Assembly (NCBI RefSeq): GCF_000338295.1
Contig: NZ_ANMO01000142.1
Span: 1 to 39,009 of the forward strand
Length of the DNA: 39,009 bases
Source of the DNA: Rhodopirellula europaea 6C
GTDB lineage: Bacteria; Planctomycetota; Planctomycetia; Pirellulales; Pirellulaceae
Direction of reading: 5' to 3'
Made by a program: the position numbers and the translations under genes. The notes under the pieces were generated by a model, which worked only from the letters and a program-made list of their open reading frames with translations, was not told the DNA's origin and did no database searches. This document shows positions 1 through 39,009 of the stretch, in pieces; positions within the stretch are counted from its first letter, which is position 1; each line of letters starts with the position of its first letter.

Positions 1-110
1 TGCAGTGCGCGAAAGCAGCATAAATATCTGCATCAACAAACTGCACAACCTCCGACTGTGTCGGGGGAGAGGCGACTAGTTGATCGAAGCGAAAGCTCTA
101 GCGGCGCGGC

Positions 111-1517
111 TCAAGCCGATGCGATGGCTTGCCAGAGCGAGGCGGACGCTTGGATGCCGCGGTGGAAATCTTCCAGCGAGAACTTTTCGTTGGGGCTGTG
201 AGCGGCGTCGTCGTTCTGGCCCCAACCAAGAAGCAAGCAATCGCAATCCAGGACTTCTTGGAATCGTGCCAGGATTGGAATCGAGCCGCCTTCCCGAATC
301 ATCACGGGCGGTGTTCCAAAGGCTTGCTCAATCGCGACGCTGGCTGCTTTGGCGTAGCGGCTGTTTGCATCAGCCAGCATTGCGCCGGCACCGTGATCAG
401 GTTTCAAAGTCCAGCGGATACCCGGCGGGCAATGACGCTCGAGGTGAGATTCGATCAGTCCGGTGAGACGTTTTGGGTCTTGGTTGGGCACCAGTCGGAA
501 GCTGAACTTCGCGGACGCTTTGGCTGGTAGAACCGTTTTGACGCCTTCGCCTTGATGTCCCGAGGTCAAACCGTTGATGTCGAGTGACGGGCGAGCCCAG
601 CGTCGTTCATCGGTGGTGTAGCCCGCTTCGCCGTGCAGTTTGGAAGCACCGACGCTGCTCGCGAATTCCTCGTCGTCAGCACCGAGTTGTTTCCAGGCTT
701 CGCGTTCAATGTCGGGAATCGGAGCGACATCGTCGTACAACCCATCGATCGCGATTTTTCCGTCCGCGTCTTTCATGCTGGCCAGCAACTGGCACAGAGC
801 CATGGCGGGATTGGCGACCGCGCCGCCGAAGCTGCCGCTGTGCAGGTCGTGACTCGGTCCGTCGACGAACAATTCGTACGTCGCAATGCCTCGAAGGCCG
901 CAAGTGACCGCGGGGCGGCCTGGTGCGTACTGGCTGCTGTCGCTGACCACGACGACGTCGCAGGCCAGTTTTTCGGCGAGCTCGGGCAACCAATCGTCCA
1001 GGTTTTGGCTGCCGACTTCCTCTTCGCCTTCGATCAGGAATTTGATTTGCAGCGGCAATGGTTGGCCGCTGGCGAGCCAGTCGCAAACGCTGTGGATGTG
1101 CGTCAGGACTTGGCCTTTGTCGTCCGTCGCGCCACGGGCGAACACTTTGCCGTCGCGGACAACGGGTTCGAACGGCGGGCTGGTCCACAGATCGAGTGGC
1201 TCGGGCGGCTGGACGTCGTAGTGTCCATAGACCAGGGCCACGGGGGCACCGGGGACAGGCGGGGTCGAGGCGACCAGCAGTGGGAATCCGTTGGTGGAAA
1301 TGGACTCGGTTTGTAGGCCGGCCGCATTCATTTTCTCGAGCAACCAATTGGCCGCCTGGTGAACGTCATCGCGGCGGGAGGAATCGCTGCTGATGCTTGG
1401 GATTTTCAGCCACTCGATCAATTCGGCTTCGTGACGCTGTTTTCCGTCGTCCAAACGCGACTGAACTTCGGCGGGCAATTGGGAGGCGGAGGAGGAAGAT
1501 TGTTCGGATTGGGACAT
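111..1517 (-). CDS. M20 family metallopeptidase (dipeptidase)
   Basis: A 468-residue zinc-dependent peptidase of the M20 family, of the kind annotated as dipeptidase or beta-Ala-His dipeptidase; these hydrolyse dipeptides in the cytoplasm. Visible motifs are GHYDVQP (residues 98-104, metal His and catalytic Asp), GATDDKGQ (129-136, bridging Asp) and EGEEEVGS (163-170, catalytic and metal Glu). A later HSG motif in the dimerisation lid (DLHSGSFGG) and a C-terminal AHSPNE fit the family. There is no signal peptide. The frame opens with a TTG at 1520, but the adjacent ATG at 1517 is the more natural start. It diverges from clpS with a ~180-bp gap. The family is clear; the exact substrate is not. 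Confidence 0.93.
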   Translation of the reverse strand: MSQSEQSSSSASQLPAEVQSRLDDGKQRHEAELIEWLKIPSISSDSSRRDDVHQAANWLLEKMNAAGLQTESISTNGFPLLVASTPPVPGAPVALVYGHYDVQPPEPLDLWTSPPFEPVVRDGKVFARGATDDKGQVLTHIHSVCDWLASGQPLPLQIKFLIEGEEEVGSQNLDDWLPELAEKLACDVVVVSDSSQYAPGRPAVTCGLRGIATYELFVDGPSHDLHSGSFGGAVANPAMALCQLLASMKDADGKIAIDGLYDDVAPIPDIEREAWKQLGADDEEFASSVGASKLHGEAGYTTDERRWARPSLDINGLTSGHQGEGVKTVLPAKASAKFSFRLVPNQDPKRLTGLIESHLERHCPPGIRWTLKPDHGAGAMLADANSRYAKAASVAIEQAFGTPPVMIREGGSIPILARFQEVLDCDCLLLGWGQNDDAAHSPNEKFSLEDFHRGIQASASLWQAIASA

Positions 1518-1699
1518 CAAATTGCATTGCGAAAGAGAATCGAGCAGCGTGCCGTCGAATGCGGAAAAATCCGTATTTGAGGACTAACAGGTCCATCTGG
1601 ACGTCTTTACAATAGCATTTCACAAACCAAAACAGGACCACCAAGCGGCAGGATGAGACGCCGCTGTTGCCCCAAATTTCACCAGGAGTTGTTGGAAGC

Positions 1700-2050
1700 A
1701 TGTCCGATCATTCCGCCGCCGTTGCCGAGCCCGATGTGGTCACGGAAGAAGAACAACGCAGCGATCGTAAACCGAAACGACAACCGCCCTACCACGTCAT
1801 TTTGTGGGACGACACCGACCACAGCTATGACTACGTGATTTCGATGATGAAGCGTTTGTTCCGCATGCCCATCGAAAAAGGCTATCAGGTCGCGAAAGAG
1901 GTCGACAAAAGCGGCCGCGCGATTTGCATGACCACCACGTTGGAATTGGCGGAACTAAAACGCGACCAAATTCACGCGTTCGGCAAAGACGAACGTTTGG
2001 ATCGTTGCAAAGGCAGCATGTCCGCCACCATTGAACCTGCTCGCGGCTAA
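1700..2050 (+). CDS. clpS: ClpS, ATP-dependent Clp protease adaptor
   Basis: A 116-residue protein whose second half is the ClpS fold. ClpS binds the N-domain of ClpA/ClpC and delivers N-degron substrates. The core runs from about residue 30: YHVILWDDTDHSYDYV matches the ligand-binding strand and helix (usual form xNDDxTPMEFV), and later KEVDKSGRAICMTTTLELAE matches the family's V-H-x-x-G-x-A segment. The first ~28 residues are a charged, probably disordered extension. I chose the ATG at 1700, preceded by AGGA at 1684-1687, over a TTG at 1667. It lies 33 bp upstream of mtaB in the same direction, so the two are probably co-transcribed. Confidence 0.9.
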   Translation: MSDHSAAVAEPDVVTEEEQRSDRKPKRQPPYHVILWDDTDHSYDYVISMMKRLFRMPIEKGYQVAKEVDKSGRAICMTTTLELAELKRDQIHAFGKDERLDRCKGSMSATIEPARG

Positions 2051-2083
2051 GCGGGCCCGAGGCTGAACGAGCATTCTTTTCTG

Positions 2084-3370
2084 ATGACGGCGAAACTTCG
2101 AACCCGCACGCTGGGCTGCAAAGTCAACCAGTACGAAACCGAACTGGTTCGGCAGGGCCTGCAAACAATCGGGTACGAAGACGCCCACGATGGTGAATCG
2201 GCTGACCTGTGCATCGTCAACACGTGCACGGTCACCGAGACCGGTGACGCGAAAAGTCGGCAAGTCGTCCGACGTCTGAATCGCGAAAACCCTGATGCCC
2301 GGATCGTCGTCATGGGCTGTTACGCCACCCGGGCGCCCGAAGAAGTCAGTGCGTTGCCGGGCGTCGTTGAAGTTCTGACCGACAAGCGAGAACTCGGCGA
2401 TTTGATGGGCCGCTTCGGCGTCATCGATGTGCCCACCGGATTGTCCGGATTCGCTGGCCGCAAACGGGCCTATGTGAAAGTCCAGGACGGATGTTTGCTC
2501 CGTTGCAGTTACTGCATCATCCCGATGGTGCGTCCCAAGCTGCATTCCCGTCCCAGCCAAGAGATCGTCGACGAGGTGACTCGTTTGGTCGATGCCGGAC
2601 ACCGCGAAGTCATCCTGACTGGCATTCACCTGGGCCACTACGGTGTCGACTGGAACCGAAACAAACCGCGTGAGGAATGGGTGCGGTTGGCTCATTTGGT
2701 CAAAGATCTGTGTCAGATCCCCGGCCAATTCCGAATTCGAATGAGCAGCATCGAGGCGACCGAAGTCACTCGGGAACTGATTGGCGTGATGGCCGAGTTC
2801 CCTGAGAAGGTCGTCCCGCACCTGCACCTGTGTTTGCAATCAGGAAGCGATTCGGTTCTGCGTCGTATGCGTCGACGCTGGGGCACGAAGATGTTTCTCG
2901 ATCGCTGCCGTCTGCTTCGCGAATCATTGGACCGACCAGCGATCACGACTGACATCATCGCGGGTTTCCCCGGTGAGACCGAAGAGGAATTCGAGCAGAC
3001 GTTGCGGACCTGCCGCGAAGCTGGTTTTTCAAAGATCCACGCGTTCCCGTATTCTGCTCGTCGAGGCACACCCGCTGCCGAACGTGACGACCAACTCGAC
3101 AAAGGGTTGATCTCCGAACGAGTCGATCGGTTGGGTGAGGTCGAAGCTGCGCTACGGCAACAGTACTACAAAACGTTGGTCGGTTCCAATTTGGAATTGT
3201 TGGTGGAAGAGGTGACACCTGACGGGCGTTTGCAGGGAACCACCTGTCGTTACGCTTTGGGATCGATCGAGCGTCCTGAAAACGTGGGCGAAGCGGATTC
3301 CCTTCGCGAAAACGATTTGATCAAAGCACGCGTGGTCCGCGTTCAAGACGATCGATTGGAATTGGCGTGA
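2084..3370 (+). CDS. mtaB: MtaB, tRNA t6A37 methylthiotransferase
   Basis: A 428-residue radical SAM methylthiotransferase that converts t6A to ms2t6A at position 37 of ANN-decoding tRNAs. The N-terminal UPF0004 domain carries the three cysteines for the auxiliary [4Fe-4S] cluster: GCKVNQYE (Cys12), NTCTVT (Cys48) and MGCYA (Cys79). The radical SAM triad CLLRCSYC is at residues 137-144, after the typical AYVKVQDG lead. A C-terminal TRAM-like segment follows (about 360-428). The GCKVNQYE and NTCTVT forms point to MtaB rather than MiaB or RimO. Its stop overlaps the start of the next gene, which suggests translational coupling. Confidence 0.93.
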   Translation: MTAKLRTRTLGCKVNQYETELVRQGLQTIGYEDAHDGESADLCIVNTCTVTETGDAKSRQVVRRLNRENPDARIVVMGCYATRAPEEVSALPGVVEVLTDKRELGDLMGRFGVIDVPTGLSGFAGRKRAYVKVQDGCLLRCSYCIIPMVRPKLHSRPSQEIVDEVTRLVDAGHREVILTGIHLGHYGVDWNRNKPREEWVRLAHLVKDLCQIPGQFRIRMSSIEATEVTRELIGVMAEFPEKVVPHLHLCLQSGSDSVLRRMRRRWGTKMFLDRCRLLRESLDRPAITTDIIAGFPGETEEEFEQTLRTCREAGFSKIHAFPYSARRGTPAAERDDQLDKGLISERVDRLGEVEAALRQQYYKTLVGSNLELLVEEVTPDGRLQGTTCRYALGSIERPENVGEADSLRENDLIKARVVRVQDDRLELA

Positions 3371-3720
3371 CCTCATCGCCTCGCAAAGACGACGTTGCCA
3401 CCGTCGATGAATTGAAAGCGATCGTGCATCAGTTCGTTGATGAACGGAATTGGCACGAGTTCCACCAGCCCAAGAATTTGGTGATGTCGCTGGCGATCGA
3501 AACCGCTGAGCTGATGGAGCATTTCCAGTGGCTGACGCCGGAAGAATCTGCTCGCGTGAAGGACGACGAGCAAAAGCTTCACGATGTCGGGGAAGAGGTC
3601 GCGGATTGCTTGGCGTATCTGCTCGCGATCGCGAACAAGTTGGACATCGATTTGTCGACGACGTTGCGAGCCAAGATGATTCGCAATGCGATCAAATATC
3701 CGGTTCCGGACGACGCGTAG
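3367..3720 (+). CDS. MazG-like nucleotide pyrophosphohydrolase
   Basis: A 117-residue all-alpha NTP pyrophosphatase of the MazG/RS21-C6 type, a family that hydrolyses (d)NTPs to (d)NMPs and PPi and is generally viewed as cleaning non-canonical nucleotides. The metal-binding pattern is visible as ETAELMEHFQW (about residues 42-52) and, further on, EEVADCLAYLLAI (about 78-90), the classic ExxE...ExxD arrangement. It starts with a GTG whose last two bases are part of the TGA stop of mtaB, so translation is probably coupled. The TAG stop falls inside the first bases of the palindromic repeat that follows. Its true nucleotide substrate cannot be read from sequence. Confidence 0.85.
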   Translation: MTSSPRKDDVATVDELKAIVHQFVDERNWHEFHQPKNLVMSLAIETAELMEHFQWLTPEESARVKDDEQKLHDVGEEVADCLAYLLAIANKLDIDLSTTLRAKMIRNAIKYPVPDDA

Positions 3721-3850
3721 GCCAGGTTGCACCTGGCGATGGTTCTTGGCCGGTGCACGTTGGTCTCGCGAAAGCATTCGATGACGGCTCGCTTTGTTCC
3801 AAAGCATCGGCGTGGGCGCCGTGTGGAACATGGCCTACGAGCGTTGTGAA
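3717..3850. repeat. Palindromic intergenic repeat, copy 1
   Basis: First of two similar units. It opens with GTAGGCCA (3717-3724) and its inverted copy TGGCCTAC lies at 3831-3838, giving 8-bp terminal inverted repeats around ~122 bp. Inside are three small hairpins: GCCAGGT-tgc-ACCTGGC at the left end, GCTTTG-ttc-CAAAGC at 3791-3805, and an imperfect GCCGTGT/ACATGGC stem at the right end. Similarity to copy 2 continues past the inverted repeat through GAGCGTTGTGAA to 3850 and, more weakly, to about 3881. The start overlaps the mazG-like stop codon. It resembles REPIN or MITE-like elements. Open frames through it encode phrases such as ASAWAPCGTWPTSVVN and are not genes. Confidence 0.85.
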
Positions 3851-3892
3851 CCGAATTCTTGGCGAATCCGGCTACGAATTGACATGGCTACC

Positions 3893-4027
3893 GTAGGCCA
3901 GGTTGTACCTGGCGATGGTTCTTGGCCGGTGAACGTTGGTCTCGCGAAAGCGTTTTGTTGACGGCTCGCTTTGTTCCAAAGCATCGGCGTGGGTGCCATG
4001 TGGGACATGGCCTACGAGCGTTGTGAA
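3893..4027. repeat. Palindromic intergenic repeat, copy 2
   Basis: Second unit, 176 bp downstream of the start of copy 1 and in the same orientation. GTAGGCCA is at 3893-3900 and TGGCCTAC at 4008-4015. The three hairpins are conserved: GCCAGGT-tgt-ACCTGGC, GCTTTG-ttc-CAAAGC (3968-3982), and here a perfect GCCATGT-ggg-ACATGGC. Several differences keep the stems intact, since loop bases vary and the right-hand stem is perfect only in this copy. Weak similarity to the copy 1 flank extends to about 4060. The pair fills the space between two convergent genes, so it may also act as a bidirectional transcription stop. Confidence 0.85.
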
Positions 4028-4070
4028 TTGGATGTTGGCGAAATCGGCTGCGGTTGGATTGCCGATTGGT

Positions 4071-5111
4071 TTACGAACCGACGTAGCGGTCGTAAATGGA
4101 GCGTGCATGCGGGATGTCTCGGACGCCGCTGATCACTGCTCGGCCGTCACGGAACAGGGTCAGCGTTTGGTTATCCGGCAACTGCAGACGCGTGAAGAAA
4201 CGAGTCGCTTGGACTGGTGCAACGTCGTTCCATCGTTCGGCAATCTTGGTCAAGTCAATGCGGCGACTTCCGCCGGGGATTTGCACCGCGTTTCGACCGC
4301 AAAGTGTTTCCGCTTGTGAGACGCCGACTTCGGCGGCATCAAGAAATTCTAGTTGTCCACCCGAGCAAGCCGGGCATTGGTTCGACAGGTTTTCGTCGAT
4401 GGCGATCTCTCGGATTTGATTTCGCCACAGATCGATCGATAGCACTCGCGGGTTGATGGCGGATGAATTGCCGGAGAGAAATTTTAGAGCTTCGGACGAT
4501 TGCAGGCTGGCGATCAAGTGAGTCGCCGGGCCGATCACTCCTGCTGTGTCGCAAGTTTCCACCTCGCCGGGGTCAGGAACGTCGGGGACAAGGCAACGGA
4601 AGCACGGTGACACGCCATTGAAGAAACGGACTTGTCCATTGGCACCCACGCAGCCTCCGTGCACCCAAGGCGTGCCAGTCGAAAGCGACCAATCGTTGAG
4701 CAGCAAACGCAGGGTAAAGTTGTCGGCTGCGTCGATGACCAAGTCGACGTCGCGAAGGTGTTCGGCGATGTTGGCCGGGTGGATGTCGGCGACGACTTCT
4801 TCGATCACAACGCTGGAGTTGATGCGGCGAAGATGACCTGCCGCGGCTTCGGCTTTGGCGAGGGCTTGCTCCGCGTCGGATTCAACGTAGAGACTTTGGC
4901 GTTGCAGGTTGCTCCATTCGATCAGGTCACGATCGATCAGGCGGATTCGACCGACACCGGCTCGGACCAGCAATTCCGATGCGACGGAGCCGAGCGCACC
5001 GCAACCCAGAATTGCGACATGTGCGGATTGGATTTGTGCCTGGCCCGATTCACCGATCGAGGCGAATTGTGCTTGGCGGACGTAACGATCGTTCGGGTCG
5101 GAGATCGCCAT
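4071..5111 (-). CDS. ThiF/MoeB/HesA family E1-like adenylyltransferase
   Basis: A 346-residue E1-like enzyme, a family that adenylates the C-terminal glycine of a ubiquitin-like sulfur carrier (ThiS or MoaD) for thiamine or molybdopterin synthesis. Visible features: the nucleotide-binding loop GCGALGS (residues 36-42), the acidic LIDRDLIEWSNLQRQ segment (58-72), a zinc site CFRC (170-173) with CPAC (246-249), and a candidate catalytic Cys187 in ETCDTAGVIGP. The last ~90 residues are not a rhodanese domain; they end in LFRDGRAVISG...ARSIYDRYVG, a tail common in ThiF-type proteins. No thiS or moaD lies nearby, so ThiF versus MoeB cannot be settled here. Confidence 0.88.
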   Translation of the reverse strand: MAISDPNDRYVRQAQFASIGESGQAQIQSAHVAILGCGALGSVASELLVRAGVGRIRLIDRDLIEWSNLQRQSLYVESDAEQALAKAEAAAGHLRRINSSVVIEEVVADIHPANIAEHLRDVDLVIDAADNFTLRLLLNDWSLSTGTPWVHGGCVGANGQVRFFNGVSPCFRCLVPDVPDPGEVETCDTAGVIGPATHLIASLQSSEALKFLSGNSSAINPRVLSIDLWRNQIREIAIDENLSNQCPACSGGQLEFLDAAEVGVSQAETLCGRNAVQIPGGSRRIDLTKIAERWNDVAPVQATRFFTRLQLPDNQTLTLFRDGRAVISGVRDIPHARSIYDRYVGS

Positions 5112-5138
5112 TGAAAATCAAGCACCAAGAAAGCAAAA

Positions 5139-5540
<402 letters not shown>

Positions 5541-5568
5541 TCTTGCAACGACCAGGATAGCATGCGGG

Positions 5569-7695
5569 CTATTTTGCAACAGCCAAGTTCTGCGAACGCA
5601 GTCCAGTCACGTATTCGTGGGCCACGTTCATGACCTCTTTGTTGTAATACGTGTCACGGAAGATCTCATCGTTGTTGAGGACTTCATCGAGTTCCTCTTC
5701 TTCGGCTTCCGTTTGGGCCTTGCGTTCGGCTCGACGACGCAGGAATTCCTCTTCGTTCAGCGAAATGCTCTTCTGATCCTTTTCGCGAACGTACAACTCG
5801 ATGCGACGCATCAGTTCGCTGAATTCCTTGTCCTGCTGGACTCGGTTGGCGGAATTGATGCGAAGTGAGTTGAGCAGGCTGTCCGGCGTCATGGCGTACA
5901 AGCTGTGCTTGGCCAACGGCACCTTGTCGAATTCCAATGCGTATTCGAGGTCACCTTCGGCAACGGGAAGCTTGCTGGTCATGCTTGGAAGCACCAAGTC
6001 AGCTTCGACCCCTTTCAGCTGAGTGCTCTCGCCATCGGGCAGATAGAACTGTTGCAACGTGACCTTCAGTGCACCGTAGTTCGCGTTGTTATTGCGGAAC
6101 AGGCTTTGTCCGATGTCCATCAGCGTTTGAACGGTTCCCTTGCCGTGGGTGGCTGGGTCACCGACCACGATGCCGCGGTGATAGTCTTTGATTGCACCGG
6201 CGAAGATCTCGCTGGCACTCGCACTCAGTTTGCTGGTCACGACAACCAAGGGGCCGTCCCAGACGGTGCCGCTTTGATCGTCCGAGTATTGCTGCACCGA
6301 TCCGTCCGAGTTCTTGACTTGGACAACGGGGCCACGATCGATGAACAATCCGGTTAGGCTGATCGCTTCGGTCAAACTGCCGCCGCCGTTGCGAGTCAGG
6401 TCGAGGACCACGCCGCCAACGTTTTGTTCTTTGAAGTCTCGCAGGATTCGTTCGACGTCGCGTGTGCTGCTGCGATAGTCCACTTCGTTTCGACGAGCGG
6501 CTTCCATGTCCATGTAGAAGCTGGGCAGATTGATGTAGCCCAATTTAACTTTGCCTTGTCCTGGCATCTCGTGGTCGATGACTTCACCGCGAGCGGCGGA
6601 GTCTTCGAGTTCGATGCGAGCACGGACAATTTTGAAGATCTCTTCGTTGCCGGTTCCGCCAGGACGAACGGCCAAGCGAACAACGCTGCCAGCACGGCCG
6701 CGAATGAGTTTGACGACTTCCTTCAGAGGCATTTCCACGATGTCGACCATGGGGCCTTCGGCGTCTTGGCCGACGGCGACGATCACGTCATCGGGTTTCA
6801 GTTTGCCGTGTGAATCAGCCGCTCCACCAGGAATGACCTGACGAACAACCGTCGTGCCATCTTTTTCACCCAAGGAAGCACCGATGCCGTCCAAATTCAG
6901 ACGCATACTGATCGCGAAATCTTCCAGCGTTGCTGGCGACATGTAAGTCGAGTGAGGGTCGTAGCCGTTGGTCACCGACGACAGGAACAGTTCCAGCAAA
7001 TCATCGGAGCTGGTTTGTTTCCAACGGCGAGCGTAACGGGCGTATCGGCGACGCAGTTGGTCCTTGGCGTCAGCCATGATTTCGTCCTTGGACATCTCAG
7101 GTTCGTCAGAGTCTGAGTCGTCCGATTTTTCGTTTCGCAGGTCGAGCAACGCGAGTTTGATCTGACGACGCCAGCGGTCGCGAGCTTCGTCTGCGTCGCG
7201 AGCAAATTGAGTGGCATCGCGATCGATGATGATTTGTTCGTCACGGGTGAAATCGAACTCGCCATCGAGCAATTCCATCACCACGGCAACACGTTCATCG
7301 ACACGCTGAGTGAATCGTCCATAGATGTAGTAGGCCAAGCTGAGGTCGCCCAAGCGAACTTGGTCATCGACCACTTCGGAGTAGCGATTGAATTCGTCGA
7401 CATCGCTCTGAAGGAAGTACAGCTTCATCGGGTCGAAGGATTCGAGAAACAAATCCAAAGCTCGGCGACTGATCTCGTCGTTAAGGTCTTTGCCCGAAAC
7501 GTGATTGCTGGGCATCAGTTGGGCGATCAGCTTCGCGATCACTTTGTCCTGAGGCGAGGGCTGGGGCGGAGCAGCTTGTTCCGGTGCAGCTCGTTCGACG
7601 GTTCGTTCCTGCGCGGTGGCGGGAAGTTGAATCAGTGTGGAACCAATGCACCCCACCGCGAGCAACGCGACGGGAAGGATTTGACGAAACGACAT
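5569..7695 (-). CDS. Carboxy-terminal processing protease (Prc/Tsp, S41)
   Basis: A 708-residue S41 serine protease, close to Tsp/Prc in length and layout. It should act in the periplasm or outside the cytoplasmic membrane on C-terminally exposed protein tails. A signal peptide covers residues 1-28 (cleavage near ATA-QE). A long helical N-terminal domain follows (about 45-250, with an acidic SDDSDSDEPE insert near 191-200), then a PDZ domain (about 255-345). The protease core has SASASE at 491-496 with Ser493 as the likely nucleophile, and Lys519 in HGKGT as the general base. The C-terminal 130 residues are charged and helical like the DUF3340 tail of Tsp. ATG start at 7695. rnpB follows directly downstream. 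Confidence 0.92.
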   Translation of the reverse strand: MSFRQILPVALLAVGCIGSTLIQLPATAQERTVERAAPEQAAPPQPSPQDKVIAKLIAQLMPSNHVSGKDLNDEISRRALDLFLESFDPMKLYFLQSDVDEFNRYSEVVDDQVRLGDLSLAYYIYGRFTQRVDERVAVVMELLDGEFDFTRDEQIIIDRDATQFARDADEARDRWRRQIKLALLDLRNEKSDDSDSDEPEMSKDEIMADAKDQLRRRYARYARRWKQTSSDDLLELFLSSVTNGYDPHSTYMSPATLEDFAISMRLNLDGIGASLGEKDGTTVVRQVIPGGAADSHGKLKPDDVIVAVGQDAEGPMVDIVEMPLKEVVKLIRGRAGSVVRLAVRPGGTGNEEIFKIVRARIELEDSAARGEVIDHEMPGQGKVKLGYINLPSFYMDMEAARRNEVDYRSSTRDVERILRDFKEQNVGGVVLDLTRNGGGSLTEAISLTGLFIDRGPVVQVKNSDGSVQQYSDDQSGTVWDGPLVVVTSKLSASASEIFAGAIKDYHRGIVVGDPATHGKGTVQTLMDIGQSLFRNNNANYGALKVTLQQFYLPDGESTQLKGVEADLVLPSMTSKLPVAEGDLEYALEFDKVPLAKHSLYAMTPDSLLNSLRINSANRVQQDKEFSELMRRIELYVREKDQKSISLNEEEFLRRRAERKAQTEAEEEELDEVLNNDEIFRDTYYNKEVMNVAHEYVTGLRSQNLAVAK

Positions 7696-7945
7696 AGATC
7701 ACGATCGGGTGAAAGGAAAAACCGACAGAGTTAGGAGGAATGCGTGCCTACCAAAATAGGGCATTCAGGCAGACTGCGCGCGTCCGTCCAGTTCGATGTT
7801 AGGAGTGTGGCGAAAAAACGGCAACCTTGATTTCCCAATGTCCCCAGAGGGGCAGGATCCGCTTGCGGCGTGCCAAACGACCGCCGGACGCTGGTTGGGT
7901 ATGGTTGATTCCACCTTGATACTTCGGTTCAACCCCGGTCGCGGT

Positions 7946-8464
7946 TCACAGGACTGACGTCGATCGCCATTTTTCCGCGGGCCAAACGGAAAATTTCCCC
8001 AAAACAGTCTCCTGTTCGGTCAAACGCTCAAATCCATCGAGCAGCGGATCGGTCGCGTAGTGATAGGCGGATGCCGTCCACGTTTGCGGGAAAGCGGGCA
8101 GGTTGGCTGGTTGGAGATGGGACGGTGAGACCAGATTGGCTTGCAATTCAATTCGGTCGTACAAGTTCGGGGGTCCCGGTTGATTGGTGACCTCAATCTC
8201 ATCCAAAACTCCGGTCACTCGCTCAGCGTCTCGCTTGGCAAAGAACCAACATTCGCCGCCGACCCGCTGATTTCCCGGTCGCAGGGCGGGGTAATCTTCG
8301 CGGCCGAACAAGGTGCCCTGAACCCAAGCCGGGTGAACTCCCAGCGGGGTGGCCGGCCAACAATGTTGGCGGCATTGGCCTTGGCACAGCGTCCCGTAGA
8401 CAAAGTAAACGGCCACGTCGTCGGGATTCTCCGGGATCATGCCGGCATAGGAATTCGGATTCAT
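7946..8464 (-). CDS. Gamma-glutamylcyclotransferase/AIG2-like protein
   Basis: A 172-residue protein of the gamma-glutamylcyclotransferase (GGCT/AIG2-like) fold. The diagnostic substrate-loop motif VYGTLCQG sits near residues 22-29, followed by the family's glycine-rich strand, GTLFGREDYPALRPG, and the VTGVLDEIE segment that normally carries the catalytic Glu. GGCT-fold enzymes release 5-oxoproline from gamma-glutamyl compounds, but the fold is used for several substrates, so the reaction is not certain. No signal peptide is present. The ATG is at 8464. It is separated from prc by 250 bp and from the divergent cytochrome gene by 326 bp. Confidence 0.75.
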   Translation of the reverse strand: MNPNSYAGMIPENPDDVAVYFVYGTLCQGQCRQHCWPATPLGVHPAWVQGTLFGREDYPALRPGNQRVGGECWFFAKRDAERVTGVLDEIEVTNQPGPPNLYDRIELQANLVSPSHLQPANLPAFPQTWTASAYHYATDPLLDGFERLTEQETVLGKFSVWPAEKWRSTSVL

Positions 8465-8790
8465 TCAGTTCGAACTTCTATCTGCGAAGAGTATGGCGAT
8501 GTGGAATGGCGTCGGGGATGAACTCGGTGAATTGTCCCAGGTTCTGTATTGTCCCTGGAACGAGGCCTTTGAAAAGCAATCAGTTCATTTTGGCATGGCA
8601 GATTCATCGCTGATACAATGGGCGATCCCCTTCCAATGCTGTCCAAGCACCCTCCCCTTCCACCTGCGATGGCGACTTGGTCGCCGATGAGACTTCGTTT
8701 GCCGCAGAATCTTCGCCTGTTTGCTTGTTTGCGATTGGTTAGGTGAGATCTCAGCGAGCGGATCTTGATTGGTCTCGCCGAACAAATTGA
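8465..8790. other. Divergent intergenic region, no recognised feature
   Basis: A 326-bp gap between the minus-strand GGCT-like gene and the plus-strand cytochrome/DUF1553 gene. It must hold both promoters, but I see no convincing -35/-10 pair, palindrome or structured RNA. Short open frames here show no protein-like pattern. No clear Shine-Dalgarno sequence precedes the ATG at 8791. Confidence 0.5.
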
Positions 8791-11700
8791 ATGAAACCAA
8801 TGGCTACCGAATCGTTTTCTCTTCGAAGCTGTTGCCCTCGAACTTTCTTGCCAGTCTTGTTGGCGGGGATGGTCTGGATATTGGCGGCCGCCGACCACGT
8901 GACTTCCGCAGAGGAAGTCTCGTTCAATCAAGACATCCGCAGCGTGCTATCGGACAAATGCTTTCTGTGTCACGGACCGGATGAATCGACCCGAGAGGCT
9001 GGTTTGCGTTTGGATGTTCGATCCGAAGCGGTCGATGGTGGCGTGATCGTCCCAGGCGATGCCGACGCCAGCGAATTGCTGGCTCGGATCACCAGCGACG
9101 ATCCCGGTTTGGTGATGCCACCGCCCAGCACCGGTAAATCGATCACTGAGGCCGAACGCATCGCGATCGAGCGTTGGGTCGATCAAGGTGCCGCCTATGA
9201 AGAACACTGGGCCTACGTCCCGCCACGAGTCCCAGAGATTCCCAACGTTTCCAATTCGCAGTGGTGTCGCAACGACATCGATCGATTTGTGTTGGCGCGT
9301 TTGGAAGCGGAAGGTCGTTCTCCCAACCCGCCCGCAGACCGGGCGACGTTGCTGCGTCGTTTGTATTTGGACCTGACCGGATTGCCACCCACGCTCGAAA
9401 CGTTGGATCAAGTCGCAATGTCGGACGATCCAGATGCGATGGTGCAGCAGCAAATTGACGCAATGCTCGAATCCGTTTCCTTTGGCGAACGCTGGGCACG
9501 TTGGTGGCTCGACGCGGCACGCTACGCCGATTCGGCGGGCTATGAAAAAGACATGCAGCGGAACGTTTGGTTCTATCGCGACTGGGTGATCGACGCGATG
9601 CACCGCGATATGCCCTACGACCAATTCGTCATCCAGCAGATCGCGGGTGACTTGTTGCCTGGTGCAACACAGAGTCAACGCGTTGCGACCGGGTTTTTGC
9701 GAAACTCAATGACCAACGAAGAAGGCGGTGCCGACCCCGAGCAATTTCGCGTCGAAGGCATGTTTGACCGGATGGATGCGATCGGCAAATCAGTGCTGGG
9801 CATCACCACTCAGTGTGCCCAATGCCACACGCACAAATACGATCCGATCAGCCACCACGAATATTACGAAATGTTCGCGGCGCTGAATGATTTTCACGAA
9901 GCTTGCATCACTGTTTTTACGCCGGAGCAAGCCGAGCAACGTGATCATGTGTTGTCTTCGATTGACGCTGCGACAAAACAGTTTCAACGCGACCACGCTG
10001 ATTGGCGAAGTCTGGTTGCGCAGTGGGCTCGCACACGAGCGGGACGCGATACTACGTGGACGACGCTGCATCCCACGACGGTTCCATTCGAAGGGCAGAA
10101 GTTCAATGTGTTGGAAGATGGTTCCATCGTCAGTGAAAGCTATGCACCGACCAAAGCCAGCAATGACTTCACGCTGACCACGCACGTGGGCACGATCACC
10201 GCGGTGCGATTGGATGCTTTGACCCATCCGCAATTGCCTCGTGGTGGACCCGGACGCAGCATCGACGGCACGGGAGCCTTGACCGAGTTCAAACTCAACA
10301 TCGCTCCGCTTTCAAAAGAAAAAAATGGTGACCGCAAACCAGCGGTATCGGTGAAGTTCGTTCGAGCCTTCAGCGATGCCAACCCGCAACGCAGCAGGTT
10401 GAAACCACAGTACCGCAATCGAGACGCTGACAAAGACGAGCGAGTGGTGGGACCACCGGGATACGCGATCGATGGCGATGAGGCCACGGCTTGGACAACC
10501 GATATCGGACCCGGACGCAGCAATCAATCTCGTCACATCGTCTTTGTGCCCGAGACTCCCGTCGTGATCGATGACGACGCCGAGGTCACTTTCATCTTGG
10601 TGCAAAAGCACGGCGGTTGGAACAGCGACGACAACCAAAATTTCTTGATCGGTCGTTATCGCGTTAGCGTCACCGATGCGGCTGAGTTGCCGGCCCAAGC
10701 GGTTCTCACCGAATCCGAATCCGTTTTGGCGATGAACCCGGATGACTGGACGGACTCACAGGCGAAGCTGGCACTGGCCGCTTGGCATCGTGCGATCGCG
10801 TTGGGTGAATTAGCGGGTGAATCGGCGGGCGATGATACGACCCGCTCGGCCATCGAAAACGATTTGCTGAGTTTGGATTCCAAGATCGAATCGCTTTGGC
10901 AGCAATTCCCAGAGACAACCACGCAACTGGTCGCGCAGGCCACCCAGCGGCCTCGCGAAACGTTTGTGTTCTCACGTGGCGACTTCTTGAGTCCGACCGA
11001 TGCAGTGCAGCCTGACGCACCTGACTTCTTGCACGCGATGCCGAACGATGGTGCACCGGACCGGCTGCGATTCGCGAAATGGTTGGTGGCCAATGACTCA
11101 CCGACCACCGCGCGAGTGATCGTCAATCGAATGTGGCAGGCATACTTCGGTCGTGGTTTGGTCTCGACGCCGGAAGATTTTGGTTTTCAATCGTCCGCTC
11201 CGAGTCATCCGGAGTTGCTGGATTACCTGGCGACTGAATTGATGCAAAACGGTTGGCGACTCAAACACATTCATCGTTTGATTGTTGAGTCAGCGACTTA
11301 CCGTCAATCATCCATCGCTCCCGCGGATGCTTGGCGAGATGACCCAGACAATGAGTTGCTCGCCCGTGGACCACGACATCGCGTCGAAGCCGAGATGGTT
11401 CGTGATTTGGCGCTGTCGGTCAGTGGGTTATTGAATGAATCCGTGGGTGGACCGAGCGTTTATCCGCCGGCACCAGCATTTCTGTTTGAGCCACCAACCA
11501 GCTACGGTCCCAAGATTTGGAATACCTCGACAGGTACCGACCAGTACCGTCGCAGTCTGTACGTGCATCAGTACCGCAGCATCCCGTATCCGCCGCTGCA
11601 AGTTTTCGACGCACCCAAAGGCGATGCGGCTTGTGTTCGTCGCGAACAGAGCAACACGCCGCTTCAGTCTTTGGTGTTGATGAATGAACCGCAGTTCGTT

Positions 11701-12009
11701 GACGCAGCAAGGGCTTTCGCGGCACGTATTCTTCGCGAATCGCCAGACGATGATGCGGAACGAATTCAATTCGCGTTTCGATTGTGCACAAGCCGCGTGC
11801 CTGATGACGAGGAAGTTCAGATCTTGCTTCGGTTGCTACAAGAGCAACGGGAACACATCGCCGATGGCAACCTGGACCTGCAGGAACTGCTGGGGGTGCC
11901 CGCGGGGTTGTGCCATCAGTTGACCGGATTCGAGGCGACCGAGTTGGCGGCATGGATGACCGTCAGTCGCACGATTTTGAACTTGGATGAAACGATCACC
12001 AAATCATGA
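8791..12009 (+). CDS. Planctomycete cytochrome c / DUF1549 / DUF1553 protein
   Basis: A 1072-residue exported protein with the PSCyt1-PSCyt2-PSD1 architecture that is abundant in planctomycetes and has no established function. An N-terminal signal segment (about residues 15-40) precedes a cytochrome-c-like domain with haem motif CFLCH (57-61) and a possible Met ligand in LVMPPP. DUF1549 follows from about 155 (RFVLARLEAEG...) and carries a second haem motif CAQCH (342-346) near its end. A beta-rich middle section (about 420-620) contains a discoidin-like phrase, AIDGDEATAWTTD. DUF1553 fills about 750-1020 (KWLVAND, NRMWQAYFGRGLV, HPELLDYLA). ATG start at 8791; another ATG at 8800 is possible. 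Its stop overlaps the DUF1501 start. Confidence 0.92.
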   Translation: MKPMATESFSLRSCCPRTFLPVLLAGMVWILAAADHVTSAEEVSFNQDIRSVLSDKCFLCHGPDESTREAGLRLDVRSEAVDGGVIVPGDADASELLARITSDDPGLVMPPPSTGKSITEAERIAIERWVDQGAAYEEHWAYVPPRVPEIPNVSNSQWCRNDIDRFVLARLEAEGRSPNPPADRATLLRRLYLDLTGLPPTLETLDQVAMSDDPDAMVQQQIDAMLESVSFGERWARWWLDAARYADSAGYEKDMQRNVWFYRDWVIDAMHRDMPYDQFVIQQIAGDLLPGATQSQRVATGFLRNSMTNEEGGADPEQFRVEGMFDRMDAIGKSVLGITTQCAQCHTHKYDPISHHEYYEMFAALNDFHEACITVFTPEQAEQRDHVLSSIDAATKQFQRDHADWRSLVAQWARTRAGRDTTWTTLHPTTVPFEGQKFNVLEDGSIVSESYAPTKASNDFTLTTHVGTITAVRLDALTHPQLPRGGPGRSIDGTGALTEFKLNIAPLSKEKNGDRKPAVSVKFVRAFSDANPQRSRLKPQYRNRDADKDERVVGPPGYAIDGDEATAWTTDIGPGRSNQSRHIVFVPETPVVIDDDAEVTFILVQKHGGWNSDDNQNFLIGRYRVSVTDAAELPAQAVLTESESVLAMNPDDWTDSQAKLALAAWHRAIALGELAGESAGDDTTRSAIENDLLSLDSKIESLWQQFPETTTQLVAQATQRPRETFVFSRGDFLSPTDAVQPDAPDFLHAMPNDGAPDRLRFAKWLVANDSPTTARVIVNRMWQAYFGRGLVSTPEDFGFQSSAPSHPELLDYLATELMQNGWRLKHIHRLIVESATYRQSSIAPADAWRDDPDNELLARGPRHRVEAEMVRDLALSVSGLLNESVGGPSVYPPAPAFLFEPPTSYGPKIWNTSTGTDQYRRSLYVHQYRSIPYPPLQVFDAPKGDAACVRREQSNTPLQSLVLMNEPQFVDAARAFAARILRESPDDDAERIQFAFRLCTSRVPDDEEVQILLRLLQEQREHIADGNLDLQELLGVPAGLCHQLTGFEATELAAWMTVSRTILNLDETITKS

Positions 12010-13493
12010 AGTCTTTCAACATGTCTTACGCTCAACCGATCCGTCCAAATTCTGCCGACCCATCTCGATTCGCTATGGGATTGGATTTGTTACGTCGACG
12101 ATGGTTCCTGCAGCAGTGCGGACTCGGGTTGGGACACATTGCGCTGACGAGCTTGATGGCCGAAGCCGGAGACCTGGAACTGGCAGGCCCGGATCGGTCG
12201 GCGGTGGATCCCATGGCACCGAAGGCTCCGCATTTCCCCGCGAAAATCAAGAACGTCATTTTGTTGTTCATGGGCGGCGGACCCAGCCAGTTCGAAATGT
12301 TCGACTACAAACCAGCGCTGGAGCGGCTGGATGGAACCTTGCCGCCACCCGAGTTGCTGGATGGTTATCGAGCCGCGTTCATCAATCCCAATTCCAAATT
12401 GCTGGGACCCAAGTTCAAGTTTGAAAAGAAGGGGTCAGCCGGCACGCACATCAGCGAGTTGTTGCCTCACACCGCCGGTATGCTCGATGACATTTGTCTG
12501 ATTCGGTCGATGAAGACCGACGCGTTCAATCATGCTCCCGCGCAGTTGATGATGAGCACCGGTTCGCAGCAGTTCGGTCGGCCGAGCATGGGATCTTGGA
12601 CCACCTATGGGCTCGGCAGCGAGTCTCGCGATTTGCCTGCTTACGTTGTGTTCAACAGCGGCAAGAAGGGACCGAGTGCTGGAGCTGGAAATTGGAACTC
12701 GGGTTTCCTGCCGTCGTTGCATTCGGGCGTCGAGTTCCGAAGCAGCGGTGATCCGGTGCTGTATCTTTCCAACCCGCCCGGCATGAGCGATTGGTCACAA
12801 CGTCAATCGTTGCAGACCGTCAACGAGCTGAACCGGCGACGCTTGGACGTGGTCGGTGATCCCGAAATCGCCACTCGCATCAACGGCTATGAGATGGCAT
12901 ACCGGATGCAATCGAGTGCCCCCGAAGCGATGGCACTGTCCGATGAGCCAGAACACATCTTGAAGTTGTACGGCGCCGAACCCGGCAAGATGTCATTTGC
13001 AAACAACTGTTTGTTGGCGCGACGTTTGGTCCAACGAGGCGTCCGTTTTGTGCAGTTGTTCCATGAGTCATGGGATCAGCACGGTGGTTTGACGGGAGGC
13101 TTGAAGCAGAATTGTGGCGACACCGATCAGGCTTGTGCCGCTTTGGTGAAGGACTTGAAGCAACAAGGCATGTTGGATGAAACGCTGGTGATTTGGGGCG
13201 GTGAGTTTGGCCGCACCCCAATGGTTCAAGGAGGCAACGACGGTCGCGATCACCATCCCAATTCGTTCAGCATGTGGATGGCCGGCGGTGGGCTGAAGTC
13301 GGGCTTGGCTTACGGACAAACCGATGAGCTGGGGTTCGATGTCGCGGAGAACCCGGTGCACGTGCATGACTTGCACGCGACCATTCTGCACTTGCTTGGG
13401 TTTGACCACAAACAACTGACCTATCGTTTCCAAGGTCGTGATTATCGACTGACCGATGTGCACGGCGAGCTCGTTCACGACATCTTGGCGTGA
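12006..13493 (+). CDS. DUF1501 protein (alkaline-phosphatase/sulfatase-like fold)
   Basis: A 495-residue DUF1501 protein, the standard genomic partner of DUF1549/DUF1553 cytochromes in planctomycetes. The N-terminus has a twin-arginine-like stretch LLRRRWFLQQCGLGLG (about 28-43), suggesting Tat export. The family is distantly related to the alkaline phosphatase/sulfatase superfamily; metal-site-like segments seen here are GGGPSQFEMFDYKP, SWDQHGG and GGEFGRTP with GRDHHPNSFS. The actual reaction is unknown. The ATG at 12006 overlaps the upstream TGA (ATGA), so the two are translationally coupled; an internal ATG at 12021 is an alternative. A hairpin terminator lies 26 bp after the stop. Confidence 0.92.
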   Translation: MKSFNMSYAQPIRPNSADPSRFAMGLDLLRRRWFLQQCGLGLGHIALTSLMAEAGDLELAGPDRSAVDPMAPKAPHFPAKIKNVILLFMGGGPSQFEMFDYKPALERLDGTLPPPELLDGYRAAFINPNSKLLGPKFKFEKKGSAGTHISELLPHTAGMLDDICLIRSMKTDAFNHAPAQLMMSTGSQQFGRPSMGSWTTYGLGSESRDLPAYVVFNSGKKGPSAGAGNWNSGFLPSLHSGVEFRSSGDPVLYLSNPPGMSDWSQRQSLQTVNELNRRRLDVVGDPEIATRINGYEMAYRMQSSAPEAMALSDEPEHILKLYGAEPGKMSFANNCLLARRLVQRGVRFVQLFHESWDQHGGLTGGLKQNCGDTDQACAALVKDLKQQGMLDETLVIWGGEFGRTPMVQGGNDGRDHHPNSFSMWMAGGGLKSGLAYGQTDELGFDVAENPVHVHDLHATILHLLGFDHKQLTYRFQGRDYRLTDVHGELVHDILA

Positions 13494-13514
13494 CGACGCC
13501 TCCAGCGGGCGCAT

Positions 13515-13555
13515 GAAAAAACCTCGCGGTTCTTTGAAACGCGAGGTTGGTTGTT
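13515..13555. terminator. Hairpin terminator between convergent genes
   Basis: A perfect 9-bp stem AACCTCGCG (13520-13528) / CGCGAGGTT (13540-13548) with an 11-base loop. Read on the minus strand it is followed by six U, so it is a canonical intrinsic terminator for thioredoxin. On the plus strand the trailing sequence TTGTTTTC is a weaker U-tract that could serve the DUF1501 gene. Confidence 0.85.
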
Positions 13556-13570
13556 TTCGACGGGACGAAT

Positions 13571-13897
13571 TCAGCTGACCGAAGTCAGGGCGTCCTGCAA
13601 AGCGGCTTTGGGGCGAACACCAACGAAGGTGTCAGCGATTTCGCCGTTCTTGAACAGCAACAAAGTTGGGATGCTGTTGATGCCGAACTTTTGTGCGGCA
13701 CCTGGGTTATCGTCGATGTTGACTTTGCCAATCTTGACGCCAGGATTTTCCGAAGCGAGTTCGTCGATCATGGGTGCAATTTGACGGCAAGGACCACACC
13801 ATGGAGCCCAAAAATCAACCAGCACGGGGCTGTCGCTTTTGAGGACTTCGGAATCGAAATTGTCGTCGTTGAATTCTTTGACTGCTTCTGAGGCCAT
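13571..13897 (-). CDS. trxA: Thioredoxin
   Basis: A 108-residue cytoplasmic thioredoxin of normal length, reducing protein disulfides with electrons from thioredoxin reductase. The active site WCGPC is at residues 33-37 within VDFWAPWCGPCRQIAP, and the cis-proline loop SIPTLLLF follows. The open frame extends upstream to 13957, but the ATG at 13897 gives the standard N-terminus and has AAGGA about 8 bases upstream. It stands alone, with the shared terminator downstream and a ~250-bp gap upstream. Confidence 0.95.
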   Translation of the reverse strand: MASEAVKEFNDDNFDSEVLKSDSPVLVDFWAPWCGPCRQIAPMIDELASENPGVKIGKVNIDDNPGAAQKFGINSIPTLLLFKNGEIADTFVGVRPKAALQDALTSVS

Positions 13898-14144
13898 GGC
13901 CAAGGTCCTTGAACGTAACGGTGTTATTGGAAGGGTGATTTTAGAACCCGTTGGCAAACTGTCAATTTGCCTATCGGGGGTTTTGGGGTCTCTCGGACAA
14001 CCTGCCGCTGGGAGCGATTTCAGTCGTGATCTACGAAGTGAAACGCATCGTATCGGGAGGGAGCGTCCTCAATATGAAATGCCCATTTTTGATGAAGGCT
14101 CGCCAAATTGGTTTTCGCGGGCCCTGAAAACGGTGCTTTGCGAG

Positions 14145-14924
14145 CTAAATGGAATGCAAAGCCTGCGCCAACTGCCCGAGAATGATCGCGGTCGCTCCCC
14201 AGACTTGCACCGAACCGTGGTGAAATGCGGGCGCCGCGAAAGTCAATTGACCGGCGACGGTGTCGGGTTGGGTCGCAGATCGAAGCGATTTGGTTTGTTG
14301 AATCATGTCAATTTGACATGCTTTTTCTGCCTCCAACTGCCGAGAAGTCGCGATGGGAGTTTGTTGCAGGACCGTCTGAATCGGGAAATCGATCACTTCG
14401 TCGACCTCCCCAGGATCGGGCTGCCAATTTTGGTTTGGCGGATCGATCACGAACACGATTGGTGTGACCAAGTTGTCGCTGGCGTAGACATATTGGCGAG
14501 GCAAATTGCCACAGCACCGATGCACGTGGGCTGAACCGCCGAGTTCTTCTTCGAATTCTCGCAGTGCCGCACGGGGTGGCGTTTCGCCGCGTTCAATGCG
14601 TCCGCCGGGAAAACAGATCTGGCCTCCGTGATGTCGCAACGTTGTCGGACGCCGCGTCAACGGAATGGTCCATTCGCCACTGGCAGGGTCTTGGAACAAG
14701 CAAACTGCCACCGCTGCATGACGCGAAGAACACCGGTGTGGTCCACGGTGACGACCGTAAGCCAGATGCGGGGCCATCTCGCAACCGAAGTCTCGGTTCA
14801 GCGACCACGGCGGCAGTGCTTTGGCAGTTGACGGTGCAGAATCGCTGGGCAGCAGTTGCTGCGTCAGTCGATCAGCCAACCGGTCCACATCCTTTGGCAG
14901 ATCGCTGGTCAGTGAGGCCGCCAT
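14145..14924 (-). CDS. Nudix hydrolase, CoA-diphosphatase-like
   Basis: A 259-residue Nudix protein. The Nudix box runs from Gly108 to Gly129 (GX5E with Glu114, then REFEEELG at 122-129). Just before it, LRHHGGQICFPGG matches the NuCoA signature (LLTxRSxxLRxHxGQVxFPGG) of CoA pyrophosphatases such as NudL and NUDT7, which split CoA into phosphopantetheine and 3',5'-ADP. The first ~60 residues are longer than usual. ATG start at 14924. Its neighbours, thioredoxin and a sugar isomerase, do not suggest a pathway. CoA specificity is inferred from the motif only. Confidence 0.85.
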   Translation of the reverse strand: MAASLTSDLPKDVDRLADRLTQQLLPSDSAPSTAKALPPWSLNRDFGCEMAPHLAYGRHRGPHRCSSRHAAVAVCLFQDPASGEWTIPLTRRPTTLRHHGGQICFPGGRIERGETPPRAALREFEEELGGSAHVHRCCGNLPRQYVYASDNLVTPIVFVIDPPNQNWQPDPGEVDEVIDFPIQTVLQQTPIATSRQLEAEKACQIDMIQQTKSLRSATQPDTVAGQLTFAAPAFHHGSVQVWGATAIILGQLAQALHSI

Positions 14925-15063
14925 GGATGGGTTGGTGATCGGTGGCTGGGGGCAATTGACGGAATGGACGAGGCCACGAGTCCTTGCGGACGGGGCACGT
15001 TGCCTCGTCCACTACCAGGATACTTTGTGACCGAAATTTATCGTTGAAGGTTCACGCGAGGAG

Positions 15064-15843
15064 TTAGATCAACGTCTCGAGCAAACGTCGCAGCTTGCGA
15101 AGTTCGACTCGGTGGTCGTATTCGTCCATCGGGGTCATGTCGACGGTCAAAGCACGCGTGTACTTTTCACGTTCCAACTGGGTGACCAGTTTGCCGTAGT
15201 CAACTTCGCCTTGGCCCACGCTGACTTGAAACGCGTCTTTGCGAGTGTCGCGGAGGTGAACGTTGTGGACGAATTTCAGGATTTGATCGAATCCCTTGCC
15301 ACCGGCCATGGTCTTGCCCGCGGTCGGATTTTCGTGAGCGGCAACCAATGGAACGCTGGGGTCGAGCGTCACGCCCAATCCGTCGACGTTGTTGCAAAGC
15401 ACCAACAGGGTGTCCGGATCTTCGCTGAGGCAACCCAGCATCGAACGCACGTTGACGCGAACGCCTTCGCCTTCCGCGATCGCGACCAACCGTCGCAGGT
15501 GTTCGACTTCTTCGTTGAAGGGCGTGCCTTTTTCGCTGGACGGAACCGCGATGTTCACGACCTTGGTCGCTTTCGCGATCCGGCAGATGCCCTCGAAATC
15601 GGTGTAGTGTTGTTCGCCGGTTGATCCCAGTTCAACGCTGTAGCCACTGATTTCCAAACGGTGGGTGTGACGCAGCAATTGAATGCCACGGTCCTCATCG
15701 CTCAGCACATCGCTGGGGCGGCAGTGGGTGGACGACTCATGGATCGCGATCTCAATCGCAGTGAAATCCAGATCCTGAAGCAGTTCGATCGAGGCCTGCA
15801 ATTCAAGGTCTGGCCAGCATCGGGTCGAAGCAGCAACAAACAC
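15064..15843 (-). CDS. Sugar phosphate isomerase/epimerase-like TIM barrel
   Basis: A 259-residue protein of the xylose-isomerase-like/AP-endonuclease-2 TIM-barrel superfamily. It has the usual series of strand motifs: FTAIEIAIHESS near residues 27-38, VVNIAVPSS, VRVNVRSMLGCLSEDP, LGVTLDPSVPL (the Asp metal ligand region), VHNVHLRDT (His/Asp ligands) and a C-terminal ALTVDMTP. No signal peptide is present. The start is a GTG at 15843 with AAAGGA about 8 bases upstream. The superfamily covers many sugar isomerases and epimerases, so the substrate cannot be named. No sugar kinase or transporter is adjacent. Confidence 0.82.
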   Translation of the reverse strand: MFVAASTRCWPDLELQASIELLQDLDFTAIEIAIHESSTHCRPSDVLSDEDRGIQLLRHTHRLEISGYSVELGSTGEQHYTDFEGICRIAKATKVVNIAVPSSEKGTPFNEEVEHLRRLVAIAEGEGVRVNVRSMLGCLSEDPDTLLVLCNNVDGLGVTLDPSVPLVAAHENPTAGKTMAGGKGFDQILKFVHNVHLRDTRKDAFQVSVGQGEVDYGKLVTQLEREKYTRALTVDMTPMDEYDHRVELRKLRRLLETLI

Positions 15844-15982
15844 GCGGGAATCCTTTCAACAAAAAATCAATGAATCAGCGACCGCATTGTGGGGCCGCAT
15901 CAAGTTTACCTATTTAGGAAAGTCTGCGTTACTGGTGTAGTCTCCGCAGAGTCTCCATGTCAATTCGTTTTGAGCGGCTTCT

Positions 15983-16498
15983 TCAGGCCGCTTCGTTGAA
16001 GAGCTCGCCACCACCGCGATTTTGTTTCTGGCCGCTTTTGGCGCTGGGCTTGCCATAGGTCGGTGGTGCGGCGACGCCGGCCAATCGGTCGAGCATCTCG
16101 GATTGGAACTGCGTCAGGTGATACTGACAGACGAACAACGCGTTGGCACGTTGGTGCGTGGTTTTGATTTGCTCGGCCGCTTCGCCGCATCGTTTTGCCA
16201 ACCGGGCGTCTTCGATGCGTCGGGATGACAGCAGCTTTTCGGACAAGCTGAGTCCGTTGGCAGGTGCATCCTCATCGCGAAGCAATACGTCGCGACGTTC
16301 CACCATGGCCTCCAGTTGCGAAATCGTTTCGGCCAACTTGGCGGTGGATTCGTCGACTTCGTTGGGTCGAAGATTGATGGTGCGGACGCGAGTCTCGTCC
16401 AGGATCAGGTCCATCGCCTCGGTGATTTGAACCAGATCGTCGACATAATCGGAGACCCGTTGAGTCCATGATTCATGAGCAGACATAGAGTTGGTCAT
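15983..16498 (-). CDS. Small helical protein, probable FlgN-like chaperone
   Basis: A 171-residue, almost entirely helical protein, last gene of the flagellar rod/ring run. Length, predicted helices and a segment like AKLAETISQLEAMVERRDVLL (about residues 72-92) recall FlgN, the cytoplasmic chaperone for the hook-filament junction proteins FlgK and FlgL. Similarity is structural in style rather than motif-based, so the name is not assigned as a symbol. The C-terminus is a basic, glycine-rich tail. ATG at 16498; an in-frame ATG at 16486 is possible. A small stem (AGCGGC/GCCGCT) overlaps the stop codon but lacks a U-tract. Confidence 0.55.
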   Translation of the reverse strand: MTNSMSAHESWTQRVSDYVDDLVQITEAMDLILDETRVRTINLRPNEVDESTAKLAETISQLEAMVERRDVLLRDEDAPANGLSLSEKLLSSRRIEDARLAKRCGEAAEQIKTTHQRANALFVCQYHLTQFQSEMLDRLAGVAAPPTYGKPSAKSGQKQNRGGGELFNEAA

Positions 16499-16590
16499 CG
16501 TTCAATAGAAGGGCGGTCGGGAAAGGATTCGGTGGATATGGAACGAGAGAAACGGGTGAGCTTCACCGGTGAACGTTGCGGCTCACTCGA

Positions 16591-17091
16591 TCATGCTCGG
16601 CGTTGCATTTGAAAGAGTTGATACATCGGTTCGGCGATCGTTTCCGATGATGCGTCCGACATGGCTTCGACGAGGTGCTGGTCCATTTGTTGTTGAAAAA
16701 CCTCCTCGGTTCGCCCGCCATGGAAGTAGGCGGGTTTGCCAACCGATTCACGCATGGTCGACAACATGCTGCCAAACAACGTTTGTCCGACGAAGTCACC
16801 AAAGGCTTCCTTCAGCGGTTCTTCCTCTTTGCCGTCCGTACCAATCGTTTTGGAATTGGAAAGGGCGTCCAGATTGGCTCTGGCTTCGCCGCTGTGTGGC
16901 ATGGGCAACGAGGTTGCTTGCAACGACGACAGGCGGGATGACGAAAGCGGTGTCATGGCGGGTTCGACCTCAGGATCGAGAGTCGGCGATGGGAGGGCGG
17001 CATGGAAACCAAACGTCGGCAAACGTGATGTCTCTGTCTTCGTTGCCGATGAGTGATCTCTACCGAAAAATGACTTCGCCGTACAAGTCAC
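16591..17091 (-). CDS. flgJ: FlgJ N-terminal-like rod-binding protein
   Basis: A protein of up to 166 residues whose second half matches the rod-binding domain of FlgJ, which caps the growing flagellar rod. The conserved stretch runs through AFGDFVGQTLFGSMLSTMRE and then FHGGRTEEVFQQQMDQHL (about residues 96-136). The C-terminal muramidase domain of enterobacterial FlgJ is absent, which is common outside the gammaproteobacteria; a separate peptidoglycan hydrolase would be needed. The start is uncertain. The longest frame begins at a GTG (17091) overlapping flgI by 32 bp; an ATG at 16956 would give 121 residues, a normal size for a stand-alone rod-binding protein. Confidence 0.8.
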   Translation of the reverse strand: MTCTAKSFFGRDHSSATKTETSRLPTFGFHAALPSPTLDPEVEPAMTPLSSSRLSSLQATSLPMPHSGEARANLDALSNSKTIGTDGKEEEPLKEAFGDFVGQTLFGSMLSTMRESVGKPAYFHGGRTEEVFQQQMDQHLVEAMSDASSETIAEPMYQLFQMQRRA

Positions 17092-18199
17092 CTTTCGCTT
17101 TCAAGGTTTTGATAATGGCGATCAAGTCTTCCGTCGGGACGTCCAATGCGCCGAGGGCGTCCGCCAAACTTTTCAACTTGGCCGCTGCCGGAGTACCGTC
17201 GGGACCGACTTCAACGAATCGGCCACCACCGCCTGCTTCGATGCGCAGGTTTCGATGAGTGACCAGCACCGGCGCGATCTCGACGTCTTCGCCGATCACG
17301 ACCACGCCGTCGGCTTCGTTGATCACGACTCGTTTGCCGCGGTTCGCCAATTGGATTGGAATGTCCAACAGGAATGCGATGAACTTGATTGGGTTGTCGC
17401 GATACAGTGGCGGCACGGTGACCTCCACGTGCAATTGATCGATGGCGCGAGCGTGTGCGGTTTCTGGATTGCTGCCATTGGTCATTCGATTTGGGCTGGC
17501 CAAACGCGACGCGGTACGGTCACCCATTGTCAGCGATGTCAGGCTGTTGACTTCGTCTTCGATCCGTTGTGCAGTATTGAAGTCGGCAAAGTCTCGATCA
17601 ATGACCAATGTGATGCGATCGTTTTGAACGTAAGACGCTCGGACAGACGTTTCCATCTTGAGTCCGCCTTGGATGGATGCCGTCGTGGGAGGTGCATCGG
17701 CGGAAACCGAGATGCGTCCTTCTGCCATGCCGTAGACCGTTGGGTTGTCAGCTCGTGGACCAAGCATCGGAGTGAGCATCAGATAGCCTCCATCGAGGCT
17801 CTTGGCACTGATCGCATTGATCGTCACATCCAACACATCGCCTTGCTGCGCACCGACGGTTGGAATGGTGGCGCTGACAAAAACCATGGCGACATTCTTG
17901 GCATCGCCGACGTCTTCGATATTCAAACGTCCGGCCGCGTCCACTGCCATCGGCCCGCCCATCAATTGCATCATCCGAGCCAGTGCGCGCCCCTTAGGAG
18001 CCGCGTCGCCGTCGCCGGTTCCTTGCAGACCAACCACCAATCCGAGGCCTTGCAGGGTGTTGGTTTCTTGGCCTTTCAAGCGACACAGGTCGCCGAGTTT
18101 CAATCCACCTGCCATCGCCGATGGCAACTCGCAAGAAGCGGCGGCCCACAAAAATGCGGTGAAAAATACGGTCGTTCGAAGCATGCGTTGGCTGTTCAT
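17060..18199 (-). CDS. flgI: FlgI, flagellar P-ring protein
   Basis: A 379-residue precursor of the periplasmic P-ring protein, which forms the bushing around the rod in the peptidoglycan layer. A signal peptide covers about residues 1-30 (cleavage near AMA-GG). Family phrases follow: LCRLKGQETNTLQGLGLVVGL, GDGDAAPKG, SKSLDGGYLMLTPML, and the C-terminal LADALGALDVPTEDLIAIIKTLKAKG. The ATG at 18199 overlaps the TAA of flgH (TAATG), so the start is well fixed even though the frame is open to 18373. Presence of P- and L-ring genes indicates a flagellum crossing an outer membrane. Confidence 0.95.
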   Translation of the reverse strand: MNSQRMLRTTVFFTAFLWAAASCELPSAMAGGLKLGDLCRLKGQETNTLQGLGLVVGLQGTGDGDAAPKGRALARMMQLMGGPMAVDAAGRLNIEDVGDAKNVAMVFVSATIPTVGAQQGDVLDVTINAISAKSLDGGYLMLTPMLGPRADNPTVYGMAEGRISVSADAPPTTASIQGGLKMETSVRASYVQNDRITLVIDRDFADFNTAQRIEDEVNSLTSLTMGDRTASRLASPNRMTNGSNPETAHARAIDQLHVEVTVPPLYRDNPIKFIAFLLDIPIQLANRGKRVVINEADGVVVIGEDVEIAPVLVTHRNLRIEAGGGGRFVEVGPDGTPAAAKLKSLADALGALDVPTEDLIAIIKTLKAKGDLYGEVIFR

Positions 18200-19086
18200 T
18201 AGAATGGTTTCAAACGATCGAAGGCACGTTGGAACCATCCGCGACGATAACCATCTCGCAATTGGCCCTGGTCCTGTTTGTTGATTTCGAGGTCGATCAG
18301 ATCGCGACTGAGCACGACGTTGTCGGGACCGATATCTTGAGCTCGGCAAATACCTGACAGCGACGTTTCCCAAAGGTTGTCGTTGACACGGTATTGCTTG
18401 CGAGCCTCGACGACCAAGTTGCCGTTGGGGCGAATGTCAACGATGCGCGCAGCGATGTTGAACGACATCGATTCGCGAGACTCGACGGAAGCTTCGGCTC
18501 GCGAATTGGCCGTGGTTTGGGCGTCGACGGTGGGATCGCCCTCCGCCTGTGGATCGGGGATCAATCCGCCGCTTCCAAGTTTGATCCATTCCGAAAGCGT
18601 GGCTTGGAACAACGACACTCGCCGTTTTTCGGTGTCTCCTTCGGCCATCATTCGAGCGATTTCGTCGACGCGAATGGTGACGATGTCTTGAACGCGAAAC
18701 GCTCGCATTGGTGGAGCGGGTTGATAGGTCCAGCTCACCCCGGCCAATCCCACTGCGGGAGGCGGCGAGTTGTCGTAGGACGGCGCAGGTTGATTCGCGT
18801 TGTTGTGATTGTTGGCGTCGTTGGGATACGGTCCCGCGGGAGCTCGCTCGGCCACGCCTGGCGGAAGGAACTCAGGCGGCATGACGGCGGCATCGGGGCC
18901 AACGCCGGGAACCGAACGTTGCTGAAGGTTACTGGCGGGAACCACCGCGCTGGTCGGTCTGGCAGGTGCGTTGGGCATCCATGGCGGAGTGGCATGCAGT
19001 AACGACGAATTTTGTGCGCTGGCAATGCTGCCCGAAAGCATCAATGACACTGCGATGGTGGCAAACAAACGAGGCATGGATGTCAT
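18199..19086 (-). CDS. flgH: FlgH, flagellar L-ring protein (no lipobox)
   Basis: A 295-residue L-ring protein that forms the outer-membrane bushing of the flagellum. The C-terminal two thirds match FlgH: RVQDIVTIRVDE, a region of self-assembling beta-strands, RIVDIRPNGNLVVEARKQYRVN, and SGICRAQDIGPDNVVLSRDLIDLEI. The N-terminus is a signal peptide ending in IASA-QN. Canonical FlgH is a lipoprotein with a cysteine right after the signal, and none is present here. A proline/asparagine-rich linker (about 35-115) precedes the core. The ATG at 19086 overlaps the flgA stop (ATGA); ATGs at 19101 and 19077 are alternatives. Confidence 0.92.
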   Translation of the reverse strand: MTSMPRLFATIAVSLMLSGSIASAQNSSLLHATPPWMPNAPARPTSAVVPASNLQQRSVPGVGPDAAVMPPEFLPPGVAERAPAGPYPNDANNHNNANQPAPSYDNSPPPAVGLAGVSWTYQPAPPMRAFRVQDIVTIRVDEIARMMAEGDTEKRRVSLFQATLSEWIKLGSGGLIPDPQAEGDPTVDAQTTANSRAEASVESRESMSFNIAARIVDIRPNGNLVVEARKQYRVNDNLWETSLSGICRAQDIGPDNVVLSRDLIDLEINKQDQGQLRDGYRRGWFQRAFDRLKPF

Positions 19087-20513
19087 GGTTGCGGTTGCCA
19101 TTTGCGAGTGGGTTTATTCGCGAGAACGCGGTTGGGTTGTGTCACAATCTCAACGACCGATGGCTCCACGACTTTGGCCAACAAACGACGTTTGGGCGAC
19201 AGAGTTTCGATTTCAATCAATTCGTTTTGGGCACCATCCCCCAAAGCTTTCGCGGTGGTCGTCACACGGATGCCGCCACCGGAGACCTGAACCTCGACCA
19301 AATCGCCTCGGCGAACCAATCGCGGTGCGGCAAAGTCGCCGGGCCGAAGTGGCACGCCGGACCGAATCAGGCCAACGACTTCCATGCCCATCACTTCGTC
19401 TATATCCATGACGCGATCACCGGAAAGCTCATTGACCGGTGAAGGTTGGAAGTGGACATCGCCGGGGCCAACACGATGGCCTCGCTGCAACGGGCGTCTC
19501 GCAACAACGACGGCGGGTTTGGGAGTGAACGTCACTCGCACAATGCCGTCGCACTGATTGGTCCGAGATCTCGCATCGATTTTGATGCGACATGTAATCG
19601 GTTTGGCATCTTCCGCTGACCAGTGAGGCATTGGATCGAGGAAGCGAATGTCTCGTACGCCTTGCATTTCGGCCAAGGACCCAATTTCGTGCGACACAAA
19701 TGAGGATTCGTAGTCGAACGCGTCCGTCAGATCGCGGTATTGATTTTGGAGACCGAGGTGAACCCAGTGAGAAAGACGTTCTCGCGTTTCGAAATCCAGG
19801 TCGTCTTCCTGGACGGGGTGATCCAGCATGGCGTGGGCGACATAGGTCGCGTCGACTGAATCGCTTTGCGTTGAGACGGGACGAGCCCGGGTGAATTGGT
19901 TGGGTTGGGTGGGAGTTGCATCTGCGTGACTTTGTTCGAGCTGAACATCGGCATTTGCCCCGCCACTTGATTCGTTGACTGCGTGCACAATGATAGTTTC
20001 GTCGCCGTAAATTTTGATTCGGGCCGCGGTGGCTTGGCCTCCGACAAGCAAATCTGCCAATCGGTCGCGTGAGATCTTGGCCGCAGAACCATCCAGCGGC
20101 ATCAGTCCAACGGTTGCATCCGCCAATCGCGGCCACGCTGCAAAGTTGGCTTGCAGGGGACGGACCACGTCGCGAAGCCGAATGATCGGTGAACTGGTGC
20201 TGGCGTTTTCGATGGCTGTGAATTGCCAACGAGTGTCGGCGTCGATGGTTTGACTGCGAGGGCCTTTGGATCGTGTTGACTGACCCGATGTTCGCATGGA
20301 TGCGGGCGAAACTCTCGGTGGGGGATTGCGATTGAACTTCGAATCGACGCCATAGAACGGTGTTCGCATCCCAGCACCAGCAATGTCGCTGGCGTCGTTT
20401 GGCGTTTGTGCGAATAGATTCAACGAAACCAAAATCGAGCACGCTAATGCGCATGCGATGATCCACCCTTTGATAAAGGCGGATCGCAAAGACGTTTTCG
20501 AATTCGGGACCAT
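19083..20513 (-). CDS. flgA: FlgA, P-ring assembly chaperone (long form)
   Basis: A 476-residue FlgA-type protein, the periplasmic chaperone for P-ring assembly. The C-terminal ~150 residues hold the SAF domain typical of FlgA: VVVARRPLQRGHRVGPGDV, a VMGMEVVGLIRSGVPLRPGD strand pair and GDLVEVQVSGGGIRVTTTAKAL. An N-terminal hydrophobic segment (about 13-35) acts as signal or anchor. The region between (about 90-330) is far longer than in E. coli FlgA (219 residues) and includes a repeat of FlgA N-domain-like sequence. The start is the ATG at 20513, next to a TTG at 20516. It lies 6 bp after flgG and overlaps flgH. Confidence 0.9.
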   Translation of the reverse strand: MVPNSKTSLRSAFIKGWIIACALACSILVSLNLFAQTPNDASDIAGAGMRTPFYGVDSKFNRNPPPRVSPASMRTSGQSTRSKGPRSQTIDADTRWQFTAIENASTSSPIIRLRDVVRPLQANFAAWPRLADATVGLMPLDGSAAKISRDRLADLLVGGQATAARIKIYGDETIIVHAVNESSGGANADVQLEQSHADATPTQPNQFTRARPVSTQSDSVDATYVAHAMLDHPVQEDDLDFETRERLSHWVHLGLQNQYRDLTDAFDYESSFVSHEIGSLAEMQGVRDIRFLDPMPHWSAEDAKPITCRIKIDARSRTNQCDGIVRVTFTPKPAVVVARRPLQRGHRVGPGDVHFQPSPVNELSGDRVMDIDEVMGMEVVGLIRSGVPLRPGDFAAPRLVRRGDLVEVQVSGGGIRVTTTAKALGDGAQNELIEIETLSPKRRLLAKVVEPSVVEIVTQPNRVLANKPTRKWQPQP

Positions 20514-20519
20514 CAAGGT

Positions 20520-21326
20520 TTAGAACCGTCGAAGTTGAGAGATGTTTTGCATGACTTGATCGCCCGCCTGCACCGCTTGGCTGTTCAATTCGAACGCCCT
20601 CTGGGTTGTGATCAGGTCAATCAGTTCTTGAACCGGTTCGACGTTGGATGCTTCCAAGTTGCCTTGGCGAAGCACACCCATGCCGTCTGTTCCCGGGTTG
20701 TTGATTTGCTCTGGACCGGATGCATCGGTTTCGGAGTACAGGTTTTCGCCGTTCTTCAACAATCCATCGGGGTTGATGAATTGAGCGAGCTGGATTTGGC
20801 CTTGGTTGGTCAATTCGGTTTGCCCTGGTTGGCGAACCATGACTTCGCCGTTGCTGTTGATGACAACCGCGGTAGCGTCCGGTGGGATGGTGATCGGAGG
20901 ATCGAGTAGTCGGCCGACTTGCGCCGAACCCATGACCAACTCGCCATTGGCGTTGATGTCCAAGTTGCCAGCTCGGGTGTACATCGTGTCTTGGCTGGAC
21001 GGGTCCACGACGCGGAAGTAGCCGCCGCCTTGGATGGCGACGTCCAAGTCTCGACCGGTTTGCTGCAGCGTTCCTTGGCGTTGATCGGTTTGGGTGCTGG
21101 TCACACGAACGCCCAAGCCGACTTGAGTGCCGACGGCGGTGGGAGTTTGCGTGGAGTCTTGCACGCCAGGGTAGACCTCGGTTCGATACAGCAGGTCTTC
21201 GAAGTTGGCGCGATCCTTTTTGAAACCAGTCGTGTTGATGTTGGCCAGGTTGTTGGCGATCACGTCCAGTTTGGTCTGCATCGCCTCCATACCGGTGGCG
21301 GCGGTGTACAGCGTTTGAACACTCAT
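20520..21326 (-). CDS. flgG: FlgG, distal rod protein
   Basis: A 268-residue flagellar distal rod protein, of normal size (260 in E. coli). The N-terminal rod motif is intact: LYTAATGMEAMQTKLDVIAN then NLANINTTGFKKDR (about residues 6-39). The FlgG-specific core includes LQQTGRDLDVAIQGGGYFRV, and the C-terminal helix is ELIDLITTQRAFELNSQAVQ ending in MQNISQLRRF. Both terminal helices form the coiled-coil of the rod. It is secreted by the flagellar type III apparatus, so it lacks a signal peptide. It sits 40 bp after flgF and 6 bp before flgA. Confidence 0.97.
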   Translation of the reverse strand: MSVQTLYTAATGMEAMQTKLDVIANNLANINTTGFKKDRANFEDLLYRTEVYPGVQDSTQTPTAVGTQVGLGVRVTSTQTDQRQGTLQQTGRDLDVAIQGGGYFRVVDPSSQDTMYTRAGNLDINANGELVMGSAQVGRLLDPPITIPPDATAVVINSNGEVMVRQPGQTELTNQGQIQLAQFINPDGLLKNGENLYSETDASGPEQINNPGTDGMGVLRQGNLEASNVEPVQELIDLITTQRAFELNSQAVQAGDQVMQNISQLRRF

Positions 21327-21366
21327 GCGAAATTTTCCTTGTGAGAGAGCGACGACTGCATCGCGG

Positions 21367-22119
21367 TTAGCTCTGTAGGACGCGACCGATCAGGGAACCA
21401 AGAACACTGTCTTGGTTCTTGATCATTTGGATGTTGGCTTCGTAGGCGCGAGACGTTTCGATCATCTCCATCATCGTGCCCGTCGGGCTGACAGCGGATT
21501 GTTCCAGCGAACCTGCGACGACGTTGCGTTGACTGTCGGGAACCAAGCTGAACTCGGCCAATGGTCGAAAGAGGTTGCCGCCAACATTGGCCAAGTCGCC
21601 GTAGCTGGCCGGTTGAGCAAGCATCAGTTGTTGGGTTTCGCCGGCCTGAGTGATCGTGCCTTCCGAGCCGACCGTGAACGGGCGTCGTGGGTCGATTTGG
21701 ATCGGCCGGCCGCCTTTTCCAAGCACAGGATCACCGCCAGAATTGACCATCGTGCCGGTGGAATCGAACATGAAATCGCCGGCTCGCGTGAGCAGCTGTT
21801 CGTCACCGCGTCGCAGAACAAAGAAGCTCTTCTTGTCGTGCAATGCAAAGTCAGTTTCACGACCGGTGGTTCGAATTGCTCCGACACCAAATTGAGTTTG
21901 TTCGGGCTGGATGGTCACGCCACCGCCGATGTCGTCCGCACCACCGAGTCCGGGTGAAACCATGCCTTCTTCGATCAGTTCTGAGAACCTAGCCTGCAAG
22001 ATCGTTTGGCTGGGTTTGAATCCCGGCGTGTCGACGTTGGCAAGGTTGTGGCTGATCTGTTGCAGTCGGTGGTTTTGTGCCTGGGCACCCGCTGCTGACA
22101 GATACACTCCGTAGGGCAT
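21367..22119 (-). CDS. flgF: FlgF-like proximal rod protein
   Basis: A 250-residue flagellar hook/basal-body protein of the FlgF/FlgG class, first gene of the rod/ring run. The N-terminal motif is MPYGVYLSAAGAQAQNHRLQ then ISHNLANVDTPGFKPSQ; the middle has IRTTGRETDFALHDKKSFFVL and the C-terminus MMEMIETSRAYEANIQMIK. Its size and its position directly before flgG support FlgF. The frame is open to a TTG at 22188, but the ATG at 22119 gives the standard rod-protein N-terminus. The ~540 bp upstream is without a recognisable gene. Confidence 0.88.
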   Translation of the reverse strand: MPYGVYLSAAGAQAQNHRLQQISHNLANVDTPGFKPSQTILQARFSELIEEGMVSPGLGGADDIGGGVTIQPEQTQFGVGAIRTTGRETDFALHDKKSFFVLRRGDEQLLTRAGDFMFDSTGTMVNSGGDPVLGKGGRPIQIDPRRPFTVGSEGTITQAGETQQLMLAQPASYGDLANVGGNLFRPLAEFSLVPDSQRNVVAGSLEQSAVSPTGTMMEMIETSRAYEANIQMIKNQDSVLGSLIGRVLQS

Positions 22120-22663
22120 GGATCGCTCGCTTGGATCGCGTGACTCCGGTTCCGCCGAACCGTTCGACGTTCCTTTGGGGGTACGCAATCGGGGACACGA
22201 ACCTCAAGGTCAATTCTTTAGCGAAAGTTTGCCGAATCTCGGAATTTATTCCTGTGACCGTGAATTTCGAGCCGGAATCGTTTTGAAAGCCAGGGATCAG
22301 CCTGCCTCGCCGAGGTTTGCATGACATTGCAAGAAGCTGGATTGATCGAGTGATTTCGGATGCAATGCCAGCAGCGTCGCGAAGCCAGGAACGCTGCGAG
22401 TAAAGAGGACACCGCGATTGCAGTGACGTTCCGGTGAGCGGAGCATCGAATGCAGCGTCGCAGCGGAAGGTCGTCGGGGAGCGGACGTTCGTCGTTACTC
22501 CGCGACTGCTGCAAAGAGGTTGTCGCCTCTTGTTGGCTCGCTACTCAACGGCCGGCGCGCTTGGCACCGGCGATCGCAATTGTGGATCTGTGACCACGGA
22601 GCAGTGGCATGGTCAGTTCCGTGTTTCACACCTGGGCCAATGCTGGTGAGGGCACAAACCGTG
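22120..22663. other. Gap upstream of flagellar operon
   Basis: About 540 bp between the end of the GGDEF gene and flgF, both on the minus strand. The promoter of the flagellar run is probably here. I looked for sigma-28 (TAAA-N15-GCCGATAA) and sigma-54 (GG-N10-GC) patterns on the minus strand and found no convincing match. Several overlapping short frames on both strands (for example 22218-22514 minus) show no family pattern. Confidence 0.5.
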
Positions 22664-24421
22664 TTACGCGGATGCCATTTGATGCGACAACACCGGCATC
22701 TGGTTGTCTTGACCGCTCTGGCGAGCCGCGAGTCCGGCGATCGCACAGACTTGTTTCAGCGACTTCTCGTAAGCCGACATCGACTTCACTGAGGGAGCGA
22801 TTTGCAGGATGCCAATCGACAAACGTTCGCCTTCGTTTGTTTTTTCAGCCGCGGCCAAAGTCACGCCGATCGAACCTGCCGCACCGCAGATTTGGTGGGC
22901 TCGTTCCATTGCATCGTCCGCCTCGAGATGAGGCATGCAGATCACCAGCGTTGATTGATCCAGGCAACCAATGTGGTCTTGGTTGCGTGTGGCGGCACGA
23001 ACCAATTGCAGCAACGATCGCATGGTCGCTCCGCTGGGTTTGCCCGACAGTCGGACGCTCATCAATTGGTTGGATGCCTTCCCTCGATTGGGCGACGTTT
23101 GCATTTCTTCCACGTAGTCGACCATCGTCGCCATGTCCGGAAGGTAGCTCAGTGCCTTAGGACGTTCGCTGGCGGGTTCTTCCAACGCGTCTTGAAATTC
23201 TTCCACGACCTCGGGGGTCGCTTCGACTTCTTCGGTCACAACGGTTCGCGGCTCGGGAGGCTGTTCCAATTCAACCGATGATCGTGTGTCGCGAGCCAAT
23301 GCTTCCACTTCCGTTGCCAATTCTTCTTCTTGGGCACGAGGCGCCGTGATAGGTTGTTCAATCAGATCTGAACTGGACGAAATCGGTCTGATCGGCGTGG
23401 CGACTTTCGAAGCAGTTTCGGAGATTGGTTCTTCGACTGCAGTATCGCTCGGAAGTTTGCCCGCACGAACGAATCGTTGTTGATCAATGTAGTGGGCACA
23501 GTCGCGGCCGACTTCTTTGGATCGGTAAAGAGCTTCGTCGACTCGCTGCAGCCATTCTTGAGGAGACTGCTGCGGCTCGAGTGCTCCGATGCCGACGCTG
23601 GCGTTGACCTTCAAGCATTTGCCTTCGAATCGAACTTCACGTGTTCCGATGGCAACTCGAGTTTGTTCAATCAATTCCACCGCCTCGGCCAACGTCTTGT
23701 CGTGCAATAGCATCACGAACTCTTCGCCGCCGAACCGTGCGACCATCCCGTGCGGCTGCAAACGAGCGTCGAGCAATTGGGATACCACTCGCAAAACTTC
23801 GTCGCCAGCACGGTGACCATGGGTGTCGTTGAATTTCTTAAAGTGGTCGACATCAAGCACAGCCAGCACGCCGGCGCGAGTCGGACCGAGTGCATGACGA
23901 CGCAGCAAGTGCTCATCGAATGCACCACGATTGAAAATCTGAGTCAGTGCATCGGTTTGTGCCCTCTGCTCGGCCGATTGCAGTTGTTGCGATTGTTCAC
24001 GGATTCGAGCCTGTGCTTCTGCCAACTGTGTCCGCATGACTTCGTTGGCCGCGATCATTTGATCGACGGCGTCCACGATCGCGGGCGGCGAATTGGACAG
24101 GTCGCTTTCGTGAAGCGTTGTGCTCAAGTTCTCGACGCGACTTTGATGAGCGTCGACATCGGCAGCGATGGATTGAGTGTATTGCCGAACGCGATCGGCA
24201 ACGGCCATCACCTTTTCGGCGTCCGGGGAATCTTCGGTTGATTTGAGGTTTTCATCGGTCACCGAAACACCTTCCGGCGATTGCGGGTTCACCGAAGAGG
24301 CTGGCGCGTTCGGCGTTGGAGAGTCAGATACTTGCCCTTGGTTGTAAAGAGCATGCATCACCCAGCCACAAGTCATTCCGGCGCCACCGCTACTGGCTGC
24401 AATGATGATATCGAGAAGCAC
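22664..24421 (-). CDS. GGDEF diguanylate cyclase with degenerate second GGDEF
   Basis: A 585-residue protein. A short N-terminal hydrophobic segment (about 2-26) may anchor it. A helical, partly coiled linker (about 65-155) leads to a complete GGDEF domain (about 155-310) with GGEEF at 231-235 and the DALTQIFNRGAF and DVDHFKKFND motifs, so it should make c-di-GMP from two GTP. The RxxD inhibitory site expected five residues before GGEEF is missing. After an acidic low-complexity linker (about 330-430), a second domain (about 450-570) follows the GGDEF pattern but has CLDQSTL where GGDEF should be, so it is probably non-catalytic. Start is GTG 24421 with GGGGA upstream. It precedes the flagellar operon. 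Confidence 0.88.
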   Translation of the reverse strand: MLLDIIIAASSGGAGMTCGWVMHALYNQGQVSDSPTPNAPASSVNPQSPEGVSVTDENLKSTEDSPDAEKVMAVADRVRQYTQSIAADVDAHQSRVENLSTTLHESDLSNSPPAIVDAVDQMIAANEVMRTQLAEAQARIREQSQQLQSAEQRAQTDALTQIFNRGAFDEHLLRRHALGPTRAGVLAVLDVDHFKKFNDTHGHRAGDEVLRVVSQLLDARLQPHGMVARFGGEEFVMLLHDKTLAEAVELIEQTRVAIGTREVRFEGKCLKVNASVGIGALEPQQSPQEWLQRVDEALYRSKEVGRDCAHYIDQQRFVRAGKLPSDTAVEEPISETASKVATPIRPISSSSDLIEQPITAPRAQEEELATEVEALARDTRSSVELEQPPEPRTVVTEEVEATPEVVEEFQDALEEPASERPKALSYLPDMATMVDYVEEMQTSPNRGKASNQLMSVRLSGKPSGATMRSLLQLVRAATRNQDHIGCLDQSTLVICMPHLEADDAMERAHQICGAAGSIGVTLAAAEKTNEGERLSIGILQIAPSVKSMSAYEKSLKQVCAIAGLAARQSGQDNQMPVLSHQMASA

Positions 24422-24936
24422 GTGTCAGTCCCCGCAAAGGATCTTGAAGTTCAGATGGATGAAGAGTGGGCAATGGAGGCCAGCGAGTCGTGTCGTCGAA
24501 GCCTCACCCCATCATGTGTGCTCGCCAACGTTGTAATGGATCACAGATTCCCCGACCCACCCGAATGCCGCTTGCGAGACACAACCCTACGTCATAGTTT
24601 GCGGTAAAAGGAAAAATCTTCTTCTTTGATGCCCCCCTTTTGGAAGAGGGTCGGTCTCCGCCTTTCTGACGCGACCGAGTCAACGACATGTTGCGACAAC
24701 TCTTCCCCTGCACTCGACTTGAGGAAATTTTATTCAAAGAAGTTGGGTTTTTTGCAGTCGCGACCCATTGCCCCGATCTTTCCTGGTTTGACAGTCGGCT
24801 GTTTGCTCATCACAACAAAATCAAAGAATTGCCGTGGCCTGAATCGCAAACATCGGAAATATTATTGAGGACGGAGTTTGCGCAGGACAAACCTGTTCGG
24901 GCCTTTCGTGTCTTCCTGAAAGGAATTGGGACATTT
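24422..24936. other. Divergent intergenic region, no recognised feature
   Basis: About 515 bp between the divergent GGDEF (-) and BON-domain (+) genes. A frame on the plus strand is open from 24688 and joins the BON gene, but the sequence before 24937 has no family pattern. The region is locally A/T-rich with runs such as CCCCCCTTTT. A TATTAT at 24862-24867 could be a -10 box for the BON gene, but no -35 lies at the right distance. Confidence 0.45.
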
Positions 24937-25236
24937 ATGCATTCGACTACACCATCAAACGACATTGCTTCCACCGTCTCCGGTGCACCGATCGGTCTGA
25001 CCGATCCTGCCGATCTTCGCGTATCGGAACTTCGTGCCACCGCCGCCATCCGAGCTTTGGCTGACAGCAATGTCGCTGAACTGCGGTTCTTACGTGTGGA
25101 CGAAAGTGAAAACGAAATCTGCCTGACCGGGCGTGTTCGCAGCTTCTATCACAAACAGCTTGCTCAAGAAGCAATTCGCCCCATCGCCGCAGGACGCCAA
25201 GTCGTCAACCGCGTCGACGTCTGCATGACCTCCTGA
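24937..25236 (+). CDS. Small BON-domain protein
   Basis: A 99-residue protein whose last ~70 residues read as a BON domain: a helix (LRATAAIRALADS), then the strand pair LRFLRVDESENEICLTGRV and a closing helix and strand (KQLAQEAIRPIAAGRQVVNRVDV). BON domains bind phospholipids or other hydrophobic ligands and occur in periplasmic proteins, but there is no signal peptide here, so its location is open. The ATG at 24937 is preceded by AGGA (24921-24924); upstream in-frame sequence back to 24688 is not protein-like. It is convergent with the asparagine-synthetase-like gene. Confidence 0.75.
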   Translation: MHSTTPSNDIASTVSGAPIGLTDPADLRVSELRATAAIRALADSNVAELRFLRVDESENEICLTGRVRSFYHKQLAQEAIRPIAAGRQVVNRVDVCMTS

Positions 25237-25338
25237 ATTCGCTGCTCAGCTGAGTGACCGCGACCGAACTCGGCCTCGACGCCGGGCTTCCCGATCCGGT
25301 GAAAATTTTCAACGCATCCATTCAATGCGTCCCGTGTC

Positions 25339-26718
25339 TCACTCCGCGGGAATTCGCTCGGCCAGTTTGTTCGTTGAAAATGCGTCGCTGAAGTATTGGC
25401 GATATTCGGTTTCTTTGACCGGGAACAGAGCGTCAAATGCGTCTTTGCCTCCAGCACCATGCTGGAAACGACGCTTTGGATTGACTGGCATCTTCACACC
25501 GGTCACCGCTTGAATGCCCGCACCGACGATTTGGCCCTTCAGTGCGTAGAGCTTCTCATGGTCCCAGTCGGTCATCTCGATGAATGGGGTTCCCTCGGCG
25601 ACCTCGATCACCTCGGGCAATGCCATCGGGCTGAAACCGTGGAATCCCAATCGACGCGCCGGCGCACTTGTCCGAACATGCCCGCGACTTTGACCACCGC
25701 TGTAGACGAGTGAATGCTTCACGGCGTCCACGCCCCAGCCTTCTTGGTAGAGCATTTGATTGTTTAGAACGCTTCGAATGGTTAGTTCGGGATTCTCTTC
25801 GATCGGGTAGTCCTTGAAGTTCTCGTCGCCGCCATCTCCATCGACCAAGTACCTCCAATCCGGATATCGATCGCGAATGCCTCGGCACAGCGCCAGTCCC
25901 ATGGTGGCACTTTGGATATCCAGCGGTTTGTAGTCCTCGGTGACTTCAATCGCGGATCGCCAATCGATGTGAGACTTCTCCACCGAGATGACTTCCAATA
26001 ACATCGGCATCCCGATCGCTTCCAAGAATTCGCTGGCCTGCGCGAAATCAGTTTCGCGAGAGTGAGCGTTTTCCTTCACGGACAACACAAACGCTTTCAA
26101 ACGTTGAGGTGTCTGGCCGCGTTCTTTCAACGCGTGAATCATCGCGATTAACACCGCACCGCTGTCGATGCCTCCGCTGAACATCACACCGATCGGTGCG
26201 TCCTCTTCGATCGTATCGATCCAATCGGAACACGCACCGACCAGTCGTTCGATGTACCGCGTGCCGATCGCTTCGATGCTGGCAGGCAACGTGTTCGAAC
26301 GTGGGTCAAAGAATCGGTGCAGCGTTGGATTGGGATCGGGGCAACCGGTCAGTTGCAGCTTCATGACGTGATGCGCCGGCACCATCCGCGTGTACGAAGG
26401 ATGGAATTGGTCTTCCAGCCCTTCTGCTCGCAGTTGTTCAAAGATCTCGTCGATCCGCTCGGCGACAATCAAGCAAGGACCCGCGGCACGCTTGGCCAAG
26501 AAGTAACGCATCGGACGCCCGATTGATCGAGCCATGTGCACCGTCTTACCTTCCGCCTGCAAAATCGCGAACTGCCCGCGGATCTTTCCAACCGATTCGG
26601 CATCACCACTTCGAACCGCTGCTTCCGCCGCTTCGCGAGAGGTACCTAACAGGATGTCGCCGCTGGGATCCAGCAAGTTCACGATGCGTTCGATAACCGG
26701 AGGCGCGTTCATGTTCAT
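25339..26718 (-). CDS. Asparagine-synthetase-like enzyme without glutaminase nucleophile
   Basis: A 459-residue ATP-pyrophosphatase of the asparagine synthetase class. The PP-loop SGGIDS is at residues 181-186 and the second AsnB signature appears as DGDGGDEN (293-300), so acyl-adenylation is likely retained. The N-terminal part keeps the end of a class II amidotransferase fold (GQFAILQAEG...MARSIGRPMRYFLA), but there is no Cys2 and the first strands are missing, so glutamine is probably not the nitrogen donor. That loss is seen in beta-lactam synthetase-type relatives. Start chosen at ATG 26718 with AGGA 8-9 bases upstream; the frame is open to 26793. The substrate is unknown. Confidence 0.82.
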   Translation of the reverse strand: MNMNAPPVIERIVNLLDPSGDILLGTSREAAEAAVRSGDAESVGKIRGQFAILQAEGKTVHMARSIGRPMRYFLAKRAAGPCLIVAERIDEIFEQLRAEGLEDQFHPSYTRMVPAHHVMKLQLTGCPDPNPTLHRFFDPRSNTLPASIEAIGTRYIERLVGACSDWIDTIEEDAPIGVMFSGGIDSGAVLIAMIHALKERGQTPQRLKAFVLSVKENAHSRETDFAQASEFLEAIGMPMLLEVISVEKSHIDWRSAIEVTEDYKPLDIQSATMGLALCRGIRDRYPDWRYLVDGDGGDENFKDYPIEENPELTIRSVLNNQMLYQEGWGVDAVKHSLVYSGGQSRGHVRTSAPARRLGFHGFSPMALPEVIEVAEGTPFIEMTDWDHEKLYALKGQIVGAGIQAVTGVKMPVNPKRRFQHGAGGKDAFDALFPVKETEYRQYFSDAFSTNKLAERIPAE

Positions 26719-26866
26719 GGCAAAGTTCCTGATGAGTGAAGTGGATGGGAATGAGAGAGGCATGATTGTCGCAAGTGTTTTGCGTGCCAGCACTGTTCAA
26801 TGCGATCGGGAGTTTGCGATCAGGCCAATGCTAAACGCTCAACGATCGCGATCAAACATCGAACGA

Positions 26867-27829
26867 TCACGCAAAGGCTTTGCCAACCAACCGTTCGTAA
26901 CCTTCTCGGTAGCGATCCGCGGTTTGATGTGCGATTGATTCCGGCAGAGGTGGCGGAGGGCTGTTGCGGTCCCAGTCCGATTCTTGCAGGTACTCGCGAA
27001 CAAACTGCTTGTCGAAGGACCGTTGAGAGTGTCCCGGTTCGTATTCGTCTGCTGCCCAAAAACGAGAACTGTCGGGAGTTAGCACTTCATCAATCAACAT
27101 CAGCTCACCATCGACGACGCCAAACTCAAATTTGGTGTCCGCGATCAACAAGCCACGTTCAGCCGCGATCTTGGACGCGTCTTGGTAGATTGCCAAACTC
27201 ATTCGTCGCAGTTGGCTGGACTGTTCTTCGCCGAGCGATTGACTCATGACTTCGTACGAGACGTTTTCGTCATGCCCTTCGTCGGCCTTGGTTGCCGGAG
27301 TGAAAATCGCTTCGCTGAGTTGGTCGCATTGCTTCAGCCCCGCTGGCAAAGAAACGCCGCAGACTTCACCTGTAGCTTGGTATTCTTTCCAACCGCTGCC
27401 TTCGAGGTAACCTCGAACGACGCATTCGAAAGGAACGACCGATGCCTTCCGAGTCACCATCACGCGACCTTCGAGCGGCTTGGGATCAACGACGGCGGCG
27501 ACGTCTTCTGGGACGTTGGTGCTGATCAAGTGATGCGAAATCGATTGAGGTTCACCAGAGTTGTCGGTGCTAGCGGAGCCAATGTTTTGGCCGATTCGCC
27601 CCGCATCCATTTGCTCGAACCAAAACCGGCTCATCGCGGTCAGCAAGCGTCCCTTGTCGGGAATGCCGGTGGGCAAGATGTAGTCGAACGCGCTGATCCG
27701 ATCGCTGCTGACAATCAGCAGTCGGTCGCCCAGATCGTACACATCACGGACTTTGCCTTGGCGGCGTGGAAACGGCAGTTGGGTGCTCAGCAAAGCGCCC
27801 GCGGCATCGGATTGATAGGTGTCATTCAT
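26867..27829 (-). CDS. purC: PurC, SAICAR synthetase
   Basis: A 320-residue phosphoribosylaminoimidazole-succinocarboxamide synthase, step 8 of de novo purine synthesis (CAIR + Asp + ATP to SAICAR). Characteristic segments: QGKVRDVYDLGDRLLIVSSDRISAFDYIL near the N-terminus, VPFECVVRGYLEGSGWKEY (about 135-155), LIADTKFEFGV and LIDEVLTPDSSRFW. It is the longer type found in eukaryotes and some bacteria rather than the ~240-residue form. ATG at 27829; the upstream TTG at 27865 is less likely. infC lies 212 bp upstream in the same direction. No other pur gene is in the window. Confidence 0.96.
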   Translation of the reverse strand: MNDTYQSDAAGALLSTQLPFPRRQGKVRDVYDLGDRLLIVSSDRISAFDYILPTGIPDKGRLLTAMSRFWFEQMDAGRIGQNIGSASTDNSGEPQSISHHLISTNVPEDVAAVVDPKPLEGRVMVTRKASVVPFECVVRGYLEGSGWKEYQATGEVCGVSLPAGLKQCDQLSEAIFTPATKADEGHDENVSYEVMSQSLGEEQSSQLRRMSLAIYQDASKIAAERGLLIADTKFEFGVVDGELMLIDEVLTPDSSRFWAADEYEPGHSQRSFDKQFVREYLQESDWDRNSPPPPLPESIAHQTADRYREGYERLVGKAFA

Positions 27830-28041
27830 GCCGCAAATGGTCGCACACCGACCGGGTGCCGACAAGCATCACCCACTGCAGCTTCGCTTTCGGGTTCCAT
27901 CCGTCGCGGAAGTCGCCAAGACTTTCGGCAAGTCCAAACGTGCTTCCTGGGACCGCGCCAGCACCAGCCAACGCCGAACAGAATCGGCGTGGTGAAACGA
28001 AGAAAGGGACCAACGCCCGGAACTGTGATCTACGCCCGAAA

Positions 28042-28572
28042 TTACTTCGGTGCGATCATGCAGATCATTCGTCGACCGTGCTGCTGGGGCTTGGTTTCGA
28101 CCTTGCCCACTTCGCTCAGGATCTCGATGACCTGTTCCATCACTTTGCGGCCCTCTTCGATGTGGGCCATTTCACGACCACGGAACAGCACGCTGACTTG
28201 GACCTTGTCTTTGTGTTCCAAGAACTTTTCAGCTTGGCGAACCTTGGTGCGAATATCTTCGTCACCGGTTTTGGGCCGCAAGCGGATTTCTTTGGTCTTG
28301 GTGTGAGACGAACCGCTGTTCTTTTTCTTGTTTTTGTCGTACTTGAATTTGCCGTAATCCATGATTCGGCAAACCGGCGGACGCTCTCCAGGGGCCACTT
28401 CGACCAAATCCAACCCTGCATCGCGAGCACGCTCGAGAGCCTGTTCGGTTGGGATGATTCCGAGTTGTTCCCCCTCCTCGCTGACAACACGCACAGGCGT
28501 GATGCGGATTTGGGCGTTGATGCGAGTTGAATCGCGATTTTCCGGTTGTACGTTTCTGCGTGCCAATGCCAC
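28042..28572 (-). CDS. infC: Translation initiation factor IF-3
   Basis: A 176-residue IF-3, which keeps the 30S subunit free and checks the start codon. The N-domain has the [13 protein letters not shown] opening and the [18 protein letters not shown] segment, followed by [15 protein letters not shown]; the C-domain has [14 protein letters not shown] and LFRGREMAH. The annotated frame begins with GTG at 28572, with GGAG 12 bases upstream. An in-frame ATT lies three codons further upstream, directly after a stop, but is too close to the GGAG. infC is known for rare start codons, so the start deserves checking. rpmI and rplT, usually next to infC, are not here. Confidence 0.95.
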
Positions 28573-28700
28573 TAAAGCAATCTACTCCGGCCGGGGGGCG
28601 TTCCGGCGCAAGTGGAAATCAAATCGATGGAAACGAATGTGTTGCCATCGCAGCGGGTGGACGCGTCGTCCAGTCAAAATCCGCTTCCTAAACAATAGGA

Positions 28701-28715
28701 TAGTCAGCCTGACTA
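28701..28715. promoter_or_regulatory. 15-bp perfect palindrome, possible operator
   Basis: TAGTCAG-C-CTGACTA is a perfect inverted repeat with one central base, located about 130 bp upstream of the infC start on the minus strand. The form suits a dimeric DNA-binding protein. No known operator is recognised, and a palindrome of this size can occur by chance in a region like this. Confidence 0.3.
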
Positions 28716-29069
28716 GTGGGGGAGGAATTCGTGAAATTCGTTCCAACCGCGTCAACCCCAATTTCTTGAAGTATCCAGGGGTGGGTCCGCAGCCGTCAAC
28801 AGCGAATTGGTGAATTCTTTGCGTTTTCGCGGATCTGTGAGTGATTTCAACGTATTTCGCGGGCTTCCAGGGTCCGGGAACAGTCCGCGAGCTGGCGATA
28901 CGGCGGGGATTGAAAAATGCGTGATCGGGGTGGCTTGACGAACCGTCAGGGTCATCGCAAACTGTGCGACCGCTTAGGAAACGCAGGCACTGGATCTTGT
29001 CCCCCAGCCAACCGATTTCCTATCAAAGCACCCGCGAATGAAGCGGGAACCCTCGGGTCGAAGCCTGGA

Positions 29070-29075
29070 TATGAT
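29070..29075 (+). promoter_or_regulatory. Probable -10 box of tRNA-Val
   Basis: TATGAT, one mismatch from TATAAT, ends 17 bases before the tRNA. Transcription would start near 29082, giving a short 5' leader. The sequence 17 bp further upstream is a poor -35 box. Confidence 0.45.
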
Positions 29076-29092
29076 CCAGATCAGACCCCGAC

Positions 29093-29166
29093 GGGCGATT
29101 AGCTCAGTTGGTTAGAGCGCCACGTTGACATCGTGGAGGTCACAGATTCGAGTTCTGTATCGCCCA
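29093..29166 (+). tRNA. tRNA-Val (anticodon GAC)
   Basis: A 74-base complete cloverleaf. The acceptor stem is GGGCGAT paired with ATCGCCC, discriminator A. The D-arm stem is GCTC/GAGC. The anticodon stem CCACG/CGTGG encloses the loop TTGACAT, anticodon GAC, which decodes GUC and GUU valine codons. A variable loop AGGTC and T-arm ACAGA-TTCGAGT-TCTGT follow. CCA is not encoded. A strong intrinsic terminator begins 6 bases downstream. Confidence 0.97.
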
Positions 29167-29611
29167 CTCCCAAAAACCCCGCAATGCCTAGTGTTTTGTG
29201 GGGTTTTTTCGTGTCCGCATCGGTTTCAGCGCCATCGTCGGTTTGGTCAGGAAGGGACAGAAACGGCATGTTTTGAACCTCTTGGACTGCATCAGGTGCA
29301 AGCAGTGGTGCAAGCTTTCGCGGCTCGGTTTCGTCGTCCGAATCCTCTGATTCGTTGGGAATAGCAGCCGAACGGAAAATCGAAAGCGTCTCCATCGCTT
29401 CGGCTTTTTCGAGCATCCACGCACTGACCAGGACTGTTCGGCGGTGTTTGCAATTGCGGCATGGATTTCTAACGCCGTCGCAAGACGCTGGAGGCGATTG
29501 ACGAATCAACCGGCTGCCACGATCGTTGATGTCCCTTCGGGGGTCGGGGTACCGCCAAGCATTCTCTGCGAGGGTAGCAGTGGCCTTGAGCATTTCATCG
29601 AGTAGATCCAT
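29099..29611 (-). CDS. Doubtful hypothetical ORF reading through the tRNA antisense
   Basis: An open frame of 170 codons from an ATG at 29611. I do not recognise the product. It has a short cysteine cluster, CDGVRNPCRNC (about 44-54), and an acidic stretch (NESEDSDDETE). Its last ~20 residues (ESVTSTMSTWRSNQLS) come entirely from the antisense strand of tRNA-Val, so the end of the frame cannot be a selected protein tail. It may be a real small gene that lost its own stop, a decayed remnant next to a tRNA, or chance. If it is not real, 29210-29641 is an empty spacer between the tRNA terminator and the glycan operon. Confidence 0.3.
   Translation of the reverse strand: MDLLDEMLKATATLAENAWRYPDPRRDINDRGSRLIRQSPPASCDGVRNPCRNCKHRRTVLVSAWMLEKAEAMETLSIFRSAAIPNESEDSDDETEPRKLAPLLAPDAVQEVQNMPFLSLPDQTDDGAETDADTKKPHKTLGIAGFLGVGDTELESVTSTMSTWRSNQLS
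29172..29209 (+). terminator. Intrinsic terminator after tRNA-Val
   Basis: The stem AAAAACCCCGCAA (29172-29184) pairs with the TTGTGGGGTTTTT side (29196-29208) and ends in a run of six T (29204-29209). It lies 6 bases after the tRNA discriminator base. Confidence 0.88.
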
Positions 29612-29641
29612 CTGTCCGCAAACTTTGCTTCATTCGCCCGG

Positions 29642-30619
29642 TCACTCCGTAAGCTCCGCGTATCTGTCCCAGTGATCCTGGAGCATGTCGACGTCCATTG
29701 CTTTTGATGACACCAGATAGCGGTAACGCGAAACGTATTTCTGTCCTGGGCTGATCTCGAACGGGCCTTCGACCATGGGGGCAAAGCAGAAATACGGTTT
29801 GTTCGGATGGATGCGAACGGGCTGGGGGGCACGGAAGTTTTTTGGGCTGCAGAAAACGGCAGCTGAAACGTCCTGACCATCGACTTTGCCACTAAAGGCG
29901 ACCCAGTTGGGGCGAGTGTGGTTGCCTTCCCAGCGGTCTTTTCCGTCACTTGTCAGATACTGCACATCGCCTGGATGAATACTGTGGTCTTCCTGCTCTC
30001 TCAGCCACTGGGAGTTACCGCGGATCGCCATTCCACCGTAGTGGTATTCCGCTAAACTCAGCGGCTTGTCGGCCACACCATGCTGAACGCTAACGATGTC
30101 AAAGAGAAAATATTCCGCCGGGGTTTGATGAACAGTGACGGTCCATAACTCGTGGAGTACGTCGATCCATTTGTCACCGTCTTTCACCATGAACGCGTGC
30201 TTCACGCTGAAGGCGACCTTCCGCTCTTCTCGGCTCAGGTTGACCACCTCGCGGAACTCGACTTTGCCGAGACCCTTTGCTTGGTTCCAAAAGTCGACAT
30301 TCATTCCGTCGAACTTGCTCTTCACCCAAGCAAAAAACAACGCATGCTGGTGAGCGTGATCCGCAGGGTAATCGCCAGTGAGTTCCTGACCCGTCGGAGT
30401 GTAGACCGGATGAATGTAGCCGCTACGCTTAAAGTACTCCGGAGTCCCTTCCGGAACTGGCTGCGCTTTCTTAATGTACTGGAGAACTGGTTTTCCGCGC
30501 AGCATGACGCGGATCGTATCATCCGTCTCGGTCAGCTTTAGGTCATCGCCAGCGGTTGCCTGCGTGGTAACACTGAATGAAGACAGCAGAAAGAACAGAG
30601 CGATTGATGTTTGCTTCAT
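29642..30619 (-). CDS. DUF6807 ('PmoA') family exported protein
   Basis: A 325-residue secreted protein of the DUF6807 family, often labelled 'methane oxygenase PmoA'; that label is misleading, because it has no relation in architecture to the membrane methane monooxygenase subunit. A signal peptide covers residues 1-23 (ATA-GD). A histidine-rich segment, DHAHQHALFFAWVK (about 88-101), and the paired EYHYGGMAIRG are typical. The protein looks like an all-beta fold. DUF6807 genes commonly lie with sulfatases, DUF1080 and Gfo/Idh genes in planctomycetes, so a role in carbohydrate breakdown is inferred. It is the last gene of the operon, 84 bp after a sulfatase. Confidence 0.82.
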   Translation of the reverse strand: MKQTSIALFFLLSSFSVTTQATAGDDLKLTETDDTIRVMLRGKPVLQYIKKAQPVPEGTPEYFKRSGYIHPVYTPTGQELTGDYPADHAHQHALFFAWVKSKFDGMNVDFWNQAKGLGKVEFREVVNLSREERKVAFSVKHAFMVKDGDKWIDVLHELWTVTVHQTPAEYFLFDIVSVQHGVADKPLSLAEYHYGGMAIRGNSQWLREQEDHSIHPGDVQYLTSDGKDRWEGNHTRPNWVAFSGKVDGQDVSAAVFCSPKNFRAPQPVRIHPNKPYFCFAPMVEGPFEISPGQKYVSRYRYLVSSKAMDVDMLQDHWDRYAELTE

Positions 30620-30703
30620 TGTGGTACGGTTTTCATTGTTGTCAAAACTTCAAAGGCTTCTTCTTTTTGGGTCCCGAACAGGCGGGAAATTGCGCACGTG
30701 TGG

Positions 30704-32257
30704 CTACCGTTCATCTTCTTCCAGTGGCCGACTTCCTTTGAAGGCTCCCCAGTTTTTTCGCTTTCGGTAGTCTTTGTCCTGCTCATAAACCTTCAGGTCA
30801 GCACCAGGGTTCAGCTTGGGGATTCTGGCTCCGACCTTTTCAAAGTAGGTCATCATATCAGTGTAGAGCTTCTGGTGTTTGTCCGGATGCCGCGCGGCGA
30901 TATTGGTCACCTCGCCCATGTCGGTGGACAAGTCAAACAGCATCGGAATTTCAGGGCGATCGTAGAAATGAAGCACTTTGAGATCGCCGGACACGACGGC
31001 GGAGTGCGGCATGCTCGATCGGTAGTGCGGGTAGTGGAAATAGAGATTCCGCTTGAGGAAGGCTTCCGTCGGCGACTGCCCTTCCATGTAGGAAGCGAGA
31101 CTTACGCCGTCGATGTTCTTCAGTGCGGTCGGATCACCGCCGGCCCAGTCGACGAATGTCGGCAGGAAATCGTAGTTGACGACATTGCCCGTGAAGACAG
31201 AACCTGCCTTGATGCCGGGACCTCGGACGATCATCGGGACGCGGATGCCACCCTGCCAGACCCACCACTTGGCGGCATGGTGTGGCTGAGTCTGCCCCTC
31301 CGTCAACTGAAGTTCTTTGTGTCGGTAGCCGTTGTCCGACACGAGTGCGACATACGTGTTGTCTTCGATTCCCAGCTCACTTATGCGCTGGAGCACGGCT
31401 CCGATGCGTCCGTCGAGATCGTCGCCCATGCCCAGCCAGATGGCTGGATCTTCCTTGCGTTTTACGGTTTCGGCTGTCTTCCCGATCTTCTGGTAGTAAG
31501 CCTGCACGAGAGGGTGTCGCGTGTATTTCTCGCGTGTTGCCGGCAGACACTCACGACCTTCGTGCATCGCATAGTGGGAGATCTGCAGATAGAACGGCTG
31601 GCCGGCTTGTGCCTGCTCGGTCATGAAACCGAGCGCTTTCTCAGTGACGCTGAACATCAGCTTGGGATCAGTCAGGTCGTCGGGCAGGCGTTGGTTTGCG
31701 CCAGCGGGCAGCGTATTGCCTGGCTTGTTGCTGGTGTCACCGTCGTGCAGCACGTACCCCTCGTCGCCGGGATCGCCTCGCATGTGCCACTTACCAATGT
31801 GGGCGCTGACATAACCGAGCGGCTTCAAGGCTTCGGGGATTGTCACCGCGTCCGCGTCAATCGTCATGTCCGAGACGCAAGGAATCACCGGAAAGTCGGG
31901 GTAGCCCTTTTCGTCGTAGTAGTCCTGTCCGCGATCGTTCATGAACACGGTGAAGCCGTTCCGCGGCGAGGATTGTCCGGTCTGCACGCAGACTCGCGAC
32001 GGAGAACACTGCGGCGAAGCATACGCGCCGGTGAACTTCATACCCTCACGAGCCAGCTGCTCGACATTCGGCATCTGCAAGACCGGCATACGCGAGTTGT
32101 CCATGCCGTCGCGCATCGGAATTGGCGTACCGTTCCACGCCCAATCGTCGATGAAAAGGAGCACAATGTTTGGCTTCTCTGCGGCAACACAGTTGCCGGC
32201 CAACAACCATCCAACGCATAAGAGCAAAACTGCTGGGGTGATTCTGGTACTACTCAT
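30704..32257 (-). CDS. Sulfatase, FGly type (arylsulfatase A-like)
   Basis: A 517-residue exported sulfatase that should remove sulfate esters from a glycan. A signal peptide ends near residue 26 (VAA-EK). Metal-binding Asp residues lie in [10 protein letters not shown] (37-38). The formylglycine motif is CSPSR at 84-88; Cys84 must be oxidised to FGly by a sulfatase-modifying enzyme encoded elsewhere. Further metal-site sequence is [11 protein letters not shown], and [13 protein letters not shown] is also family-typical. ATG at 32257 with AGGAAG six bases upstream; the open frame reaches 32413. The active site matches S1-family sulfatases; the sulfate position attacked cannot be read. Confidence 0.93.
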
Positions 32258-32336
32258 TGCGGCTTCCTGACTGGTGCTGTGTGCAAGGCTATTTTCATGG
32301 TTGGTGATATTCACTCGTTTGGATTGTCGCTCGCGA

Positions 32337-33038
32337 TTATTTCTTCTCGATCCGACGGACGCGAATCGACCGAAACGAAACGTGGCGTGCTGTCTCCGGT
32401 GACTTCTTGACACCGTGTACCTGCACTGCGATCACACCCGAGGGATACTTCGCGTAGGCTTCGGAATCAGTGACATCCCCCACCTGTTTGCCATTGATCC
32501 ATGTTTGAATTCGCGGCCCTTTGGCCAAGACTCGAAGTGTGTTCCAGTGGCCGTTCACCATCGCTTCATTGCGAATCAGTTCTTCTTTCGGCGTTATCCA
32601 TGCGCCGTTTCCCTGGTTGAAAATGTAGCCACTGCGCCCGGGAGATTTCCCAATATCCACCTGTGGTCCGTGCATGGATGCACGAACTTTTCCGTTATCG
32701 CCCGTTCGCGTCAGTTGAGTCCGAATTTGAATGCCTGAATTAAGGTCCGTGTCGTGGAGTTTGACTTCCAATTCGAGTTCAAAGTCGCCGTACGATTCAA
32801 CGGTGTGCAAGAACTGAGTCTGGCTGGAGCTGGTGCCAACAATGACTCCGTCGGACAACGCGAATTGTGTGTTGTCACGTGATGGTTTCCAACCTTCGAG
32901 GCTCTTGCCATCGAACAAGGTCACCCAATCACCAGCGAACGCGGAGCCACTGCAGAACGAGCTCACAAGAAGTACGAGGATGGAGATATGGCGTAGCGTC
33001 GTTGAACGAACAGAACGCCCCAGTAAATCTGCAGTCAT
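32337..33038 (-). CDS. DUF1080 exported protein (3-keto-glycoside hydrolase-like)
   Basis: A 233-residue secreted DUF1080 protein with a concanavalin-like beta-sandwich pattern. A signal peptide ends near residue 35 (AFA-GD). The opening [16 protein letters not shown] and the later [45 protein letters not shown] and GVIAVQVHG are diagnostic. Members of DUF1080 (now named 3-keto-disaccharide hydrolase) cleave glycosides after oxidation at C3. The ATG at 33038 has AGGA about 8 bases upstream. It lies 14 bp after a Gfo/Idh oxidoreductase, the class of enzyme that makes 3-keto sugars; that functional link is my inference. Confidence 0.9.
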
Positions 33039-33052
33039 TTGAATTCCTGTTG

Positions 33053-34327
33053 TTAAACACTAGGGAGAGAAAATTCAGGACGTCGTTCCTTGGTCAACAT
33101 TGCATTGGCTGCCTTATCGCCGATGATCTGCTCGTTGTCCGCGTCCCAATTGATCGTGCGACCGGTAATCCGACAGATATTGATCAGGTGCGCGACGCTG
33201 CTAATCAGATGGCCGACTTCCACCGGTGCATTGGGCTGTTCACGGGTTTCGATGCAGTCCAGCCAGTTTGTGACGTGCGATTCCGTTTGTGACCCGGTGA
33301 ATGGAGCGAGTAAGTCCTTCGGATTGCACGCGAAGCGTCCTCGATTGATTTCGAGTTTGCCCTGCTGGCCGATGAATATGCCGCCGAACGCGGGACCATC
33401 CGTACTTTCCAGCCGAATGACAGTGCCGTCGGGATAGTACAGTCGAACCCCACGATCCCAGTAACTCTTCGCTTCGGTGGTGGGTTCGATCCGCGTTGGC
33501 GCGACGTTCTCCCACCCCATGGCAAGGTGAACCATGTCCAGTGCGTGCGAACCACGATCGCAAATGGAGCCGCCTGTGAATGCGTCGTAACTCCGCCACC
33601 TACGATGAAGTCGTTCGTGATAGTCAAGCAGCTTCGCTTGGTCACAAAAATGATTCCAATCCATGCCTTCGGGAATGGATTGCTGCTCGAGACCAGTAGC
33701 AGGTTGAGAGCCCGAGTAATTCTTGACGAGGATCGTGTTGACGTTTCCGATTCCACCTTCGCGGACGAATTTGCAGGCATACTGATTGATCGGTGTGCTG
33801 CGTTGTTGCGTACCAACCTGCAGCACACGTTTGTGTTTTCGCACTGCTTCGACCAGGGCGCGGCCTTCCGGAATACTGAAGCTGAGTGGCTTTTCCGCGT
33901 AGATATCCAGGCCTCTGGCACAAGCGATGATTGCCGCACGTACGCGCACGTGATCGGGCGTTGCGATCATCACCGCGTCGAGCTCTTCAGAGTCGAGCAT
34001 CTGCTCGTAGTTCTGATACCGCTTCCAAGAATCACCGGCCCTTGGATCGTTTTTGTTGTCAGCCGCAAGGGCATCGATCTGCGGCAGGTAGCAATCGCAG
34101 ACGGCAACCAATTTGGCTCGATGGGATTCGCGACCCAAGGCACGCGTCAGCCATTTGGCTCGCCCTCCGGCGCCAATTAGTCCGACACGTAACTTGTCGC
34201 TGCCGGATGTTGACGGTGCGGCATAGATCATTGATGGCACCAGACCGGACGCAGCCAGCGTGGTGGTCGCGCCGATCGATTTCAACGCCGTTCGACGTGA
34301 AGGGTGATTATGGGGTGAAGGGTTCAT
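33053..34327 (-). CDS. Tat-exported Gfo/Idh/MocA oxidoreductase
   Basis: A 424-residue NAD(P)-dependent sugar oxidoreductase. A twin-arginine signal SRRTALK (10-16) followed by a hydrophobic stretch to about residue 37 predicts Tat export, so it is probably folded with its cofactor before leaving the cytoplasm. The Rossmann domain has [10 protein letters not shown] (48-57) and AVCDCY; the conserved AEKPLSF (EKP 145-147) supplies the catalytic Lys. The C-terminal domain has [20 protein letters not shown], carrying the family His. ATG at 34327 with AGGA upstream. It is placed between a sulfatase and DUF1080 genes. The substrate is unknown; sugar-C3 oxidation is a hypothesis. Confidence 0.92.
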
Positions 34328-34375
34328 GCTTGATCCTGTTTGTTCAGCTTGTTTTCATGATGTGAAAGGACTGGA

Positions 34376-35839
34376 TTATTTCGCCTTCGCTCTTCGAGAC
34401 TCCCTGCGCTTCTTGGTCAGGGCGGAGGGAAGGGGGTGAGCGGCCTCGGCGAAACTAGGGACCAGGCCGCGAAGTTTCTTGATGGTGGCGGCGTAGTCCG
34501 GGTTGTCGATCTGGTTGGTCCATTCGTGAGGATCCTTGGTCGTGTCGTAGAATTCCTCTTCTTTCACCCCGTAGCGGGAGTAGCGTCCGAGTTCATGGCG
34601 GATGCTGATGTAGGCCAGGTCCGTTTTGGTTTTATCGCACAATCCGGTGATGGCGGTGCTTTCCCACGGAGTTTTCGGGTCTTTGAGCAGCGGAACTAAG
34701 GAGCGTCCATCGATGTACGCGGGCGGCGTGAGTCCGCAGAGTTCGGCAAGAGTCGGATAGATGTCCATCAGGGAAACGAAGCGTTCAGACACACCCCCGG
34801 CTTCGGTGAATCCCGGCGCGCGAAACATCAATAAGACGTGTGTTCCCTCCTCCCAAAGGGTTGTCTTTTGCCAGTGATGTTTTTCACCGAGGTGAAACCC
34901 GTGATCGGTGAGAAAGACCACAATGGTGTTGTCCTTATAGGGGCTCCCTTCGAGGGCATCGAGGACACGTCCTATCTGCGTGTCGACATAAGTGGTCGTC
35001 GCGAGGTAAGCCTGCACGGCCTCTTTATGTTTGCCAGCTTCAATGACCTTGTCGGCAAAGCTCCCAATCCCATCGCTCACCGCTTTGGCCAGCGGAGGAA
35101 GGTCATCCAGGTCACTCTCTTTCAACTCGGGCAGAACAATCTGCTCCAGAGGGTACATGTCAAAATACTTCTTCGGGACATACCAGGGCATGTGCGGATT
35201 AAACGTGCCGTAGGCCAGGAAGAATGGCTTGTCGTGTTGTTTCTCCAAGACCGCGATGGCCTTGTTGGCCCCGCCGGTGTCATTCATTTGCTCTTCAGTG
35301 AGATGGATTGTTCCCCAATCCTGTTCACCGCCACTGAGTCCTGCCAGAGGCGCGCCGGGAGGAGCCGGGTCCCTTTTGTGGCCGACTTTATCGTCCCAGT
35401 GTTCTTTCTGGTCCCAGCCGTGAGTGATTTTGCCGTACCCGAAGGTGTTGTAACCGTCGCTCTTGAACAGCCCGGCCAGCGACAGTACGTCATCCCGGTT
35501 CACCACCTCACTTTTGTTGATCGTCTGCGCGTTGTTGTAGATACCCGATTTCCAGGACGCTACGCCAGAAAAGAACGCGGTGCGAGAAGGCGAACAAACC
35601 GGCGCTGCGGTGTAGGCTCGCGTGAAGTTAACACCACTGGCGGCAAACTTTCGCAGATTGGGGGCAACGACTTTGCCCGCGTAGCGATCGGCATCATCCA
35701 GCAGCCAACTGTTCAAATCATCGGCAACCAGAAACAGCACGTTCATCGGCTTGTCCGGCTCAGCCGCATCGCAGGCCGAATGTGTGGAAAGCGACATGAT
35801 CGCGCTGGCGAAGATTGATAATACGAGCGTGAAACGCAT
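34376..35839 (-). CDS. Sulfatase, iduronate-2-sulfatase-like
   Basis: A 487-residue exported sulfatase. Signal peptide 1-25 (DAA-EP). Metal Asp pair in [12 protein letters not shown] (40-41). FGly motif CSPSR at 82-86 within [16 protein letters not shown]. The later [25 protein letters not shown] segment, with its HLGEKxxWxKxxLWE pattern, is typical of the iduronate-2-sulfatase and choline-sulfatase side of the family rather than classic arylsulfatases. That would fit a uronic-acid-containing glycan, but it is only a subfamily hint. The C-terminus is strongly basic ([12 protein letters not shown]). Its ATG follows directly on the TAA of the upstream sulfatase, with no bases between them. Confidence 0.92.
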
Positions 35840-37207
35840 TTAATGTTTAATCCTTTTCTTGACGTTGTTCTTTGTTTCGGGAACTGGTGCACCCGGGAGT
35901 CTGCCGATCGGTCGGCTGTTGGCTTCCAGTTCCCTGACCGCTGCGTCCATCCGACGACGCAGGTCTGCGACGATTTCGGGATGGTCGGCTGAGACGTCTC
36001 GCGTCTCACCTGGATCGTCCTGCAGGTTGAATAGTGATCCTGCCGGAGCTGATGGTCGCTTTCCCTCGCGTCCACTTTTGCCTCCTGGCTTCAATTCCCG
36101 AACAAGCAGCTTCCACTTACCGTGACGAATCACCGAGCCGGGGACGATGAATGATTCGTGAATCGGCTTCTCAACCTGTTCACCCCTCAGGTAAGGCAGA
36201 ATGTTTCGGCCGTCGATCACACGGTCGCCCGGCGCGGCGACGCCAGCGATCGCACAGAACGTCGGCAGCAGGTCGATGATCCCCGTGATCTGACGGTTCG
36301 TCGAACCTGGCGCGATCGTACCCGGCCAGCGCATAATGCACGGGACACGAATGCCACCCTCGAAATCGGTCCACTTGCCGTCGCGAAGCGGGCCAGCATC
36401 GCCGCCGTCGATCCCGAGCACTGGGCCGTTGTCCGACGCGAAGATGAACAAGGTGTTCTCAGCAATACCCTGCTCGTCGAGAACTTTCATCAGTTCACCG
36501 ACCTGCCAGTCGATTTCGCGAATCACGTCACCGTAGGTGCCTCGCCGCGACGTACCTCTGAAACGCTCATTGGGAATCCACGGCGTGTGCGGTAGCGGCG
36601 ATGCGCAGTAGAGAAAGAACGGGTGTTCTTTGTTTTGCTTGATGAAGCCAACCGCGGCGTCGAGCAGTTTCGGCGAATGCTGTCCGTCGGTCTTTCGCTT
36701 GATCGACTCAATCCGCTCGAGGTTACGATAAATGCCGGTGCCCTGATCGAGATCGATCATGAAGCCGTGGAAGAAATCGAATCCGTGCCGAGTCGGGTTA
36801 AATGCGTCCCATTCACCAAGATGCCACTTGCCGACGATCCCCGTGGTGTAGCCGGCTGTTTTCAGAAGCTCGGGCGTCGTGACTTCATCGGAGTGAATTC
36901 CGATGCGGTCTCTGTTGTAGATGACTTTGGTGCAACCAGCACGATGCGCGTGCGAACCCGTCATGAACGCCAGACGAGTCGGCGAGCACCGCTGATGCAC
37001 ATAGAAGTCCGTGAACATCATGCCTTGCCGACACAGCCGATCGATGTTCGGCGTTTCAAGCGAATCGGAGCCGTAGCAGCCCAGGTCACCGTAACCCTGA
37101 TCGTCGGTCAGAAAGACAACGATGTTCGGCTTATCAGCAGCTTCGACAAGCCCCGGGAATGCCAGAACAACGGAGCAAATCACGTGTTTGGAAATGCCAA
37201 TATTCAT
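35840..37207 (-). CDS. Sulfatase, arylsulfatase-like
   Basis: A 455-residue exported sulfatase. Signal peptide about 1-23 (EAA-DK). Metal pair in VFLTDDQGYGDLGCYG (35-36). FGly motif CSPTR at 74-78 in HQRCSPTRLAFMTGSH. GKWHLGEW supplies the catalytic Lys/His region, and FASDNGPVLG the second metal site. It has the WTDFEGGIRVPCIMRWPG segment common to arylsulfatase-type S1 enzymes. ATG at 37207 overlaps the TAA of the preceding sulfatase (TAATG), and its own TAA abuts the next sulfatase ATG, so three sulfatases are translationally linked. The substrate is unknown. Confidence 0.93.
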   Translation of the reverse strand: MNIGISKHVICSVVLAFPGLVEAADKPNIVVFLTDDQGYGDLGCYGSDSLETPNIDRLCRQGMMFTDFYVHQRCSPTRLAFMTGSHAHRAGCTKVIYNRDRIGIHSDEVTTPELLKTAGYTTGIVGKWHLGEWDAFNPTRHGFDFFHGFMIDLDQGTGIYRNLERIESIKRKTDGQHSPKLLDAAVGFIKQNKEHPFFLYCASPLPHTPWIPNERFRGTSRRGTYGDVIREIDWQVGELMKVLDEQGIAENTLFIFASDNGPVLGIDGGDAGPLRDGKWTDFEGGIRVPCIMRWPGTIAPGSTNRQITGIIDLLPTFCAIAGVAAPGDRVIDGRNILPYLRGEQVEKPIHESFIVPGSVIRHGKWKLLVRELKPGGKSGREGKRPSAPAGSLFNLQDDPGETRDVSADHPEIVADLRRRMDAAVRELEANSRPIGRLPGAPVPETKNNVKKRIKH

Positions 37208-38637
37208 TATTCTTGCGCTACTCCCGCCGGACGTAAGTTCTTTCTGAGATCTGTCTCGAAGGTTGAAAGCTGTCGTTTCAAACGCTGCGCGATCTCGGGA
37301 TGCACATCAATCAGGTTCGTCTGCTCACCGATGTCGTCGCGCAGGTTGTAAAGCGTCTCGACGTCGACGTTCCTCGACTTGCTGTCTCCGGCGGATTGTC
37401 GCTTTGATTTCTTTTCCTTTGCGGGCTTCTCGGTGGCGACGCGATACTTCCAGTCGCCGACGCGGATTGCCTGAACACCTCGACCTCGCAGATAGTAGAC
37501 GGCCTTGTGAGGCGACTTCGCATCCGACTTTCGGGTAAGCAGCGGCCAGATGTCTTTTCCGTCAATCACTCGGTCGTCAGGGACTACACCGACCGCGATT
37601 CGCGTCAGCGTCGGCAGCAGATCCATGCCAGTGATCGGTTCGTCAGACTCGGTTCCGGCGGGAATCATTCCCGGCCAGCGAGCGACGAACGGAACTCTTA
37701 CGCCGCCTTCGAGCGTCGAGCTTTTGCCGCCTTTCAACGGACCGGCGCTGCCGCCTTTGCCGGTATTGGGGCCGTTGTCTGATGTGAAGATGACTAGCGT
37801 GTTATTATCAAGGCCGAGTTCTTTCAGAGACCGTAGGATCTCTCCGGTGCTCCAGTCGAGTTCCTGGATCGTGTCGCCGTAGATACCTCGCTTGCTGCTA
37901 CCTACAAACTTTTCGGAAGCATGTAGCGGGATGTGCGGCATGTTATGGGCCAGGTAGACAAAGAACGGTTTGTCCTTGTTTCGGGTGATGAAGCGTATCG
38001 TCTCCCGCGTGTACCGTTGAGTGAACTGCGTCTGGTCTGCGGGAACTTCGATGACGATGTTGTCTTCGATCAGCGGACATGCAGCCGTTTCTCGCTTAAG
38101 TATCCCATCACACGAATAGCCTTCACGATATTTGCAGTCCAACGCATACGTCTTGGTATTTGGATAGTAGAACTGGTTGTTGGAGGCGGGGGTTCCATAC
38201 CAATAATCAAATCCGTGCTTTAGCGGCTGAAACATGTCTTGGTTGCCGAGATGCCACTTGCCAATGATGGCCGTCGCATAGCCCTGATCCTTCAGCAACT
38301 CCGGAAGCGTGATCTCGTCAGGATTCAATCCGTGGTTGTTCCGAGGAAACATGACACCACCGATGCCAACGCGAGTCGAATGGCTCCCAGTCATCAGCGC
38401 CGCGCGTGTCGGAGAACAAACGGGTGAAACATAAAAGCTGTTAAACTTCGCTCCCTCAGCCGCCATGCGATCAATACTTGGCGTGGCGATATCGTCGGCC
38501 CCATAGCACGAAAGATCACCATAGCCGAGATCATCAGCGAGAATCACGATGACATTGGGTTTCTGCGATTCGGATTGAGCATGCGAATGCGCGGCCGCCA
38601 AGCAAAGTACGGCAACTGCTGAAAGAATTCGATTCAT
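37207..38637 (-). CDS. Sulfatase, arylsulfatase-like
   Basis: A 476-residue exported sulfatase. A classic signal peptide starts at the chosen ATG ([22 protein letters not shown]). Metal pair in [16 protein letters not shown] (35-36). FGly motif CSPTR at 74-78 in [24 protein letters not shown] and [10 protein letters not shown] complete the active site pattern. A cysteine-bearing insert ([16 protein letters not shown]) is present. The frame extends to an ATG at 38679, 10 bp after the lyase stop, which has GGAAG only two bases before it; this longer N-terminus is possible but makes an unusual signal. It resembles the sulfatase just downstream, so an old duplication is possible. Confidence 0.92.
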
Positions 38638-38689
38638 TTGTCTTGTTGTTCTGTACCAATTGTGTTCGCGTTGACTCATCGCTTCCGGT

Positions 38690-39009
38690 TCAGTCGTCTG
38701 AATGTGTCACAACTAAGCGGGAAAACGAAACCCGAGCACCTTCGCTCACTTCTCCTGCGTTGTCCTGAGGGTAGGCGCCGGCTTTGAAGTAGAAAGTCTG
38801 GTCTGCCCAGGCCCTGTCGTTTTCCAAAACGTTCTCTTCCTGTGTTGTGCCATTGACGGTGATGGCAAGCACACCGCCTTGAAGCCTGATTGTCCAATCG
38901 ATGTCGCTGCCTCGCTCAACATCAGGAAACGTGAGCTTTTTGTCTTTACCATTGGTCGGGCTTTCCTTCACCAGAGCTTCGATGCGGCCTTTGTAGTACT
39001 GAAGCTTGA
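38690..39009 (-). CDS. PL7-type alginate lyase, C-terminal part (cut by window edge)
   Basis: The last ~106 codons of a gene running off the right edge; the frame is open to 39009 and no true start is in the window. The visible part has [13 protein letters not shown], a [17 protein letters not shown] strand pair and, most tellingly, [14 protein letters not shown], the YFKAGxYxQ signature of polysaccharide lyase family 7 (alginate lyase 2). PL7 enzymes cleave uronate-containing chains by beta-elimination, mostly alginate. The catalytic RxE and QIH motifs would lie in the missing N-terminal part. It is the most upstream gene seen in the sulfatase operon. PL7 assignment is good for a fragment; the substrate is not proven. 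Confidence 0.82.

What the first reader, a model, noticed from the sequence alone, without database searches (positions are those of the whole stretch)
29642..39009. Uronate lyase, four sulfatases, Gfo/Idh, DUF1080 and DUF6807 in one operon
Eight minus-strand genes with gaps of 0-84 bp combine a PL7-type lyase, four FGly sulfatases, a Tat oxidoreductase, a DUF1080 protein and a DUF6807 protein, with export signals on every complete one. PL7 lyases normally act on alginate, which is not sulfated, so pairing one with four sulfatases suggests a sulfated uronate glycan or an unusual PL7 specificity. No SusC/SusD-like transporter is visible. The gene families are known; the combined pathway is inference.
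Basis: partly seen in the sequence, partly recalled or inferred. Interest (0 to 1): 0.72.

Follow-up and report, generated by a model that had tools for sequence, protein, structure and literature searches.

The report
Mobile sulfatase island with lyase fusion
A planctomycete bacterium carries a probably transferred gene island, with its own regulator, that looks built to take apart a sulfated acidic sugar polymer, and in its relatives the lyase is one half of a protein whose other half looks made to remove sulfate groups.

Summary
The eight-gene run is real. Its "PL7 lyase" is cut by the contig end. In four related records with the whole gene it is the C-terminal domain of one 750-823-codon ORF whose N-terminal half is a formylglycine-type sulfatase. 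These PL7 domains form one clade with catalytic motifs intact. In Planctomycetes bacterium SV_7m_r the operon has 17 genes with 10 sulfatase domains, headed by an ECF sigma factor and a FecR-LamG protein with one hydrophobic stretch. The window genome's matching operon start lies at the end of contig C90. Of 27 exact copies of a promoter-like motif in 241 family genomes, 16 lie before this sigma gene, 3 before a sulfatase of the set and 8 elsewhere. The block is 95.3% DNA-identical to SV_7m_r, against 77% for infC, and lies beside tRNA-Val and an integrase remnant. Best reading: a self-regulated, horizontally acquired operon for a sulfated, acylated uronate glycan. Substrate and all activities are inferred. 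Sulfatase/alginate-lyase multi-domain proteins were mentioned in 2016 (PMC4807772): a new variant of a known kind.

The parts
38690..39009 (-). C-terminal 105 aa of a PL7 (PF08787) domain, cut by the contig end; in relatives the C-terminal domain of a sulfatase-PL7 fusion
   Evidence: PF08787 71.3 bits, cut-off 29.7; 99% aa identity to the end of the 760-aa ORF L010:7708-9990, which holds PF00884 at 37-353 and PF08787 at 536-757
37207..38679 (-). sulfatase S1, formylglycine motif CSPTR
   Evidence: PF00884 219.5 bits; motif; best solved-structure matches are steryl- and arylsulfatases
35840..37207 (-). sulfatase S2, CSPTR; overlaps S1 by 1 bp
   Evidence: PF00884 203.7 bits; 41% identical to S1; not searched against solved structures
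34376..35839 (-). sulfatase S3, CSPSR
   Evidence: PF00884 165.6 bits; best solved match 6hhm arylsulfatase 1.9e-49
33053..34327 (-). Gfo/Idh oxidoreductase with twin-arginine N-terminus
   Evidence: PF01408, PF19051; best solved matches 8tdf and 8tdh dehydrogenases; 116.3 bits against NF058561 glycoside 3-dehydrogenase, cut-off 750
32337..33038 (-). DUF1080 (PF06439, 3-keto-disaccharide hydrolase) protein
   Evidence: 136.2 bits; best solved match 4jqt, 6.4e-33
30704..32257 (-). sulfatase S4, CSPSR (ORF open from GTG at 32413, likely ATG start 32257)
   Evidence: PF00884 117.4 bits; start; best solved match 9fo1 kappa-carrageenan sulfatase S1_16
29642..30619 (-). DUF6807 (PF14100) protein with a hydrophobic N-terminus, last gene of the run
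   Evidence: 182 bits; kept in L010, L013, L015, L019 at 74-85% identity; no credible solved relative
29099..29611 (-). tyrosine-integrase remnant at the island's edge, catalytic domain missing
   Evidence: 105 aa at its C-terminus are 80% identical to the C-terminus of the 541-aa integrase (PF00589 at 293-435) at the same place in G160; the remnant itself has no Pfam match
29093..29167 (+). tRNA-Val (GAC) next to the island
   Evidence: ARAGORN; in G160 an integrase stands at this tRNA, and a 137-bp stretch that includes the tRNA's 3' part recurs at 91% about 9.7 kb further on

Best explanation
This is the 3' half of a horizontally acquired, self-regulated polysaccharide-degradation operon of planctomycetes. 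Shown from sequence: an ECF sigma gene and a FecR-LamG gene head the operon (in SV_7m_r and L140; in the window genome on contig C90). A promoter-like motif (GTTAAY-R-AT-N12-TCGGCA) lies before the sigma gene and, in SV_7m_r and L009/L140, again before an internal sulfatase. In SV_7m_r ten sulfatase domains, a SASA esterase, a Gfo/Idh, a PF01261 TIM-barrel protein and a DUF1080 protein follow, and one of the sulfatases is joined to a PL7 lyase. The block is near-identical between genera whose core genes differ strongly. Inferred: the outside LamG domain senses a glycan and frees the sigma factor, which starts transcription from the motif. Sulfatases and esterases strip the polymer, and the fusion enzyme desulfates and then breaks the exposed 4-linked uronate chain by beta-elimination. 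The Gfo/Idh, TIM-barrel and DUF1080 proteins then cleave the oligosaccharides by C3 oxidation and elimination or hydration outside the cytoplasm. The likely substrate is a sulfated, O-acylated uronate-containing glycan.
For: Fusion: 4 distinct records with one open frame and intact FGly, RSELRE, QIH and YFKAG motifs; one PL7 clade, support 1.0, whose nearest relative sits between sulfatase genes. Operon: same order in SV_7m_r and L140 as far as the latter's contig goes; operon start on G000 contig C90. Regulation: 16 of 27 exact motif hits in 241 genomes lie directly before this sigma gene and 3 before a sulfatase of the set; the backward-pattern control gives 3 hits; one hydrophobic stretch of transmembrane length in 7 of 7 FecR-LamG proteins. 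Transfer: 95.3% DNA identity over 9353 bp to SV_7m_r against 77% for infC and 65-75% for other coding stretches of the flank; tRNA-Val and integrase remnant. Esterases: SASA, BD-FAE fused to a sulfatase in C90.
Against: No activity, expression or substrate was tested. In the window genome the fusion itself is not seen: only the last 105 aa are held, and the DNA search found the rest of the fusion gene on no contig. 5 of 7 close standalone PL7 relatives have no recognised sulfatase neighbour. 10 of the 14 loci with S1 at 70% or more show no PL7 in the stretch held, some of them truncated, so the lyase is not essential to the block. The Gfo/Idh scores far below the 3-dehydrogenase cut-off. The nearest solved sulfatases of the fusion and of S4 act on carrageenan-type galactans, and two relatives hold an agarase-like gene pair, which points to galactans as much as to uronans. 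8 of the 27 motif hits have no member of the set beside them. No terminal repeat was found on the C90 side.
Confidence: 0.6

Rival explanations
1. The PL7 half is an ordinary alginate lyase. The island degrades brown-algal cell wall, in which alginate is embedded with sulfated fucans; the sulfatase half and the others act on the sulfated polymer, and the fusion only co-delivers two activities.
For: Best solved matches of the PL7 domain are alginate lyases A1-II' (2.9e-47) and PA1167 (1.4e-36); QIH and YFKAG motifs as in alginate lyases (meaning of the motifs recalled); 5 of 7 close standalone relatives lack recognised sulfatase neighbours.
Against: Among the island proteins scanned no fucosidase and no second alginate-lyase family appeared; the rest of the genome was searched only for PF08787, which has one further match on C119. 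The nearest relative of the fusion PL7 sits between sulfatase genes.
Confidence: 0.3
2. The target is mainly a sulfated galactan (agar-, porphyran- or carrageenan-like) with minor uronate parts, and PL7 is an accessory for uronate substituents.
For: FusS best matches a 4S-kappa-carrageenan sulfatase (6prm, 1.6e-76) and S4 an S1_16 kappa-carrageenan sulfatase. Two relatives hold a pair of agarase-like proteins between S1 and S2, and the window genome has such genes on another contig (L094).
Against: The agarase-like pair has no match in the island stretches L010, L129, L140 and L153, and the window's own operon genes are all of other families. S3 matches a different arylsulfatase (6hhm). PL7 has no known role on galactans (recalled).
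Confidence: 0.2
3. The sulfatase-PL7 joining is a by-product of frequent sulfatase gene fusion in planctomycetes with no functional meaning.
For: Sulfatase fusions are common there: double sulfatases in 5 of 14 FusS-relative regions examined, sulfatase-esterase in C90, and the 2016 report of multi-domain sulfatases (PMC4807772, section 14 read).
Against: Four distinct proteins keep both halves with intact catalytic motifs and a similar charged linker, as expected under selection for both.
Confidence: 0.12

Closest known systems
Multi-domain sulfatases of Porphyra-associated planctomycetes (PMC4807772; section 14 and passages read)
   Same: Reports sulfatase genes joined to other domains, naming alginate lyase and esterase among them, a double sulfatase, and operon-like sulfatase clusters with turnover and horizontal transfer.
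   Different: What I read describes no PL7 fusion in detail, no dedicated sigma factor, no promoter motif and no tRNA-linked island; its supplements were not seen.
PL7 alginate lyases such as A1-II' (2cws) and PA1167 (1vav)
   Same: Sequence family and catalytic motifs; 2.9e-47 and 1.4e-36.
   Different: Here joined to a sulfatase and set in a sulfatase operon; substrate unknown.
Family S1 sulfatases: the kappa-carrageenan 4S-sulfatase 6prm and an S1_19 sulfatase (9hh3)
   Same: Residues 31-446 of the fusion align with 6prm.
   Different: Carries a C-terminal lyase; family assignment by SulfAtlas was not run.
C3-oxidation glycan-breakdown pathway of Bacteroides (doi 10.1038/s41586-024-07574-y; not held, content recalled) and BT2157 3-ketotrehalose hydrolase (PMC9007349, passages)
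   Same: Gfo/Idh, DUF1080 and a PF01261 TIM barrel occur in one cluster in SV_7m_r; the TIM barrel also in L140 (with the start of the Gfo/Idh, then contig end) and L139 (67%; contig ends before those genes).
   Different: The Gfo/Idh scores 116 bits against a cut-off of 750; no activity known; set among sulfatases.
Bacteroidetes polysaccharide utilization loci
   Same: Clustered degradative genes with an ECF/FecR-type pair.
   Different: No SusD in the genome.

Membership tests
Polysaccharide lyase family 7 | Alginate_lyase2 (PF08787) over cut-off | tested here: met
   71.3 bits in the window fragment; 194.6 bits for the whole domain in SV_7m_r; cut-off 29.7
Polysaccharide lyase family 7 | catalytic motifs R-x-E-L-R, Q-I-H, Y-F-K-A-G (role recalled) | tested here: met
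   present in all 6 fusion rows, 4 distinct proteins; the window fragment shows only YFKAG
Polysaccharide lyase family 7 | beta-elimination of a uronan | not testable with these tools
   needs enzyme assay
Formylglycine (S1) sulfatases | PF00884 over cut-off and C-x-P-x-R motif | tested here: met
   4 of 4 window sulfatases and the fusion's N-terminal half
Sulfatase-PL7 fusion in the window genome | one open frame through both domains in G000 | tested here: inconclusive
   the contig holds only the last 320 bp of the gene; fusion seen in 4 related records but not in G000
SusC/SusD-type polysaccharide utilization locus | SusD present | tested here: not met
   PF07980: 0 matches in the assembly; the control genome set rang in 1 of 14
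ECF sigma / anti-sigma regulated operon | ECF sigma gene with membrane anti-sigma at the operon head | tested here: met
   TIGR02989 142.2 bits, cut-off 124.55, for the SV_7m_r copy; PF08281, PF04542, FecR and Laminin_G_3 over cut-off for the G000 C90 copies; one hydrophobic stretch of transmembrane length in 7 of 7; anti-sigma activity not tested
ECF sigma / anti-sigma regulated operon | conserved promoter-like motif before sigma and target genes | tested here: met
   19 of 27 exact motif hits before sigma or a sulfatase of the set, 8 elsewhere; sigma binding not tested
Glycoside 3-dehydrogenase (BT_2158 family) | NF058561 cut-off of 750 bits | tested here: not met
   116.3 bits: a distant relative only
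3-keto-disaccharide hydrolase (PF06439) | PF06439 over cut-off | tested here: met
   136.2 bits, cut-off 26.8; activity not tested
tRNA-borne genomic island | tRNA gene, integrase, direct repeats at both ends | tested here: inconclusive
   tRNA-Val and integrase remnant present; no second copy of the tRNA-end repeat in the C90 stretch; part of the island lies in an assembly gap

The most novel reading that the evidence does not exclude
A planctomycete PL7 lineage has left plain alginate for a sulfated uronan: the fusion removes sulfate and breaks the newly bared uronate bond in one protein. The products are finished outside the cytoplasm by C3 oxidation and elimination rather than by glycosidases, all under one dedicated sigma factor switched by a lectin-bearing anti-sigma factor, and the whole set moves between genera as a unit.
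Probability: 0.25. Interest if true: 0.78.

Novelty: new variant of a known kind. Interest (0 to 1): 0.56.

Why it matters
Planctomycete genomes can hold very many sulfatase genes (122 and 129 full-length ones in two of the three genomes of PMC4807772) whose partners and substrates are mostly unknown. The fusion ties one sulfatase to one lyase in cis, and the sigma-promoter pair gives a sequence signature for finding which sulfatases belong to one pathway, so substrate assignment becomes directly testable with one enzyme and one promoter reporter. It also suggests that such operons cross genera nearly intact.

Tried and rejected
Structure prediction: the DUF6807 alignment (A1) was accepted only after busy replies and was still unfinished; the fusion alignment (A2) was never accepted. 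So there is no model and no fold search. A sequence search of solved structures for DUF6807 gave one chance-level match; the one paper found with that name only counts it. The paper on the C3-oxidation pathway is not held. NCBIfam had no match at E 0.001 for DUF6807, DUF1080 or the PL7 fragment. The terminal-repeat test for the island was negative on the C90 side and in L129 and L130. Blast labels failed (the new query file was not written); repeated. An early script read only part of the loci; repeated. The GH99 hint in L156 (25.9 bits, cut-off 33) was rejected. Rows dropped before the PL7 tree: of 39 loci offered, L128 and L144 gave no match and fell out. A one-mismatch motif hit on C11, inside a long ORF, was set aside as chance. 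The reading of a free-standing lyase gene was rejected from the relatives.
Full report
Observation. The window is the whole of contig C142 of its assembly. At 29642-39009 eight minus-strand genes follow each other with -1 to 84 bp between them. The FGly motif is present in 4 of 4 sulfatases. Six of seven complete proteins have a hydrophobic N-terminus and the seventh a twin-arginine one.

The lyase. A scan of genome contigs with S1 kept 80 loci. In four distinct records (L009=L140, L010, L011=L138, L013=L139) the 105-aa fragment matches the end of one long ORF of 750-823 codons (the longest include uncertain starts). After it come S1, S2, S3 in L009, L010 and L011 as in the window; in L013 DUF6807 stands between S1 and S2. 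In SV_7m_r the protein is 760 aa, with PF00884 at 37-353 (177.8 bits) and PF08787 at 536-757 (194.6 bits), joined by a charged linker. FGly, RSELRE, QIH and YFKAG motifs are intact in all four. Family-wide, 33 of 241 genomes have a PF08787 match (31 over the cut-off) and 2 of them (G193, G212) a fusion-sized frame. In a phylum-wide draw 6 of 392 genomes match, window genome included, and none has a frame over 288 codons. In a tree of 37 rows, some of them duplicates of one record, the fusion PL7s are one clade (support 1.0). Their nearest relative is the standalone PL7 of Stieleria tagensis (0.87), which lies between a double sulfatase and a single one; the strict FGly pattern was found in only one of these three sulfatase domains. 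Of the 7 close standalone PL7s, 2 (L131, L132) have sulfatase neighbours and 5 (L133-L137) have none recognised in the stretches held, which speaks against a firm substrate claim.

Module exchange. Relatives of the fusion protein occur in 37 of 241 family genomes at E <= 1e-100, nearly all of the listed matches over the sulfatase half; only 4 candidates per genome were scored. I took regions around 14 of them: in 5 the sulfatase is fused to a second sulfatase and in 9 it is not. In the window genome another sulfatase of the same operon is fused to a BD-FAE esterase (L153:8115-10403).

The whole operon. In SV_7m_r 17 co-oriented genes run from an ECF sigma gene through FecR-LamG, four sulfatases, a SASA esterase, a fifth sulfatase, a PF01261 protein and the fusion, then S1-S2-S3-Gfo/Idh-DUF1080-S4-DUF6807: ten sulfatase domains. 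L009/L140 has the same order as far as its contig goes. In the window genome the matching start (sigma 77%, FecR-LamG 66%, a sulfatase-esterase, a further sulfatase, then 93% and 96% matches) ends at the end of contig C90. In the related genome G160 a stretch matching C90 (79% over 1231 bp) lies about 12 kb beyond the end of its match to the window flank, so C90 and C142 are probably the two sides of one locus with a gap between them.

Regulation. A motif GTTAAY-R-AT-N12-TCGGCA precedes the sigma gene. The window genome has one exact copy, upstream of its sigma gene, and one one-mismatch copy inside a long ORF. In 241 family genomes there are 27 exact hits in 23 genomes; the backward-pattern control gives 3 hits in 3 genomes. 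16 of 27 lie directly before this sigma gene (75-100% identical), 3 before a sulfatase of the set, and 8 have no set member beside them. In SV_7m_r and L140 a second copy stands inside the operon before a sulfatase. The FecR-LamG proteins have one hydrophobic stretch of transmembrane length in 7 of 7 checked. Sensing and sigma release are inferred.

Transfer. The window block is 95.3% identical in DNA to SV_7m_r over 9353 bp, in a mosaic of about 81-100% per 400-bp step; the last step, which runs past the alignable end, is 62%. infC is 77% identical and other coding stretches of the flank 65-75%; tRNA pieces are higher. The flank is 92% identical to G160 up to window position about 29415, which takes in tRNA-Val and the end of an integrase remnant; the island starts between there and 29642. 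In G160 the same tRNA is followed by an intact integrase, and the tRNA-end sequence recurs about 9.7 kb further on. No such repeat was found in the C90 stretch, so the mode of entry is open. One same-genus genome, G158 (identified with L022's genome by the same motif place), has the S1-S4 block at 79-87% without PL7 in the stretch held.

Mechanism and substrate. The Gfo/Idh is a distant relative of solved dehydrogenases and of the glycoside 3-dehydrogenase model. PMC9007349 (passages) names BT2157, a DUF1080 protein, as a 3-ketotrehalose hydrolase, and another single-domain member as an endo-xanthanase/lichenase, so the family is not uniform. The TIM barrel was seen in SV_7m_r, L140 and L139. 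Nearest solved sulfatases differ between the genes: carrageenan-type for the fusion and S4, aryl/steryl for S1, 6hhm for S3; S2 was not searched. Esterases suggest acylation. A sulfated, acylated uronate glycan fits best, but plain alginate in a sulfated wall or a sulfated galactan remain possible.

Prior work. Listings of searches for PL7-sulfatase links (10 of 10 papers shown, 15 of 26, 15 of 23, 8 of 8) and for ECF-sulfatase links (12 of 18, 7 of 7) showed, in titles and abstract openings, no account of this fusion or regulon. PMC4807772 (section 14 read) already names alginate lyase and esterase domains in multi-domain planctomycete sulfatases. Hence: new variant of a known kind.

Noticed in passing
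L022:5648-8289 and L014:11443-14081: Two neighbouring proteins between S1 and S2, about 27% identical to each other; the three ORFs scanned have no Pfam match, and the first weakly resembles beta-agarases (4bq4, 8.7e-8). Possible undescribed glycosidase family.
   Followed up: partly
L094 (window genome, contig C23): A homologue of that agarase-like protein at 77% identity, with part of a second copy beside it, in the window's own genome.
   Followed up: no
L153:8115-10403 (window genome, contig C90): A sulfatase fused to a BD-FAE esterase, 762 aa, at the head of the same operon.
   Followed up: partly
L186:8414-9163 (window genome, contig C119): A second, standalone PL7 of a distant clade; its neighbours were listed but not scanned for families.
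   Followed up: partly
L016: SV_7m_r holds a second, diverged copy of the sigma-FecR-S1-S2-S3 cluster about 146-155 kb from the first.
   Followed up: partly
L015: Stieleria sedimenti cluster: two sulfatases 98-99% identical to SV_7m_r beside genes at 68-89% to the window, a mosaic that suggests recombination between islands.
   Followed up: no
L009: The contig is filed as an uncultured actinobacterium, but its genes are near-identical to planctomycete ones; likely a binning or naming error.
   Followed up: no
window 8791-13493: An ordinary planctomycete pair: cytochrome/DUF1549/DUF1553 protein followed by a DUF1501 protein.
   Followed up: no
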